Positions 1 to 64,000 of a stretch of DNA of 64,000 nt are shown here, in pieces. A model generated the notes under the pieces. The model was not told the origin of the DNA and ran no database searches. It was given only the letters and a program-made list of their open reading frames with translations. Made by a program: the position numbers and the translations under genes. The DNA is from Candidatus Jettenia sp. AMX2 (GTDB taxonomy: Bacteria > Planctomycetota > Brocadiia > Brocadiales > Brocadiaceae): the NCBI GenBank assembly GCA_030583665.1, contig CP129469.1:806001-870000 (forward strand), written 5' to 3'. The first letter of the stretch is position 1. Every line of letters starts with the position of its first letter.

Positions 1-669
1 GTTCCTGCAAATTTTACGGGTGATATTATTCTTGTCATCTACCTTTTTGCATTGGGCAGGTTTTTTCTCGCGCTTTCTTCCCTTGATACCGGCAGTGCGT
101 TTGGGGGCATGGGGGGTAGCCGTGAGATGACAATTTCTTCTATGGCTGAACCCGCCATGATGCTTTCTGTTTTTACCGTTGCTATTATTGGTGGTTCTAC
201 CAATTTAAGCAATATTACCCAGGCCATGCTTCATTATAAATCATTAAGTCCCTCGCTCATGTTGGCTCTTGCCGCCCTTGCTATCGTAATTATTGCGGAA
301 GCAGGGAGGATCCCCATTGATAATCCTTTTACCCATTTAGAATTGACAATGATCCACGAGGGAATGATTCTTGAATTTTCCGGCCGGTATCTTGCTTTGA
401 TCGAATGGGCATCCAGCATGAAATTGCTCATATTGCTGACGATCCTTGTAAATACCTTTTTGCCCTGGGGTGTTGCTTCCGGTTTTACATTCCAGGCACT
501 GATTATTTCTTTTGCATTCTATATCGTCAAGATTGGATTTTTTGCATTTCTTATTGCTGTTGTTGAATCTTCTTTGGCAAAGGTGCGATTATTCCGTATA
601 CCAAACCTGTTAGGGACTTCATTTATTTTAGCGGCACTTGCGATTATTACCCATTACATAGTGAGTTGA
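1..669 (+). CDS. hyfC: Hydrogenase-4 membrane subunit C (HyfC/HycD/NuoH-like), 5' partial
   Basis: Integral membrane subunit of a group 4 [NiFe]-hydrogenase, related to NuoH of complex I; it links the peripheral catalytic arm to the ion-pumping membrane arm. The frame is open from base 1, so the gene begins outside the window. An internal ATG at 52 is not the start, because residues before it (GDIILVIYLFALGRFF) continue the first visible helix. Visible hallmarks are GMGGSREM, and EAGRIPIDNPFTHLEL followed by EGMILEFSGRYLALIEW, the NuoH-type quinone/ferredoxin-side loop. Several membrane helices follow. It is followed 6 bp later by hyfE in a tight operon. The family is clear; whether the complex should be called Hyf, Hyc or another group 4 type cannot be decided here. 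Confidence 0.9.
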   Translation, partial: VPANFTGDIILVIYLFALGRFFLALSSLDTGSAFGGMGGSREMTISSMAEPAMMLSVFTVAIIGGSTNLSNITQAMLHYKSLSPSLMLALAALAIVIIAEAGRIPIDNPFTHLELTMIHEGMILEFSGRYLALIEWASSMKLLILLTILVNTFLPWGVASGFTFQALIISFAFYIVKIGFFAFLIAVVESSLAKVRLFRIPNLLGTSFILAALAIITHYIVS

Positions 670-675
670 TTTGCT

Positions 676-1341
676 ATGCAACAACATATCATTGTTAATT
701 CTCAGATTATTGATGTCCTGGCGGTCATGATGCTTATGGCAACGGTTTTACATATTGGTACAAGCCGGTTGACCACCTGTGTGTGGGCGTACGCTATAAG
801 GTCCTTTATCCTGGCATGTGCGAGCGGACTCATTGCATATTTTTCCGGTATGTACCATATTTTTATTACTACGGGCATTACCCTTGTAATTAAGGTAATT
901 ATCATTCCGGGTTTCCTCTTTTATATTATAAAAAAAGTCGGGATTAAAAAAGAGGTAGAATCTTATCTTAGTTCTACCTTGTCGCTGCTTGGTTCATGTG
1001 GCATTATCCTTATTGCATATTATGCGGCAGAACCTATTATACGATTTGAAACTACCTTCATGAAGCATTGCCTGCCTGTGTCGATAGCCATTACCCTTTT
1101 AGGATTTTTTACCATGATTACCAGGAAAAAAGCCATTACACAGATACTTGGCCTTTTAGCGATGGAAGATGGTCTTTTCTTTGTTGCGTTATCCACATCG
1201 TACGGTATGCCTCTCATTGTAGAGTTAGGCGTATTTTTTGATATCCTGGTGAGTGTAATCATTATGGGTATTTATGTGTACAGGATTAAAGAAACGTTCG
1301 AGACTACTGATACTGATTTTTTAAGAGAACTCAAGGAATAG
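676..1341 (+). CDS. hyfE: Hydrogenase-4 membrane subunit E (HyfE-like)
   Basis: A 221-residue hydrophobic protein with about six to seven membrane segments and a charged C-terminus (YRIKETFETTDTDFLRELKE). Size and position between HyfC and HyfF homologues match HyfE, an extended relative of NuoK/MrpC. It is a structural part of the proton- or sodium-translocating membrane arm. It starts with ATG 6 bp after hyfC and ends 1 bp before hyfF, so translation is probably coupled. No HyfD homologue lies between C and E, unlike E. coli hyfABCDEFGHIJ. The call rests on context and general sequence character more than on a single motif. Confidence 0.8.
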   Translation: MQQHIIVNSQIIDVLAVMMLMATVLHIGTSRLTTCVWAYAIRSFILACASGLIAYFSGMYHIFITTGITLVIKVIIIPGFLFYIIKKVGIKKEVESYLSSTLSLLGSCGIILIAYYAAEPIIRFETTFMKHCLPVSIAITLLGFFTMITRKKAITQILGLLAMEDGLFFVALSTSYGMPLIVELGVFFDILVSVIIMGIYVYRIKETFETTDTDFLRELKE

Positions 1342-1342
1342 A

Positions 1343-2818
1343 ATGCTTATATCAATTTTTCTCATTATGCCACTGATGACTGCCATTGCCTGTGTTCTTA
1401 TAAAAAAACACAGCATATCGAAATATGTAAGTGTAGCCGGCAGTTTCATCCTTTTGCTCTACACGGTATACCTTAATTATAATATTTATCTTCATTATTC
1501 ATTAAAAGAACTCAATGGCTTTTTCTATGTAGATGCCCTTAGCATGCTTACTGCACAGATTGTCAGTGTTGTTGGTTTCGCTGCTGCCTTATATTCGGTT
1601 GGTTATATGGATGCAGAACTCCAGGAGGCAGCGTTTCCCGAAAAGAGATTGCGGTGGTATTACTTTCTTTTTCACAGCTTTATTTTTACCATGTTAGCGG
1701 TGTGTGTGACCAACAATCTTGGTATTATGTGGGTGGCTATTGAAGCTACAACCTTGTCTACTACATTCCTGGTGGGTTTTTATAATAAAAAATCTCATCA
1801 GGAAGCAGCATGGAAATATATCATCATCTGCACCGTGGGGATTACCCTGGCGTTATTTGGCGTTATTCTTACCTACCATTCGTCAAAAGATGTGATGGGT
1901 GAAATTGGATATGCGCTGAATTGGACGGACCTGCTTGCTGTGGCGGACAGGTTTGAACCTCATCTGATGAAACTTGCCTTTCTCTTTATTATCATTGGAT
2001 ATGGAACAAAGGCTGGACTTGCGCCCATGCATACGTGGCTGCCCGATGCCCATAGTCAGGCACCGTCGCCCATTAGTGCCTTATTTTCCGGTGTATTATT
2101 AAATTGTTCCTTGTACGGCATCATTCGTTTTCATATTATTACGTCAAAGTGCCTTGGCCCAAATTTTTCGTGTACCCTTTTGATGTCGTTCGGACTTGTT
2201 TCCGTTATGGTTTCCATACCTTTTATTCTTGTACAAAGGGACTATAAGCGATTATTTGCCTTTAGTAGTATTGAACACATCGGTTTTATTGCGCTCGGTT
2301 TGGGTTTTGGCGGCGTATATAGCATTTATGGCGCGGAGCTTCATACTTTCAATCATGCGGTAGCAAAATCGCTCCTGTTTTTTTGCGGGGGTAATTTATT
2401 CTTAAAATATAAAACAAGGGAAATGGAATCCATAAAAGGGGTTATCAGAACAATGCCCGTTACCGGAATAATTTTGATTATCGCTGTCTTTGCCATTACG
2501 GGTATCCCGCCGTTTAATATATTTGTCAGTGAATTTATCGTTCTGGCCGATGCCTTTTCAAGCAAGAGTACATTTGTTCTTATATTTACATCATTACTTA
2601 TTGTATTTCTCGTACTTATTTTTATTGGTTATACAAATAATATATTTAAGATGATTTTTGGAGAACCTACAGATAACATTGTCCAGGGGGAAATAAACAG
2701 ATTTACTATTGCTGCCATGTGCTTCTTGCTGGTCTTTGTATTGATTATTAGTTTCTACGTACCACCCATCATGCGGGAAATACTCAGGCAAATTTCCGAT
2801 ATTATGAGGAATGCATAA
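1343..2818 (+). CDS. hyfF: Hydrogenase-4 antiporter-like subunit F (HyfF/ND2-ND4-ND5 family)
   Basis: A 491-residue polytopic protein of the Mrp-antiporter/NuoL-M-N family, the proton-translocating unit of complex I and group 4 hydrogenases. The proton_antipo_M core is recognisable from WVAIEATTLSTTFLVGFY (about residue 130) through GYGTKAGLAPMHTWLPDAHS and PSPISALFSGVLLN (about 220-250) to the FAFSSIEHIGFIALGLG segment (about 310). The lysine of GTKAGLAPMH and the WLPDAH motif are the conserved ion-path residues of this family. Its last base overlaps the first base of the hyfG start codon (2818). A second antiporter-like subunit (HyfB) would be expected upstream of the window. Confidence 0.9.
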   Translation: MLISIFLIMPLMTAIACVLIKKHSISKYVSVAGSFILLLYTVYLNYNIYLHYSLKELNGFFYVDALSMLTAQIVSVVGFAAALYSVGYMDAELQEAAFPEKRLRWYYFLFHSFIFTMLAVCVTNNLGIMWVAIEATTLSTTFLVGFYNKKSHQEAAWKYIIICTVGITLALFGVILTYHSSKDVMGEIGYALNWTDLLAVADRFEPHLMKLAFLFIIIGYGTKAGLAPMHTWLPDAHSQAPSPISALFSGVLLNCSLYGIIRFHIITSKCLGPNFSCTLLMSFGLVSVMVSIPFILVQRDYKRLFAFSSIEHIGFIALGLGFGGVYSIYGAELHTFNHAVAKSLLFFCGGNLFLKYKTREMESIKGVIRTMPVTGIILIIAVFAITGIPPFNIFVSEFIVLADAFSSKSTFVLIFTSLLIVFLVLIFIGYTNNIFKMIFGEPTDNIVQGEINRFTIAAMCFLLVFVLIISFYVPPIMREILRQISDIMRNA

Positions 2819-4410
2819 TGGGAAATCACAGGCAACTTTTTATTGACGAATTAGCGAATCAGTTCAAAGATACTGTCATCATTGTGAAAAGTTTTCTGGA
2901 AAATGAAATTTATATTTCTGTGAAAAAGGAAAATCTTTTGGATGTGTGCGTTTATATATGTGGAAACCTGCATGCGGGTCTTTCGTCGATGATATGTAAC
3001 GACGAAAGAAGTCTGAATGGAAATTTCAGGATTTACTACGTTTTTTCTATACCTCGCGCAGATATGTTTTTGATTGTTCATATACCCGTAAGTGAAGACC
3101 ATCCGGAATTCCCCTCAATTACCCCAAAAATACCCGCAGCGCTTTGGTATGAGCGTGAGATTAAGGATATGTTCGGGCTCGAACCCGTTGGGCATCCTGA
3201 CCCTTCTACGCTTGTGCTTCATGGCAATATGCCGGAGAGAACGTATCCTTTACGTAAGGATTTTGATGCAAATACCCGTATACCCCTTCGGGAATCCAGA
3301 ATGCCATTTTTTAAAGTAGAAGGTGAAGGGGTTTTTGAAATTCCTGTGGGTCCCATCCATGCAGGCATTATTGAACCCGGACACTTCAGGTTTAGCGCTG
3401 TCGGTGACAGCATCTATTACCTTGACGCAAAATTGTTTTATACACACAAGGGTACAGAAAAGCTGTTTGAGACGATGCCATATACAAAGGCATTGTTCCT
3501 TGCCGAGCGAATCTGCGGTGTTTGTGCGGCTTCACATGCAACAGGATACTGTCAGGCCATTGAAAAGGTGGCGGGTGTCGAAATTCCACCGCGTGCAAAA
3601 TTTATAAGGACCATTGTTTTGGAACTGGAGAGGCTTTATAACCATATTGGCGATGTTGGCAATATCTGCGCAGGTGCAGCCTTTCTCCTGGGAAACTCAC
3701 ATGGTTTCAGGATTCGTGAACGCATACAGCAGCTTAACGAAACTATTTGTGGTAATCGTTATCTAAGAGGTATGCTTACGATTGGCGGTGTGCGTTTTGA
3801 TATTGATGATGATTTTAAAAAGTATCTCTTAAGTACCCTCGGTGATGTTAAAAAGGATTTCAGGGAGCTCGTAACGATTGTCACGGACTCATCCTCTTTA
3901 TTAGACCGGTTGGAAGCTACAGGCAGGCTATCTGCAGAAGTTGCTAAGGAGTTAGGGGTTGTTGGTGTTGCTGCACGTGCATCCGGGATTGCTACGGATA
4001 CCCGTATTATTCACCCGTATGCAGCTTATAAAGAAGTAGATTTTGACATTCCTGTCTTTTATTACGAGGGGGATGTCCTTGCAAGGTTACGGGTGAGGAT
4101 AGATGAGGTTTATCAGTCAATTTATATTATTGAACAATGTTTTGATAAAATGGCGCCGGGTCCTATAAAAACCCAGGTCAGGGAGCTTCCACCTTATAAA
4201 CAGGCATTGAGCTATGTAGAATCGCCGCGTGGTGAAAATATTTACTGGGTTATGACTGCGCCAAATAATATGCTGTTCAGATATAAGGTACGGTCTCCTT
4301 CTTTCTGTAACTGGCCGGCAATTTCATATTCAATTTCCAACGATATTGTTCCGGATTTTCCTTTGATTAACAAGAGTTTCGAATTGTGCTATTCATGTAC
4401 TGATTTATAG
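2818..4410 (+). CDS. hyfG: Group 4 [NiFe]-hydrogenase large subunit (HyfG/HycE-like, NuoC-NuoD fusion)
   Basis: Catalytic subunit of 530 residues. The N-terminal ~150 residues are a NuoC (30-kDa) domain with the typical ERE-KDMFGLEP stretch at about 122-133; the rest is a NuoD/HycE domain. Both nickel-binding cysteine pairs are present: RICGVC (C233, C236) with the following ASH, and CYSC at the very end (C524, C527). True hydrogenase activity is therefore plausible, unlike complex I NuoD. The protein stops at CTDL, three residues after the last cysteine. E. coli HycE has a C-terminal peptide after this point that a dedicated protease removes; here that extension is missing. The residue before the final pair is FEL instead of the usual DP. 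The next gene follows 3 bp downstream. Confidence 0.9.
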   Translation: MGNHRQLFIDELANQFKDTVIIVKSFLENEIYISVKKENLLDVCVYICGNLHAGLSSMICNDERSLNGNFRIYYVFSIPRADMFLIVHIPVSEDHPEFPSITPKIPAALWYEREIKDMFGLEPVGHPDPSTLVLHGNMPERTYPLRKDFDANTRIPLRESRMPFFKVEGEGVFEIPVGPIHAGIIEPGHFRFSAVGDSIYYLDAKLFYTHKGTEKLFETMPYTKALFLAERICGVCAASHATGYCQAIEKVAGVEIPPRAKFIRTIVLELERLYNHIGDVGNICAGAAFLLGNSHGFRIRERIQQLNETICGNRYLRGMLTIGGVRFDIDDDFKKYLLSTLGDVKKDFRELVTIVTDSSSLLDRLEATGRLSAEVAKELGVVGVAARASGIATDTRIIHPYAAYKEVDFDIPVFYYEGDVLARLRVRIDEVYQSIYIIEQCFDKMAPGPIKTQVRELPPYKQALSYVESPRGENIYWVMTAPNNMLFRYKVRSPSFCNWPAISYSISNDIVPDFPLINKSFELCYSCTDL

Positions 4411-4413
4411 AAT

Positions 4414-5205
4414 ATGTTTAAAAAATTTAAAAAAAGTTTCCAAACGGGTGTCGTTACCTCAAAATATCCAAAAGAAAAGGAAGCGGCTCCTTTGCGTTTT
4501 CGGGGTAGGATTGATATAGATAGCGAGCGGTGTAAGCAGTGCAATGTGTGTGTGGAGGTATGCCCGACGAATGCATATACCTGGATAGAGGAAAAGGGAA
4601 AACGATATTTACAACTCTCCCATGCCAAATGTGTTTATTGTGGAATATGCGAGGAGGCATGTCCTTACAAAGCAATCAAGATAACGAATGATTTTGAGCT
4701 TGCGGCAACAAATAAGGAAGACCTTTTAGTGAAGGCAGGGTTGGATACGACGATATCAGTTGAGGAACTCGGGGAGAAACTGAAAAAAAAGGTGTTTTCT
4801 CTATTCAGACGTTCACTCCACGTCCGTGCAGTGGATGCCGGATCTTGTAATGGTTGCGAGTGGGAGGTTGTTGCCTTATATAACAGTCCCGTACATGATC
4901 TCCAGAGGTTTGGAATTGACATAGTTGCCTCTCCGCGCCATGCTGATTGCCTGCTCGTTACAGGACCTCCAACAAGAAATCTTGAAACAGCTCTTATAAA
5001 GACGTATCATGCTACCCCGGAACCGAAGATGGTGATTGCCTTGGGTACGTGTGCATGCAGTGGTGGTATTTTCAGTAATTGTTATGCCACAAAAAATGGG
5101 ATTGATAATGTTATTCCTGTAGATGCATACATTCCCGGTTGTCCACCGCGGCCACAATCCATTATATACGGATTTCTGCTTGCATTAGAAAGGGTGCAGA
5201 AATAA
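4414..5205 (+). CDS. hyfI: Fused 2x[4Fe-4S] ferredoxin and hydrogenase small subunit (HyfH-HyfI fusion)
   Basis: A single 263-residue chain carries two subunits that are separate in E. coli. Residues ~30-90 are a polyferredoxin domain like HyfH/NuoI, with two CxxCxxCxxxC sets (C40, C43, C46, C50 and C73, C76, C79, C83). Residues ~135-263 are the NuoB-like small subunit HyfI, with the proximal cluster ligands SCNGCE (C145, C148), GTCAC (C213) and PGCPPRP (C243). It would carry electrons between ferredoxin and the Ni-Fe site in HyfG. It is the last gene of the operon; the next ~130 bp are AT-rich and no strong terminator is visible. No frameshift is needed to read both domains, so the fusion looks genuine. 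Confidence 0.9.
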   Translation: MFKKFKKSFQTGVVTSKYPKEKEAAPLRFRGRIDIDSERCKQCNVCVEVCPTNAYTWIEEKGKRYLQLSHAKCVYCGICEEACPYKAIKITNDFELAATNKEDLLVKAGLDTTISVEELGEKLKKKVFSLFRRSLHVRAVDAGSCNGCEWEVVALYNSPVHDLQRFGIDIVASPRHADCLLVTGPPTRNLETALIKTYHATPEPKMVIALGTCACSGGIFSNCYATKNGIDNVIPVDAYIPGCPPRPQSIIYGFLLALERVQK

Positions 5206-5341
5206 GGCATGAGAAAGGTATTATTTTAGCTTTTGAAATATTTCGAAAAAACTGATACTCTATTTTTAATCTTTGTTTAGTATCGAATATTAATAGAAAA
5301 CAGTATTATTTACGAGATGTGGTTTCAGGAGGGCGACATAA

Positions 5342-5803
5342 CTATTCAATCCATGTAAAAAGATATTGTTCGTTATATTGAACGTTAAATTTCTTCAAAA
5401 ACTCAAGATATTCTTCTTTGAATGTTTTTTTACGGTGATGTTCTTCTTGGTCTTTAATATATTTAATCACAGTATCTAACTGAGAATGCCCGTACGAAAA
5501 TGCCCCAAATCCTTCCTGCCACTGAAACTTTCCGGTTATCCAACGTTTCTCATTAATAAATTTTGATGAATTTGCTTTTATATCCCTTACCAGGTCAGAG
5601 ACGGCAGCATCAGGTTTTAAACTAAGCAGAACATGAACATGGTCTGGCATTCCATTAATTATATAGAGTTTTTGATCGTTACTTTTTACAATTCCTGTAA
5701 TGTATTTGTATAATTCGCCTTTCCATTCATCCCTGATAAGATTATGTCGTCCTTGAACAGAAAAGACAGTTTGTTTATAAATCTGCGTGTAAGTATTTAC
5801 AAT
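5342..5803 (-). pseudogene. tnpA: IS200/IS605-type (Y1, HUH) transposase with lost start codon
   Basis: About 153 codons of a Y1 transposase. The N-terminal motif NTYTQIYKQTVFSVQGR is followed by the HUH motif in MPDHVHVLL and by the catalytic-tyrosine region VIKYIKDQEEHH. Full-length relatives start with an ATG just before NTYTQ. Here that codon reads ATT (5801-5803), with an in-frame TGA two codons further upstream, so no normal start exists. The first ATG (5650) would remove the strand and tyrosine-binding N-terminal part. It is probably a decayed or poorly expressed copy, though start from ATT is not excluded. No passenger ORF B and no clear end hairpins were found. Such proteins are related to those that move REP-type palindromes, which are frequent in this window. 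Confidence 0.75.
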
Positions 5804-5970
5804 ATGTCACTCCAAATGGAGCTTTACGTGGTAAATCTGACATCCAAGAGATTTTTATATTTTTATAATTTCAAGTACTTAAGAAACCGATATTTTGTTG
5901 CCCTCTGTGTCTATAATAGTTGGACATTTTCCTTGTAATAGTTTAGTGTAGGGCGAGGAGGAAAACAACT

Positions 5971-6459
5971 ATGAAAAATAATGAGAAAAGCAAAGAAAAT
6001 ACTTTACAAGCGTTGGTGGAACCGGAGAGAGCCCGTAGGGCGAACGGAGGTTCCACCAACGCTCCTGCTGGCAATTGTGTCCCCGACCCAGAGGTGTCAG
6101 AAAAAGCAGCAAGACGTAAGTTTACTGCACAGTATAAGATTCGCATCCTTCGGGAGGCCGATGCCTGCACAAATCTCGGGCAGATTGGAGCACTCTTGAG
6201 AAGGGAAGGTCTTTATTCGTCTAATCTCACTACCTGGCGCCGTCAACTGGAACGTGGCACCCTGGAGGCGCTTTCTCCAAAACGACGCGGACCAAAGGAG
6301 AAAAAATCTGATCCGGCAGCACGACGTATCAAAGAACTTGAATGCGAAATTAATTCTCTTCAGCAAAGGCTCAAACAGGCTGAAACCATTATCGAGATTC
6401 AAAAAAAAATCTCAGAAATGTTGAATATCCATTCCACTCTGATAGGAGAAAACAGATGA
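5971..6459 (+). CDS. IS3-like transposase OrfA (DNA-binding), copy 1
   Basis: A 162-residue protein with an HTH_Tnp-type domain (FTAQYKIRILREADAC, LGQIGALLRREGLYSSNLTTWRR, about residues 50-90) and a C-terminal coiled coil with heptad leucines (about 115-155), as expected for IS3-type OrfA. A Shine-Dalgarno sequence (GAGGAGG) precedes the ATG. Residues ~14-34 (ALVEPERARRANGGSTNAPA) do not resemble the family and are encoded by a 55-bp hairpin insert. It overlaps orfB by the four bases ATGA, which points to translational coupling instead of the -1 frameshift used by many IS3 elements. Confidence 0.85.
   Translation: MKNNEKSKENTLQALVEPERARRANGGSTNAPAGNCVPDPEVSEKAARRKFTAQYKIRILREADACTNLGQIGALLRREGLYSSNLTTWRRQLERGTLEALSPKRRGPKEKKSDPAARRIKELECEINSLQQRLKQAETIIEIQKKISEMLNIHSTLIGENR
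6009..6063 (+). repeat. Hairpin element embedded in frame in orfA
   Basis: Perfect 15-bp inverted repeat (AGCGTTGGTGGAACC at 6009-6023 and its complement at 6049-6063) around a 25-bp loop that holds a smaller palindrome (GCCCGTAGGGC). It lies wholly inside the coding sequence and keeps the frame open. The same hairpin is in copy 2 at 10319-10373. Confidence 0.85.
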
Positions 6460-7451
6460 TGCTTGCCGTTGAATCACTTGCCAAAGAGATTCGTATGAAA
6501 AATGCCTGTGAAACGTTGGGCATCCCACGGGCAAGTTATTACTACTACCAGAAAAATATTCAGCAAAGGCGTATCACGGTAAAACCACCTCTGGCATTGT
6601 CTCCCACGGAGGAACACATCATACTTGATACCTTACACTCTGAGCGTTTTTGTGATAAGTCTCCCCGGCAAGTATATACAACCCTCCTGGATGAAGGGGT
6701 CTATCTGTGTTCTGTAAGAACTCTGTATCGTCTCCTGGAAAAACACCACGAGGTAAGGGAACGAAGAAACCTGTTACGTCACCCCGTATATCAGAAACCT
6801 GAACTCCTGGCAACTGCTCCCAATCAGGTATGGTCCTGGGATATCACAAAACTGAAAGGGCCAACAAAATGGAGTTATTTTTATCTCTATGTGATCCTTG
6901 ACATCTTCAGTCGCTATGTGGTCGGCTGGATGGTTGCACACAGGGAACAAGCGGCTCTGGCTGAAAGGTTGATACGTGAGACTGCCAACAAACAGGGTAT
7001 TCAACCTGGACAACTGATTATTCATGCTGACCGGGGATCAAGTATGACTTCTAAACCAGTTGCCTTTCTGCTCTCTGACCTGGGGATTACAAAAAGCCAC
7101 TCCAGGCCTTACGTCAGTAATGATAATCCCTATTCTGAATCACAGTTTAAAACCCTTAAGTATCATCCTGAATTCCCTGGATTTTTTACCTCTATTGAAT
7201 CTTCCAGAATATTCTGTAAGAATTTCTTTCTCTGGTACAATACGGAACACTATCATTCAGGCATCGGACTCTTTACTCCCGAATCTGTTCATTATGGACG
7301 TACAGATCATATTGTGAAAGAACGAAGCCGTGTGTTAAAGACCGCTTTTGAAAAACATCCGGAACGGTTCAAGGGAAAAGTACCTGAACCTCCACGTTTA
7401 CCACAGGCTGCATGGATTAATCAACCAAAACGGGAAAATACACTATCGTGA
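6456..7451 (+). CDS. IS3-like transposase OrfB (DDE integrase), copy 1
   Basis: A 331-residue rve-type integrase. N-terminal residues ~20-100 form an HTH_21-like region (GIPRASYYYYQK; SPRQVYTTLLDEG). The catalytic core carries the DDE triad: the D of VWSWDITKL, the D of IIHADRGSS and the E of NPYSESQFKTLKY. It starts at ATGATG overlapping the orfA stop. It catalyses strand transfer of the element together with OrfA. It differs from copy 2 by one visible residue (TAFEKHPE here, TAFKKHPE there), so both copies are recent and probably functional. Confidence 0.9.
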   Translation: MMLAVESLAKEIRMKNACETLGIPRASYYYYQKNIQQRRITVKPPLALSPTEEHIILDTLHSERFCDKSPRQVYTTLLDEGVYLCSVRTLYRLLEKHHEVRERRNLLRHPVYQKPELLATAPNQVWSWDITKLKGPTKWSYFYLYVILDIFSRYVVGWMVAHREQAALAERLIRETANKQGIQPGQLIIHADRGSSMTSKPVAFLLSDLGITKSHSRPYVSNDNPYSESQFKTLKYHPEFPGFFTSIESSRIFCKNFFLWYNTEHYHSGIGLFTPESVHYGRTDHIVKERSRVLKTAFEKHPERFKGKVPEPPRLPQAAWINQPKRENTLS

Positions 7452-7494
7452 GAGTCTAAATTCTTTAAAAAAATGTCTAATTTTCATTGACACA

Positions 7495-8334
7495 TTCCGT
7501 TGCTCAATTAATTAAATTCTTAAATAACAAGAACTTAACAATTAGACCTTTCGATTGTTGGTTCAATAGCTCCGTTAGGAGCGGTATGTTAATAAAAAAA
7601 TAATTTATACCAATGTTAATCTCCAGAGGAGCGGTATATAAGGTACGTAAATAATCGAAGAGCAAAGTCGTTCATAGAGATGAGGTCCATATATCGCTCC
7701 TTTGGAGATTTGTTTTCGTGTTTCGTTTTAGCTATTGATATTTCACCCCTACGAGGTTATTTTTCAAAAAACTAATGTGTTATCTAAAAGTAACGTTAGC
7801 CTGAAACAATATATGCAGTTTTATGATATTTGTCAATAATTTGTTGACATTGCCTTGTTTTTGTATTAGCTTTGCATCGGTTTTAGTTTTTGTTCTGGTA
7901 AAGGACAGGAACTGCATGGCAAGTTGTCATGAGTAAAGTAATAAATAACTTGATCGTATAGGAATTTTCATTTTAATGAAGCGGGTTTGCGGGGAGGTGT
8001 AGTTATAAGGTTGGTGATGGTAATATGATACGATAGTGTTTGTCCCAGTTCGTGATCAGAACACTGTCAGGGTTGAGAACCCTGACAGTGTTAATTTCCA
8101 TTCAACCCTACGTATGGCTAAAAACAAAGTCGCCGAAGGCTTAATTTAATGTATAGGAATTTCAAACAGTTAGTCCCTCCCCCCTGTCTGCGTGCTGTCG
8201 CACAAGCACGGGCAGGGAGGTTAGGTGGGGGTGAAAGGAACAATCTGTGATCACCCTCCCTTAATCCCTCCCGTCAAGGGAGGGAAAATGTGTTTTTTAG
8301 TTACCGAAGGCCTAATTCATGGGTAAATATGAGG
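7495..8334. other. Gene-free repeat region between the inverted IS copies
   Basis: No convincing coding sequence. It holds three short palindromes of the form GCTCC-n-GGAGC (7569-7582, about 7621-7631 and 7696-7707), two followed by GCGGTAT and one preceded by ATATC, like REP sequences. It also holds copy A of a ~190-bp dispersed repeat, and near 8170-8290 a stretch of TCCCTCCC and GGGAGGG motifs. It looks like a repeat sink made of remnants. Confidence 0.6.
7957..8148 (+). repeat. Dispersed ~190-bp repeat with hairpin, copy A
   Basis: Nearly identical, in inverted orientation, to 54478-54672. The shared stretch runs from TATAGGAATTT to the motif AAAGTCGCCGAAGGC. Its core is a perfect hairpin with 15-bp arms (AACACTGTCAGGGTT at 8060-8074, complement at 8078-8092) and a 3-base loop. 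No ORF is inside; it is probably a non-autonomous mobile or structural-RNA-like repeat. Confidence 0.8.
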
Positions 8335-8520
8335 TAACCCCGAAGGGGTGAGAGGATTATAGCCAATACATGACCATAGATTAACAACCCCGAAGGGGTG
8401 GCATAAAACAACGATAATTCCGAAGGGATAGTATGAAGAATCTGTATTCTCTGTCACCCCTTCGGGGTTTAACCTATGTTTTGTATCTTTTACTATAATC
8501 ATAACATCCCTTCGGGATTA
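8335..8520. repeat. CCCCGAAGGGG palindrome cluster 1 (REP/BIME-like)
   Basis: Five palindromes (about 8335-8350, 8384-8400, 8416-8428, 8455-8470, 8505-8520) with cores like ACCCCGAAGGGGT, separated by AT-rich spacers of 30-50 bp. The reverse complement of this cluster matches the outer units of cluster 2 (47403-47592), but the middle spacer is in the opposite orientation there. Spacer length and sequence are not those of a CRISPR array. Confidence 0.85.
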
Positions 8521-8688
8521 AAAAAGTGGCAACTTATCAAATCCCACCCTAACTTGTTCGGTGAGGATAGGAAAAAGTTTATCAATTTAAAAGAAGCGTC
8601 ACATTGGGCATCACAATATTTGAATCGCAATGTTACAATTTCTAATATTTCATATTTGCTACAGTACGGAAGTAATGGACAGAGGTAA
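8521..8688 (+). pseudogene. 5'-truncated small protein, possibly DNA-binding
   Basis: An open frame of ~55 residues (from KWQLIKSHPNLFG to QYGSNGQR) joins abruptly to palindrome 5 of the repeat cluster. The only ATG in frame (8476) lies inside the repeats, so the original 5' end is lost. The segment FINLKEASHWASQYL followed by VTISNISYLLQYG looks like a helix-turn-helix: a helix, a turn and a recognition-type helix ending in a Tyr-Gly. Its stop codon overlaps the Shine-Dalgarno of the next gene, so the two once formed an operon. No function is assigned. Confidence 0.45.
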
Positions 8689-8704
8689 AGGAGGTAGCTT
8701 TTCA

Positions 8705-8905
8705 ATGAAAACTTATAAAGTAGCTTTAACAAGAACTTATTTTGTTTCTATACAGGCTAGGGATGAAGAGCAAGCAAAAAGATTATCGGAATACTATTTA
8801 GGTGATTGTCCTGATCTTTCAAAAGAAAAAGATCAAATAGATATGGAATTTTCTATAAAAGAAATTGAGATGGTTTATAATGCGGAATGTGTCAATGAAA
8901 ATTAG
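8705..8905 (+). CDS. Small hypothetical protein, 3' end fused to IS sequence
   Basis: A 66-residue acidic protein (MKTYKVALTRTYFVSIQAR and on). ATG at 8705 is chosen because a full Shine-Dalgarno (AAAGGAGGT, about 8687-8695) sits at good distance; an upstream ATG at 8630 has none. The stretch of aromatic and hydrophobic residues alternating with charges suggests a small alpha-beta fold (VALTRTYFVSIQARDEEQAKRL). The last codons (VNEN and stop) lie inside the IS end beginning at 8888, so the natural C-terminus was replaced by the transposon. It is the second gene of a pair with the truncated HTH-like ORF; the pair could be a toxin-antitoxin remnant, but nothing proves this. Confidence 0.5.
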   Translation: MKTYKVALTRTYFVSIQARDEEQAKRLSEYYLGDCPDLSKEKDQIDMEFSIKEIEMVYNAECVNEN

Positions 8906-8930
8906 ACATTTTTTTAAAGAATTTAGACTC

Positions 8931-9926
8931 TCACGATAGTGTATTTTCCCGTTTTGGTTGATTAATCCATGCAGCCTGTGGTAAACGTGGAGGTTCAGGT
9001 ACTTTTCCCTTGAACCGTTCCGGATGTTTTTTAAAAGCGGTCTTTAACACACGGCTTCGTTCTTTCACAATATGATCTGTACGTCCATAATGAACAGATT
9101 CGGGAGTAAAGAGTCCGATGCCTGAATGATAGTGTTCCGTATTGTACCAGAGAAAGAAATTCTTACAGAATATTCTGGAAGATTCAATAGAGGTAAAAAA
9201 TCCAGGGAATTCAGGATGATACTTAAGGGTTTTAAACTGTGATTCAGAATAGGGATTATCATTACTGACGTAAGGCCTGGAGTGGCTTTTTGTAATCCCC
9301 AGGTCAGAGAGCAGAAAGGCAACTGGTTTAGAAGTCATACTTGATCCCCGGTCAGCATGAATAATCAGTTGTCCAGGTTGAATACCCTGTTTGTTGGCAG
9401 TCTCACGTATCAACCTTTCAGCCAGAGCCGCTTGTTCCCTGTGTGCAACCATCCAGCCGACCACATAGCGACTGAAGATGTCAAGGATCACATAGAGATA
9501 AAAATAACTCCATTTTGTTGGCCCTTTCAGTTTTGTGATATCCCAGGACCATACCTGATTGGGAGCAGTTGCCAGGAGTTCAGGTTTCTGATATACGGGG
9601 TGACGTAACAGGTTTCTTCGTTCCCTTACCTCGTGGTGTTTTTCCAGGAGACGATACAGAGTTCTTACAGAACACAGATAGACCCCTTCATCCAGGAGGG
9701 TTGTATATACTTGCCGGGGAGACTTATCACAAAAACGCTCAGAGTGTAAGGTATCAAGTATGATGTGTTCCTCCGTGGGAGACAATGCCAGAGGTGGTTT
9801 TACCGTGATACGCCTTTGCTGAATATTTTTCTGGTAGTAGTAATAACTTGCCCGTGGGATGCCCAACGTTTCACAGGCATTTTTCATACGAATCTCTTTG
9901 GCAAGTGATTCAACGGCAAGCATCAT
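8931..9926 (-). CDS. IS3-like transposase OrfB (DDE integrase), copy 2
   Basis: 331 residues, identical to copy 1 except Lys for Glu in TAFKKHPERF near the C-terminus. All DDE residues are intact (VWSWDITKL, IIHADRGSS, NPYSESQFK). It overlaps its OrfA by ATGA, so expression should follow OrfA by coupling. Confidence 0.9.
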   Translation of the reverse strand: MMLAVESLAKEIRMKNACETLGIPRASYYYYQKNIQQRRITVKPPLALSPTEEHIILDTLHSERFCDKSPRQVYTTLLDEGVYLCSVRTLYRLLEKHHEVRERRNLLRHPVYQKPELLATAPNQVWSWDITKLKGPTKWSYFYLYVILDIFSRYVVGWMVAHREQAALAERLIRETANKQGIQPGQLIIHADRGSSMTSKPVAFLLSDLGITKSHSRPYVSNDNPYSESQFKTLKYHPEFPGFFTSIESSRIFCKNFFLWYNTEHYHSGIGLFTPESVHYGRTDHIVKERSRVLKTAFKKHPERFKGKVPEPPRLPQAAWINQPKRENTLS

Positions 9927-10411
9927 CTGTTTTCTCCTATCAGAGTGGAATGGATATTCAACATTTCTGAGATTTTTTTTTGAATCTCGATAATGGTTTC
10001 AGCCTGTTTGAGCCTTTGCTGAAGAGAATTAATTTCGCATTCAAGTTCTTTGATACGTCGTGCTGCCGGATCAGATTTTTTCTCCTTTGGTCCGCGTCGT
10101 TTTGGAGAAAGCGCCTCCAGGGTGCCACGTTCCAGTTGACGGCGCCAGGTAGTGAGATTAGACGAATAAAGACCTTCCCTTCTCAAGAGTGCTCCAATCT
10201 GCCCGAGATTTGTGCAGGCATCGGCCTCCCGAAGGATGCGAATCTTATACTGTGCAGTAAACTTACGTCTTGCTGCTTTTTCTGACACCTCTGGGTCGGG
10301 GACACAATTGCCAGCAGGAGCGTTGGTGGAACCTCCGTTCGCCCTACGGGCTCTCTCCGGTTCCACCAACGCTTGTAAAGTATTTTCTTTGCTTTTCTCA
10401 TTATTTTTCAT
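9923..10411 (-). CDS. IS3-like transposase OrfA, copy 2
   Basis: 162 residues with the same translation as copy 1, including the in-frame hairpin-encoded peptide near residues 14-34 (hairpin at 10319-10373). It has an HTH domain followed by a coiled coil. The GAGGAGG ribosome-binding site is retained. Confidence 0.85.
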   Translation of the reverse strand: MKNNEKSKENTLQALVEPERARRANGGSTNAPAGNCVPDPEVSEKAARRKFTAQYKIRILREADACTNLGQIGALLRREGLYSSNLTTWRRQLERGTLEALSPKRRGPKEKKSDPAARRIKELECEINSLQQRLKQAETIIEIQKKISEMLNIHSTLIGENR

Positions 10412-10549
10412 AGTTGTTTTCCTCCTCGCCCTACACTAAACTATTACAAGGAAAATGTCCAACTATTATAGACACTGAGGGGATGAAGCAAATGAAATTA
10501 TTGCCATAACAGACTATTGAAAACTTAGTGTTTAAATTCATGATTAATA

Positions 10550-13500
10550 TTATCGCTCTTCGAGCGTAGCCTCTGTAGTAAATTGTTTTTCTGCCCGCAT
10601 AAAGGTGATAGAAATAGTATCACCCGGCTGCAGTTTTTTTAATTGTTCTGAGAAGCTGCGGAGATCCGCAATTTGGTTATCATTTATTTGTATAATTACA
10701 TCACCAGCCTGTAATCCGGCCTTCTCTGCAGATGAACCGGGCATAACCTCTTTAATACTCAACCCACGGCCCGTGTATGAAAAATCGGGCATTGTTCCTA
10801 AACTAACTTTTCTCACTGCGGGTGCTGTTTCTGTTTTTTCCTGCCCATGATAAGGGAGCTTTTGCTGTACAGGGGTCAAAGGGTTGGGACGGTGAGCGAG
10901 ATGTTCAATCACTTCTTTCAGTAGCCTTGCTGTTTTTACCATGCCGGCAGTATCTATCTTGTCTATGGTATCGGTGGGACGGTGATAATCTGTATGTAAA
11001 CCGCTGAAGAGTTGAACGGCGGGAACTCCTGCATCAAGAAAACTCTTCTGGTCGCTTCCGCCAAAATCATCCGCAACAGACTCAACAGGCACGCCGGTAA
11101 CAGTGGATGCCCCCATGAAAATATAGCCCCATTCTTTAGCCGATCCGGTCCCCAAAACCGTGAGTTTGTTGTCTCCCAACCTTCCTACGGTATCGATATT
11201 CAACATACCGATAGCCTTGCTAACGGGAAAACGTTTTTCATTGGCAACGTAGTACCGTGATCCCTTTAATTTCGTTTCTTCCCCGGTAAAGGCAATAAAA
11301 ACTACGGTGCGTTCAGGCATCAGGTCTTTCCCTAACACCCTTGCCAGTTCTAATAATACCGCCACACCACTGGCATTGTCATCTGCGCCGTAATGTATTT
11401 TCCCCTTATCCCCTTTATGCACATCCGGCCAGCCCAACCCCAGATGATCATAATGGGCAGCTATTACGACACTTTGTCCTTCCCATTCCGGCTTACTTCC
11501 CGGAATAATTCCTATTACGTTTTTCAATAGTATTATGTTCTCCTGCTCGCCGCCAATATCCTCCCATGTTTGAAAGAAGCCGTTGTCGTTATTTTCGGGA
11601 GGTTGCAAACCGGCCTCAAAAAACTGTGAAGCGATGTAGTCTGCTGCCATATCTAAACCAAAAGTGCCAAGACCCCGTCCCAGAAGCCTTTCACTGGCCA
11701 GAAAACGGACATCCTGCATCATGCGTTCTTCGGAGAAGACCGGTGGGGGATAGGCCAGGGCGCGGCGGGGCTTCAGTTTTCCCTGCACCCCTTTCTTTCC
11801 TGGGGATTCATCCAAAGATGACAACGGTAGAGGAATTGACAATGGCGAATTTAGCACTGGCCAGTTGCCCTTTATGATACTGCTTAATTCATCACCCTCA
11901 AAACAAAGGTAACTGTATTTGCTGTAATAAGGCAGATTCTGCTTTAATTTTTGCAGCGCGGGTGCATTGTTTGTTGCTATCAGTGTCAGAGCCAGGTTTG
12001 GGTTCTCAGGATGATGTGTAGTAAGTACGAAAGTATGATTATCGTGCCCGATGGCCTTCCCATCAAGGTGAATTTTCTTGCCGGCAAACATTACATCGTA
12101 ATTTGTAAGAGAAGAGGAGAATTGTGGAAGAAATTGATTTTCCCAGCCCAGAAGCCATATTGCATGGTCTGACGGAAGCCGGTCTCTTTCATTATCCAAA
12201 ATGATATCCACTTCACCGGGCCGGGATTTTTGCCAGAATACACCAAGACCGCGGTAACCTTGCAATAACCCTTCCGGGGCAACGGAGGGAAGGACTACGA
12301 GTGTTTTTCCTGCTCCAAATGCTTTTGAGAGGGAAGGTGGAGTTTCGTATGGATCTAAACCACGGAAGATATCAAATTCCGGGTCTACTTCTAATGTAAC
12401 AGGGCGCGCAGGCAGGGAGAGGGATATTCCCGTCTCTCTTTTGTTTACAACAACGGTGGTTTGATATGCATGCTCCTGTCCTTCCATAGAGATTGCAACA
12501 GGCACAGATAATTTGTAAACAGGTTCGGGTTGTATCTGTTCAATGACGGCAGTTAGCGTATAACCTTCCTTGCCGGCTTGAACCGATACATCGCGTATGC
12601 GGAGAACCGGCGCACCGGCTCTGGTTATCCACTGCTGGAATTCCTGCTGTAAATCTTTTCCTGTTCTATCAGTGAAGGCACTGTGTATATCGTCAAAAGA
12701 AGCCCGGCGATAGATATTTTCACGGTAAAATTTTTTTAGGGCATGAGTAAAAGCGTCGTCGCCGAGTTGCTGACGCAGCATGTGAAAAAACATCATGGAT
12801 TTCCCATACCCTACTGCTTCGGTGACCGGGTTATGCCGGGCGCGGAACTCAGATAGGGGGATATCTTTGCTCTTTGTCACATAGTCTGTGTATTTTTGTA
12901 AAGCGGTACGACGGTACTCAGCCCCGTTCCCTTTTTGTTCCTGAATAAGATGGTCGGCGAGATAGGCGGTCAGGCCCTCACACCAGTTACCGTTCTGATA
13001 ATCGACAAAAACACCGTTTCCCCACCAGTTATGGAGGATTTCGTGGGGATAGGAGGAATGCAGAATAAACGGGAAACGGATAACCTCTGGGCCGAGGAGT
13101 GTAAACGAAGGCATACCGTAACCGGTTTCCCAGAAGTTTTCAACAACAGCAAATTTTTTGTAGGGATACGGGCCGATCAGGTCGCTGTACACTTCAAGGT
13201 ATTGGATACCGGCATCCAGATATTTGTTTGCCAGGTTTTCATCAGGTGTCCGTAAAAAGATCATAACCTGTATTTCTTTAGCATCCCGGATATATTCCGT
13301 AAACTCCCCGCCAACGAGGTATATTTCATCCTGTGGATCAACAGATTCCCAGCGTATATGCATCCCTGTATACTCTTCTCTGTGTTCTGTTCGTTCACCC
13401 TGGGTGATTATGTTCCAGCTTCGGGGTGTACGTATATCCATAGTAAAGGTTACCGGATCATCATTGAACACCGGATACCAGCATGTGTAGCCGTTAAGAT

Positions 13501-13978
13501 ACACACCTTGAGGTGAAATTATTCCCGGTGTCTCACTGAAACTGCGGGCATACACCTCTCCTTCCTGGAGGGGGTGGTATATTACTCCCTGATAATTCAC
13601 TTCAAAGCGATGTGTACCAGAAGGCACTATAACCCTGAAATCTTCCCTGAATACGCATTCATCCTGGGCGAATGGGTCTTTATGAACACTAAAGTCGGGG
13701 AAATCAGTCCTTCTCTTTTCACTAATAAGAGATACACCAGGAGTTGCAGATACGGGTTGCATGCCACTGTGCAAGGAAAAGTAAAAATTACCACCATTCT
13801 CTTGTGAGAACGATTCGGGAATGGTAATAGTATCTGTAACCAAGAGACTGTGTTGCCCGGGCTGCAGCAGTATTTCCATCTCATGATGGACATAATCCCG
13901 GGCATAAACAGAAGTTGTTGGAATAACAGGGTTAAAAAACAGGAAATACAGGCAAAGATTCCGCAGATATCGTTTCAT
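10550..13978 (-). CDS. Exported peptidase with M1, M28 and PDZ domains
   Basis: A 1142-residue protein with an N-terminal signal peptide (MKRYLRNLCLYFLFFNPVIP, cleavage near VYA-RD). Residues ~30-480 are an M1-type (gluzincin) aminopeptidase: HEILH (H312, E313, H316) and the third zinc ligand E334 in NWCEGLTAY. The spacing is one residue shorter than the usual HExxH-x18-E, and the usual GxMEN loop is replaced by ETGYGMPSF. Residues ~740-1045 are an M28 zinc peptidase (AAHYDHLG, GADDNASG, FTGEET, NIDTVGR, HTDYHRPTDT). The last ~80 residues are a PDZ domain (GLSIKEVMPGSSAEKAGLQ, GDVIIQIN). It probably degrades peptides in the periplasm or paryphoplasm and stands alone as a single gene. Both active sites look intact. 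Confidence 0.88.
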   Translation of the reverse strand: MKRYLRNLCLYFLFFNPVIPTTSVYARDYVHHEMEILLQPGQHSLLVTDTITIPESFSQENGGNFYFSLHSGMQPVSATPGVSLISEKRRTDFPDFSVHKDPFAQDECVFREDFRVIVPSGTHRFEVNYQGVIYHPLQEGEVYARSFSETPGIISPQGVYLNGYTCWYPVFNDDPVTFTMDIRTPRSWNIITQGERTEHREEYTGMHIRWESVDPQDEIYLVGGEFTEYIRDAKEIQVMIFLRTPDENLANKYLDAGIQYLEVYSDLIGPYPYKKFAVVENFWETGYGMPSFTLLGPEVIRFPFILHSSYPHEILHNWWGNGVFVDYQNGNWCEGLTAYLADHLIQEQKGNGAEYRRTALQKYTDYVTKSKDIPLSEFRARHNPVTEAVGYGKSMMFFHMLRQQLGDDAFTHALKKFYRENIYRRASFDDIHSAFTDRTGKDLQQEFQQWITRAGAPVLRIRDVSVQAGKEGYTLTAVIEQIQPEPVYKLSVPVAISMEGQEHAYQTTVVVNKRETGISLSLPARPVTLEVDPEFDIFRGLDPYETPPSLSKAFGAGKTLVVLPSVAPEGLLQGYRGLGVFWQKSRPGEVDIILDNERDRLPSDHAIWLLGWENQFLPQFSSSLTNYDVMFAGKKIHLDGKAIGHDNHTFVLTTHHPENPNLALTLIATNNAPALQKLKQNLPYYSKYSYLCFEGDELSSIIKGNWPVLNSPLSIPLPLSSLDESPGKKGVQGKLKPRRALAYPPPVFSEERMMQDVRFLASERLLGRGLGTFGLDMAADYIASQFFEAGLQPPENNDNGFFQTWEDIGGEQENIILLKNVIGIIPGSKPEWEGQSVVIAAHYDHLGLGWPDVHKGDKGKIHYGADDNASGVAVLLELARVLGKDLMPERTVVFIAFTGEETKLKGSRYYVANEKRFPVSKAIGMLNIDTVGRLGDNKLTVLGTGSAKEWGYIFMGASTVTGVPVESVADDFGGSDQKSFLDAGVPAVQLFSGLHTDYHRPTDTIDKIDTAGMVKTARLLKEVIEHLAHRPNPLTPVQQKLPYHGQEKTETAPAVRKVSLGTMPDFSYTGRGLSIKEVMPGSSAEKAGLQAGDVIIQINDNQIADLRSFSEQLKKLQPGDTISITFMRAEKQFTTEATLEER

Positions 13979-14154
13979 AGGTAAAGTATCTTCCCAAAAT
14001 TATTTTGACATTTTTAGCAAAACCAGTAGTTTTCTAGTCCTTATCCAAGCGTGATTTTTTTACCGAGAGAGGTGAAGTTGGTTGAAATGCCCGAATTTAC
14101 TGGTTAAAATGGGATTTGCAAAAAAACCAACAACCAGAAAAAGGGGCATTTCAG

Positions 14155-15681
14155 ATGAGCAAAAAATCAGAACAGAAGTATAACAAAATACTCAGCAGAA
14201 GGAAACAAAAAATCGAAAGGCGACTGGGGCGGAAGCAGTGGGAAAAGCAAGACCGACCGATGTTCAGAGCGAGGAACATTCATTACGAGATAGCAGAAAG
14301 GAACCAGGCAATAAACTGTGGAGGGATAGGAGCAATCCATCAGATGGTGCTAAAATGCGGGTTAGTAAAAGAGATTGACGAGAAACTTGAATTGTTGAAG
14401 ATGCACATGCCCTACCATGAATCAGATCATGTATTGAACATAGCGTATAATGTTCTTTCAGGGAATATACGATTAGAGGATATAGAGCTGAATCGTCAGG
14501 ATGAGGGGTATCTGAACGCAGTGGGAGCGCAGAGGATACCAGACCCGACGACAGCCGGAGATTTTACCCGGCGGTTCAGGAGAGAAGATATTCTAAAGCT
14601 GATGGAGTGCATCAATACAGGTCGGCTTCGTGTATGGAAAGAAGCGAGAAAGGAGATCCTTGAAGAAGCGCTGGTTGATATAGACGGTACGATAGCGAAG
14701 ACATATGGTGGATGTAAAGAGGGGATGGACATATCGTACAAAGGGATATGGGGATATGCACCGTTAATCATATCGTTGTGGAATACGAAAGAGGTGTTGT
14801 ATCTGGTAAATAGACCTGGTAACAAGCCGAGCCATGATGGGTGTGTGGAGTGGGTAGACCGTGCGATAGGATTGGTGAAGCCGTATGCCAGGCGGATATG
14901 TGTGAGAGGAGACACGGACTTTTCGCTGACGGAGAATTTTGATCGGTGGTCACGGGAGGTAGACTTTGTTTTTGGGATGGATGCACATAAGGTTCTGGTA
15001 AGACATGCAGAGGAGTTACCGGGGAAAGCATGGAGGGTGTTAAGCCGTAAACCGAAATATAGGGTAAAGACCAAGGAGAGAAGCAAGCCGGAAAAGGTAA
15101 AAGAGCGGATCGTGAAGGAACGAGAATATAAGGATATTCGTTTGGCGAGTGAGCATGTGTCGGAGTTTGAGTATCGGCCAATGAAGTGTAAACAGAGCTA
15201 TCGGGTAATTGTGCTGATGAAAAACCTGAGTGTAGAAAAGGGCGAGAAGGTGTTGCTTGATGATATACGATACTTTTTTTACATTACTACCCGGCGGGAT
15301 ATGACGGCAGAGGAATTGGTGGAGTTGGCAAACGGGCGCTGTGATCAGGAGAATGTGGTAGAGCAGTTGAAGAACGGTGTAAATGCGATGAAGATGCCGG
15401 TAAGGGATTTGGAGAGCAACTGGGCGTATATGGTCATGGCAGCGCTGGCGTGGAATTTAAAGTCATGGTTTGGGTTGTTGATGCCCAACGCGGTGAGGGG
15501 AATGCAGGTACAGAAGATGGAATTTCGACGGTTTCTGAATACCCTGATTTTACTTCCCTGTCAAATCCTGAAAACGGGGAGGAAGATCGTATACCGAATC
15601 CTTAGATATAATGACTGGCTGAAGGATTTCTTTGCCACGTGGGAGCGGATCCGTAGGCTGAAGATGTGCATGAGAGAATAA
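14155..15681 (+). CDS. IS1380-family DDE transposase, copy A
   Basis: About 508 residues. ATG at 14155 is preferred over the TTG at 14116, because AAAAAGGGGC lies 10 bp before it. DDE-type core: first D in EALVDIDGTIAKTYGG, second D in VRGDTDFSLTENFDRW, and E in GRCDQENVVEQLKNG, which also fits the family YREG-like C-terminal region. Basic N-terminus (RRKQKIERRLGRK). The sequence is the same as copy B. Downstream, a hairpin terminator closes the element. Confidence 0.9.
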   Translation: MSKKSEQKYNKILSRRKQKIERRLGRKQWEKQDRPMFRARNIHYEIAERNQAINCGGIGAIHQMVLKCGLVKEIDEKLELLKMHMPYHESDHVLNIAYNVLSGNIRLEDIELNRQDEGYLNAVGAQRIPDPTTAGDFTRRFRREDILKLMECINTGRLRVWKEARKEILEEALVDIDGTIAKTYGGCKEGMDISYKGIWGYAPLIISLWNTKEVLYLVNRPGNKPSHDGCVEWVDRAIGLVKPYARRICVRGDTDFSLTENFDRWSREVDFVFGMDAHKVLVRHAEELPGKAWRVLSRKPKYRVKTKERSKPEKVKERIVKEREYKDIRLASEHVSEFEYRPMKCKQSYRVIVLMKNLSVEKGEKVLLDDIRYFFYITTRRDMTAEELVELANGRCDQENVVEQLKNGVNAMKMPVRDLESNWAYMVMAALAWNLKSWFGLLMPNAVRGMQVQKMEFRRFLNTLILLPCQILKTGRKIVYRILRYNDWLKDFFATWERIRRLKMCMRE

Positions 15682-15889
15682 CAGATATAGGTGATAAAAG
15701 ATGCAGGAAATGAAGCGGGAACGGGAGCGGTACCTTATCACTTTGCGATCATCCCCGATTTTATTTTCCGATAAGGGTATTTTTCTTGTGAGTGGAGTCT
15801 TGATGCCGATTAAAATGAAAAAAAGTATCGAGAGTAGAAAAAATAATACAAATAATAGTACCCATTACCGATTAAAACAGTGATAAGAG

Positions 15890-15917
15890 GCGAGGTTTAT
15901 AAAACCTCGCTTGTTTT
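15890..15917 (+). terminator. Rho-independent-type terminator at the end of IS copy A
   Basis: Perfect 9-bp stem (GCGAGGTTT, loop ATA, AAACCTCGC) followed by TTGTTTT. It would stop transcription from the transposase gene and overlaps the terminal inverted repeat. Confidence 0.7.
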
Positions 15918-16042
15918 AGGTCTAGTCCTTATCCAAGCGTGATTTTTTTACCGAGAGAGGTGAAGTTGGTTGAAATGCCCGAATTTACTGGTTAAAATGG
16001 GATTTGCAAAAAAACCAACAACCAGAAAAAGGGGCATTTCAG

Positions 16043-17569
16043 ATGAGCAAAAAATCAGAACAGAAGTATAACAAAATACTCAGCAGAAGGAAACAAAAAA
16101 TCGAAAGGCGACTGGGGCGGAAGCAGTGGGAAAAGCAAGACCGACCGATGTTCAGAGCGAGGAACATTCATTACGAGATAGCAGAAAGGAACCAGGCAAT
16201 AAACTGTGGAGGGATAGGAGCAATCCATCAGATGGTGCTAAAATGCGGGTTAGTAAAAGAGATTGACGAGAAACTTGAATTGTTGAAGATGCACATGCCC
16301 TACCATGAATCAGATCATGTATTGAACATAGCGTATAATGTTCTTTCAGGGAATATACGATTAGAGGATATAGAGCTGAATCGTCAGGATGAGGGGTATC
16401 TGAACGCAGTGGGAGCGCAGAGGATACCAGACCCGACGACAGCCGGAGATTTTACCCGGCGGTTCAGGAGAGAAGATATTCTAAAGCTGATGGAGTGCAT
16501 CAATACAGGTCGGCTTCGTGTATGGAAAGAAGCGAGAAAGGAGATCCTTGAAGAAGCGCTGGTTGATATAGACGGTACGATAGCGAAGACATATGGTGGA
16601 TGTAAAGAGGGGATGGACATATCGTACAAAGGGATATGGGGATATGCACCGTTAATCATATCGTTGTGGAATACGAAAGAGGTGTTGTATCTGGTAAATA
16701 GACCTGGTAACAAGCCGAGCCATGATGGGTGTGTGGAGTGGGTAGACCGTGCGATAGGATTGGTGAAGCCGTATGCCAGGCGGATATGTGTGAGAGGAGA
16801 CACGGACTTTTCGCTGACGGAGAATTTTGATCGGTGGTCACGGGAGGTAGACTTTGTTTTTGGGATGGATGCACATAAGGTTCTGGTAAGACATGCAGAG
16901 GAGTTACCGGGGAAAGCATGGAGGGTGTTAAGCCGTAAACCGAAATATAGGGTAAAGACCAAGGAGAGAAGCAAGCCGGAAAAGGTAAAAGAGCGGATCG
17001 TGAAGGAACGAGAATATAAGGATATTCGTTTGGCGAGTGAGCATGTGTCGGAGTTTGAGTATCGGCCAATGAAGTGTAAACAGAGCTATCGGGTAATTGT
17101 GCTGATGAAAAACCTGAGTGTAGAAAAGGGCGAGAAGGTGTTGCTTGATGATATACGATACTTTTTTTACATTACTACCCGGCGGGATATGACGGCAGAG
17201 GAATTGGTGGAGTTGGCAAACGGGCGCTGTGATCAGGAGAATGTGGTAGAGCAGTTGAAGAACGGTGTAAATGCGATGAAGATGCCGGTAAGGGATTTGG
17301 AGAGCAACTGGGCGTATATGGTCATGGCAGCGCTGGCGTGGAATTTAAAGTCATGGTTTGGGTTGTTGATGCCCAACGCGGTGAGGGGAATGCAGGTACA
17401 GAAGATGGAATTTCGACGGTTTCTGAATACCCTGATTTTACTTCCCTGTCAAATCCTGAAAACGGGGAGGAAGATCGTATACCGAATCCTTAGATATAAT
17501 GACTGGCTGAAGGATTTCTTTGCCACGTGGGAGCGGATCCGTAGGCTGAAGATGTGCATGAGAGAATAA
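16043..17569 (+). CDS. IS1380-family DDE transposase, copy B
   Basis: Same translation as the copy at 14155-15681, with the DDE motifs intact. The shared sequence means transcripts from copy A are stopped by the hairpin at 15890 before reaching copy B, so each copy depends on its own promoter. Confidence 0.9.
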   Translation: MSKKSEQKYNKILSRRKQKIERRLGRKQWEKQDRPMFRARNIHYEIAERNQAINCGGIGAIHQMVLKCGLVKEIDEKLELLKMHMPYHESDHVLNIAYNVLSGNIRLEDIELNRQDEGYLNAVGAQRIPDPTTAGDFTRRFRREDILKLMECINTGRLRVWKEARKEILEEALVDIDGTIAKTYGGCKEGMDISYKGIWGYAPLIISLWNTKEVLYLVNRPGNKPSHDGCVEWVDRAIGLVKPYARRICVRGDTDFSLTENFDRWSREVDFVFGMDAHKVLVRHAEELPGKAWRVLSRKPKYRVKTKERSKPEKVKERIVKEREYKDIRLASEHVSEFEYRPMKCKQSYRVIVLMKNLSVEKGEKVLLDDIRYFFYITTRRDMTAEELVELANGRCDQENVVEQLKNGVNAMKMPVRDLESNWAYMVMAALAWNLKSWFGLLMPNAVRGMQVQKMEFRRFLNTLILLPCQILKTGRKIVYRILRYNDWLKDFFATWERIRRLKMCMRE

Positions 17570-17777
17570 CAGATATAGGTGATAAAAGATGCAGGAAATG
17601 AAGCGGGAACGGGAGCGGTACCTTATCACTTTGCGATCATCCCCGATTTTATTTTCCGATAAGGGTATTTTTCTTGTGAGTGGAGTCTTGATGCCGATTA
17701 AAATGAAAAAAAGTATCGAGAGTAGAAAAAATAATACAAATAATAGTACCCATTACCGATTAAAACAGTGATAAGAG

Positions 17778-17805
17778 GCGAGGTTTATAAAACCTCGCTT
17801 GTTTT
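17778..17805 (+). terminator. Rho-independent-type terminator at the end of IS copy B
   Basis: Same 9-bp stem-loop and T-rich tail as at 15890-15917, displaced by exactly 1888 bp. Confidence 0.7.
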
Positions 17806-17813
17806 AGGTCTAG

Positions 17814-18258
17814 TAGGACAAGCGTCCCCGCTTGTCATAATAGTAATTCTTTAAAGACAAGCATTCCTGTTTGTCACAACGATAATTCCTTACATGTAGG
17901 GCAGGCACTGCCCTGCCTGATAAAAATCGCAAGCAGGCAAATCAATCAATTTATGTCAAATTCGTTTCATTCATTCCACATCCGCATACATTTGCAGCAG
18001 GATTTCATTGCAGGCAGTGCCTGCCCTACATGGAGCTTCTTGAATAAATGCAGGGCTAAAGCCCAGTCCTGTATTATCGTACTCTTCCGGTTAGTTCTGG
18101 TGAGGGTATAAAAGAAAACAGAGGAATAAATGAGATTATTCAATCATATAACGAGGGGGGAGTGCAAGGGTAAAATTAATACGGTAGCACAAAAGGTGTT
18201 TATCATCAAAAAATAATTGTGGTTAAGTATGTTTGGGTGGCATTGGTTCCGGTACTTA
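17814..18258. other. Gene-free region with hairpin repeats
   Basis: No coding sequence recognised. It starts with two tandem imperfect units (GACAAGCGTCCCCGCTTGTC and GACAAGCATTCCTGTTTGTC, each a small hairpin), then carries the 138-bp inverted-repeat element at 17894-18031. The remainder to 18258 shows nothing notable. Confidence 0.6.
17894..18031. repeat. 138-bp MITE-like element with 19-bp terminal inverted repeats
   Basis: Left end ATGTAGGGCAGGCACTGCC (17894-17912) and its exact complement at 18013-18031. The same end motif occurs singly at about 47660-47680 and 47896-47915, so it is a dispersed family. Confidence 0.75.
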
Positions 18259-19578
18259 TCAAGGCCGCATATCCCGTTGAAATCGGTCCTTTCCTAAAAT
18301 TCCATTTTCGCTTTGCAAACGCTGAATGCGTAACAGCCGGTTGCGGTGCAATCTACTCAGGCCCGATAGTGGTTTACTGCTTTTTTTTATAATATCAGAG
18401 AGCGTCAATTTTTTTTGAAAAGTACAATCCTTTTCCCGTGGCCATGCCGGGGAGCGATATGCCTTCCGTATAGCATAGATGGTTGCTTGTTTTACCAGTT
18501 GCAAAACACAGCTAGACAATGTTCGAAGGAAAGTTGGATACAAGAAGAAAACAGGGGACAACTGTAGTGCTTTGAATAGGTAAAAAATACTTGCCAGATA
18601 GTGAGTACATGATCGGCTTTTATGGCTGAGGTACAGGAAGTAATGACTCCTGGACCAGCGATAGACGAATGATGGGATAGTGGGATATCGTTGTCTTACA
18701 TCCCCTATTACAATAGCGTTTGATTTTTCCATAGATTTATAATTAAAAGACATACTGCCATCAACTTTACGATATCCTACAAGAAACTCTTTTACCACGC
18801 GAAACTTATAAAATTCGGCAATGCGAAGATAAAGATCACGGTCTTCACAGCCTTGTGCGTTTTGTTCTAAAAGTCTGGTGCTATATCCTCCAAGTTGTTT
18901 AAAACATACACGGCGAATCAAGGGCGCACTGGAATGGCCAATAAAGTTGGTGAATATTAATACCAGAAAAACATCGCCTTCGATATCAGAAGCATTGAAT
19001 GCACCGGTTAGTACCCCTCTTTTATCGATAAATACCGACCAGGCATAGACGAGTCCTGTGCTTTCCCCTGCATGTAGCATGCAATCTACCTGTTTTTCAA
19101 TTTTCCGGGGATACCAAATATCATCGGCATCAATAGGCGCTATAAATTCACCGCGGGACTTTTCAATTGCCAGATTACGTGCTGCTGCAACCCCGGAATT
19201 TGATTGGCGCAGAAGTGTCACGCGATCATCACGTTGCATAATCGATTCAACAATCTGTACAGTTTTGTCCTGTGAGCCATCATCAGTAACAATAACCTCA
19301 ATATTTTTGTAAGTTTGAGCAAGCACGGAATCTAATGTCTGCTCAATATAGGCTTCGGCATTATATGCGGGAATAATGACTGAGACCAGTGGCTGGCCTG
19401 TGGCAAATTGATTATTGGCCAGAGGTGAATTATCACCTTTTGGTGCAAGGTTTAATTCATTACGGCCTATTTTAATGGGTTTATGAATAGCTTTATAGTT
19501 TGGCAACTTATAGTTTTCCAATAAAAATGCATTCGGTACGGTAATAATTCCATACGGCTTTGTTGCACAAAGCCCCAT
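18259..19578 (-). CDS. GT2 glycosyltransferase with IS-derived start
   Basis: A 439-residue family 2 glycosyltransferase. The GT-A fold begins at PLVSVIIPAYNAEAYIEQTL (about residue 62), with TDDGSQDKT for nucleotide-sugar binding, the DxD-type motif PIDADDIW (about 150) and the acceptor-side CEDRDLYLRIAE (about 245). It probably adds a sugar in surface-polysaccharide synthesis. The first ATG (19576-19578) and residues MGLCATK come from the IS5-type element inserted at 19556. Before insertion the frame ran back only to a stop a few codons upstream, so the native start was perhaps TTG near the insertion site. The gene may still be expressed from the IS end. Confidence 0.8.
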   Translation of the reverse strand: MGLCATKPYGIITVPNAFLLENYKLPNYKAIHKPIKIGRNELNLAPKGDNSPLANNQFATGQPLVSVIIPAYNAEAYIEQTLDSVLAQTYKNIEVIVTDDGSQDKTVQIVESIMQRDDRVTLLRQSNSGVAAARNLAIEKSRGEFIAPIDADDIWYPRKIEKQVDCMLHAGESTGLVYAWSVFIDKRGVLTGAFNASDIEGDVFLVLIFTNFIGHSSAPLIRRVCFKQLGGYSTRLLEQNAQGCEDRDLYLRIAEFYKFRVVKEFLVGYRKVDGSMSFNYKSMEKSNAIVIGDVRQRYPTIPSFVYRWSRSHYFLYLSHKSRSCTHYLASIFYLFKALQLSPVFFLYPTFLRTLSSCVLQLVKQATIYAIRKAYRSPAWPREKDCTFQKKLTLSDIIKKSSKPLSGLSRLHRNRLLRIQRLQSENGILGKDRFQRDMRP

Positions 19579-20713
19579 ATTTATCTGATATACTATATAT
19601 TATTATAAGTAAAATAGTATTGAAAAGTATTTTTGCATAATAAGAGTATATCAGTATGAAGCGACAGAAACAGAAAACAAAGAAAAAAGCATTAAAAGCC
19701 CAAAAGATACAAAAAGCAAAGAAAAGCAATAAACCCAAGAAGTCATACCGGGTAAGAAATTGGTCTGAGTATAATGAAGCATTAAAGCAAAGAGGATCTC
19801 TTGATGTATGGATCGATGAAAATGTCCAAGAGGAGTGGCATGCAGAGCCAACAGGGAAAAGAGGAGCCCAGCCTCTGTACAGTGACCTTGCAATAACATC
19901 GACTCTTCAATTTGGTATTGTTTTTCATCAGAGACTTCGTCAAACAGAAGGACTGGTAAAATCTTTGTTTCGGCTTATGGGGATAAACCTTGAAGTACCT
20001 GATTATTCAACCCTTTCCCGAAGAGGAGAAAGCATAAGGGTTTCTTTGCCAAAAGAGGACAAAGAGAAGGTGGTAATACTCATTGATAGCAGTGGGTTAA
20101 AGGTATATGGAGAAGGTGAATGGAAGGTAAGGCAGCATGGATATTCCAAGCGGAGAACGTGGAGAAAGATTCACCTTGCAGTCACTCCAGAGGGAGAAAT
20201 AAGAGCAACGGAGCTTACGGAAAATAGCATAAGTGATGATGAGGCAGCAAGTAAACTTCTCAGTCAAGAGGAATCTCGTATAGAAGGAATTGTTGGTGAT
20301 GGGGCTTATGATAAAAAGAAGGTCTATGATAGCTGCATCGGAAGAGGGATCCCTACAATCCTTATTCCTCCCCGGAAGGATGCCAAAATATGGCAGCATG
20401 GCAATAGTAATGCAGAGCCCCATCCACGAGATGAGAATCTCAGACACATGAGGAGCACTTCTCGAAAACGCTGGAAAGAGGTAGTGAAATACCATGTTCG
20501 TTCACTGGTAGAAAATACCATCTTTCGCTTGAAAAGTATCTTTGGAGATAAGCTTTATGCAAGAATTCTTGATCTTCAAAGGACAGAGGTTACTATCAAG
20601 GCGGCTATCTTGAACCGTATGATGAAACTTGGAATGCCTGAAAGCTATGCTATCGCATAAATTACAAGATGTAGGGAAAATCTGTTTTTTTATCGGCTTT
20701 GTGCAACAAAGCC
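19556..20713 (+). mobile_element. IS5-family (IS903-like) insertion sequence
   Basis: 1158 bp with 19-bp perfect terminal inverted repeats (GGCTTTGTTGCACAAAGCC) and a 9-bp target duplication ATTCCATAC at 19547-19555 and 20714-20722. Nine-base duplication and the GGCTTTGTTG end are typical of the IS903 group. It inserted at the 5' end of the glycosyltransferase gene. Confidence 0.93.
19656..20660 (+). CDS. IS5-family transposase
   Basis: 334 residues with a strongly basic, Lys/Gln-rich N-terminus (MKRQKQKTKKKALKAQK). DDE motifs: D in VILIDSSGLKVYG, D in GIVGDGAYDKK, and E in RSLVENTIFRLKSIFG. The full-length reading frame inside intact ends suggests an active element. It is transcribed away from the disrupted glycosyltransferase. 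Confidence 0.92.
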   Translation: MKRQKQKTKKKALKAQKIQKAKKSNKPKKSYRVRNWSEYNEALKQRGSLDVWIDENVQEEWHAEPTGKRGAQPLYSDLAITSTLQFGIVFHQRLRQTEGLVKSLFRLMGINLEVPDYSTLSRRGESIRVSLPKEDKEKVVILIDSSGLKVYGEGEWKVRQHGYSKRRTWRKIHLAVTPEGEIRATELTENSISDDEAASKLLSQEESRIEGIVGDGAYDKKKVYDSCIGRGIPTILIPPRKDAKIWQHGNSNAEPHPRDENLRHMRSTSRKRWKEVVKYHVRSLVENTIFRLKSIFGDKLYARILDLQRTEVTIKAAILNRMMKLGMPESYAIA

Positions 20714-20722
20714 ATTCCATAC

Positions 20723-21758
20723 TGAAAGAATATCAATAATTATTGTACTTATGTAATTATTCAGCGTATTTTATCCACTACCGTTATGAGCAAATAAAAT
20801 CAGGCAATTTACCTCGAAATAGCATTTTTAAAATCTGGTTCGAACTAACCCATTGTTTACTACAGGTTGAGAGATAGCTACGAATATGACAGAAACTCTT
20901 AGCGCCATCCGGAGAACGGAAACAGCCTGTTATTTTTGTTAAAACTTTATCATCTCAACTGAACAGGTCGGTAGAGTTTTTTGTTTTTAGAATTGGTTGA
21001 AGAAATAGATAATAGTTTCGTTTTCTACCGGTTCTTTTAAGTTGCAACAATTGTATATCATTCAGATTAAATTGTAAATACCATAAATAGAGTAATACTT
21101 TAGGGTTGACCTAAAAAGTGTGTATGTCATTTGGCAACGATTGAGTCTTTTGAAAAAGTTGGAAAGAAGTGTTTATCAGCATATTACATAAAGATACAGC
21201 TTACTATGCTATCTGGCAAATGGTTCACCCCTGCTCGCTAGGATGATTTTATTGCAAGAATAGGGGCGATATCGACTAAATTGCTTGATACAGGATGTTG
21301 GGCGGATTTTAATACACTGTTTTTCTGAAAGGTAAGGTGGAATAAAGGTATCATGCCTCGCTGGTAAATTACCGTGACAAGTCCAATCCGGCGGAGATCG
21401 TATCGTTTTTGCTTGTTTTTTTCCTTTCGCAAGGCTCCTGCCTTTTGCAAGAAAACCAGCAGTAATGAATCAAAACGAATAATCTTATCAATGCATCACA
21501 ATGGATTTTGTACTTGACTTACGTCTTTACTCCTGTATTAATAGCACTTATAAACAACGCAAGACGATCAAAGTTATACCCTCTGACGTATGCTCTGTGA
21601 TCTCAGAAGGAGAAAGATTACCGAAGAGCCGCGTATGGTAAAACCTCAATATAATTGTGTGAAAGTCGCCGAAACTGCTCCTTATGAAAACTATTATACT
21701 CATCACATTAAAAGTGTAGTGAAACTGATAAAACAAACTATATCTAAACAAGAAGTTT
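20723..21758. other. 1-kb region without recognised gene
   Basis: AT-rich. Short ORFs on both strands show no family-like features. Two half-motifs of dispersed repeats are present: AAGTGTGTATGTCATTTGGCA (shared in part with 37738-37756) and CTGGCAAATGGTTC near 21210. It may contain the promoter for the glycosyltransferase operon starting at 21759. Confidence 0.5.
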
Positions 21759-22817
21759 ATGGTATTTACTCGAAAAGCTCTCGGTACTGAACGCGACAAC
21801 CGAATGATTGCAGAAATGAGACAAGAATTGCTCCTGGCATTGACAACGTCGGGGGAATTGGGAAAAAAGTACCAGTCCCGTGCAACGACATTGGTATCTG
21901 TGATTATTCCCTGTTATAATCAGGCAAATTTTCTGGGTGAGGCGATCGGGAGTGTATTGGCTCAAACATACCGTCATTTTGAAATTATTGTAATTGATGA
22001 TGGTTCGCCTGATAACACTGCTGAAGTTGCAGCCCGATATCCGGAGGTGCGCTATATCAGGCAGGAAAATCAGGGTCTTTCAGGAGCACGCAATACCGGG
22101 TTTAGGGAAAGCCAAGGCAAATATCTGGTTTTTCTCGATGCGGATGACCGTCTGCTTCCGGGAGCATTGCAGGCCGGGATTAACTGTCTGCATGTACATC
22201 CTGAATGTGCTTTTGTTTCCGGTCATCACCGTTATATTAAAGCAGATGGTTCTCTTCTGAATGAGTATCCACCGGAACCTATAGATGACGATCATTACCT
22301 TGCCATGTTAAAACGTAATTATATAGGAATGCATGCGACGGTAATGTATCAGCGTTCTGTTTTTGAAAAGGTAGGACTCTTTAATACGTCTTTGAAATCC
22401 TGTGAAGATTATGAGATGTATTTGCGTATCAGCCGTAAATTCCCTGTATATCGCCATGCGCAATTGGTTGCCGAATATCGCTGGCACGATGCCAACATGA
22501 CCCGCAACAGTAAAAAAATGTTAACCTTTGCCTTACAGGCTCTTGGTTCTCAATGGGAGTATATTAAAAATCATCCTGAATATATTCAGGCATATCAAAC
22601 GGGAATAGAATTTTGGCGTGATTATTTTGGCATGAATCAGATCAAGGCAATCCGTAGATGTTTGCTGCAGAAACAGTGGCTGGATGCTGTTCAACAGGTA
22701 TTAATAATGGTATCTTGCCATTTCTGGTGGCCGATACTTTTGCGTGAGGCATTTGGATTGCGCAGGCGCATTGTGCCAGCCTTACGAAACTGGAAACGTC
22801 AGATTTTGAATAATTAG
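21759..22817 (+). CDS. GT2 glycosyltransferase
   Basis: 352 residues. N-terminal ~45 residues are charged, then TLVSVIIPCYNQANFLGEAI (about 48), VIDDGSPDNT, LSGARNTGF and the metal-binding FLDADDRLLPGAL (about 128-140). CEDYEMYLRISRKFPVY (about 225) is the conserved acceptor-side motif. A C-terminal amphipathic region follows. Its catalytic domain is strikingly like the second domain of the 1018-residue protein at 32103-35159 (both have NYIGMHA-VMY and HDANMT/HGANMT blocks), so they probably arose by duplication. First gene of the + strand polysaccharide run. Confidence 0.88.
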   Translation: MVFTRKALGTERDNRMIAEMRQELLLALTTSGELGKKYQSRATTLVSVIIPCYNQANFLGEAIGSVLAQTYRHFEIIVIDDGSPDNTAEVAARYPEVRYIRQENQGLSGARNTGFRESQGKYLVFLDADDRLLPGALQAGINCLHVHPECAFVSGHHRYIKADGSLLNEYPPEPIDDDHYLAMLKRNYIGMHATVMYQRSVFEKVGLFNTSLKSCEDYEMYLRISRKFPVYRHAQLVAEYRWHDANMTRNSKKMLTFALQALGSQWEYIKNHPEYIQAYQTGIEFWRDYFGMNQIKAIRRCLLQKQWLDAVQQVLIMVSCHFWWPILLREAFGLRRRIVPALRNWKRQILNN

Positions 22818-22823
22818 AAAAGT

Positions 22824-22912
22824 AGGGGCGAAGCATTTGCCTGTCTTCTGCGGGCAGACAAATTTTATGTATGAATGCATTTATGCCAGTTTACGGCAAA
22901 TGCTTCGCCCCT
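22824..22912. repeat. Inverted-repeat element (GCGAAGCATTTGCC family), copy 1
   Basis: Perfect 18-bp arms AGGGGCGAAGCATTTGCC (22824-22841) and complement (22895-22912). Inner sequence resembles the element at 55264-55336. It sits between two glycosyltransferase genes and could act as an intergenic terminator or be a MITE. Confidence 0.75.
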
Positions 22913-22934
22913 GCTAATTTTATATATTTCAGTC

Positions 22935-23876
22935 ATGAATCACACAGATACTCCTATCAAAGTTAGCGTTCTGGTAATGACGTACAATCATGCCAATTTT
23001 ATCAGGCAGGCTTTAGACAGCGTACTGATGCAAGAGGTCACGTTTCCTTATGAAATTTTAATCAGCGAGGACTGCTCTACCGATGGCACAAGAGAGATTG
23101 TCAAGGAATATTACCAGCGGTTCCCCCAAAAAATCCACCTCCTGCTTTCCGAAAAGAACATTCGTAGCAATGCTATTGTTGCAAGAGGGATTAAAGCAGC
23201 CAAAGGAGAATATATTGCTCTCTTAGATGGTGATGATTACTGGACATCCCCCCATAAACTGCAAAAACAAGCAGATTTTTTAGATAACCATCCGGGGTGT
23301 TCAATGTGTTTTCATAATGCGCGGGTCTTTTATGAAGATAGCAGCAAACCACCCTGGAACTGGACACCGGCACATCAAAAAGAATTTTCCACACTTGAAG
23401 ATATTTGGATGGGAAATTTTATCGCAACGTGTTCCACGATGTTTCGTAACGGTTTATTTGGAGAGGTACCGGCATGGTATGATGATTTATTTCCCATAAC
23501 CGATTGGTCTTTACATATCTTAAACGCAGAAAGGGGGAAGATCGGTTATATTAACGAAGTTATGGGCGCTTACAGACATCATAGCGGCGGTCTTTATTCC
23601 CCCTATAGCCATAGGGAAAAACTCCAAAAAACTTTACAATTTTATCGCCAAATGAATGTTAATCTGGATTATAAATATGATCAACTGATTAAAACGGCTA
23701 TATCTAAATATTTTTATGAATGGGCAGAGGAATATGTCAAAAGGGGAGATTTCGTGTCTGCCAGACATTGTTTTCGCCATTATTTAACAGGGAAACCTGT
23801 TAACAAGTTTATTTCACTCAGGAAATTGTTAAAAATGGTATTGAAGTTATATTTACCACAATTCGTAACTTTATGA
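22935..23876 (+). CDS. GT2 glycosyltransferase
   Basis: 313 residues from the ATG at 22935. An in-frame ATG at 22875 lies inside the hairpin repeat and encodes residues outside the family fold, so it is rejected. IKVSVLVMTYNHANFIRQAL opens the fold; SEDCSTDGT and ALLDGDDYW (GDD in place of DxD) mark the donor site. TDWSLHILNAERGKIGYINE and GAYRHHSGG are typical of transferases with SpsA-like folds. The 3' end overlaps the next gene by ATGA, indicating coupled translation. Confidence 0.87.
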   Translation: MNHTDTPIKVSVLVMTYNHANFIRQALDSVLMQEVTFPYEILISEDCSTDGTREIVKEYYQRFPQKIHLLLSEKNIRSNAIVARGIKAAKGEYIALLDGDDYWTSPHKLQKQADFLDNHPGCSMCFHNARVFYEDSSKPPWNWTPAHQKEFSTLEDIWMGNFIATCSTMFRNGLFGEVPAWYDDLFPITDWSLHILNAERGKIGYINEVMGAYRHHSGGLYSPYSHREKLQKTLQFYRQMNVNLDYKYDQLIKTAISKYFYEWAEEYVKRGDFVSARHCFRHYLTGKPVNKFISLRKLLKMVLKLYLPQFVTL

Positions 23877-24883
23877 AAACCCACGTTTCCACCCGTACCA
23901 ATATTCCTGAAATTACCGATGAAAACCCGCGTCCTTTGTGGTCGGTGATGATTCCTACCTATAATTGCGCCCGATATCTGCGTGAAACGCTGAAAAGTGT
24001 ATTAACACAGGCTCCCGGCCCAGAAAGTATGCAGATTGAAGTAATTGATGATCACTCTTTTGATGACCCTGCATCTGTAGTTGCAGAACTGGGAGGCGAA
24101 CGCGTTCGTTTCTATCAGCAACCAAAAAACGTTGGTCATATTGATAATTTTGCTACTTGTTTAAAACGGTCGCGCGGTAAATTAATACATTTATTGCATG
24201 GTGATGATTATGTGCTCCCTGGTTTTTATGAGAAAATGGCAAAGACATTTCTTCAGTGTCCGGATATTGGTGCCGCTTTTTGCCGGCATATTTTTATGGA
24301 TAATCATGGTCATTGGCAAAGTATCTCTGACTTAGAGCAGCGCGAAAGCGGCATTTTAAAAAACTGGTTAGAAAAACTGGCCAGTGAACAACGCATAATG
24401 ACGCCATCCATTGTGGTGAAAAGGGAGGTTTATGAAACATTGGGAGGATTTGATCAGCGGCTGATTTGCAGTGAAGACTGGGAAATGTGGGTGCGGATTG
24501 CAGTCCATTATCCAGTTTGGTATGAAACAGAACCTCTAGCCGTTTATCGGATGCACCCGGACTCTAATACAGGCCGTCACGTCCGCACCGGTGAAGATAT
24601 GCGCTATACCTGTGAGGCGATTGATATATTTACTGCATATTTACCCGATGAAATTGCTTATCGGGTCTCCCGTCAGGCGAAAGAAACCTATGCCTTTTCC
24701 GCCCTGGAAATGGCATATTCGTTGTTTGTTCGGGGAGATATACCGGCGACGTTTATCCAAATGCGGGAAGCCATCCGGCTTAGCTCATCTTTCCGGGTGA
24801 TTCGGCAAATAGTCAAGCTATTGGGAACAATCGGCATGTCCTCGATGAAGAAAATTATTATGGGTGGCAAAACACATCATTAG
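23873..24883 (+). CDS. GT2 glycosyltransferase
   Basis: 336 residues. PLWSVMIPTYNCARYLRETL (about 21-40), EVIDDHSFDDP, LLHGDDYVLPGFYEKM (about 105-120) and CSEDWEMWVRIAVHYPVWYE (about 200-220) give a family 2 fold with a GDD metal site. The central insertion (HIFMDNHGHWQSISDLEQR) is usual for enzymes acting on membrane-linked polysaccharide. ATGA overlap with the gene before it. Confidence 0.87.
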   Translation: MKTHVSTRTNIPEITDENPRPLWSVMIPTYNCARYLRETLKSVLTQAPGPESMQIEVIDDHSFDDPASVVAELGGERVRFYQQPKNVGHIDNFATCLKRSRGKLIHLLHGDDYVLPGFYEKMAKTFLQCPDIGAAFCRHIFMDNHGHWQSISDLEQRESGILKNWLEKLASEQRIMTPSIVVKREVYETLGGFDQRLICSEDWEMWVRIAVHYPVWYETEPLAVYRMHPDSNTGRHVRTGEDMRYTCEAIDIFTAYLPDEIAYRVSRQAKETYAFSALEMAYSLFVRGDIPATFIQMREAIRLSSSFRVIRQIVKLLGTIGMSSMKKIIMGGKTHH

Positions 24884-24919
24884 CAATTTTTTAATGTCTG
24901 TAAATCAAGAAAAACTTTT

Positions 24920-25849
24920 ATGAATAAGGATAAAAAACCTATATTAATCACTGGTTCTCATCGTTCCGGCACAACCTGGGCAGGGAGGATGATTGCACAC
25001 TCTCCCGAAGTGGCGTATATACACGAACCCTTCAGTGTATCCGATGCCCCCAGCAAAGGGATTTGTAATACAGAGTTCAAATACTGGTTTACTTATGTGA
25101 CTGATGACAATGACAAGAATTATTACCAGCCTCTAAAGGATATGCTTGCATTCAAATATAACCTGATAGCATCCCTCAAAACCGCAAGAAATTTTTCAAT
25201 GGTGAAACAGTTTTGGCAGGAATACCGGCAATGTGCCCGCTATCGCCACGCCGGAAGCATTCCTTTACTAAAAGATCCTATCGCCTTTTTTTCTGCCGAA
25301 TGGTTACAGAAAAAATTTGCGATGAATATTATCGTTTTAATCAGACACCCCGCGGCATTTGTCAGCAGTATTAAAAAACTGAACTGGTCTCATCCCTTTT
25401 CTGACTTTTTGGCGCAGGATTTACTGATGAGAAACATTCTCTCCCCGTTTCGTGACGAAATTACTCATTATGCTAATTCCCAACCTTCCATTATAGATCA
25501 GGGGATTTTATTATGGAGAATTATTCATCATACCATTCTCCAGTATCAACAGCAGCATCCGCAATGGTTTTTTATCCGCCATGAAGACCTCTCACGGGAA
25601 CCTTTAACTAATTTTGCGAAGATTTTTCAATATATCAACTTAGACATGACCGCAAAGATAATCAAGAGAATAGAAGAACATAGTGGATCAGAGAATCTAC
25701 CGGATACCGATTCTCCATATACCCTGAAACGCAATAGTCAGTTAAATATCTGGAACTGGAAGAAAAGATTGACTCCGTCGGAAATCGTGTATATCAGAGA
25801 CCATGTTGAAGGAGTATCCAAATTTTTTTATTCTGATGCAGATTGGTAG
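24920..25849 (+). CDS. Sulfotransferase
   Basis: 309 residues. The PAPS-binding 5'-phosphosulfate loop is visible as ITGSHRSGTTWAGRMIAHSP (about 9-28), and the 3'-phosphate region as VLIRHPAAFVSSIKKLNW (about 142-160). It would transfer sulfate from PAPS to a sugar hydroxyl. Lying among glycosyltransferases, it suggests a sulfated surface glycan. No transmembrane segment seen. No APS/PAPS synthesis gene is in the window. Confidence 0.85.
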   Translation: MNKDKKPILITGSHRSGTTWAGRMIAHSPEVAYIHEPFSVSDAPSKGICNTEFKYWFTYVTDDNDKNYYQPLKDMLAFKYNLIASLKTARNFSMVKQFWQEYRQCARYRHAGSIPLLKDPIAFFSAEWLQKKFAMNIIVLIRHPAAFVSSIKKLNWSHPFSDFLAQDLLMRNILSPFRDEITHYANSQPSIIDQGILLWRIIHHTILQYQQQHPQWFFIRHEDLSREPLTNFAKIFQYINLDMTAKIIKRIEEHSGSENLPDTDSPYTLKRNSQLNIWNWKKRLTPSEIVYIRDHVEGVSKFFYSDADW

Positions 25850-26070
25850 TAATTTTCTACAATGAATCAGCGTTGTCCGGTTAGAAATTTGCGCGTGCGA
25901 TTTTTGTCATACCCGAACGCTTTTATCGGGTATCCAGTGGCCTCGGTTTTACTAGATTCCCGCTAAAAACATGCGGGAATGACATCAGTATGGCGCTAAG
26001 GTAAGATATGCAAATATCTAACCGGACAACGCTGACAATGAATTGAGTAAACGAAATAGGAAAATATATT

Positions 26071-27162
26071 ATGGTATCTTCGCAAGAAATGGTCAAGGTA
26101 GCCCTCATTGGTTGTGGCGCTGTATCACAAAAATATTATGCCCCGGCTTTACAGGCACTGGAAAAAAGCCGTCTCCTGCAAGTCAAGGTCTTGTATGATC
26201 CCAACGAAGATAGTTTGGCCCACCTCCTGCAAAACTTTCCGGAAGCTTGTTGCGTCAGAGATTTGTCACAAATTTCCGCGCTGGGTATCGATCTGGCTAT
26301 TATTGCTTCACCGCCCCGTTATCATGCCAGGCAGGCTTTGGAGTTACTCAGGACCGGTATTGCCGTGCTTTGTGAAAAACCGATAGCCGGCACTGTCGCT
26401 GAAGCACAAGCTATGATTGAGACAGCAGCAAAGACCTCTACTGTACTCGCTGTTGGTTTATTCCGGCGTTTCTTTCCGGCTACTCAAGCGATTCATAAAA
26501 TTTTATCCGGGCAGATTCTGGGGGAAATTGAGTCTTTTGATTTCTCGGAGGGTGGTTATTTCCGGTGGCCTGTTAAATCTCCTGCTTATTTTAAAAAAGA
26601 TACTTCTCAGGGCGGGGTGTTAATGGATATTGGGGTACATTTATTAGACTTAATGCAATGGTGGTTCGGGGAGCCGGCAGAAATTTTTTATGCAGATGAT
26701 GCGATGGGAGGAGTAGAGGTTAATTGCTGGCTACACTGTAAGTTTGCCCAAGGTTTTACGGGGAAAATCAGATTAAGCCGTGATTGTCAATTGCCCAATC
26801 GTTATCTGATTCGTTGCAGTAAGGGCTGGATAATGTGGGAGGTAAATAATGCGGGAACGATTAAGCTGGGTTTTACCGGCGCTCAATTAGCCCTAAAATC
26901 CAAAATTTATCAAACTAACCCTGGGAAACCTGATCTGACTGCCGATAAACCTTGTTATAATTTTGAACAAAGTTTTGCAAGTCAGATCATAAATGTAGTG
27001 GATGCCTTACAAGGCAAACAATCTTTATTAGTACCGGCAGAGGAGGGCATTAAAAGTCTGAAGCTAATAGAATATTGCTATCAGCATCGTCATTTAATGC
27101 ATACGCCCTGGTTGAATGAGCGGGAACTAATTACAGCACGACTCCTTAATCAACAATCCTGA
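26071..27162 (+). CDS. Gfo/Idh/MocA-family oxidoreductase
   Basis: 363 residues. The Rossmann motif VKVALIGCGAVSQKYYAPAL begins at residue 8; the ATG at 26089 is an alternative start. The family signature CEKPIAG (about 105) contributes the conserved Lys near the nicotinamide. GGVLMDIGVHLLDLMQWWFG (about 185-205) carries the conserved D-x-x-x-H of the substrate site. It probably oxidises or epimerises a nucleotide-sugar. It is followed 7 bp downstream by an epimerase-like gene, suggesting joint synthesis of an unusual sugar. Confidence 0.87.
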   Translation: MVSSQEMVKVALIGCGAVSQKYYAPALQALEKSRLLQVKVLYDPNEDSLAHLLQNFPEACCVRDLSQISALGIDLAIIASPPRYHARQALELLRTGIAVLCEKPIAGTVAEAQAMIETAAKTSTVLAVGLFRRFFPATQAIHKILSGQILGEIESFDFSEGGYFRWPVKSPAYFKKDTSQGGVLMDIGVHLLDLMQWWFGEPAEIFYADDAMGGVEVNCWLHCKFAQGFTGKIRLSRDCQLPNRYLIRCSKGWIMWEVNNAGTIKLGFTGAQLALKSKIYQTNPGKPDLTADKPCYNFEQSFASQIINVVDALQGKQSLLVPAEEGIKSLKLIEYCYQHRHLMHTPWLNERELITARLLNQQS

Positions 27163-27169
27163 GAACCCT

Positions 27170-28312
27170 ATGGTAAAAATTGCTATTTTAGGAGCAAATG
27201 GCTTTATTGGCTGCCGGACAGTAGAAATGTTCCATCTGTTAAACTGGGCGGAGGTTCGTCCCGTGGTGCGGAATATTGCAAATCTGGCGAGTTTGTCTAA
27301 ATTTGATCTAGATGGCCGTGTGGCTGATGGTTTTGACCAACCGGCTTTGACTCTGGCATTACAAGGTTGTGATGTGGTTGTTCATGCAATAGCAGGCGAC
27401 CGCAGGACTATTTTGGGAACATTAGCGCCAACCTATCAGGCTGCACAGGAAGCGGGGGTAAAGAGGATGATTTATTTAAGCACCGCTTCTGTCCATGGAC
27501 AGTCCCCTGCTCCCGGTACGGATGAAAGCAGCCCTTTGAGCGACCGGCAGATGATTGCCTATAATAATTACAAAGTACAGGCCGAACGTCTGCTTTTTCA
27601 GTTGAGAAGACAGGGTAAGGTTGAAGTTGTTTTCCTCAGACCAGGAATAGTATTTGGTCCCCGCTCTTTTTGGGTGAGCAGTTTTGCTGATAGGGTACTC
27701 GCCGGCCAGGCATATCTGGTTAATCAGGGGCAGGGCATCTGCAACAGCATTTATGTAGATAATCTGGTGTGGGCTATTTATTTGGCAACGACGGCAAAAG
27801 ACGTTGATCAGCAGGCATTTCTCTTGGGCGATTGCGAGCGGATTACATGGTCAGAATTTTGCCGGCCGATTGCAACAGCTTTAGGATTTGATATTACTCA
27901 AGTACCTTCTGTTACTTATATCCCTCCAAGTCCCGGTTGGTCAAGCCGTGTCAAGAAGATATTAGACTCAAAACCACTTTCAGCACTTTTATCCTTGCTT
28001 CCAAACAAATGGAGACATGCTGTGCGCGCTGCCCGTTCTGCTTTATTCGCAGCCCCTGTGCGGCACCATTCCGCATGGGATTTCCCAAAAGATTTGCCGC
28101 CGGTGCCTCAACCAACTCTGGAGATGACATTGCTCTATCAATGTCAGTATAAATTCCCGCACCAAAAGGCATATAAAATCCTGGGCTATGAACCTATTGT
28201 TACTTTTCCCGAAGCCTGTAAACGTACGGTCGGCTGGATGGCATTTGCCGGGTTTCCCGTGGCAGAGACGTCAGATTTGAAGATACAGCAAACATATTTT
28301 TTTATCAAATGA
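27170..28312 (+). CDS. NAD-dependent epimerase/dehydratase (extended SDR)
   Basis: 380 residues. N-terminal Rossmann loop AILGANGFIGCRTVEMF (GxxGxxG) and the catalytic YNNYK motif at about 125-129, preceded by a Ser/Thr-rich strand (YLSTASVHGQ). FLRPGIVFGPRS matches the SDR extended family. The C-terminal ~120 residues are longer than usual and contain GYEPIVTFPEACKRTVGWM, a typical closing segment. It probably makes a modified nucleotide-sugar with the preceding oxidoreductase. The stop overlaps the next start (ATGA). Confidence 0.86.
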   Translation: MVKIAILGANGFIGCRTVEMFHLLNWAEVRPVVRNIANLASLSKFDLDGRVADGFDQPALTLALQGCDVVVHAIAGDRRTILGTLAPTYQAAQEAGVKRMIYLSTASVHGQSPAPGTDESSPLSDRQMIAYNNYKVQAERLLFQLRRQGKVEVVFLRPGIVFGPRSFWVSSFADRVLAGQAYLVNQGQGICNSIYVDNLVWAIYLATTAKDVDQQAFLLGDCERITWSEFCRPIATALGFDITQVPSVTYIPPSPGWSSRVKKILDSKPLSALLSLLPNKWRHAVRAARSALFAAPVRHHSAWDFPKDLPPVPQPTLEMTLLYQCQYKFPHQKAYKILGYEPIVTFPEACKRTVGWMAFAGFPVAETSDLKIQQTYFFIK

Positions 28313-29202
28313 CCCAAAAACCTTTAGTTTCTGCCATCATTATCTTTCTGAACGGCGAGCAATTTATTGAAGAAGCGATTGCCAGCATCTTTGCCCAATC
28401 CTATGATAATTGGGAACTCCTGCTGGTGGATGACGGTTCTGTGGATGGCAGTACCCTGATTGCCCGGAAATATGCCCGAAAATATCCAAAAAAGATATTC
28501 TATCTGGAACACGAGGGACATCAGAATAAAGGCATGAGCGCCTCCCGCAATTTAGGGATCAGTCATGCAAAAGGCGAATATATTGGCTTTCTAGATGCTG
28601 ATGATATATGGCTGCCAGAAAAGCTGGAAGAACAGGCGGCATTACTGACCTTTTATAAAGAGGCAGCAATGGTTTACGGACGCACCCAAATATGGTACAG
28701 TTGGACCGGCAGGCCGGAAGATAGTCAGCGCGACCATTTCTATGATTTGGGTGTGCAGGAAAATACCTTGGTCAATCCGCCGAAGTTGTTATTACTTCTG
28801 ATGCAGAATAAATGTCAGACCCCTACTACCTGCAATGCTTTAATACGACGTGAGGTTTTTGATCACATTGGCAGATTTGAAGATGTTTTCCGCACCATGT
28901 ATGAAGACCAGGTCTTTTTTTCCAAGGTACTATTACAAAAACCCGTATTTGTTTCAGGTCAATGTTGGGCAAAGTATCGTCAACATGCTCAAAATCGTAG
29001 TGAACAAAGTAAAACGCAAAAATATTATCTGATCAGACGCCCCTTTTTAAATTGGCTGGGCAATTATTTATCAAGAAACAAGGTGACCGATAAGAGCATT
29101 TGGCAGGTTTTTCAGCGGGAAATGTGGCAATGCAGGCATCCGTTCCTATGCTCTTTGTTGAAAAGGGTAAAGTATCGTTTGAATGCTATTTGTAAAGGAT
29201 AG
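28309..29202 (+). CDS. GT2 glycosyltransferase
   Basis: 297 residues. PLVSAIIIFLNGEQFIEEAI, LVDDGSVDGS, GFLDADDIWLPEKLEEQ (about 88-103) and MYEDQVFFSKVLLQKPV (about 203-219) define the fold. It is closely similar to the N-terminal glycosyltransferase half of the fusion at 30464-32101 (same FLNGE, NWELLLVDDGS and MVYG-T-W-SW blocks), but lacks the methyltransferase half. Last gene of the + strand run; no strong terminator follows, and the opposing operon ends 215 bp away. Confidence 0.87.
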   Translation: MTQKPLVSAIIIFLNGEQFIEEAIASIFAQSYDNWELLLVDDGSVDGSTLIARKYARKYPKKIFYLEHEGHQNKGMSASRNLGISHAKGEYIGFLDADDIWLPEKLEEQAALLTFYKEAAMVYGRTQIWYSWTGRPEDSQRDHFYDLGVQENTLVNPPKLLLLLMQNKCQTPTTCNALIRREVFDHIGRFEDVFRTMYEDQVFFSKVLLQKPVFVSGQCWAKYRQHAQNRSEQSKTQKYYLIRRPFLNWLGNYLSRNKVTDKSIWQVFQREMWQCRHPFLCSLLKRVKYRLNAICKG

Positions 29203-29417
29203 TTGATGCTATAGGTCCGTAGCATTGGCGTAACTGATAAATAGTTATCCAACAAACTATCTTGCCGGACTCATTACCGAATTAATATCTAATAAAAAAT
29301 ATTTTGGTATTTTCTGCAAAAATATTGATAACATTAACCCTGACAGGGTTGACTCACTAATTTCTCGCTTCGGATTCGTCCTTTCCGACTCGTTCAGGTT
29401 AGGGGATACAGAATTGA

Positions 29418-30467
29418 TTATTGATACCTCCATTTCAACAGTTGCCTTTCAAACTCTTCTCCATCCCAGTCAGGCACTTCGAAACGTGGCAACTGAAAGC
29501 TGTCAGTTTTTGAAGATACAACGCCCGCCTTCGTAGAGCAGGCGCAGGAAAATCCTGTTTCTTTAACGATTGCAACAGTCTCTGCCATATAATCGCCGTA
29601 GGGATAGGAGAAACTGGTTACAGGGCTTCCCAGGAGATCGTCTAAATAGGCTTTGCTTTTCTTAATTTCATGATGCTGAAAAGCAACTGGTTGTGCTAAA
29701 AGAGAAGCATGAGTGACTGAATGAGCGCCAACTTCAAACAGATTTCCCTTGCCGAGCAGGCTTATTTCTTCAGGAATCAGTAAACGGTGGGTTGATCGTG
29801 CACATGATTCGGCTCCTGCCCATGCAAGCAATTGATTCAGCACGTCTTGCTGTTCATTTTCAACCAGCGGTTTCAATAATTTCCATAGTGAATAATAGAT
29901 TTCATGGCGAATACTCGGCGCCTCTTCCCATGCCCGCCATGAGCTATTCTGGTGAACAATATCTTCATTGTATTGAACGTCTCTGTTCAAATTCCATTCG
30001 TATATTTTGCCCCTGATGGAAAGTATGAGTGTTTCCGGCAATATGACGGGCTGCAGGATTAGGCGGTCAAGTTCATCCCACCAAAATTCACGACCTTGTT
30101 CAATGCATCCGGTTGTAAGAAAGAACGTTGCAGGGGTGTCATACCGTTCTAATAAAGGTTTTGCCGTGTGGAGATTATCACCATAACCATCGTCGAAAGT
30201 TATAACCACAGATCGCCTGGGAATTTTACCACGTTGAAGATAATGTGCCAGTTGATCGAGCCTCATCATACGGGTACTTTTTTTTAAAACCTCAAGATGT
30301 TCGGAGAAATGCTGCGGAGTCACGCAAAGTGACCATGGGTCCGTCTTTATGTCTGTAACACGGTGATACATCAAAATGAGAGAACTTGACACTAATCGTT
30401 TCTTCAGTGTTTGTAATCCCTTTTTTATTTTTGTGGTATTCAGTATCTTCATCATAGAGACTGTCAT
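29418..30467 (-). CDS. Polysaccharide deacetylase (NodB-type, CE4)
   Basis: 349 residues. Catalytic motif 1 VVITFDDGYGDN (about 87-98, with the two Asp for base and metal) and motif 2 EVGAHSVTHASL (about 230-241, HxxxH metal ligands), then SFSYPYGDY (about 275). It removes acetyl or formyl groups from N-acetylated sugars. An 80-residue insertion between motifs 1 and 2 (WWDELDRLIL onwards) is common in capsule-cluster members. Last gene of the - strand operon, overlapping the previous gene by ATGA. No signal peptide, so it would act in the cytoplasm. Confidence 0.87.
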   Translation of the reverse strand: MTVSMMKILNTTKIKKGLQTLKKRLVSSSLILMYHRVTDIKTDPWSLCVTPQHFSEHLEVLKKSTRMMRLDQLAHYLQRGKIPRRSVVITFDDGYGDNLHTAKPLLERYDTPATFFLTTGCIEQGREFWWDELDRLILQPVILPETLILSIRGKIYEWNLNRDVQYNEDIVHQNSSWRAWEEAPSIRHEIYYSLWKLLKPLVENEQQDVLNQLLAWAGAESCARSTHRLLIPEEISLLGKGNLFEVGAHSVTHASLLAQPVAFQHHEIKKSKAYLDDLLGSPVTSFSYPYGDYMAETVAIVKETGFSCACSTKAGVVSSKTDSFQLPRFEVPDWDGEEFERQLLKWRYQ

Positions 30468-32101
30468 TTTATTGCTCTGACGGTAATTAAAAGCTCGTAA
30501 TCCGGATCGCGATAATCCAGTTCATTCGATTGCAATTCCTGTACAGATAATCCGTATAAAAATGCTGTAGTGGCAAACACGTTCCCAAATGCATGAACTG
30601 AAACATTTTCCTCTGGAAAAACCTCTATGAACATCTTCTGTGCGGAGAGAGTAGTGAAACCCCAGCACCAGTATTTGCTCCATTGGTCAATACTAATCTG
30701 ACTTATACCTGGGAAGGTAGCCAACACTACGCCTCCTGGTTTCAGAATGCGGTATATCGTTTGAAGCGCCTCCCTGAAATTATAAATAATATGCAGTGTT
30801 TGTGTCAGAATCATACAGTCGAAGGTCTCTGATGGTATATGATCCGCGCACGACAAGTCGCCAACGATAGTTGTTCCCGGAATGCTGTCTGAGATGTTAA
30901 GCACATCCCGGATAGTTACATTAATACCACCGTATTTCCTCGTATATGAATCATCCCCGATTTCAAGCACCCGGCCCCGGATATAGTTTGCATTGCCGGC
31001 AAGAAAATGTTCAATATAATAACGATCTATGGGATTTCCACGGTTATAGCCAAACCAGCGGCTGATAGGTGTCAGACGTCTTAAACTTCCAAAATCAATC
31101 ATTCCTTCCGAATATCTCTGTTTGTTGTTTTGCAGTAATTGATATTTCCGTTGAACAGGGATTGCCAATAACCGCTTCACTTTTGGTTTCACAAACTGCT
31201 TCATCATTTTCAAAGCATACTGGGTGCCTTTAAGCAACATGAATAAATGCGGGTGACGATAAGGCCATATATCCCCTTGCAGGACACGCTTAAGTCTGGC
31301 ATCTTCGATTCCCTGTTCAGATAAATATTTTTCCAGCCAGGTCAGGAATTTAAAACGCGCCGGATTTTGGCGTAAAGGATGATATTCACCTGTTTTTATA
31401 GCGACAGAGGAACTTGACTCCGGATGCTGACGGTATTTATCCCAGCAGCCATTATCAACAAATACCCGCGACCTGCTACAGATTTTTGCAAGAAAAACCT
31501 GGTCTTCGAAAAGGAAACTGACGGTTTCCTCAAAACCACCAACTTCTTTAATTATCTTGCTTCGGATAAGGAGGGCGCAAATGCATGGCACAATACCGCC
31601 ATCCTTCAAAAAAAGGGTGAGCAATTCGGGAGGTTCAAACAAGGTATTTGGCTTAACGCCCAGCTTTCCTAAATAATCACGGTGTGCATCCTGCGATTCC
31701 CCTGCCCAGCTAAACCAGTATAATGTGGGGCCATATACCATAGCAGTATCTGGCTGCGATTCTAAAATTGCAACCTGATGCTGTAGTTTTTCAGGCAAAT
31801 AAACGTCATCCGCATCAAGAAGTGCGATATAATCACCTCTTGCATTCCTGAAGCCCAGATTACGGGAAATGCTTTTCCCCAGATTCTGATGATTGTCGTG
31901 CTCGTAATAACGTATTTTGGCAGGGTATCGTTCGGCATACTGTCTGGCGATGGCTGTACTACTGTCAGTAGAACCATCATCGACAAGCAGCAGTTCCCAA
32001 TTGTCATACGTTTGGGCAAGAACGCTTTCTATGGCTTCCCGTAAGAATTTCTCCCCGTTTAAAAAAATAGTGATTACAGAAACAAGTGGTTTGGTATTCA
32101 T
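30464..32101 (-). CDS. GT2 glycosyltransferase fused to SAM-dependent methyltransferase
   Basis: 545 residues. Residues ~1-310 are a GT2 domain (PLVSVITIFLNGEKFLREAI, LVDDGSTDSS, ALLDADDVYLPEKL, LFEDQVFLAKICSRSRVF). Residues ~345-545 form a class I methyltransferase-like domain (DRYYIEHFLAGN, RVLEIGDDSYTRKYGG as motif I, FDCMILTQTLHIIYNFREAL, ILKPGGVVLATFPG). This methyltransferase belongs to a subgroup in which motif I reads EIGDD-YTR instead of the usual ExGxG, often found with glycosyltransferases. It may add a sugar and methylate it. Its methyltransferase half is paralogous to that of the next protein upstream. Confidence 0.85.
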   Translation of the reverse strand: MNTKPLVSVITIFLNGEKFLREAIESVLAQTYDNWELLLVDDGSTDSSTAIARQYAERYPAKIRYYEHDNHQNLGKSISRNLGFRNARGDYIALLDADDVYLPEKLQHQVAILESQPDTAMVYGPTLYWFSWAGESQDAHRDYLGKLGVKPNTLFEPPELLTLFLKDGGIVPCICALLIRSKIIKEVGGFEETVSFLFEDQVFLAKICSRSRVFVDNGCWDKYRQHPESSSSVAIKTGEYHPLRQNPARFKFLTWLEKYLSEQGIEDARLKRVLQGDIWPYRHPHLFMLLKGTQYALKMMKQFVKPKVKRLLAIPVQRKYQLLQNNKQRYSEGMIDFGSLRRLTPISRWFGYNRGNPIDRYYIEHFLAGNANYIRGRVLEIGDDSYTRKYGGINVTIRDVLNISDSIPGTTIVGDLSCADHIPSETFDCMILTQTLHIIYNFREALQTIYRILKPGGVVLATFPGISQISIDQWSKYWCWGFTTLSAQKMFIEVFPEENVSVHAFGNVFATTAFLYGLSVQELQSNELDYRDPDYELLITVRAIK

Positions 32102-32102
32102 T

Positions 32103-35100
32103 TCAGGGTTTTACCGCCCTTACGGTAATGAGAATCTGATATTGTGGATCATTATAAACAAGTTCTTCCGGCTTTAAGTCAGTTGCCTTCAATCCATGCA
32201 TTAGGGCAACTGATGCCAATACGTTTCCAAAAGACTCCACCGTAAGATGAAAAACAGGAAATACCTCTTCGAATAATCGTCGTGCCGATAGCGTTGTAAA
32301 AGACCATAATCTTCTTTTTGATTGTTCATCCTTTCCCTTTTTGCTGATACCCGGAAGCGTTGCGAGCAAGACACCACCAGGCTTCAGGATGCGATGGAGG
32401 GTAACCAATGCATCTTTTATTTCATAAATAGCTTGCAATTCCTGTGGAACAATGATGCAGTCATAGGCATCTGATGGTACATGATCGGCATTGCTCGGGT
32501 TTATTACATTTTCGCGAACAACAGAATTGGCATCATATAAATGGAGAGTCTCTATTTTTTTAGCCTCGGTTTTTCCAAATCTTAGAGCGTAATCCTCTCT
32601 TCCAATTTCGAGCACGTTGCCGTATATATCACTGGCGTTATTTGCAAAGAAACTTTCAATGTAATAACGATCGATAGAATCGTCCTTCTTGCAGTCACTA
32701 TCATCAGATAGTGGTGCCAGACGGCGTATGTCCCCAAAGTTAATATGCCCTGGGGGAGGAATATAGGAACAAGCAGCTTGTTTATTTGACATGGTTCGCA
32801 GGGCAGAAAGAGGAAATAAGGAATTGAAAATTTTTCTGATAATTCGTTTAGCGTATTTAAGCATGGACATGTCAATGCAACAGGGTGCATATCGTAGCAA
32901 AGTAATGATTCCCCGAAGGGAGTGAATTCGTTTACCGCTCACGCACAATTGGGTCATTACCTGTTTAATGAGATAGTAACCGTAATATTTAATCCAAAAC
33001 TTTTTCCCGCTACGGTATGCTTTTATATAATCCTTCTTCCGCTGAGATTGAAGAACAGATAATGTTGTTCGTAACATCATTTCAGCATTTTTTGTCATGT
33101 TAGCACCGTGCAAACGATACTCTGCAACCACGTCATCATGAAAACAAATCGGATGCTCTTTTGTGATGCGAAGGTAGAGGTCGTAATCCTCACAAGCGCC
33201 AAGGGAGGTATCAAATCCTCCGAAAAATTCCAAAATGTCACGCCTGTACATTACCGAAGCATGCATTCCAATGTAGTTACCATGCAGGAGGGCACAGTAA
33301 TGGTCGCCATTTATACCCTCTTTGCGCAACTGCGCAAGAGAACAATTCAGTTCTGCTTTAAAATTTTCTGCAGGCCGATATGGTGACCCATCGGACTTAA
33401 TATACGTATGTGTTCCAAAAACAAAAGCACAATTCTCATGCTTCCGGAAACAGTTCAAGCCAGATTCAATTGCAGATGGCAGGAGTCGGTCATCAGCATC
33501 AAGAAAAACCATATAGTGACCTCTACCCTGACCTATCCCTGTATTTCGTGCCGCAGAAAGTCCCTGGTTTCTTTGCCTGATGTAGCGAATATCGGGAAAT
33601 TCAAGAGCGACTTCACGTGTACGGTCAGAGGAACCATCATCCACTACAATAATTTCGATGTTATTGTAGGTCTGATGTAATGCGCTTTTTATTGCTTCGC
33701 CGAGGAAATCAGATTGATTGTAACACGGAATGATTATTGAGACCAAGGGCATTTCCATGCTTTTCTGATCATCCTTTCCTGGATTACTTGAAGCCATATG
33801 ACAGTTATTATGATGAAATATCTTACCGGCCCGATATGAACCATTATTCCCGTGTGTGTGAAGCAGGTAAAACTTTACACCAGAGAGGCATCCCGAAATT
33901 TCCTGCAGAACCGTTATGTGTCTTTCCTGCACACCCCTGAAAATTCCATTGAGAATAAGTCTGATATATTTCCGTGGAAAATAAAGCAGCAGCCGGCGAA
34001 GGTTACCCCAGTGTTTATATCTTTCAAACTGAATGAGAAGTGCGCTTACATGACCACGCATATAATAAAATATCTGCTGCTTGTAGCTATCCAACTCTTT
34101 TCTGTGGTAATGATATACAACTGATAATGGTTCATAACGACAGTGCCATCCTTCAGCGAGTACACGGTACCAGAATTCAGAATCTTCGCTGCATCCCGAA
34201 GCGCCTGCACCGAGGCGTTCGTCAAAGACACCTATAAGTTCAAAAGCTCTGCGTCTGAAAGCCATATTTGCACCTGCACCAATTTCCCATGCTGGTACGC
34301 CGCGTCTCTTGGTTGCATTAAAATATTTTTTATCAAAAGTCTTAGCACTGTATCCTCTATTGAAACTCCAGTAGGTTTCAAACAAAAATTGCGACTCTGT
34401 TTCCAATTCAGCCGGCAAGACAAGACCGGTCATTGCCATGACCCGTGGATTCTGAAAGGCTCTCTGTACCGCTAAAAGCCATTGAGGATGAACCGTCACA
34501 TCGTCATCGACAAAAGCAATTATATCACCGGAAGAATAAAAAATGCCCGTATTGCGTGCAATACTCAGTCCTGGTCTGGGTTCTAAAATATACCTGATTC
34601 CAGAAAAGTCACTGACGATACGGTGTGTTGCCTCTGACTTGGGTGCGTTATCAACTACCAGGATTTCCTGTGGGTATATTACTGATTCAGAGAGCGAATT
34701 CAGGCAACGCTTCAGAGATTCAGGGCGGTCGCGCGTGCAAATTATGACTGTAGTGGAGATGAAGGAAGATTCTTCCGTTGTGATTTTTTCCCGGAGTATT
34801 TCCAAGGGATGTATTATCTTAATCAAAGCATCGATGTCCCGTTGCGTTGCTTGTAATTGGTCACTATGGATTTCCCGATGCAATGCTTCAAAATCTTCTT
34901 CTGCGAGATAATTCCTAATGACCTTTGTGATTGGTGTTAACGCCCGTTGTGCAACCTGAGAGGGAGATAAAGGGAAATCGGTATGTAAGATCTTTATATT
35001 GCCAAGCGGGATTTCATGCCACCAAAAAATAACATACATCCCCTGAACGCCGGGGATGCAAGAAAGTTTCGGTATCCCTTTGCTCAGGTCCACATGCAGG

Positions 35101-35159
35101 ATTTTCCAGGGTTTAAAGAAGCTTATGTGCTTTGCCGACGAATTTATGTATTTATCCAT
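32103..35159 (-). CDS. Tri-domain protein: two GT2 glycosyltransferases and a methyltransferase
   Basis: 1018 residues. ~1-125: accessory domain of a GT2 subgroup (no catalytic motif). ~136-430: first GT2 domain (STTVIICTRDRPESLKRCL, VVDNAPKSEA, AFVDDDVTVHPQW with DDD, GCSEDSEFWYRVLAEGW). ~470-790: second GT2 domain (PLVSIIIPCYNQSDFLGEAI, FLDADDRLLPSAI, CEDYDLYLRITKEHP). ~835-1018: methyltransferase (VLEIGREDYALRFG, ILKPGGVLLATLPG). Motif I of the methyltransferase departs further from consensus than in the neighbouring fusion. It probably adds two sugars in succession and a methyl group. A single uninterrupted frame supports a true fusion. The start at 35159 sits 65 bp after wzt. Confidence 0.85.
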   Translation of the reverse strand: MDKYINSSAKHISFFKPWKILHVDLSKGIPKLSCIPGVQGMYVIFWWHEIPLGNIKILHTDFPLSPSQVAQRALTPITKVIRNYLAEEDFEALHREIHSDQLQATQRDIDALIKIIHPLEILREKITTEESSFISTTVIICTRDRPESLKRCLNSLSESVIYPQEILVVDNAPKSEATHRIVSDFSGIRYILEPRPGLSIARNTGIFYSSGDIIAFVDDDVTVHPQWLLAVQRAFQNPRVMAMTGLVLPAELETESQFLFETYWSFNRGYSAKTFDKKYFNATKRRGVPAWEIGAGANMAFRRRAFELIGVFDERLGAGASGCSEDSEFWYRVLAEGWHCRYEPLSVVYHYHRKELDSYKQQIFYYMRGHVSALLIQFERYKHWGNLRRLLLYFPRKYIRLILNGIFRGVQERHITVLQEISGCLSGVKFYLLHTHGNNGSYRAGKIFHHNNCHMASSNPGKDDQKSMEMPLVSIIIPCYNQSDFLGEAIKSALHQTYNNIEIIVVDDGSSDRTREVALEFPDIRYIRQRNQGLSAARNTGIGQGRGHYMVFLDADDRLLPSAIESGLNCFRKHENCAFVFGTHTYIKSDGSPYRPAENFKAELNCSLAQLRKEGINGDHYCALLHGNYIGMHASVMYRRDILEFFGGFDTSLGACEDYDLYLRITKEHPICFHDDVVAEYRLHGANMTKNAEMMLRTTLSVLQSQRKKDYIKAYRSGKKFWIKYYGYYLIKQVMTQLCVSGKRIHSLRGIITLLRYAPCCIDMSMLKYAKRIIRKIFNSLFPLSALRTMSNKQAACSYIPPPGHINFGDIRRLAPLSDDSDCKKDDSIDRYYIESFFANNASDIYGNVLEIGREDYALRFGKTEAKKIETLHLYDANSVVRENVINPSNADHVPSDAYDCIIVPQELQAIYEIKDALVTLHRILKPGGVLLATLPGISKKGKDEQSKRRLWSFTTLSARRLFEEVFPVFHLTVESFGNVLASVALMHGLKATDLKPEELVYNDPQYQILITVRAVKP

Positions 35160-35224
35160 GAAAAATCAGTATATCAGTGGTGCCATGCAATGTAGTTCAT
35201 TTCCCATTAACAACTATAATTATA

Positions 35225-36463
35225 TTACGATACAATCCATTCCACATCTAATTTAGTTCTTCCTGTCTGAAGCCCATCTTTTCTAATATTCAGGCTTACT
35301 TTCTCTACCCATGCATATATTTCCTGCGTTTCAACGTCTATTATTGCGAAGCTGAAGAATACAATATCCTCGTTAATCGGGAACTTGACAAACTTCAATC
35401 GATACTCATTTTGTTTCTCAGAATATTGGAATAGTGCATCAGTCTTATAAAACGGGGCATGAAAAAGCATCGATCCATCAAAACTATATATGACGAGATC
35501 AATATATAAATTTCTCGAGTTTAGATTTTCCAATAAACAGTATTTGATTGAAAAATAGAAATCTTCGCCTACATTGACAATTTGTGCTTTATTACCACAC
35601 TTGTCTAGAAAATCAATTGCCTCTATATTAATTTTCTTAGTTTTGAATTCTTCGTACGAAAAAGTCGGATTGCTCTTCGCCTTTTGAGTTTTTTCAGCTG
35701 TGTCGGCAATATATCTTGATATAGCCTCATTGGGGTTCCCACAAAATTCACTGTTCCCCGATTTTAAATAAAGCACGGACGTTGATTGTTGAGCTATAAC
35801 GTGCATATTGTGTGAAACGAGGATAAACGCTGTTCCATTTTTTCTTAATGCACTTAATGTGTTGAAACATTTCGCTTGAAAATTCAAGTCTCCAACCGAG
35901 AGTATCTCATCCAGTATTAATACATCAGGGTCCAATACACTTGCTACTGCAAAACCAAGCCGAACGGCCATACCGGAACTATAGTTTTGAACGGGTGCAT
36001 CAATAAACTCCCCGATGTCTGCAAAATCGAGGATCCTTTCTAATTTTTCGTTGATCTCACGGCTACTCAATCCCAAAATCGATGCATTCACATAGATGTT
36101 TTCCCTTCCCGTAAGGATGGGATTGAAGCCTGCGCCTAAAGCAATCAGCGCGCCAACCCGTCCGCGCATCTCTATTCGCCCATTGTCGGGTTTGATCAGA
36201 CCGTTAAGCATACGCAGCAGCGTTGTCTTGCCTGCGCCGTTGCATCCTATCAGTCCAAGACATTCGCCACGCCTGAGCTCGAAGCTGACATCCTTCACCG
36301 CCCAGAATTCATGTGGGCGCAGTTCTCCGTTGCCACCATGACGCTTTCCGACCAGCTCTTTTCCTAAATCCTGCATTCCATACCATAAAGAACGCTTGAG
36401 GCTGCGGCAGAATTTCTTTGAAACGTTTTCGACCTTAACGAGAATCTCACTCATGGCATTCAT
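35225..36463 (-). CDS. wzt: Polysaccharide ABC exporter ATPase, Wzt type with C-terminal domain
   Basis: 412 residues. Nucleotide-binding domain ~1-250: Walker A GCNGAGKT (73-80), signature NYSSGMAVRLGFA, Walker B DVLILDEILSVGD and switch LVSHNM. Residues ~265-412 form an extra beta-rich domain like Wzt-C, which in O-antigen systems binds the modified end of the finished glycan before export. It pairs with the permease upstream (ATGA overlap). The extra domain indicates that export here depends on a terminal chemical mark on the polymer. Confidence 0.88.
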   Translation of the reverse strand: MNAMSEILVKVENVSKKFCRSLKRSLWYGMQDLGKELVGKRHGGNGELRPHEFWAVKDVSFELRRGECLGLIGCNGAGKTTLLRMLNGLIKPDNGRIEMRGRVGALIALGAGFNPILTGRENIYVNASILGLSSREINEKLERILDFADIGEFIDAPVQNYSSGMAVRLGFAVASVLDPDVLILDEILSVGDLNFQAKCFNTLSALRKNGTAFILVSHNMHVIAQQSTSVLYLKSGNSEFCGNPNEAISRYIADTAEKTQKAKSNPTFSYEEFKTKKINIEAIDFLDKCGNKAQIVNVGEDFYFSIKYCLLENLNSRNLYIDLVIYSFDGSMLFHAPFYKTDALFQYSEKQNEYRLKFVKFPINEDIVFFSFAIIDVETQEIYAWVEKVSLNIRKDGLQTGRTKLDVEWIVS

Positions 36464-37326
36464 GAACTCATGCGTTCAATCAGAATGGGCATGGACAGTC
36501 GGTATATTACCCATACGATGAGTAACAGTAAAATGGAGATAATGTTGACCGACACGAAATAGCCCAGGTATTCCGGCGGAAAATTGGTCAGCCAGTCGCG
36601 GGTCGTGAGGATGATCGGAGTGAGGGGGTTGATCCGGAACAGGTTCGCCGCCCATCCTTCCTTAGGCATTGGAAAGACGACCGGTGTGACGTACATCAGA
36701 AATTGCATCATCAGTGGCAGGGCGCGGCCGATGTCGGTATAGAGCATGCCGACAGGCAAGATGAGGAGGCCAATTGAGGTACCGATCAGCACCAGTGACA
36801 GGACGCCGAACGGAAACAGTAGCAGAGACCATCCGGGGTAAATGCCCAGAATGAGTAGTGCGCCAAGTAGGAGAATGATCTTAATTGTCGCGTTGAAAAG
36901 CGCCTGGTAGATGCCAGAAATGATGAGTGCCTCGCGGGGGAAATTGAGCTTAGATAGCATGCCTTTGGCTGCATTGATTTGCCGAAGCGGGGAATTCATC
37001 GAGTCCATCAGAATGGCCCATAGCATGGTGCCGGTAAATACATACACGGTATAAGGCAGCACTGTTTCTCGCATTACAACGATGCCGGAGCTACTGAGAA
37101 ATATCCAGGTCAGGGTATTAGCAAGCGGTTGGATGAATGCCCACAAGATGCCAAGGAACGCCTGCCGGTAATGAGCGCAAATATCCCTTACTGCCAGACG
37201 CCACGACAACTCCCGGCTTGCAGCAAGATCAGCAAACATCTCCCGGATCATTTTCAACGGGCTACGCAAGGACGAGTCAGGCGTATAGATTGTGACGCGC
37301 TCTTCGGTCATCATAAAGACCTGCAA
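36460..37326 (-). CDS. wzm: Polysaccharide ABC exporter permease, Wzm type
   Basis: 288 residues of the ABC-2 permease family: cytoplasmic N-terminus with the typical LAASRELSWRLAVRDICAHY coupling region (about 32-51), then six membrane segments. GILWAFIQPLANTLTW and LSMPILIERM match capsule/O-antigen exporters. Together with Wzt it moves the lipid-linked glycan across the inner membrane. First gene of the - strand operon wzm-wzt-(GT/GT/MT)-(GT/MT)-deacetylase. Confidence 0.9.
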   Translation of the reverse strand: MQVFMMTEERVTIYTPDSSLRSPLKMIREMFADLAASRELSWRLAVRDICAHYRQAFLGILWAFIQPLANTLTWIFLSSSGIVVMRETVLPYTVYVFTGTMLWAILMDSMNSPLRQINAAKGMLSKLNFPREALIISGIYQALFNATIKIILLLGALLILGIYPGWSLLLFPFGVLSLVLIGTSIGLLILPVGMLYTDIGRALPLMMQFLMYVTPVVFPMPKEGWAANLFRINPLTPIILTTRDWLTNFPPEYLGYFVSVNIISILLLLIVWVIYRLSMPILIERMSS

Positions 37327-37858
37327 ACCATTTTTTCTTGTGACTCGTAATATAAAATTCCAGTGTATACGCAGTATAAAGCAAAACCAATAGTGATTAT
37401 GTTTCTTTCGTGTGCATTTCTGAATAACATGGGTTTGAAATAAACAATTAAATTTTCCTGCTCATGAGATATTTCCAGGATGCTACGGTACAAAAATATA
37501 TTTTATTGTATGTATTTTACCCATAACCCTTAAAAATACCAGAAAATTAATATCACACAACTTTAAATTATCGTGGTCTCAAAACAAAATTTCACGCAGC
37601 ATAGTTGGTTTTAATAAGAAAACAGGATTCCCCATACAGAAAAAGTGACATTTTGTTTTATTATTACCAATATTATCGCCTATTCCTCTGAATTTTAAAT
37701 ACTACAAAATGAGTAAATCCTTTCGGGTGTATCTGAAAGTGTGTATATCATTTGGCAGCAATTTATTTTTAAAAATAAATTGCCAGGTAAAAAAGTGGGC
37801 TGCACAGAGGCTGGAAGGATGGCTAAAGAATAACAATACAGAAAAAAATATGATGGCG
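37327..37858. other. Intergenic region upstream of wzm
   Basis: 532 bp, AT-rich, no gene recognised. A near-perfect palindrome lies at about 37751-37784 (GCAATTTATTTTT, then its complement), between wzm and the gpsA terminator side. The wzm promoter should be near 37330-37500 but no clear -35/-10 pair could be chosen. Confidence 0.5.
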
Positions 37859-38881
37859 TTAAAGTAATTCTTCCTTTTCAGACCGTGGTGTGCGCATCAT
37901 GAGGTTGCTTACCGCCTCAAGGGGGCTCTTATTGGTAAAAAGCACATTATAAATCTCTTTTGTGATGGGCATTTCCACGTTGTATTTACCGGAGAGTGTC
38001 ATAACCGATTTTGTGGTCCAGACACCTTCTGCGATTTGTTCCATATTTTCTAAAATTTCCCGGAGTTTTTTCCCTTTTCCGATTTGTTCGCCCACCCAGC
38101 GATTCCGCCCGTAAGGGCTGATGCAGGTAGTTATTAAGTCCCCCAATCCGGTAAGTCCGGAAAAGGTACTTCTTTGTGCCCCCATAGCAATACCCAGGCG
38201 GCTAATTTCTGCTAACCCGCGGGTTATGAGGGCGGCTTTTGAATTATCACCAAATTGTAAGCCTTCACATATTCCCGATGCTATGGCAATAACATTTTTC
38301 ATTGCAGCGCCTAATTCAACACCTATCATATCAGGGTTTGTATAAACCCTGAATCTTTCCGTAGTAAAGGTTTGCTGAATACGCTGAGACAAATGAGCAT
38401 CGTCCGACGATGCTACAATGGTAGTCGGCAATCCCCGAGTGACCTCCTCCGCATGGCTTGGACCAAGCAGTAAAGCAACAGGTTGTTTTCCCAGGACACT
38501 GGTAATAATCTCGCTCGGCCTCATGAGGGTTTCGTTTTCAATCCCTTTGGTAACACTGACGATGGGTGTTCCCGGGATAAATACATCCTTCAATTTTGTA
38601 AGCACAGAACGCAGGTAGGGGGTAGGGGTTGCAGAAATGATGAGTTGGGCATTCATTATATTGCGGGAGATATCGGAGGTGATGAGGATCCCGGAAGGAA
38701 TCGGGGTTCCTTTCAGGAACTTCACGTTTTCTCTTTTCTCTTTCAGGATTTGCGTGTAGGCTGCATGAGCGCCCCAGAGGGTAATCTCATATCCCTTCTT
38801 ATGTAACAGGATTGCGAGCGCAGTCCCCCATCCTCCGTTGCCGATAACGGTTATTCTTTTTCCAGGTGATTCTGAGGTCAT
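37859..38881 (-). CDS. gpsA: Glycerol-3-phosphate dehydrogenase [NAD(P)+]
   Basis: 340 residues, the usual length. Rossmann motif TVIGNGGWGTALAILLHKKGY (from residue 10), GPSHAEEVTRGLPT (about 140-153), and the catalytic Lys region GVELGAAMKNVIAIASGICEG. It reduces dihydroxyacetone phosphate to sn-glycerol 3-phosphate for phospholipid synthesis. It follows glyA by 14 bp in an apparent prfB-glyA-gpsA operon. Confidence 0.96.
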   Translation of the reverse strand: MTSESPGKRITVIGNGGWGTALAILLHKKGYEITLWGAHAAYTQILKEKRENVKFLKGTPIPSGILITSDISRNIMNAQLIISATPTPYLRSVLTKLKDVFIPGTPIVSVTKGIENETLMRPSEIITSVLGKQPVALLLGPSHAEEVTRGLPTTIVASSDDAHLSQRIQQTFTTERFRVYTNPDMIGVELGAAMKNVIAIASGICEGLQFGDNSKAALITRGLAEISRLGIAMGAQRSTFSGLTGLGDLITTCISPYGRNRWVGEQIGKGKKLREILENMEQIAEGVWTTKSVMTLSGKYNVEMPITKEIYNVLFTNKSPLEAVSNLMMRTPRSEKEELL

Positions 38882-38895
38882 TTTTACCGGAGTGA

Positions 38896-40155
38896 TTATT
38901 TCATAACCTTATATTCTGATTCCCTATATAGCGGATACCTGGAACAGAGGTCCCTAACTACCTTTCGTACCTCCTCTTTAACTCCTGTGTTGTCTGGTTG
39001 TGAAAGTACCTTGTCTATACACCCGGCGATCTTGATCATCTCAGGTTCTTTCATACCTCTTGAAGTTATTGTAGGTGTCCCGATCCTGATACCGCTTGGT
39101 TCGTTTGCGCCTCGTTCATCGAAGGGAATGGTATTTCTGTTTAAAACTATATCTACTGTTTCAAGTACTATTTGCGCTTCTTTTCCCGTGATACCCTTGT
39201 TGCGTAAATCGATCAGGAAGAGGTGGTTATCTGTCCCACCTGATGGGAGACCGTAACCCCTTTGTATAAATTCCTGTGCCATGGCCCTGGCATTTTTCAC
39301 CGTCTGCTGCTGGCATTGTTTAAACTCGTCCGTCATTACCTCCCTGAAGGCAACTGCTTTTGCTGCGATAACATGCATGAATGGCCCACCCTGTATCCCC
39401 GGGAAAACCACCGTGTCAAGCTGTTTTGCATATTTTTCTTTACATAAAACCAATCCACCTCTTGGTCCGCGGAGTGTCTTATGGGTTGTTGTGGTTACAA
39501 AATCTGCGTAAGGAACAGGGCTTGGATGAACACCGCCTGCAATAAGTCCTGCGATATGGGCGATATCAGCCATAAAATAAGCCCCAACCTCATCCGCGAT
39601 TTTCCTGAATTGCGGGAAGTCAAGTATCCTGGGATATGCGCTTGCACCGGCAATGATAAGTTTGGGTTTTGTTTTGATGGCAATGTCCCGCACCTCGTCA
39701 TAATCAATATATCCGGTTTCTTTTTTAACACCATAATGGGCGATAGAATATAACATGCCCGAGAAATTCTTTTTAAAACCGTGAGTCAGGTGCCCTCCGT
39801 GGGATAAGTCCATTCCCAAAATACAGTCTCCCGGTTTCAGTACGGTAAGGTAAACAGCCATATTTGCCTGGGATCCGGCGTGTGGCTGAACGTTTGCGTG
39901 CTCTGCATGAAAGATTTGTTTTGCCCTTTCAATTGCCAGACTCTCCACGGTATCCACATTCCCGCAGCCGGCATACCATCGTTTCCCCGGGTATCCTTCA
40001 GCGTACTTATTGGTCATCGAAGATCCTTGAGCTTCCTGCACAGCAGGACTGCATATGTTTTCCGATGCAATTAAGTCTATCGTATTTTGTTGCCTGCCTA
40101 TCTCTTCCTGCATGGCATGCCATACTTCCGGATCATCGTTTTTCAGTGTAATCAT
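38896..40155 (-). CDS. glyA: Serine hydroxymethyltransferase
   Basis: 419 residues. PLP-binding lysine in [13 protein letters not shown], plus [16 protein letters not shown] and [13 protein letters not shown]. It interconverts serine and glycine with tetrahydrofolate and so supplies C1 units. Full length and without anomalies. It lies 23 bp after prfB and 14 bp before gpsA. Confidence 0.97.
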
Positions 40156-40178
40156 GATATTCTTATTTATCCTTTTGT

Positions 40179-41289
40179 TTAGTTAATTTTAGACATTTTC
40201 CATTTCAGGTACGCTTCCATAAATTCATCAATCTCTCCGTCCAATACAGCCTGTGCATTTCCTTTTTCCTTGCCAGTGCGTAAATCCTTGACCAGGGCGT
40301 ATGGATGCAATACATATGACCGGATTTGGTGACCCCATGCAATATCACCCTTCTCATCATAAGCTGCTGAAAGTTCTTTCTCTCTTTCCTTTTCTTTTAT
40401 CTGATAGAGTTTTGCTTTTAACATGCTCAGGGCCATCCGGCGGTTCTGATGTTGTGAACGTTCACTCTGGCATTGAACGATGATTCCTGTGGGTGTGTGA
40501 GTAATGCGAACGGCCGACGACGTCTTATTCACATGCTGCCCGCCTGCCCCCGATGAACGAAAGGTATCTACCTGCAAATCATTTTCATTAACCTCTACCT
40601 CTTCTTCCTCTTCAATTTCTGGCAATACATCGACGGCAGCAAAAGAAGTATGACGTCTTGCGTTTGCATCAAAAGGGGAAATCCTTACTAAACGGTGCAC
40701 CCCTATTTCAGATTTTAAATACCCGTAAGCATAATCACCTTTAATAAGCATCGTAATCCTCTTAATTCCCGCCTCTTCTCCCGGGAGGATGTCGATCAGA
40801 GAGAACGTGTATCCGCTTTTCTCTATCCACCGGCTATACATACGGAACAACATGGACACCCAATCACATGCCTCTGTACCGCCCGCCCCTGCATACATGC
40901 TTAAATAGGCATTGCAATGGTCGTGGGGTTCACCGAGAAGGGTACGCAGTTCGATTTTCTCAAGTTTCCTGGTAAATGATTTAATATCCTGTATGACCTC
41001 GGCCTCAACCTGTTCATCTTGCTCTTCTTCTGCAAGCGTTGACAAACACTCAATATCTTCAAATGTTTTTTGCAGTTCCTGAAGGGGCAAGATAATTCCT
41101 TTCAGTGATTTCAACCTTCTGATTGTTTGCTGAGCCTTATCCTTGTTTTCCCAAAAACCAGGAGACGAGAGCTGTTCTTCCAGGGCAGATAATTCTTTTC
41201 CTTTCTTCTCCAGGTCAAAGAGAGTCCCTGAGATGCAACAACCGTTCGCGGAGGGTTGTTAATTCTTTTTCTATATTACTGCTAATCAT
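40179..41289 (-). CDS. prfB: Peptide chain release factor 2 with programmed +1 frameshift
   Basis: RF2 recognises UAA and UGA stop codons. The first frame starts at ATG 41289 (AAGG ribosome site 9 bp before) and reads [20 protein letters not shown] to RDSL, then meets TGA at 41215-41217. The slippery site CTT-TGA-C (41214-41220) is preceded by an internal AGGG Shine-Dalgarno-like sequence at the same spacing as in E. coli prfB (CAGGGACTCTCTTTGAC). After the +1 shift the frame continues [16 protein letters not shown] to the end, about 369 residues in all. The GGQ loop ([20 protein letters not shown]) is intact. The frameshift gives autoregulation by RF2 level. Confidence 0.95.
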
Positions 41290-41482
41290 AAATGAATACC
41301 TTAAAATGTTATCTATCTGTGAACACTGTTTACAGGCAAATTTTGAGTCAGAATTATAAATGATAAAATGCAAATATGTCAATACAGAATTTGGAATTGA
41401 CTTCACTGAAAAATATTCATATCATGCTTTATTACTTCATAACAAAGTTCACGGAATAATTTAATTTAATAGAATTGTTATT

Positions 41483-42076
41483 GTGCGTGTAATCGGAGGC
41501 AGTGCAAAAGGCATACTTCTCAGTGCTGTGAAAGGAGAAGATACAAGGCCAATACTTGACAGGGTAAAAGAATCACTTTTTAACATACTTACCGATGTTA
41601 TCCCAGGCAGTGATGTTATCGATTTGTTTGCAGGTACCGGAGCTATTGGTATTGAAGCCCTGAGTCGTGGGGCAAAATCCTGTATTTTTGTTGAAAGAGA
41701 CAAAACTGCTATTCAGGTGATAAAGAAAAACCTTGCCGTAACCAGGCTTCAGGATAAGGCCCGGGTGTTACCATACGACGTGTTTAAAGTTGCTGATTAT
41801 CTTGAAAAAAACAAGATCAAATCAGATCTGGTTTTTGCCAGTCCCCCTTATCCTCTCGTTGAACAAAATTCCTATATGAATAAACTGCTGGCCCTCTTTT
41901 CGCTATTGAATAGTAAACAGATACTGGAACAGGGGGGGCTGATAGTATTGCAGCACAGGACAAAAAAACTTGAGTTGTCCTTTGAATCTTTTTATTTAGA
42001 CCTTTTTGATGCCAGGGTTTACGGTGAGACACAGCTCTCTTTTTTCAGGAACGTCTATACTCAGCAAGGCCGGTAA
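41483..42076 (+). CDS. rsmD: 16S rRNA (guanine966-N2)-methyltransferase
   Basis: 197 residues from a GTG start. N-terminal MRVIGGSAKGILL and RPILDRVKESLFNIL, motif I VIDLFAGTGAIGIEALSRGA and catalytic motif IV FASPPYPL (SPPY in place of the more common DPPY). It methylates G966 of 16S rRNA. The ribosome-binding site is weak. It stands before ispE on the same strand. Confidence 0.93.
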   Translation: MRVIGGSAKGILLSAVKGEDTRPILDRVKESLFNILTDVIPGSDVIDLFAGTGAIGIEALSRGAKSCIFVERDKTAIQVIKKNLAVTRLQDKARVLPYDVFKVADYLEKNKIKSDLVFASPPYPLVEQNSYMNKLLALFSLLNSKQILEQGGLIVLQHRTKKLELSFESFYLDLFDARVYGETQLSFFRNVYTQQGR

Positions 42077-42172
42077 GAGATACAGATACCATGAACCATG
42101 AATGCCTTTCTTTCCATGTACCTTATTGTTAAAAATCAGAAAATAAATCAACAAGAAAAAGGGATATTTTTA

Positions 42173-43063
42173 ATGAAAATCCAGGAAGAACAAAAAAAAA
42201 TAACGGTTACAGCTCCGGCCAAGATTAATCTTTTTCTTGAAATCTTAGGCAAGCGACAGGATGGTTATCATGAGATTGAGACGGTTATGCAGGAGGTTAG
42301 TCTCTATGATTATATCTTTCTGGAGGATTATAACGAAAGAATAGAATTTACCTGTTCGAATCCCAAACTTACCACCGGTGAGGATAATCTTGTTCTTCGG
42401 GCAGTACGTTTGCTCCAGAGAGAGTCAGGTGTTTTCAGGGGTGTTAAGATACATCTTGATAAAAAGATACCGGTTGGTGCCGGACTCGGGGGCGGAAGTA
42501 GTGATGCCGTTGCTACCTTGTTTGGTTTGAATAAGTTATGGCAGATAGGCTATGATGATAAAAAGCTGATATCGCTTGCTGCTGAATTAGGTTCGGATAC
42601 TGCTTTTTTTGCAGTCGGAAGTACTGCGGTTTGCAGAGGGAGGGGTGAGGTCATAACTCCGTATCCTTTAAAGCAAAAATACCATTATATAATACTTTAT
42701 CCGGGATACGAAATAAACACAGCAACGGTCTATAGAAATTTCAAATTTGACTTGACAAAAAAATTGAAAGATGTTAATTTTCTCTTAACGTCTTTATCAT
42801 CAGGAGATACAGAAAAACTGGGGGCTTGCTTGTACAATCGCCTTGAAGAAGTGGTTTTCCGACTCTATCCGGGACTTGGGAAACTGAAAAAAACCCTGGA
42901 GAAACTGAATTGTGGTAGTATTCTTTTGTCAGGTAGTGGTTCTGCATTATATTGTTTATGCAAAGGAGAAAGCGATCAGAAAGAGAATGAACGAAAGATA
43001 AAGGAACTTGAGATTGGTAATGTGTTTATGGTAACCAGCGATTTCGATGATACTGCTAAGTGA
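42173..43063 (+). CDS. ispE: 4-diphosphocytidyl-2-C-methyl-D-erythritol kinase
   Basis: 296 residues from ATG 42173, which has AAAGGGA about 8 bp before it; the earlier ATG at 42098 would add 25 atypical residues. GHMP kinase family: TVTAPAKINLFLEILGKRQDGYHEI at the start, ATP loop PVGAGLGGGSSDAVATLFGLN (about 100-120), and LSGSGSALY near the end. It phosphorylates CDP-ME in the MEP isoprenoid pathway. It is followed 18 bp later by a spoVG-type gene, an ancient synteny also seen in Bacillus (ispE-purR-yabJ-spoVG). Confidence 0.95.
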   Translation: MKIQEEQKKITVTAPAKINLFLEILGKRQDGYHEIETVMQEVSLYDYIFLEDYNERIEFTCSNPKLTTGEDNLVLRAVRLLQRESGVFRGVKIHLDKKIPVGAGLGGGSSDAVATLFGLNKLWQIGYDDKKLISLAAELGSDTAFFAVGSTAVCRGRGEVITPYPLKQKYHYIILYPGYEINTATVYRNFKFDLTKKLKDVNFLLTSLSSGDTEKLGACLYNRLEEVVFRLYPGLGKLKKTLEKLNCGSILLSGSGSALYCLCKGESDQKENERKIKELEIGNVFMVTSDFDDTAK

Positions 43064-43081
43064 TCAGGAAGGGGGAAGACA

Positions 43082-43543
43082 GTGAATATTACAGAAGTCA
43101 GGGTAAAGTTGACAGATGCAAAGAAGAACAGGTTGCAGGCCTTTTGTAGCATTACGATAGACAACGATTTTGTTGTAAGGGATCTAAAGGTTATCGAAGG
43201 ACACAAAGGACCTTTTGTGGCCATGCCGAGCAGGAAACTTACGGACAGATGCTCCGGTTGTGGCGGAAAGAACCATTTAATGGCAAAGTACTGCAATGAT
43301 TGTGGTACGAAGCTTGACGAAAAACGCGCAACGAAGGGAGTTGGCAGGCTGAAATTACATGCAGATACAGCACATCCGATAAATTCAAAATGCAGGGAAG
43401 AGATCCAGGAGAAGGTGCTCAATTCTTATCGTGAAGAGGTTGAAAAATCAAAACAACCAGGATATAAACCGCCAAAGTACGAAGACATGGAAGATTTTGA
43501 TTATGAGGATATAGATGATACAGAATCGGATAAGACCCGTTAA
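43082..43543 (+). CDS. spoVG: SpoVG-family protein with inserted zinc ribbon
   Basis: 153 residues, GTG start with a strong ribosome site (AGGAAGGGGGA). The N-terminal MNITEVRVKLTDAKKNRLQA, FVVRDLKVIEGHKGPFVAMP and the closing TAHPINSKCREEIQEKVLNSY are SpoVG, a regulator that binds nucleic acids. Between MPSRK and DTAHPINS, where ordinary SpoVG has a short loop, ~40 residues with CSGC and CNDCG form a zinc ribbon. The C-terminus is acidic (EDMEDFDYEDIDDTESD). The insertion could widen its nucleic-acid binding or make it redox- or zinc-sensitive. No other copy is seen in the window. Confidence 0.88.
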   Translation: MNITEVRVKLTDAKKNRLQAFCSITIDNDFVVRDLKVIEGHKGPFVAMPSRKLTDRCSGCGGKNHLMAKYCNDCGTKLDEKRATKGVGRLKLHADTAHPINSKCREEIQEKVLNSYREEVEKSKQPGYKPPKYEDMEDFDYEDIDDTESDKTR

Positions 43544-43736
43544 ACGGAACGCCGTTCTGTAAACAGATGTACCCTGTCGATACTCATGCCAGATTATAAA
43601 TCACGATTGGGTATTTTGTAATGTCTATCCTTCCAAATTAACGCATATCTTTAAAAAGTGCTAACGATAATGTTTGTCCACTTTTTGTCTTTTTGTATTG
43701 ATAAGTAAAACCGTTTTATTTTAATATTAAGAACAG

Positions 43737-45413
43737 ATGATGAAAACAGGTTCACAGATACTAGTTGATGCATTAATACGTGAAGGGGTGGAATACCTTT
43801 TTGGTATTCCAGGCGGAGCCGTTCTGCCCTTATTTGATGTATTATATGAATCTCCTATTAAGTTTATCTTAACCAGACATGAACAGGGCGCAGGTCATGC
43901 CGCGGACGGGTATGCGCGGGCAACAGGCAGGGTTGGTGTTTGCCTGGTTACCTCCGGTCCGGGAGCTACAAACCTGACAACAGCTATTGCAACGGCGTAT
44001 ATGGATTCTGTGCCGATGGTAGCCATAACAGGACAGGTTAAAACATTCCTTATCGGTAATGATGCCTTTCAGGAAGCCGATATTATCGGGATTACACGCC
44101 CGATAACAAAACACAGTTATTTGGTAAAGAATATTGCTGATCTTGCAAGGGTTGTAAAAGAGGCATTTTATATAGCGAATACGGGACGAAGGGGACCTGT
44201 TGTGATCGATTTGCCGGTGGATATTACGATGGAGAAATACGAGGGTGTAATACCGGCTGAAGTTAATTTACCCGGGTATAAACCCCGGTATGAGGGAAAC
44301 ATCCGTCAGATAAAAATTGCAGCCGAAGCAATCAATAATGCTGAGCGGCCTGTTATCTATACAGGAGGAGGCATCATTGCTTCTGACAGTTCAAAAGAGT
44401 TGCTTGAATTGGCAGAAAAGGGGAATATACCGGTAACTACAACACTTATGGGTCTTGGCGGCTTCCCTGAAGACCATCACCTGTCGTTAGGAATGCTGGG
44501 AATGCATGGGACTGCTTATGCTAACTTTGCAGTAACTGAATCCGATGTTCTTGTGGCAATAGGTGCACGGTTTGATGACCGTATTACTGGCAAGATTGAT
44601 GAGTTTGCTCCCCATGCAAAGATTGTTCACATTGATATTGACCCTTCATCTATCAGCAAGAGTATTGAGGTTGATATTCCTGTTGTCGGCGATGCAAAGA
44701 GAATATTACTGGAACTTGGGAAGTATGTCCGTTTTCATGAAAGAAGGGAGTGGTTTGATAAGATTAAGCAATGGAAAAAGAAAAACCCATTGCTGTATTC
44801 TAACAAAGAGAATAGAATCAAACCCCAGTATGTGATTGAACAGATTTGCGAAGTTGCTCATGGAAACGCTATCATCACAACCGAAGTAGGACAAAATCAA
44901 ATGTGGGCGGCCCAGTATTTTATCTATACAAAACCGCGTACCTTTCTTTCTTCGGGTGGATTAGGTACTATGGGCTATGGCTTTCCTGCTGCCATAGGAG
45001 CTCAACTGGGATGTCCGGATAAGATTGTCGTTGATATTGCCGGAGATGGAAGTATTCAGATGAATATCCAGGAGCTCAGTACGGTTGCACGCCTGAATAT
45101 TCCGGTGAAGATTGCAATACTGAACAATGGTTATCTTGGCATGGTGCGGCAATGGCAGGAGTTGTTTTATAATAAACGTTACTCCGGGGTTCTCTTATCG
45201 GATGGTAATCCGGATTTTGTTAAGCTGGCGGAAGCATACGGCGTGAGAGGGTTTTTGATTGAAAAAAAAGAGGATGTCCGCCCTGCGATAGAAAAGGCAT
45301 TTTCCATAAAAGGACCTGTTGTCATGGATTTTAAAATAGATCCGGAGGAGAACGTTTTTCCGATGGTGCCTGCAGGACAGGCAATTCACAGGATGATCGG
45401 GACGATGGCGTAA
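43737..45413 (+). CDS. ilvB: Acetolactate synthase, large subunit
   Basis: 558 residues. Thiamine diphosphate enzyme: GIPGGAVLPLFDVL and the catalytic Glu in RHEQGAGHAADGYARATGR, the FAD-linked middle domain, and GDGSIQMNIQELSTVARLNI with NNGYLGMVRQWQELFY at the C-terminus. It makes acetolactate for valine and leucine. ATGATG at the start leaves two possible first codons. No regulatory subunit (ilvH/ilvN) follows; the next gene is an RnfB-like protein, so the small subunit must be elsewhere. Confidence 0.95.
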   Translation: MMKTGSQILVDALIREGVEYLFGIPGGAVLPLFDVLYESPIKFILTRHEQGAGHAADGYARATGRVGVCLVTSGPGATNLTTAIATAYMDSVPMVAITGQVKTFLIGNDAFQEADIIGITRPITKHSYLVKNIADLARVVKEAFYIANTGRRGPVVIDLPVDITMEKYEGVIPAEVNLPGYKPRYEGNIRQIKIAAEAINNAERPVIYTGGGIIASDSSKELLELAEKGNIPVTTTLMGLGGFPEDHHLSLGMLGMHGTAYANFAVTESDVLVAIGARFDDRITGKIDEFAPHAKIVHIDIDPSSISKSIEVDIPVVGDAKRILLELGKYVRFHERREWFDKIKQWKKKNPLLYSNKENRIKPQYVIEQICEVAHGNAIITTEVGQNQMWAAQYFIYTKPRTFLSSGGLGTMGYGFPAAIGAQLGCPDKIVVDIAGDGSIQMNIQELSTVARLNIPVKIAILNNGYLGMVRQWQELFYNKRYSGVLLSDGNPDFVKLAEAYGVRGFLIEKKEDVRPAIEKAFSIKGPVVMDFKIDPEENVFPMVPAGQAIHRMIGTMA

Positions 45414-45508
45414 AGAAATATATTTTTTCCTGAGAAGGAAGTATGTTGTATGAAGAAATAATGAATTTGTGATCTGAAAAAAGGAAATAAACTGAAGGAA
45501 TCGTAATT

Positions 45509-46333
45509 ATGGAACTGATTTTGGGTGCATCAATAACGCTAAGTGTAATTGGCATGATTTTCGGAATAGGTCTTGCTATTGCATCAGAAAAATTTGCAGT
45601 CCAGGTTGACCCGCGTATCAACAGTATTAATGAGATATTACCCGGTGCAAATTGTGGCGCCTGCAACCAGCCAGGCTGCGGTGGTTTTGCACAAGCTGTT
45701 GTGGAGGGCAGGTCCCCGATAAGCGGTTGTACGGTAGGGCAGGATACCGTAACCCGACTGATAGCTGATATCATGGGGGTTAAATTTGAAAACCGTGAAC
45801 GTGTTGTTTCTGTTGTGATGTGTCATGCAAATGATGTCAAAAATGCATTTGTTTATGATGGGGTCAGGGATTGCCGTGCAGCAAATATTGTTGGTGGCGG
45901 CTTTTTAGACTGTAGTTATGGTTGCCTTGGCTTAGGTACATGCGTAGAGGCCTGTAAGTTTGAAGCTATGTACATGGGAAAGGATGGCCTTCCCAAAGTA
46001 ATTGAAGAACGCTGTACCGGCTGCGGGAAGTGTGCAGCCGTTTGTCCAAGGAAGATTATCGGTATGGTGCCGGAATCCAAAAGGGTGCATGTCCGGTGTA
46101 AATCCCTTGATAAAGGTGCCGTTGCAAGAAAGATTTGTAAGGATTCCTGTATAGCCTGTAAACAATGTGAGAAGAAATGCCCCTATGATGCTATTCATGT
46201 TCACAATAACCTGGCGGTGATTGATTACAATAAATGTACCTCATGCGGGGAGTGTGTAGAGGTATGTCCCAATAAAACCATAATTAACTTTGCAAGAGAA
46301 AAAAGCCGCTCTAAAAGTGCTGTATTAACGTAA
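45509..46333 (+). CDS. rnfB: RnfB-like iron-sulfur electron-transfer protein
   Basis: 274 residues. N-terminal membrane anchor (~1-25), then the RnfB 4Fe-4S motif NEILPGANCGACNQPGCGGFAQAV (about 40-65), a Cys-rich middle (CLGLGTCVEACKF), and several ferredoxin motifs: CTGCGKCAAVCP, CIACKQCEKKCP and CTSCGECVEVCP. RnfB passes electrons from ferredoxin into the Rnf ion pump. No rnfC, D, G, E or A genes are next to it, so it acts with a complex encoded elsewhere or as a separate ferredoxin hub. The ribosome site is AAGGA. Confidence 0.9.
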   Translation: MELILGASITLSVIGMIFGIGLAIASEKFAVQVDPRINSINEILPGANCGACNQPGCGGFAQAVVEGRSPISGCTVGQDTVTRLIADIMGVKFENRERVVSVVMCHANDVKNAFVYDGVRDCRAANIVGGGFLDCSYGCLGLGTCVEACKFEAMYMGKDGLPKVIEERCTGCGKCAAVCPRKIIGMVPESKRVHVRCKSLDKGAVARKICKDSCIACKQCEKKCPYDAIHVHNNLAVIDYNKCTSCGECVEVCPNKTIINFAREKSRSKSAVLT

Positions 46334-46405
46334 GATTTCCGGATTTTATCACACAATACTGGTTTACAGACAGGGTCAGAAGAAACGGTACATCTCGCAA
46401 TATAA

Positions 46406-47143
46406 ATGCACCAGGATCGTTTTTACATACCAGATATTCCTCCTGCTACTCAAGGGTTATGGATAGAAGGCAGAGAGGCTCATCATATTTTACATGTCAA
46501 ACGGGCAAAAACCGGAAGTAAAATTACCCTTTTTGATGGTAAGGGAACGGAATATCTTGCGCATATTACTGAAATTCTTGATGGTAAACTCAAGGTATCC
46601 GTTGAACGGTTTCAAGCCGTAGACAGGGAGTCTCACGTTGGTATTACCATTGCATTTTCTGTCCCGAAAGGAAAATGCGTACATATTCTTATCCAGAAGT
46701 GTGCCGAACTGGGCGTAAGTACCCTAATTCCCGTGCATTGCAAACGAAGTGTTGTCGATGTCCGGAATACGCCTGACGTAAAGATAGATAAATGGAAGAG
46801 GATAGTAATCGAGGCATCCAAACAATGCAAACGGAATATCCTCACAAAAATAGAGAACGTAACAACGTTTGATGATCTGATAAAGACGGTTTGTGGATAT
46901 GATCTCTCACTCATTGCATATACAGGTCCTGATACAAGGTCATTAAAGAACGTATTAAGTGAATATCCGTCAGTCAGAAAGGTTTTTTGTCTTATAGGTC
47001 CCGAAGGTGGCTTTACACGTGATGAAGTAGAAAAGGCACGGAATGCCGGTATTATCCCTGTGAGTGTGGGCCCTTCCGTGTTAAGGATTGAGACTGCTGC
47101 TATTGCTGTTTCATCTATGCTTCTTTATGCCTGTTCGGATTAA
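46406..47143 (+). CDS. rsmE: 16S rRNA (uracil1498-N3)-methyltransferase
   Basis: 245 residues with N-terminal PUA-like region (GREAHHILHVKRAKTGSKI) and C-terminal SPOUT fold: KGKCVHILIQKCAELGVSTLIP, ERS/KRS-type RIVIEASKQCKR, and the knot LIGPEGGFTRDEVE with VGPSVLRIETAAIA. It methylates U1498 of 16S rRNA. It is a lone gene here, 73 bp after the RnfB gene. Confidence 0.94.
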   Translation: MHQDRFYIPDIPPATQGLWIEGREAHHILHVKRAKTGSKITLFDGKGTEYLAHITEILDGKLKVSVERFQAVDRESHVGITIAFSVPKGKCVHILIQKCAELGVSTLIPVHCKRSVVDVRNTPDVKIDKWKRIVIEASKQCKRNILTKIENVTTFDDLIKTVCGYDLSLIAYTGPDTRSLKNVLSEYPSVRKVFCLIGPEGGFTRDEVEKARNAGIIPVSVGPSVLRIETAAIAVSSMLLYACSD

Positions 47144-48108
47144 AAATCTGGAATTTCGCTTTACGTAAGGCTTTTGGAAATGTTTTACTACTGCTCAATT
47201 ATGGCACTCTTCCATCTCATTCGGGTTAGGTTTCCTTTCCTGCAGAACCCATGCAGGGCAGGGTACCGCCTGCCTAATATATTTATAGTATCAGGAGCAT
47301 CTCTGTCCCTGATTACCAGCCAGCAAGGATGCTGGCGGTATATTTCCCCAACTGGCAAATGATTCGCCCACCTACTTTTTCAAAAATAAAGTATTACGTT
47401 TGTCTAATCCCGAAGGGATATAATGATTATAGCAAGAGACAGAAAACATATTTTTAACCCCGAAGGGGTGATAGATAACAATGGTAATCCCGAAGAGGTG
47501 GTATGAGGAATCTGTGCTTTATGTCACCCCTTTGGGGTTGTTAATCTATGATTATTAATTGGCTATAATCATTTCACCCCTTCGGGGTTATTTGTCCCTG
47601 ATTGCCGGCTGGCAAGATAACATCCTCGCCTGTCATATTGATAATTCCTTGCACGTAGCATGTAGGGCAGGCACCGCCTGCCAATTAACGTCTCGTGCAT
47701 TTACCTTGTTGTTTTTTGGTGGGCAATGCCCACCCTCATATTGTTATGGTGTATATGGATATTCAATCAATTGAAATTGTTTTTAACACGAAGCACATGA
47801 AGTTTGTGGAGAACACGAAGAAGGGCAGGATTTTATAGGCTTGTTTTCTCATCTTTTTCTTCATGGCCTTCGTGGTATTAAAACGCGTTTTTTATGTAGG
47901 GCAGGCACTGCCTGCCAATTGCCTGTTCCACCGGTTATTGCGATGGTCTTTTCCGAAGCAATCCCATCCTCCAGCACACGTCATTGCGAAGGCGAAGCCT
48001 GAAGCAATCCCTCCTCCATAACCGTAAGATTGCTTCGTCGCTTCAATCCTCTCGATGACATTTTTTCAGGATATATTATGTCCCATATACCTGAGGAGTA
48101 AGTTAAAG
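47144..48108. other. 965-bp gene-free repeat region
   Basis: No gene recognised. It holds GGGCAGGCACCGCCTGCC-type hairpins (about 47250-47275, 47659-47685, 47896-47918), the second CCCCGAAGGGG cluster, and near 47985 an ATTGCGAAGGCGAAGCC-type repeat related to that at 63887. These repeats lie between convergent rsmE and recG, so they could terminate transcription from both sides. Confidence 0.6.
47403..47592. repeat. CCCCGAAGGGG palindrome cluster 2 (REP/BIME-like)
   Basis: Five palindromes (about 47403-47420, 47451-47470, 47483-47500, 47524-47540, 47573-47592). The first and last spacers match the reverse complement of cluster 1 (ATGATTATAG and TATTGGCTATAATC blocks). The middle spacer (with GAGGAATCTGTG) is inverted relative to cluster 1. 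Confidence 0.85.
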
Positions 48109-50211
48109 TCAACCTATAGCGATAAGTTCCAATCTGTCTTGAAAGATTTCCCATACCTTTTGTTTTATTTTAAGGTGCGGTTCCGATACAAGATGCGGAT
48201 CCCCGGAAACAATTTTAAAGGCATCGTTCCTGGCTTTCACGAGGATGGGAAAATCTCTGATGAGATTGCTTATCCTTAGCTCCGGTAACCCATGCTGACG
48301 GGTGCCAAAGAATTCTCCCGGTCCTCTTAGCCTGAAATCCGTTTCTGCAATCTTGAATCCGTCACCGGTTTTCGTCATAATGGTAAGCCGTTCCCGTGAG
48401 AGAGCGGTTTTAGGATATCCCAGAAGCAGGCAATATGATTGTTCGCCACCTCTTCCTATTCGTCCTCGGAGCTGATGAAGCTGGGCTAATCCAAACCGTT
48501 CTGCGTGCATGATAACCATGACTGTTGCGTTCGGTACATCGATTCCCACCTCGATGATTATGGTAGAGACCAATATATCGTACCGTCTTTCTTTGAAATC
48601 GGTCATAATCTTCTCTTTTTCTGCAGATTTCATTTGTCCGTACAGCAGGCCTATCCTGAGGTCCGGAAATATGTCGTTTTGTAGCCTTTTGGCTTCCGTA
48701 ACAGCCGCTTTCAGATTCAGGGTTTCTGATTCGTCAACGAGAGGATAGACAACAAATGCCTGCCTGCCTTTTGCCACTTCCCTTCTGATTAAAGCGTACA
48801 GCGTATTCTCTTTTCCATTTGGTACGAATAGTGTTTTGACCGGTGAGCGTCCCGGAGGCATTTCATCCAGTAGCGAGATGTCGAGATCGCCGAATATGGT
48901 AAGAGAGAGGGTACGCGGAATCGGGGTTGCTGTCATGATTAGCGTGTCAGGGCAAAATCCCTTTTCCTTCAGTTTTAATCGCTGCACAACACCGAATTTA
49001 TGCTGCTCATCTATTACTGCCAGACCCAGTTTCTTGAATTGAACGGAATCTTCAATAAGGGCGTGTGTCCCGACAACGAGATCAACGTTTCCTTCTTTGA
49101 TGCATTCCAGGACATCCTTTTTCTGCTGTCTGGAGTATAGTTCCCGGGTCAATAATCGTATACGCACAGATGAATTGTTCAGGTATTTTTTAAGCGTTTG
49201 AAAATGTTGCTCTGCAAGTATTTCGGTAGGAGCCATAAAGGCAACCTGGTAACCATTGGCAATAGCAGTGAGGATTGCGTAGATTGCAACAACGGTTTTT
49301 CCCGAGCCGACATCGCCCTGAAGCAGCCTGTTCATGGGTTTGTCGCTTCGCATATCCTGCCTGATTTCATCAATCACCCGTTCCTGTGCCCTCGTTAATG
49401 CAAAAGGCAACAGATTTCTGATGTGGGCATCGACATTAGGCCCTGCCTTGAATGATATCCCTGGTTTCTCTTTAATACCGTATCTCCTGAGTGCCATTGC
49501 TGTCTCAAGGATAAAGAGTTCGTCATAAATGAGTTTATATCGGGCTTTTTTTACCTGTTCAAATGTCTTGGGAAAATGAATATCGCGTATTGCGGCAGTA
49601 ACAGAAATCAGTTGATTTTTTCTTGCGATCTCTTCTGGCAAGAGTTCTTCTACGAAACCGGCAAAAAGGCTTACTGCCTCTTTCATAATCTTCCGGAATT
49701 GGGACTGACTGATGTTTTCATTGAGCGGATAAACGGGGATAATAGTTCCTTCCTTTTCCATATCCCCTTCCTCATCGTGAATGATTTCATGTTCGGGGTT
49801 CATTATCTGGAGATATTTATAAGCCCCTACCTTCCCGTGCAAAAAAACCGTGTCATCCCTATGGAATTTATTTGTGAGAAAAGGTTGATTGAACCACGTT
49901 GCTGCGATCGTACCGGTTCCATCAGTGACAAATACTTCAAGCACATGCTTTCTGTTCCGGGATATTCTGGTGTTGATACCAATTACCTGACCCTGGATTG
50001 TGATCTTTGCGCCTATTTTTGCATCTGAGATTTTTTGTATGAGAGTTCGGTCCTTGTAATCACGGGGGAAGTAATAAAGCACATCGCGGATCACCTCTAT
50101 CCCCAGTTTATTAAGGATTTCCGCACGTTTTGGACCAACCCCTTTCAGATACTGGATGGATTGACATAACGACGATTGAGGGGGTATATTTGCCGGTTCT
50201 GTAATAAGCAT
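48109..50211 (-). CDS. recG: ATP-dependent DNA helicase RecG
   Basis: 700 residues. N-terminal wedge domain with LKGVGPKRAEILNKLGI and YYFPRDYKDRT, then helicase motifs I GDVGSGKTVVA, II DEQHKFGV, III TATPIPRT, and the C-terminal QLRGRIGRGGEQSYC and GPGEFFGTRQHGLPEL. It remodels stalled replication forks and Holliday junctions. It is a single - strand gene with an intact reading frame and usual length. Confidence 0.96.
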   Translation of the reverse strand: MLITEPANIPPQSSLCQSIQYLKGVGPKRAEILNKLGIEVIRDVLYYFPRDYKDRTLIQKISDAKIGAKITIQGQVIGINTRISRNRKHVLEVFVTDGTGTIAATWFNQPFLTNKFHRDDTVFLHGKVGAYKYLQIMNPEHEIIHDEEGDMEKEGTIIPVYPLNENISQSQFRKIMKEAVSLFAGFVEELLPEEIARKNQLISVTAAIRDIHFPKTFEQVKKARYKLIYDELFILETAMALRRYGIKEKPGISFKAGPNVDAHIRNLLPFALTRAQERVIDEIRQDMRSDKPMNRLLQGDVGSGKTVVAIYAILTAIANGYQVAFMAPTEILAEQHFQTLKKYLNNSSVRIRLLTRELYSRQQKKDVLECIKEGNVDLVVGTHALIEDSVQFKKLGLAVIDEQHKFGVVQRLKLKEKGFCPDTLIMTATPIPRTLSLTIFGDLDISLLDEMPPGRSPVKTLFVPNGKENTLYALIRREVAKGRQAFVVYPLVDESETLNLKAAVTEAKRLQNDIFPDLRIGLLYGQMKSAEKEKIMTDFKERRYDILVSTIIIEVGIDVPNATVMVIMHAERFGLAQLHQLRGRIGRGGEQSYCLLLGYPKTALSRERLTIMTKTGDGFKIAETDFRLRGPGEFFGTRQHGLPELRISNLIRDFPILVKARNDAFKIVSGDPHLVSEPHLKIKQKVWEIFQDRLELIAIG

Positions 50212-50295
50212 ATTTGTGAAGTTTACCGGAATGAATCCGTGTTTTTTCCTTAAAATATAGAACGGTGGTTTGTATTTGTCAAATTGAATATTTCA

Positions 50296-50325
50296 TTGTT
50301 AACTTCCGGATGTTTTTTCTATAAT
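50296..50325 (+). promoter_or_regulatory. Candidate sigma-70 promoter before the DUF362 gene
   Basis: TTGTTA (50296-50301) and TATAAT (50320-50325) with an 18-bp spacer, about 90 bp before the gene at 50414. Divergent recG starts at 50211, so the pair lies in a divergent promoter region. Confidence 0.5.
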
Positions 50326-50413
50326 TTGTAAAAACCATGATAGAATACTTGCTCTGTCATTTTTACTGAAGAATAATGTTGATAATAGTATTGTTATTTT
50401 TGGAGTGAAGATT

Positions 50414-51493
50414 GTGAAGAGTAAGGTTTATTTTATGCCGGTAAAAAATGATGAAGGCCTTTCTTCTCATGCGGAAAAGGCCGGCAGATTATTTGATCTG
50501 TCAGGGTTTAAAGATGTTATTGACAGAAATGACAAGGTAGCCGTGAAGACAAGTTTTGGGGAAAGAGGAAATATTGGCCATCTGAAACCGCCCATAGTAA
50601 AGGCCATTGTAGATAAAGTCAAAGAATACAATGGCAAACCTTTCCTGATAGAAACCAACACGCTGTACGTAGGGCAGCGAACGAATGCCGTTGATCATAT
50701 TATGCACGCATATGAGCATGGTTTCGATTGCAAGAGTATCGGCGCCCCGATTATAATTGGAGACGGACTTTTTGGAGAGCATGATGTAAGGGTGGAGATT
50801 AACCAGAAGCTTTGTAAATATGCTTATGTGGCAGGAATAGCGAGGGCGGCAAATGCCATTGTTTCAATTACCCATGTGACGGGACACTTAATGGCGGGTA
50901 TGGGAGCTGCGCTGAAAAATATAGGAATGGGACTCTCATCACGTGGCGGGAAACTGGCGCAGCATTCCGGCGTAATTCCTCAAATCCTTACGGAACAATG
51001 CAGTACCTGCGGTGTATGTGGTAAGTGGTGTCCAGTGGGAGCAATAACAATGAGCGGGCGTTCTGCCCTGATCAATTCGGAAATCTGTATTGGTTGCGGT
51101 GAGTGCCTGTCCGTATGTCAGTTCGGTGCTGTGGAAATTGCATGGGATGAGAATACCGTGAACCTGCAAAAAAAGATAGCAGAGTACTGTTTGGCTATCT
51201 TAAAAGAGAAAAAAGGAAAGGTCGCATTTTTCAATTTTCTTACGCACATTACAAAACATTGTGATTGCATGGATAGTGCTTACGAACCCGATATTGCCGA
51301 TATCGGCATCATGGCCTCTGATGACCCTGTTGCTATTGACAAGGCAACAACAGATATGATACAGGAACGTACCGGAACGGATTATTTCCGGAATGCATGG
51401 CCTGATATTGATTATACAATTCAAATTGAATATGCACAGGAGATTGGGTTGGGAAACAAAGATTATGAACTGGTAGTCTGTGAATATTGGTAG
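50414..51493 (+). CDS. DUF362 ferredoxin-domain protein
   Basis: About 359 residues. A GTG at 50414 is preferred because TGGAG lies 8 bp before it; a GTG at 50405 is possible. DUF362 domain: VAVKTSFGERGNIGHLKPP, ETNTLYVGQRTNAVDH and VSITHVTGHLMAGMGAALKNIGMGLSSRGGK. Two [4Fe-4S] motifs follow: CSTCGVCGKWCPVGAI and CIGCGECLSVCQFGAV. Its exact reaction is not known; members occur widely in anaerobes and probably carry electrons. Lone gene with its own promoter. Confidence 0.85.
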   Translation: MKSKVYFMPVKNDEGLSSHAEKAGRLFDLSGFKDVIDRNDKVAVKTSFGERGNIGHLKPPIVKAIVDKVKEYNGKPFLIETNTLYVGQRTNAVDHIMHAYEHGFDCKSIGAPIIIGDGLFGEHDVRVEINQKLCKYAYVAGIARAANAIVSITHVTGHLMAGMGAALKNIGMGLSSRGGKLAQHSGVIPQILTEQCSTCGVCGKWCPVGAITMSGRSALINSEICIGCGECLSVCQFGAVEIAWDENTVNLQKKIAEYCLAILKEKKGKVAFFNFLTHITKHCDCMDSAYEPDIADIGIMASDDPVAIDKATTDMIQERTGTDYFRNAWPDIDYTIQIEYAQEIGLGNKDYELVVCEYW

Positions 51494-51650
51494 ACATATT
51501 TGTGGAACGATACACTAAACAATTCTTGCGAAGCTGTGCTGTGTGGCATCGTACAAACGGATATTTTCTGGCATTTTCTTCAGCCGCCTCTGAAACATTT
51601 TACATTTGCCTTTCAATAAACCATGTTTTTTAGTTCTTAATAATTTCGCT

Positions 51651-51726
51651 GTCTAACGTTTGAAGTCACCCTTTGGCAAGCCGCGTATCGCGCGAGTTGA
51701 CAATAGGGTGCACTTCATTGTTGTGA
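51651..51726 (-). other. attC-type recombination site (integron cassette)
   Basis: Read on the - strand this is an imperfect palindrome. The right-hand core box is GTTAGAC (R', fits GTTRRRY). Next to it, arm TGAAGTCACCCT (51661-51672, + strand) pairs with the complement of AGGGTGCACTTCA (51705-51717), with a single unpaired G in one arm. Such an extra-helical base is the hallmark of attC sites, which are recombined as folded single strands. The left outer box is degenerate (CACAAC). It follows the membrane-protein ORF directly, as expected for a cassette. Confidence 0.7.
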
Positions 51727-51730
51727 AATC

Positions 51731-52164
51731 TCATTCTTTCACTATCTTTGACACGATGCCAACTCTTGCTACGTTGCCAACGATGAGGACGCCAACGAAG
51801 ACGAAGGCCGTAGTCCAGACGTCTTTACCGAGGGAGTCCCACACTGACCGATATTGCGACACGAAGAAGTTGACTACTGTCAGCGCCGCGATGGTCATGA
51901 CAAGAAATGAGAAGCCGTCGTACACTAACGGATTGGCGCGTGGGACGACCGATCCCTGTGCATGGCGATGAGCCAAGATAGAGAGAACACCCACAGACCT
52001 GCCGAGTACACGACTTGGAGGTAGCAGAGGAGGAGGAAGACAACAACGCCAGCCACTGTGCCGAACATCCAGACGAAGCTCGCGAGGCAGGTGACCGCGA
52101 AGGAGTTGGCGAAGAACAGAAACCCGAATGAATAGGAAGAGATTTTTGTTTCAAGAATTGGCAT
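51731..52164 (-). pseudogene. Cassette-borne membrane protein, frameshifted
   Basis: Two overlapping frames join into one ~145-residue, four-helix membrane protein. Frame 1 (ATG 52164) gives MPILETKISSYSFGFLFF to SLSWLIA and soon stops. Frame 2 gives AHRHAQGSVVPRANPLVYDG to VARVGIVSKIVKE and stops at 51731. The shift lies near 51960-51995. It is visibly richer in GC than the flanking genes and sits directly before an attC-type site, so it is a cassette gene of foreign origin. No family is recognised. A sequencing error is the alternative to true decay. Confidence 0.6.
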
Positions 52165-52206
52165 AAGTAATATACAATACTACTGTTTTCTTCCGACTCG
52201 TTCGGG

Positions 52207-52413
52207 TCAGTTACTTGTCTTTTCCATTTGTAAAAAAGAAACTTCTGACATGCCTGCTTTTTCCTTTGCATGTTCAATGGTCATGCTGACAAGATTGCCC
52301 TTTTCATCCAGGTCAATGTAAAGGTTTTCTGATATTTCTTTTGTCTCAACGATAGGTACATTTGAAAACTCAATCAACGCTGTATCTGTATCCGAGAAAT
52401 AACGGATTTTCAT
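52207..52413 (-). CDS. DUF2283-family protein
   Basis: 68 residues that match the DUF2283 pattern: MKIRYFSDTDTALIEFSN, VETKEISENLYIDLDEKGNL and TIEHAKEKAGMSE. A strong Shine-Dalgarno (AAGGAGGG) precedes ATG 52413 and lies inside the upstream gene, with which it overlaps by ATGA. Such proteins commonly pair with a DUF4258-like partner, as here, and are suspected of forming small toxin-antitoxin-like modules. AT-rich, unlike the surrounding cassettes. Confidence 0.85.
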   Translation of the reverse strand: MKIRYFSDTDTALIEFSNVPIVETKEISENLYIDLDEKGNLVSMTIEHAKEKAGMSEVSFLQMEKTSN

Positions 52414-52652
52414 TTTTCTCCCTCCTTAAAGTTTCTATCAAAGAAAGCATTATGAACGGTCTCTCCGTCTTCAAGAAGTATAACTCTTAAACACTTTCCT
52501 GCTTCTTCGATAAATTTCCATTGCCTTATCCTTCCATCGTTCTGAATTTCTGTTTTCACAGGTTTTTTGATGGCATCCAATATCCACTCCTCTTTAATAA
52601 TCGCCCTGTCTGGTCGCTGTTTGATGAATGAAAAGTATTGCGTGCATTTCAT
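52410..52652 (-). CDS. DUF4258-like small protein, partner of DUF2283
   Basis: 80 residues from ATG 52652. A longer open frame to 53000 exists but belongs to the decayed nuclease-like gene. The core FIKQRPDRAIIKEEWILDAIKKP, DGRIRQWKFIEEAGKCLRVIL and the closing HNAFFDRNF fit a small alpha-beta protein of the DUF4258 kind. A TATAAT lies at 52659-52664 with TTGGAA 18 bp before it, so transcription would start about at the ATG, giving a leaderless mRNA; no ribosome site is seen. It is coupled to the DUF2283 gene by ATGA. Confidence 0.75.
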   Translation of the reverse strand: MKCTQYFSFIKQRPDRAIIKEEWILDAIKKPVKTEIQNDGRIRQWKFIEEAGKCLRVILLEDGETVHNAFFDRNFKEGEK

Positions 52653-52743
52653 ATTTCTATTATACCATTTTCGGCCGGATGCTTCCAAAACCTTTAAGAT
52701 GTGCCCTCTTATATTCTCTCTTCCAGCCGATGGTTGGCCGTTC

Positions 52744-53433
52744 CAATTCTTCAGGTCCACGATGATGGTTGCCACTCGCCTCGCGAGCCTGCTGTCCTTT
52801 AGCCCGAGACACTTGTGTGCCAGAGAACAGCACCTTGCCATTCCTCGGAAGACGCCAGATCGGGCACATCCGGAGCATTTCCGAAGTATATGAAGACGAA
52901 GTATATGAAGACCAAGTAGATGTCCTTCTTGTTGATCCCTGCCAAATAGTAGAGATGTGCGAGACGATTCGCCATCTGGTACAGAGGAGTATGCCAGCAA
53001 GCATCATCGTTTGCGCGAAAAGCTGACTTGGCTTCGTCCAAGCGCTTCTCAATTTTGCGGAGTACGTCGGGCGATGCCTTGCTTCGGAAATCAACGGTCT
53101 CGTCAATGTGCGCCTTAGCTTCAACAAGGATCAATTTGCCATCCATTGTACGGGCAAGACCATCCCAACGTGGCCGCTCTTGGGCCAGAACTCGTCAAGT
53201 GGCATAGTCAGTTGGTCAACACCAAGGCGGTCAAGGAATGACTAATCATAATATTCTGCGTAATCGTCATCCTGACGCGGGGACCGCCAGTCGATTACGG
53301 CTTCACGCCAACCGAAGGCCTCGGCGATAGCAGTACCTAGCAAACCGGGGTACTCTCGTACCATCAGACGCAGCCAATGTTCGCTTCGTCTTGCCTCCGG
53401 TGGTCTTGGTCGTCTCGGCATTCTTATCCTCAA
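52744..53433 (-). pseudogene. Decayed PD-(D/E)XK-like cassette gene
   Basis: Pieces in three frames assemble to a single ~230-residue protein. WLRLMVREYPGLLGTAIAEAF to DDDYAEYYD ends at an in-frame TAG (53242-53244); after it come SFLDRLGVDQLTMPLDEFWPKSG; a frameshift near 53165 leads to WDGLARTMDGKLILVEAKAH with AFRANDDACWHTPLYQMANRLAHLYYL; and a second shift near 52810 leads to CLGLKDSRLARRVATIIVDL. A 15-bp tandem duplication (GAAGTATATGAAGAC, about 52880-52912) adds extra residues. LVEAKAH resembles the E-x-K of nuclease-fold proteins. The gene starts just after the attC-type box at 53434. Confidence 0.7.
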
Positions 53434-53485
53434 GGCTAACGTTTGAGTTAGGCTCTGGCATTGCCGTTACCGCTTGAATGCCAGA
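53434..53485 (-). other. attC-type recombination site, right half well conserved
   Basis: On the - strand the right simple site reads GCCTAAC-TCAAAC-GTTAGCC (53434-53453), the expected RYYYAAC, 6-bp spacer and GTTRRRY. A 9-bp inverted repeat adjoins it (TCTGGCATT 53454-53462 and complement 53477-53485), overlapping the end of the upstream coding sequence. The left half is not clearly conserved. It separates the EamA cassette from the nuclease-like cassette. Confidence 0.65.
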
Positions 53486-53904
53486 ACCAAAACGCCGCTG
53501 GCGACGAGGCCTATGCCCAGCCACTCACGCATGGACGGGCGTTCACCAAGAATGGTGAAGGCAAACACGGCGACAAGCACAAGGCTAAACTTGTCTACGG
53601 GCGCTACCTTGGATGCTTCGCCGACTTGTAGCGCACGAAAGTAGCACACCCAGGACGCGCCCGTTGCCAAAGCTGACAGCGAGAGAAAAAGCAGTGTCTT
53701 TGACGACAGTGCGCGAGGATCGCTCCACTTGCCGGCGTACCAAACGAATGCTGCCAAGACGAAGACGATGATGATGGTACGGATGAGCGTTGCGAAGTCT
53801 GAGTCAATGCCTCGAATGCCGATCTTGGCGAAGATCGCCGTCAGCGCGGCGAAGCAGGCAGACAGCGCTGCCCAGAAGAACCAACCGCTCGGCGTAGTCA
53901 TCAT
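53467..53904 (-). CDS. EamA-type (DMT) single-domain transporter in a gene cassette
   Basis: About 145 residues from MMTTPSGWFFWAALSACFAA, with ATG 53904 or 53901; the upstream in-frame ATG 53952 lies beyond the cassette boundary and is rejected. Five hydrophobic segments. The closing ALQVGEASKVAPVDKFSLVL and ILGERPSMREWLGIGLVASG are typical of the EamA half-transporters found in integron cassettes. It probably exports small metabolites as a dimer. Clearly GC-rich compared with the surrounding genome. It starts ~12 bp after a GTTAGGC core, as expected for a cassette. Confidence 0.85.
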   Translation of the reverse strand: MMTTPSGWFFWAALSACFAALTAIFAKIGIRGIDSDFATLIRTIIIVFVLAAFVWYAGKWSDPRALSSKTLLFLSLSALATGASWVCYFRALQVGEASKVAPVDKFSLVLVAVFAFTILGERPSMREWLGIGLVASGVLVLAFKR

Positions 53905-53915
53905 GGTTTCGTGGA

Positions 53916-53922
53916 GCCTAAC
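53916..53922 (-). other. GTTRRRY core site at cassette boundary (attI/attC edge)
   Basis: GTTAGGC on the - strand, immediately before the EamA cassette. With the next core at 53434 it bounds a ~480-bp cassette. What lies beyond (53927-54079) is a MITE-like element, so the rest of the recombination site is destroyed or displaced. Confidence 0.6.
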
Positions 53923-53926
53923 AATG

Positions 53927-54079
53927 ATTATACAGTCTGTATAAAACGGCAATCACAGACTGTTTCGGTATAGATAAGAAGTCGCCGTGTCTTCTTCTCA
54001 TTTATTATAACTTATTTTGCATCAAGTATATGAAGATTATCTCTAAATTGCCCATTCCGGTTTATACAGACTGTATAAT
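53927..54079. repeat. 153-bp MITE-like element with palindromic ends
   Basis: 19-bp perfect terminal inverted repeats (ATTATACAGTCTGTATAAA at 53927-53945; complement 54061-54079). Each end is itself a palindrome, TATACAGTCTGTATA. Inner subterminal GGCAAT/ATTGCC motifs also mirror. No ORF inside. It is wedged between the integrase remnant and the first cassette. Confidence 0.75.
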
Positions 54080-54084
54080 ACGTC

Positions 54085-54153
54085 CTATAACCCATCGACC
54101 GGGCTTCGGACACCATGACCTCCTTTGTTCAAGACATGGGTGTAGATCTTTGG
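54085..54153 (-). pseudogene. intI: Integron integrase (IntI) C-terminal remnant
   Basis: The - strand reads PKIYTHVLNKGGHGVRSPVDGL then TAG (54085-54087). IYTHVLN-GG-GVRSP-D is the nearly invariant end of integron integrases and includes the catalytic tyrosine (codon 54142-54144). Two codons upstream the frame meets TAA, so only about 22 codons remain. The fragment has the same orientation as the cassettes, with its 3' end facing the first one, the arrangement of the reverse-oriented integron integrases known from some Planctomycetes and spirochaetes. Confidence 0.7.
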
Positions 54154-54477
54154 CCAGGTTTATGCCTGTGTAGTACTCGCTCAAGAACATTTTCAAGTTT
54201 GAGTGATATGATGTGGTATTCTACTCCCGAGACTACCATGCGAGCGATCCCGGACACATCCGCATATTAACTGTTTTTAAAATAAAGTCAATAATTATGT
54301 ATGGTGTTCCTGGAATTCAACAATTTCCTCCGCTTCGATTGTAATTGCTGCCCATGTTGGAAGAGGAAGCGAAAGAAAGACAATGCGTGTATTATGGCAA
54401 CCAATACGATAGTGGACTTGTGCAAAAAATTGCACAATGTTAATTGAACCTAACTGCACCCACGTTCAGGCCGCTTA
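54154..54477. other. Region without recognised gene next to the integrase remnant
   Basis: About 320 bp. A - strand stretch near 54190-54255 reads IARMVVSGVEYHIIS, weakly like the start of a Y1 transposase, but it is too short to call. The remainder shows nothing. Confidence 0.4.
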
Positions 54478-54672
54478 AATTAGGCCTTCGGCGACTTTGT
54501 TTTAGCTACACGTAGGGTTAAATGGAAATTAACACTGTCAGGGTTCTCAACCCTGACAATGTTCTGATCATGAACTGGGACAAACACTATCGTATCATAT
54601 TACCATCACCAACCTTATAACAACACCTCCCCGCAAACCCGCTTCATTAAAATAAAAATTCCTATACAATGA
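54478..54672 (-). repeat. Dispersed ~190-bp repeat with hairpin, copy B
   Basis: Inverted copy of 7957-8148 with a few base differences. The hairpin arms are AACACTGTCAGGGTT (54531-54545) and AACCCTGACAATGTT (54549-54563), one mismatch. The TATAGGAATTT end lies near 54664. Confidence 0.8.
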
Positions 54673-54774
54673 ACTTATCAGCGATAAATATTCTGCACTG
54701 TGCAAAATACTTTTCTGGTGACGGTTTTTAGGGGGTCAATTACGCTAAGTATTTGATATGCATAAAGTTAAAAA

Positions 54775-54849
<75 letters not shown>

Positions 54850-55476
54850 ATGAATTCTGTACCGGCGAACTCTTGTAAATGTTCCGTTTTGCGGAACTGG
54901 GTGAGACAGGCTTGTATTAACGTTCACGACTAAGTCCGTATCACCCAAAAGCCCGCTTAAAAAACATAAAATTCCTTAAAGAACCTTTACCATTTACTCG
55001 TATAGTATAGATAATAAAGATTAAATTGCAAATATTTCTCTGGTACAACACCATTTTCACAGCAAATTGGCAACTACCGAATCTCCGTCCTTATGTACTT
55101 TGTCATCAAAGACTCCCGGCATGATGGAATCTTCGAACATATGGCCTTCCTGAATGACATTTGCAAAATTCTAAACCTGCCTTTCAACCCATTGCACAAT
55201 TGACGGGAAAGTATTATAATCAGAAATGATAATTTTGGTAACAATTTAGTTTTTTGAAAAAGTAGGGGGCGAAGCATGTGTCAGTTTGGTTATGAACGCA
55301 TGGATACCAATTTTATAGCAAATGCTTCTCCCCTGCACTGTGTGGTAAACATCGCTATTATGAGCATTTTTCAAAAAATAAATTGTTACTAATTTTGTAA
55401 TAAGGCATGAAACATCTTGATTGCAGATGGTTCAGATAGATAATCACGAAAGTTTAAATAAGGGAAACGCAAAGTT
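54850..55476. other. Gene-free region upstream of the phosphodiesterase gene
   Basis: About 630 bp, mostly AT-rich. No convincing ORF. It contains the inverted-repeat element at 55264-55336 and a likely tRNA promoter region just above 54849, but no exact -35/-10 was fixed. Confidence 0.5.
55264..55336. repeat. Inverted-repeat element (GCGAAGCATTTGCC family), copy 2
   Basis: Imperfect arms AGGGGGCGAAGCATGTG and, inverted, CAGGGGAGAAGCATTTG. The inner part (TATGAACGCATGGATACC) parallels TATGAATGCATTTATGCC of the copy at 22824-22912, so both are one family. Confidence 0.65.
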
Positions 55477-56175
55477 ATGAAAGTGCTTGTAATATCAGAC
55501 GTTCATGGTAATCTTAGTGCATTGGATGCCATACGTGAAAAGGCCGATATGGTTTTTTGCCTGGGTGATTTGGTGAATTACGGCCCGTATCCGGCGGCAT
55601 GTATCGACCGGATCAAGGGTTTGACGGATAAAATTATTCGCGGGAATCATGATAATGCCATAGGAAGGAATATGGATTGTGGTTGTTCAGTGAAATACAA
55701 GGAATTGAGCGATGCCGGAAAGATCTTTACCAGGAGCGTTCTAAATGATGCCGATAAAAGTTTTCTTGGTAATTTACCCATAATATTGGAGGGAGAGGTA
55801 GGAGGAATAAGATTTTTACTATCGCATGGCTCGCCAAGTGGCGATATCTACCAATATCTCAAGCCCGATGTTCCCGACGAGGTACTGGAAGAAAGAATAC
55901 AGGGTATTAATGCAGACATGATTTTTATTGGTCACACACATTTCCCGATGATCCGCAGGATAAGGAATATAACGGTAGTGAATCCTGGCAGTGTAGGTCA
56001 GCCGCGTGACGGTATTCCAGAGGCATCATATGCTATCTGGGAGGATGGGCACGTTGAAATAAAGCGGGTTCCCTATAATATTGAATCGACTATTCAAGGA
56101 TTACGTGAGACAAGCATCCCCTCCCAGCAGGTGGAAATACTTGCAACGATTTTGAGAAAAGGGGGGATGTTCTAA
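55477..56175 (+). CDS. Metallophosphoesterase (YfcE/MJ0936-like)
   Basis: 232 residues. All metal-binding blocks are present: VISDVHGNLSALDAI (D-x-H), CLGDLVNYGPYP (GD), IRGNHDNAIG (GNHD), LSHGSP, and IGHTHFPMIR (GHTH). It belongs to the calcineurin-like phosphodiesterase family with a di-metal site; substrates in such proteins vary, so none is given. The four-cysteine or His-rich extras of other subfamilies are not seen. 102 bp before grpE, on the same strand. Confidence 0.88.
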   Translation: MKVLVISDVHGNLSALDAIREKADMVFCLGDLVNYGPYPAACIDRIKGLTDKIIRGNHDNAIGRNMDCGCSVKYKELSDAGKIFTRSVLNDADKSFLGNLPIILEGEVGGIRFLLSHGSPSGDIYQYLKPDVPDEVLEERIQGINADMIFIGHTHFPMIRRIRNITVVNPGSVGQPRDGIPEASYAIWEDGHVEIKRVPYNIESTIQGLRETSIPSQQVEILATILRKGGMF

Positions 56176-56277
56176 TGAAAGGACTTGCATATTTCAATCT
56201 TTTTCTATAAAATTAATGGTTTGTCGTATTGTAATTTACCACAAATTGGTTTGGAAAATTCTGTAAGGTAAGTGATT

Positions 56278-56883
56278 ATGTCCGGTGAAGAAGAAAAAGA
56301 GAATCATCCAGACGACAAAGTAGAGATTGTACAACCCTCCGAGGTGTTATTTGCCGAACAGCAGGTTATCATTCAATCTCTGAAACAAGAACTGGATACA
56401 AGTAAAAAGAGAATTGAGGAACTCAAGGACTCAATACGAAGGCTTGCAGCCGACTTTGATAATTATCAAAAACGGGTAACAAAAGAACGGCAGGATATCG
56501 AACGTACCGCTAACGCATCGTTAATAAAAAAATTATTAGACATGTATGAGAGTTTGGAGAAAGCAGTCTGTTCTTCCAGGGAGACTGCGGAAAATGAATT
56601 TCGGGAGGGTATTAAACTGATCTATAAAGAATTTTCCCGCATTTTGAAATCAGAAGGTTTGGAACCAATAAGTGCCGTAGGTATCCCTTTGGATGTTTAC
56701 CGGCACGAGGTGTTGATGCGCAAGATTAATGATGAAGTCCCTGAAGATACCATTTTGGAAGAGATTCAAAAGGGTTATTTATTACATAATTTTGTATTAA
56801 GAACTGCAAAGGTGGTAGTATCACAAAAATCTAAACAGGAAGATATTCAAAATCAGGAAAAGACAGAGGAAAAAGGAGGTTAG
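56278..56883 (+). CDS. grpE: Nucleotide exchange factor GrpE
   Basis: About 201 residues; ATG 56278 has AAGGTAAG in the right place, and a GTG at 56272 is the alternative. The long N-terminal coiled coil (about 25-75, KQELDTSKKRIEELKDSIRR) leads to DFDNYQKRVTKERQDI and the C-terminal beta domain (GIPLDVYRHEVLMR, EIQKGYLLHNFVLRTAKVVV). It resets DnaK by ADP release. 3 bp separate it from dnaK. Confidence 0.95.
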   Translation: MSGEEEKENHPDDKVEIVQPSEVLFAEQQVIIQSLKQELDTSKKRIEELKDSIRRLAADFDNYQKRVTKERQDIERTANASLIKKLLDMYESLEKAVCSSRETAENEFREGIKLIYKEFSRILKSEGLEPISAVGIPLDVYRHEVLMRKINDEVPEDTILEEIQKGYLLHNFVLRTAKVVVSQKSKQEDIQNQEKTEEKGG

Positions 56884-56886
56884 GAC

Positions 56887-58758
56887 ATGGCAAAGATTAT
56901 TGGTATAGACTTGGGGACAAGCAATTCTGCAGCAGCAGCTTTGATAGGTGGTAAACCTACGATAATCCCAAGCGCTGAAGGCGCAACCCTTGGTGGTAAA
57001 GCATTTCCTTCTTATGTTGCGTTCACCAAGGATGGTCAAAAACTCGTGGGTGAGCCTGCAAGAAGACAGGCGGTTAGCAATCCGGAAGGGACTATTTCGG
57101 CGATTAAGCGAAAGATGGGAACAGACTACAAGGTCGCGGTGCATGGCAAGACGTTTACTCCACAGCAAATATCCGCATTTATTTTGCAGAAAATAAAACA
57201 GGATGCCGAGGCATTTCTTGGCGAGCGGGTGGAGAAGGCGGTAATTACTGTGCCTGCATATTTTAATGATAATCAGCGGCAGGCTACGAAAGATGCCGGA
57301 ACGATTGCCGGCCTGGACGTTGTCCGTATTATTAATGAACCAACGGCTGCTGCATTGGCCTATGGACTGGACAAGGTTGAGAAATCCCAGAAAATTCTTG
57401 TATTTGACCTTGGTGGTGGGACGCTTGATTGTACGGTTATGGATTTCGGACAAGGTGTTTTTGAGGTTATCTCAACGAGCGGCGATACCCAGTTGGGCGG
57501 TACGGATATGGATAACGCTATCGTTGAATTTCTGGCGGATGAGTTTAAGAAGGAGTATGGTATCGATCTCAGAAATGATAAGATGGCTATGCAGAGGCTG
57601 AGGGAGGCTGCCGAGAAGGCGAAAATCGAACTCTCAACAACACTGACAACAGACATTAATCTTCCGTTTCTTACTGCCGATGCAACCGGGCCAAAACACT
57701 TCACCTATAACCTGACGAAAGCAAAGCTGGAACAATTGGTATCTTCTATTGTTAACCGGTGCGGTCACTCTGTTGAACAGGCCCTGAAAGATGCGAAATT
57801 GACACCAAATGAAATCGACCGGATTATCCTTGTCGGTGGTCCTACCCGTATGCCAATCGTACAAAAGTTTGTCGAGGATTATTTAGGCAAAAAAATTGAA
57901 CGGGGACTTGATCCAATGGAATGTGTTGCTATGGGGGCTGCCATACAGGGTGGCGTCCTGGCCGGTGAAGTCAAGGACCTCGTCCTTCTCGATGTCACTC
58001 CACTTTCTCTTGGTATAGAAACACTCGGTGGCGTTTTTACCCATTTGATTGAACGGAATACAACAATCCCTACGAAGAAGAGCCAGGTTTTTACAACCGC
58101 AGAGGATAATCAGACAAGTGTAGAGATCCATATTCTGCAGGGTGAGAGGGCAATGGCCAGGGACAACGTTACTCTGGGAAGGTTCCATCTTAGCGGTATT
58201 CCGCCTGCCCCGAGGGGTGTGCCCCAAGTTGAGGTGTCTTTTGATATCGATGCGAATGGTATCCTGAACGTTCATGCAAAGGATCTCGGTACCGGGAATG
58301 AGCAAAAAATTACTATTACGGCCACAACGAAATTAAGTCAGGAAGAAATTGACCGTATGGTTAAACAGGCCCAGGAATATGGGGATCAGGATAAGCGGAT
58401 AAAAGAAAAGGCGGAGTTGAAAAACAAGGCGGACAATCTGGCCTATGGAGCAGAAAAGACCTTAAAAGATATGGGAGACAAGGTAGATGCCGCACAAAAA
58501 CAAAAAATTGAAACTGCTATCAGAGAACTCAGGGAATCGATAAAATCTGATAATGAGCAGGAGATTCAACAGAAGATGGATGCACTGACAGCCGCTCTCC
58601 ATGAGGTGAGTTCAAAGATGTATCAAGGTGCTGCCAAAGAAGGGGCCGGCGAAGAACAACAACCGCCCGGCGGCAAAGGAGAGAAAAAGGAAGGGAAAAA
58701 AGGCGGAAAAGGTGGGGAAGAGGATATCATTGAAGCTGATTACGAAGTAAAAGAATGA
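56887..58758 (+). CDS. dnaK: Molecular chaperone DnaK
   Basis: 623 residues. ATPase domain: [73 protein letters not shown] and LVGGPTRMP. Substrate domain begins [16 protein letters not shown]; the tail is [15 protein letters not shown] after a Lys/Gly-rich linker. The phosphate-binding GTTNS of most DnaK reads GTSNS here. No dnaJ follows within the window. The grpE ribosome site AAAGGAGG directly before the ATG suggests strong expression. Confidence 0.97.
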
Positions 58759-59154
58759 AGTGCAAAGCTGTTTAAGAGGTAAGGCTCAGACGGCGGCGTG
58801 ATTTGTAGCGCTAAACAGGTGAAACCGGGCAGAATATTGTGCAATGCTCGTTTCTGTTTTCAGATGCAGGGAACGTTCGGAATTTCTAAAAATAGTATTG
58901 CGGGGAGTGAAATAACGAAACAATCTCTGTCTTTGAGATTTTGAGATATTTTCGCAAGAACAGGTTCGGATGATCGCTTCGGCAAAGACGCTTGTAATGT
59001 CTGCGAGGTTTTCTTTATGATAGATGGTTATGTTCGTTTTTCCCTGGAAAAATGATCAAAATGATTATACGGGAGGGGCAGGTTTTTAACCTGCCCCTCC
59101 CTTTTTGTTCAAAATGAAAAAAGAGTAAACGTACTTGTTCACGGTAACAATTTC
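58759..59154. other. Intergenic region between dnaK and cbiB
   Basis: About 400 bp without a gene. It ends in the terminator at 59071. No cobalamin riboswitch could be made out: the conserved GCCACTG stretch is absent. Confidence 0.5.
59071..59107 (+). terminator. Strong rho-independent terminator
   Basis: Stem GGGAGGGGCAGGTT paired with AACCTGCCCCTCCC with a loop of TTTT or less, followed by TTTTTG. Perfect stem, 14 bp. It closes the grpE-dnaK transcription unit before cbiB. Confidence 0.85.
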
Positions 59155-60141
59155 ATGGCTGAACTTGCATATAGCGGTGTGATCCAAATAACTGCAGCGT
59201 ATTTCCTGGACCTTATCGTTGGCGATCCTCAATGGAACTATCATCCGGTAAGGTTAATCGGGAGGTGCATATATGGTATGGAATTTATCCTGCGCAGATT
59301 TCGTATACCGGAACGTATAGCCGGCATACTTCTGGCTGTAATTATTGTGGCTTGTACGTATTTCGTTGTTTCTGTTCTCATGACGATTGCAAACCGTTGG
59401 GGCTCTTTATACGGGTTAATTGCCGGGACTTTTATCATTTATTTTACGATTTCCATCAGAAGCCTGGCCGGTGAAGCAAAAAAGGTAATGATGTTTCTTG
59501 AGAAGGGTGATTTAATCGGTGCGCGAAAAGCATTATCACAAATCGTCGGGCGTGATACCGCATCTCTGAACGAGGAACAGGTAATACGGGCCTGTGTGGA
59601 AACAGTCGCAGAAAATAGTGTAGACGGTATTTTATCACCCTTATTCTATGCTTTTCTCGGGGGACCTGCCGGGGCGATGGCATATAAGGCTGTGAATACG
59701 CTGGATTCTATGGTAGGGCACAAAGACGAAAAATATCTTTGGCTCGGATGGGCATCGGCAAGACTCGATGATGCAGCCAATTATATTCCGGCAAGGATTT
59801 CTGCCATATTGATCCCTGCCGCTTCCTTTTTGTGTGGTTGTAGTTTCCGGATGTCGCTGAGAATTGCCATTCGTGATGGCCGTAAGCACCAAAGCCCAAA
59901 CAGTGGTATTCCGGAGGCTGCCATTGCCGGGTCCATGGGAGTACAATTAGGTGGACAAAGTACGTATCAGGGTGAGGTTATTCAAAAACCTTTTTTGGGT
60001 GAAAACAAGAATCAATTGTCAGTGAAATCAATTCGCACGGTTATAACAATACTCTATGTTACCTCGGCTTTTATGCTGGTCTCCGGAATTGGGATCACCA
60101 CATACCTGAAATACTTTCCTGGGATACTACAGAATCACTAA
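59155..60141 (+). CDS. cbiB: Adenosylcobinamide-phosphate synthase
   Basis: 328 residues, polytopic. DLIVGDPQWNYHPVRLIGRCI, ENSVDGILSPLFYAFLGGPAGAMAYKAVNTLDSMVGH and GRKHQSPNSGIPEAAIAGSMG (the family's SPNSG motif) identify CbiB/CobD. It attaches aminopropanol phosphate to adenosylcobyric acid. Linked to cbiQ 18 bp downstream and, at the window's end, to a cbiA start, so this is a cobalamin operon. Confidence 0.95.
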   Translation: MAELAYSGVIQITAAYFLDLIVGDPQWNYHPVRLIGRCIYGMEFILRRFRIPERIAGILLAVIIVACTYFVVSVLMTIANRWGSLYGLIAGTFIIYFTISIRSLAGEAKKVMMFLEKGDLIGARKALSQIVGRDTASLNEEQVIRACVETVAENSVDGILSPLFYAFLGGPAGAMAYKAVNTLDSMVGHKDEKYLWLGWASARLDDAANYIPARISAILIPAASFLCGCSFRMSLRIAIRDGRKHQSPNSGIPEAAIAGSMGVQLGGQSTYQGEVIQKPFLGENKNQLSVKSIRTVITILYVTSAFMLVSGIGITTYLKYFPGILQNH

Positions 60142-60159
60142 AATATAACAGGGTTTGCT

Positions 60160-60960
60160 ATGGATTTTACCTCTGGTATTATAGAAAATCTTGATCCAAG
60201 AACAAAGATGCTCTCTTTCTTTTCGATTCTCTTTTGTCTGGTATTGACACCCATTCCCCGGCTCAAAGACTTCGGGTTGTATTTCCTGTTAATCGTGTTA
60301 ATAGTATCCTTATCGAAAGTTACCTCTCATCAGATATTCAGAAAAGTATTTGTTTTTTTCCCTTTTGTTTTTTTTATCGCAACGGTCTTCCTTTTTTTAA
60401 AAGAAGGAGACATTTCCTGGTCTGTAAAGATAGGGTATTGGAAGTTATCCGTTACCTATGAGGGTGTCTGGATGTTTCTGAATATTATCATTAAATCGGG
60501 CTTGTCAATATTGCTTCTTGGCATTGCTTCTTTAACAACAGCTTTTTCCGATTTCCTGAAGGGATTAGAAATGCTTCGTGTACCACGTGTGATAGTAATG
60601 TCAATGTTATTTCTGTATCGTTCTGGTATGATACTTTTCAACGACGCAAAAAGATTGATGCAGGGCGGGCCTCTTCGCTGTTTTGATTCCGGATATAAGG
60701 CGCCATTTCAAATAATAGGATATATGATTGTAGCGTTATTCATAAAAATATGTGAAAGGACTGAAAGAATGAGCAGTGTGGCGGCTGTTCAGGGAGGTTG
60801 CAATAGGGAAATAGTGAGTACGCAACGCTTCCGGTTATCGTATGTGGATGTACTGTTTATTCTGGGAATAATTGTGTTATTACTCCTTATTGTATCAGGT
60901 GTAATACATAAAATAGGCTATCTTAAGAAAGAGGGTACCCATCTATGGATGGCCTTATAA
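60160..60960 (+). CDS. cbiQ: Cobalt ECF-transporter T component (CbiQ/EcfT family)
   Basis: 266 residues with about six membrane segments. NLDPRTKMLSFFSILFCLVL at the start, ASLTTAFSDFLKGLEMLRVPR and the coupling-helix motif SSVAAVQGG (in place of the usual A-R-G) are typical of EcfT/CbiQ. The ATPase CbiO and substrate-binding CbiM/N are not in the window. Next to cbiB, so cobalt uptake is the likely role; a nickel role for the hydrogenase is the alternative. Confidence 0.85.
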   Translation: MDFTSGIIENLDPRTKMLSFFSILFCLVLTPIPRLKDFGLYFLLIVLIVSLSKVTSHQIFRKVFVFFPFVFFIATVFLFLKEGDISWSVKIGYWKLSVTYEGVWMFLNIIIKSGLSILLLGIASLTTAFSDFLKGLEMLRVPRVIVMSMLFLYRSGMILFNDAKRLMQGGPLRCFDSGYKAPFQIIGYMIVALFIKICERTERMSSVAAVQGGCNREIVSTQRFRLSYVDVLFILGIIVLLLLIVSGVIHKIGYLKKEGTHLWMAL

Positions 60961-60999
60961 AAAGAGAACAATGAAAAATACTATCGCCTGGAGATGTGT

Positions 61000-61749
61000 A
61001 TGAACATGAAGAATATAAACTTTACAGAAGATATTTGTGCTGATGGGATATGCTGTTTTATGAGCATTCCCAAAAGTCAAAATCATCTGGGAATCGCAAG
61101 ATTTTTTTTTAAGCGGGGAAATACCTCTCATGGTATTAAACTACTCTGCACAGCCCACGAAATGAAAGACATACTCTATCTTCCCTGCAGATGTTTAAAT
61201 TTTTATATCGAAGAAGATGACGTACAGGGTGAAAGGAAACTTCGGGTAGTAGTACGATGTGGCATATTTCATAAAAAATACCGGCCCTATACCTGCCGGG
61301 CATTTCCCGACAGGGAAGACAGTTTTATGCATGACCTGCTTGCACCTTGTATCTATAATGAATATAGGGCACATGAGAATTATGTAAAACTGAAGCATAA
61401 GCATTTTTTCAGACTGTTCTATGCCATTAAAGACAACCGGAAGGTGCTGGAGAAGATTTTCCCCGGCCGTACATCTGAAGAAGCCCGTGAAAAACTGAAC
61501 CAGTGTAACGAGGTAGTTAAAGTCAGCGCTTTCTGGAACGAAAAAAAACCGTCCGAATATTTCCTTTTTGAGGTGCCGAAAACAGATACTGTTTTATATA
61601 CCTCTCACATACACCCGAAAATTACCAGTATAAAGCAGGCGTATGATTGCTGGCAGGGTCATATTGAGAGCTGGCTTGAACGGCATTATGGTAGTAAATG
61701 GCAATGTTATTTGGACCGTGCCGTTGAACAGGAAGGTAGCAAATTTTAA
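61000..61749 (+). CDS. YkgJ-type cysteine cluster protein
   Basis: About 249 residues; ATG 61000 fits GGAG at 60990-60993 best, with 60994 and 61006 as alternatives. The motif VRCGIFHKKYRPYTCRAFPD (about 85-105) matches the YkgJ zinc or iron-cluster domain. More cysteines precede it (GICCFM, LPCRCLNFY). Members bind metal through conserved Cys; the function here is not known. It lies between cbiQ and a Cys-rich secreted protein, perhaps a metal-handling group. Confidence 0.7.
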   Translation: MNMKNINFTEDICADGICCFMSIPKSQNHLGIARFFFKRGNTSHGIKLLCTAHEMKDILYLPCRCLNFYIEEDDVQGERKLRVVVRCGIFHKKYRPYTCRAFPDREDSFMHDLLAPCIYNEYRAHENYVKLKHKHFFRLFYAIKDNRKVLEKIFPGRTSEEAREKLNQCNEVVKVSAFWNEKKPSEYFLFEVPKTDTVLYTSHIHPKITSIKQAYDCWQGHIESWLERHYGSKWQCYLDRAVEQEGSKF

Positions 61750-61871
61750 AAATGGCATAATAAAGTCTCTTGGATGTCAGATTCCGGTGAAGCTACAGCC
61801 AAAACAGCGCACCGATTGCGCAGATAAAATACTTGCAATTTATGGTTAAATGATAGAGAATATGTCCCGAT

Positions 61872-62312
61872 ATGAAGAAACCGAATAAAATACTTTCGTG
61901 TATTCAGGTTCTGATTATTGTGTTCCTGATGATGTGGTGTGGAGGCACTTCTCTAAAACTTCCCTTACGAACCGGAGGGTTTCCTTGCAAGGAACATCAG
62001 TGCGGCTGCAAATCAGAATTTGACTGTATGACTAATTGCTGCTGCAGTTTTAGTGAAAATCCGAATGCCTTTCAAATTAATAACAAAAGCCTTCATGCCT
62101 TTATCAGCAGCATTAACTGTAATTATGGAAATGATCCGTTTACCGGTATAACTATTGCTGCAAAATATATCAAAGAGAACGATATACATCTTGCAGGAGA
62201 ATCGTTCTTCTGTTTTCTCTCCTATACTACCCAGCTATATCCTTCCCAAATTATTGCATCCCGTCCGGAAAAACCACCCCGGTATTTCCTGAAAAAACAC
62301 CTTTCATCATAA
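61872..62312 (+). CDS. Secreted or membrane-anchored Cys-rich protein
   Basis: 146 residues with a hydrophobic N-terminal stretch (about 10-27, CIQVLIIVFLMMW) that can be a signal sequence or anchor. A dense Cys block follows: PCKEHQCGCKSEFDCMTNCCC (seven cysteines and a His within about 25 residues), a pattern like metal-binding proteins. The remainder is ordinary. No family name is given. It precedes a Met-rich outer-membrane protein, which suggests metal chelation in the envelope; this is an inference. Confidence 0.6.
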   Translation: MKKPNKILSCIQVLIIVFLMMWCGGTSLKLPLRTGGFPCKEHQCGCKSEFDCMTNCCCSFSENPNAFQINNKSLHAFISSINCNYGNDPFTGITIAAKYIKENDIHLAGESFFCFLSYTTQLYPSQIIASRPEKPPRYFLKKHLSS

Positions 62313-62634
62313 TTTTATACAACAGCATACATTTACCCTTGCTAGTCATTCCGTGCCTGATTTTCATCATGAACGCCCTGTTGAATGAACAGAAATTCCA
62401 TGTATTTTCCGGATTTCTGCTCAGCACCTTGCGCGCCCCGGTTCCTGTTTTTCACTTTTGCGAAGGCAGGTTTTTAGCGGGTAAGTTTTGTGATGGCTTC
62501 GCCTGAATGGCAATCATGACCTCATGTGGTATGTCATTATGGTGACATATACAAAGAGGTATTGTTTCTGCTTCTATGCTGTTGACCTTAAGCATTATTC
62601 TGCCTGAAATCTGTATAAACAGAGGAGATATAAA
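62313..62634. other. Intergenic region without recognised gene
   Basis: 322 bp. Short ORFs are unconvincing. An AGAGGAG ribosome site lies right at its end for the next gene. Confidence 0.5.
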
Positions 62635-63669
62635 ATGAAAATCGTGGTTGCAATATTTCTGATTCTGGTATGTATTCCGAAGATTATTTATGCTCATGGT
62701 GAATGTTGTTTATCGAAGACTATTTCAGAGGCGACGATATCGGGTATTACCCTTGCGCCAAATTTTGGGATTTCTTTTCAGTATGAATTTACGAGCATGA
62801 AAACGATACTGGATGGTGACAGCAAAATTGGCCGCAACGAAGTACTGACGAGAGAATTGGAAAAAAGGCCCGGAACGGATAGATTTTCCATTCCTACCAG
62901 GATGACTATGCAGAAATATTCCCTGGTCGGTTTGTATTCTGTTACAGAAAGAGTCCAGTTTCTTGCCGCAGTTCCCTATGTCGTCAATAACATGAATATG
63001 AGATCGATAAGAAGGAATACCATGGGCATGGACATGATTATGGACATGAAGATGGATACGGTAGAAGGCCTTGGAGATGTGACTCTTATGGGACTCTATA
63101 CGTTATATGCCGATAAATTAACCCCTCCGGCAAAAAAGCTTACTTTAGGTTTGGGGGTAAAAACACCCACAGGAAAAAACGATGAAAGGACAGCCTCCGG
63201 GAATCTTGTCCATGCCATGATGCAACCGGGAACCGGTTCATGGGACCCCCTGTTTTTTGTCAGCTATATGCGTGCGTATTATCCATGGGTATTTCAAACA
63301 AACTTTTTATACCAACTGAGTACCGAAGGAGATAAGGGGTATGAATTTGGGGACAAGATGTCATGGGATTTTATCACCAGGTATCAGATTGCTGATTTTA
63401 TCAGTCCCGGTATAGAACTCAATGTATTCTACTCAGGAAAGGATACCGATCACGATGGGAAATATTCAAGACCGGATACATCGCTTATAGACAACCTCGA
63501 CAACACAGGTTTGTTTTCTTTCTCCATTACCCCTTCTGTTCAGATCAGGATACCCAATACCGGTGGCAATCTTGATTTCAGGTTTCAAAAACCGATCTAT
63601 CAGAATGTCAGGGGTATTCAGCAAGTGACAGACTGGAGGGCAATAGCAGCAGTTGTATGGACTTTTTAA
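62635..63669 (+). CDS. Outer-membrane beta-barrel protein, Met-rich loop
   Basis: 344 residues with signal peptide (MKIVVAIFLILVCIPKIIYA, cut before HGECC). Strand-like alternation and a C-terminal aromatic residue (VVWTF) fit an outer-membrane barrel of the MetA/phenol-transporter type. The segment NMNMRSIRRNTMGMDMIMDM has ten methionines and could bind copper or another soft metal. DTDHDGKYS is a calcium-like loop. A strong ribosome site is present. No transport substrate is given. Confidence 0.65.
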   Translation: MKIVVAIFLILVCIPKIIYAHGECCLSKTISEATISGITLAPNFGISFQYEFTSMKTILDGDSKIGRNEVLTRELEKRPGTDRFSIPTRMTMQKYSLVGLYSVTERVQFLAAVPYVVNNMNMRSIRRNTMGMDMIMDMKMDTVEGLGDVTLMGLYTLYADKLTPPAKKLTLGLGVKTPTGKNDERTASGNLVHAMMQPGTGSWDPLFFVSYMRAYYPWVFQTNFLYQLSTEGDKGYEFGDKMSWDFITRYQIADFISPGIELNVFYSGKDTDHDGKYSRPDTSLIDNLDNTGLFSFSITPSVQIRIPNTGGNLDFRFQKPIYQNVRGIQQVTDWRAIAAVVWTF

Positions 63670-63894
63670 AATTACGTGGTGTTTAATTTTGTTGATTGAA
63701 TGAGGTATTTTAGATAGAATCAATGCAACCTGCAACCCGTCAGTGGTAAAATGACTACAACCAACGCCTTCAATCCGGCGACAAAGGAAGAGATTGGTTT
63801 TTTTGTCACCTGTAATGATATTTTTCAACGGTTATTGCACGAAGCAATCTTGTTTTTGATTATCGTATATACAGACACCACTACGTCATTGCGA

Positions 63895-63922
63895 GGCGAA
63901 GCCGGAGTAATCCGGCTTCGCC
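63895..63922. repeat. 12-bp hairpin of a dispersed repeat
   Basis: GGCGAAGCCGGA, loop GTAA, TCCGGCTTCGCC. It is part of an ATTGCGAGGCGAAGCC-type repeat related to one near 47985. It lies just before the cbiA start and could attenuate transcription. Confidence 0.7.
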
Positions 63923-63949
63923 CGGATTGACAGCAAGAGGAATTTTAAG

Positions 63950-64000
63950 GTGAAAAATACTCCAGTAACATTTCCCCGCATAGTGATTGCCGGCACACAC
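63950..64000 (+). CDS. cbiA: Cobyrinate a,c-diamide synthase start, 3' partial
   Basis: GTG at 63950 with AGAGGAA upstream opens a frame of 17 codons: MKNTPVTFPRIVIAGTH. PRIVIAGTH is the opening of CbiA/CobB just before the P-loop (usually SGVGKT next). The window ends here. It fits with cbiB and cbiQ upstream and extends the cobalamin locus. Confidence 0.75.
   Translation, partial: MKNTPVTFPRIVIAGTH

Follow-up and report, generated by a model that had tools for sequence, protein, structure and literature searches.

The block at positions 51651–54153 of the window is, with high probability, the decayed remains of an inverted chromosomal integron. The window comprises 64,000 nucleotides, bases 806001–870000 of a 3.46-Mb genome that forms a single contig. 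The hydrazine synthase alpha family is represented twice in this genome and is missing from all 14 control genomes; thus the host is an anammox bacterium. Read along the minus strand, the block contains in order the tail of an integron integrase (IntI), an attI site, a cassette with an EamA transporter gene, a cassette with a nuclease-like gene, a cassette encoding a membrane protein, and an attC site. The intI remnant lies on the strand of the cassettes, with attI at its 3′ end, which is the layout of inverted integrons. The tail, the attI boundary, the single attC, the order of the cassettes and their decay are all directly visible at this platform. The cassettes are also richer in GC (0.53–0.57) than the window (0.43), as the original prediction had noted. 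Inverted integrons are a known kind, to which this platform adds a case, and taken alone it is an ordinary relic. Its wider interest is that anammox bacteria have repeatedly taken up genes by means of integrons, and that near-identical platforms holding different cassettes show directly where the attI crossover lies.

The integrase remnant PKIYTHVLNKGGHGVRSPVDGL* occupies 54085–54153 of the minus strand and includes the position of the active-site tyrosine (IYTH). Its earlier assignment to the C-terminus of an integron integrase is well founded: the tail matches the last 21 positions of the TIGR02249 integrase_gron model (E = 2.6e-5) and is identical at 19 of 20 residues to the C-terminus of P0001, a full-length IntI encoded in the same genome. 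The alternative that the fragment derives from a XerC-type recombinase was checked. Only IntI models match the tail, XerC and XerD models yield no match to it, and the C-termini of the genome's own Xer proteins are without GGHGVRSP; the locus is not of the XerC/XerD type. What remains here is the last ~21 residues of IntI, and a functional integrase gene is absent. Relative to the sister copy at locus L014, discussed below, about 164 bp are missing inside intI. Fused to the tail at 54149–54290 (minus strand) is a sequence common to the window and the sister platform, with BLASTN matches to L013, the P0001 locus, and to L014. It resembles fragments of REP-associated Y1 transposases, an identity read from an ORF at L013.

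Two full-length IntI frames are present in the genome, both outside the window platform, and full-length genes occur in related genomes as well, in keeping with the expectation that other anammox genomes would hold an intact intI. P0001, of 380 residues, lies at 1.941 Mb (L013:7042–8184; G000:C1:1941044–1942183). It scores 455 bits against TIGR02249, and its best relative of solved structure is IntI4 (2a3v, E = 1e-80). Box II of P0001 carries tyrosine in place of the conserved histidine (AGYYTFRH, compared with AGCHTFRH in a relative from genome G031), a substitution suggesting that the full-length IntI nearest to the window platform may itself be impaired. The second frame encodes 447 residues, retains the conserved active-site motifs and belongs to a clade other than that of P0001. 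Its locus (G000:C1:1542214–1563009), with at least five attC matches downstream on the strand of the integrase gene, is apparently another inverted integron.

The common orientation of tail and cassettes, part of the original prediction, recurs with the full-length homologue, which likewise lies upstream of its own attI block and array and on the same strand. Among the loci compared, L013 and L121 share the inverted layout of the window platform; the canonical layout is found at L116, L118, L119 and L120 and in the class 1 controls. Since the 447-residue IntI is apparently inverted yet falls in another clade, inversion may have had more than one origin, among the only three inverted IntIs that were scored.

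Three core heptamers had been placed on the minus strand, GTTAGGC at 53916–53922, GTTAGCC at 53434–53440 and GTTAGAC at 51651–51657, and all three are found there. The first was taken for a cassette-type (attC) site. Comparison across the family shows that it is instead the end of an attI block (53916–54148, minus strand). This block, about 230 bp long and ending at the core, recurs in the genome at 78–94% identity over the matched parts and recurs also in related genomes of the family. In 25 of 30 family alignments, counted by hand, the match stops at query positions 3516–3521, which correspond to the GTTAGGC core. Past GTT every copy continues into different sequence; of the 14 copies read, 9 have an ORF of 133 residues or more that begins 12–93 bp beyond the core. 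The crossover would lie at G^TT, and it is there that the first cassette of the window platform is inserted. Because the sites in the attI conservation profile were picked by the attI pattern, with up to 4 mismatches, the high conservation of the core is partly a product of that selection, but the sharp drop after GTT is not.

A repeat search found a 23-bp inverted repeat inside the attI block, with two copies of TTATACAGACTGTATAA at 53927–53949 and 54057–54079; its arms are 96% complementary. The order of half-sites in this palindrome is presumably unlike that of the E. coli LexA box, and control of it by LexA was rejected. A cassette promoter in attI was not recovered by the sigma-70 scan, whose output does not include the TATAAT that abuts the core.

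The complete attC lies at 51651–51726 of the minus strand and consists of R″ (TCACAAC), L″ with an extrahelical G, L′, and R′ (GTTAGAC). The fold with one extrahelical base that had been proposed for this site is borne out. As single-stranded DNA the site has z = −4.5, none of 200 shuffles being equally stable, and the outer bases of R″ and R′ are unpaired. An attC model, R2, was trained on 16 attCs, eight from plasmid class 1 integrons and eight from loci of the anammox order, with the window left out. In the window it matches 51651–51726 at 27.2 bits (E = 0.00029), the outcome that the original prediction had called for; the next match has E = 0.54, and the site is by this model the sole significant attC in 64 kb. 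In a whole-genome search with R2 it has E = 0.016, the E-values of the attC models being rough. R2 came after an earlier model, and its column geometry was chosen when the arms of the attC at 51651 had already been inspected. The first model, R1, built from attCs without their loops, missed the site; it was replaced by the full-loop R2 because it performed poorly on a long-loop training site and was blind to 51651. Simpler searches were of less use: GTTRRRY occurs 76 times in the window and 129 times in shuffles, which is uninformative alone, and a strict R″/L″/L′/R′ pattern scan was abandoned after returning only chance-level counts. The half-site CAAACGTTAG occurs twice in the 64 kb, where 0.12 is expected, both times within the integron block and on the same strand; the 3.46-Mb genome has seven.

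The site at 53434 does not live up to its prediction as an attC. It is the degenerate attC of cassette 1 (53434–53466, minus strand), in which only the right half, AGCCTAACTCAAACGTTAGCC, is left. This half resembles the right halves of class 1 attCs; the L″ arm is absent, and both R1 and R2 match just a 20-nt R″/R′ hairpin, which they report on the plus strand. For cassette 2 no attC was found. One of the three cassettes at this locus ends in a complete attC.

Across the genome R2 returned 20 attC matches with E up to 0.02, of which 16 lie outside the training set. Twelve of these 16 fall within 20 kb downstream of an intI/attI locus on the same strand, where 0.6 would be expected. The 13 loci used in this count were listed by hand after the attC matches were known; distance limits of 5, 10 and 20 kb were tried and capture 7, 8 and 12 of the 16, all far above expectation.

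Directly after the first core, where a single EamA gene had been predicted, cassette 1 encodes a single-EamA transporter of 145 residues (53467–53904, minus strand; PF00892, E = 4.3e-22, residues 8–142). Its frame is intact and starts 18 nt past the attI core. Because 53434 is incomplete as an attC, the gene is flanked by attI and a mere half-site. Plasmid relatives of the protein were sought for the sake of its attC; neither of the two loci inspected has an annotated integron. The nuclease-like gene was correctly placed right after the second core, and it is broken: cassette 2 (52697–53433, minus strand, end approximate) survives in two pieces, 53242–53433, which abuts 53434, and 52799–53146. 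An intact homologue of 234 residues in the same genome (L208:4866–5570) begins 7 bp past an attC. The label "nuclease" refers to an E-x-K motif seen by eye, and a Pfam search of the protein gave no family match.

A DUF2283 gene and an 80-residue partner follow at 52207–52652 (minus strand; PF10049, E = 7.5e-17). The segment 52212–52695 has a 96% identical counterpart in another genus, near which no attC was found in the stretch fetched; on these grounds the pair is probably a later two-gene insertion. The last cassette gene (51731–52164, minus strand), for a small membrane protein, is split between two frames (51925–52164 and 51731–51994), and its stop lies 5 bp ahead of R″ of the attC. It has no protein-family match and no plasmid relative. 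An intact proximal gene and broken distal ones would agree with expression driven from the side of attI, at this one locus.

We infer the following series of captures and losses. The ancestral integrase gene would have been oriented toward its own attI, and IntI would have recombined circular cassettes, each through its folded attC, with attI at G^TT. In this way the EamA transporter, the nuclease-like gene and the small membrane protein would have been gained downstream on the same strand. A later deletion would have taken almost the whole of intI. The attC of cassette 1 would have lost its left half, cassette 2 would have become a pseudogene with the DUF2283 pair alongside, and the last cassette would have acquired its frameshift. 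The EamA gene, adjoining attI, may still be expressed.

The sister platform L014, at 1.25 Mb, is 94% identical to the window copy, shares its upstream flank, and has another cassette joined at the identical base. Two almost identical platforms that differ in the cassette attached there are what integron recombination predicts. Downstream of the L014 core lies a gene of 609 residues, DUF262-like as read from its sequence, followed by a 50.1-bit attC that belongs to the training set of R2. In this region (L014:6597–10930) the gene and its attC are succeeded by type I restriction-modification-like genes. A tree of 40 attI blocks, quickly made from a short alignment and with many weak forks, joins the window and L014 copies as a supported pair and intermixes the genome's remaining copies with those of other species.

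The attI platforms of this genome are multi-copy and dispersed, with seven attI-like sites in 3.46 Mb. With up to 3 mismatches allowed, the attI pattern, which covers the final 24 bases of the block, has 73 matches spread over 26 of the 33 family genomes; reversed, it has none. A description of such dispersed multi-copy platforms in anammox bacteria was not found in a mostly open-access literature, which is weak evidence. Because two full-length IntIs are encoded elsewhere in the genome, it is possible that the window platform is mobilised in trans. A broader proposal, that the family genomes hold dispersed and mostly integrase-less attI platforms served in trans by a few full-length integrases, is tentative and, on balance, rather doubtful; if true, captured genes would be spread over many chromosomal addresses and not gathered in one array. 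The dispersed copies pose a testable question, namely whether one integrase acts in trans on distant platforms. The original description of a "frozen platform" holds for the local integrase and not beyond it, since the genome has several such platforms.

Other readings of the locus can be set against this evidence. It is unlikely that the window platform is a live outlying one, into and out of which the full-length IntIs of the genome continue to move cassettes in trans. Its attI core and EamA frame are intact, sister platforms differ in the cassette inserted at the equivalent base, and the 447-residue IntI combines conserved active-site motifs with several attCs downstream; but cassettes 2 and 3 are pseudogenes, the attC of cassette 1 is broken, and P0001, the most similar IntI, has the tyrosine at the box II histidine. 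The dispersed block might alternatively be a non-autonomous mobile repeat that includes attI-like sequence and the tail of intI, in which case the adjacent genes would be chance neighbours and not cassettes. A mobile repeat requires a defined left end, and none is seen: a constant right end at G^TT is paired with left ends that vary with the amount of intI that is left. Moreover, same-strand attCs follow the blocks far above chance, and a full-length intI occurs in the same arrangement. These observations make a mobile repeat highly improbable, despite the many copies per genome and family, the palindromic inverted repeats within the block, the copies found in tandem, and the upstream flank that is also common to the window and L014. 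There is least to be said for a chance grouping, in which unrelated foreign genes happen to lie next to dispersed GTTRRRY motifs and a fragment of Xer type. Such a coincidence would agree with the lack of GTTRRRY enrichment and the chance-level pattern scan, but the family-wide attI boundary, the R2 match at 51651 and the near-identity of the tail to a full IntI (19 of 20 residues) leave it a negligible probability.

The favoured reading, a decayed inverted integron, has precedents. Inverted chromosomal integrons are known from Treponema, and the inverted-type intI branch clusters with Kuenenia stuttgartiensis and Blastopirellula marina (PMC3607928, PMC8352920). Likened by gene arrangement, the window platform resembles the Treponema integrons in that intI points toward attI and lies on the strand of the cassettes, and it has in common with the intI cluster an anammox host, Kuenenia being a member. 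Unlike the Treponema integrons, it retains only the tail of intI, and its attI block is multi-copy and dispersed. With class 1 integrons (IntI1, attI1 and resistance cassettes) it shares the attC geometry and the G^TT boundary; in contrast, its integrase orientation is opposite, the IntIs are ~50% identical, and its cassettes are of the non-resistance kind.

Units of the form attI-gene-attI are reported to be rare in class 1 integrons (PMC12901181). Several family genomes have a comparable arrangement of two or more attI blocks in tandem on the same strand, 0.7–1.7 kb apart, whereas attI occurs once in the window. The second site of the published delta-attI cassettes is mostly a truncated attI of 14–18 nt; in the family genomes it is most of the block of intI tail plus attI. 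The tandem blocks were seen at G029:C164, G010:C1:3077256–3084733 (L131), G018:C171, G021:C61 and G025:C242, and small genes lie between them, HicB-like in L131. A CALIN is a cluster of attC sites without a nearby integrase (PMC7923331). The window locus is similar in having no functional integrase, and differs in keeping attI and the integrase tail. Since a CALIN takes at least two attC sites without an integrase, the one complete attC of the window locus places it outside this class.

The remnant is flanked by recG–DUF362 on one side and by tRNA-Ala–yfcE–grpE–dnaK on the other. Each flank is conserved in the same-genus genome G001, on different contigs, and the remnant thus lies at a synteny break. 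Both sister platforms start ~50–60 bp 3′ of a tRNA gene, with a 66-bp sequence (54662–54727 in the window, 5925–5989 in L014) that they share and that the rest of the genome lacks. The tRNAs themselves differ, tRNA-Ala in the window and tRNA-Ser at L014. Insertion targeted to tRNA genes was considered and rejected: a tRNA gene adjoins only these two platforms, and 16 of the 19 loci scanned are without one. The interspersed repeat at 54476–54682 has three more full copies, 95–96% identical, among the genome matches listed, and one of its ends recurs in ~40 short partial copies. Elsewhere in the window, 5963–7065 and 9317–10419 contain the same sequences on opposite strands, which suggests a large inverted duplication.
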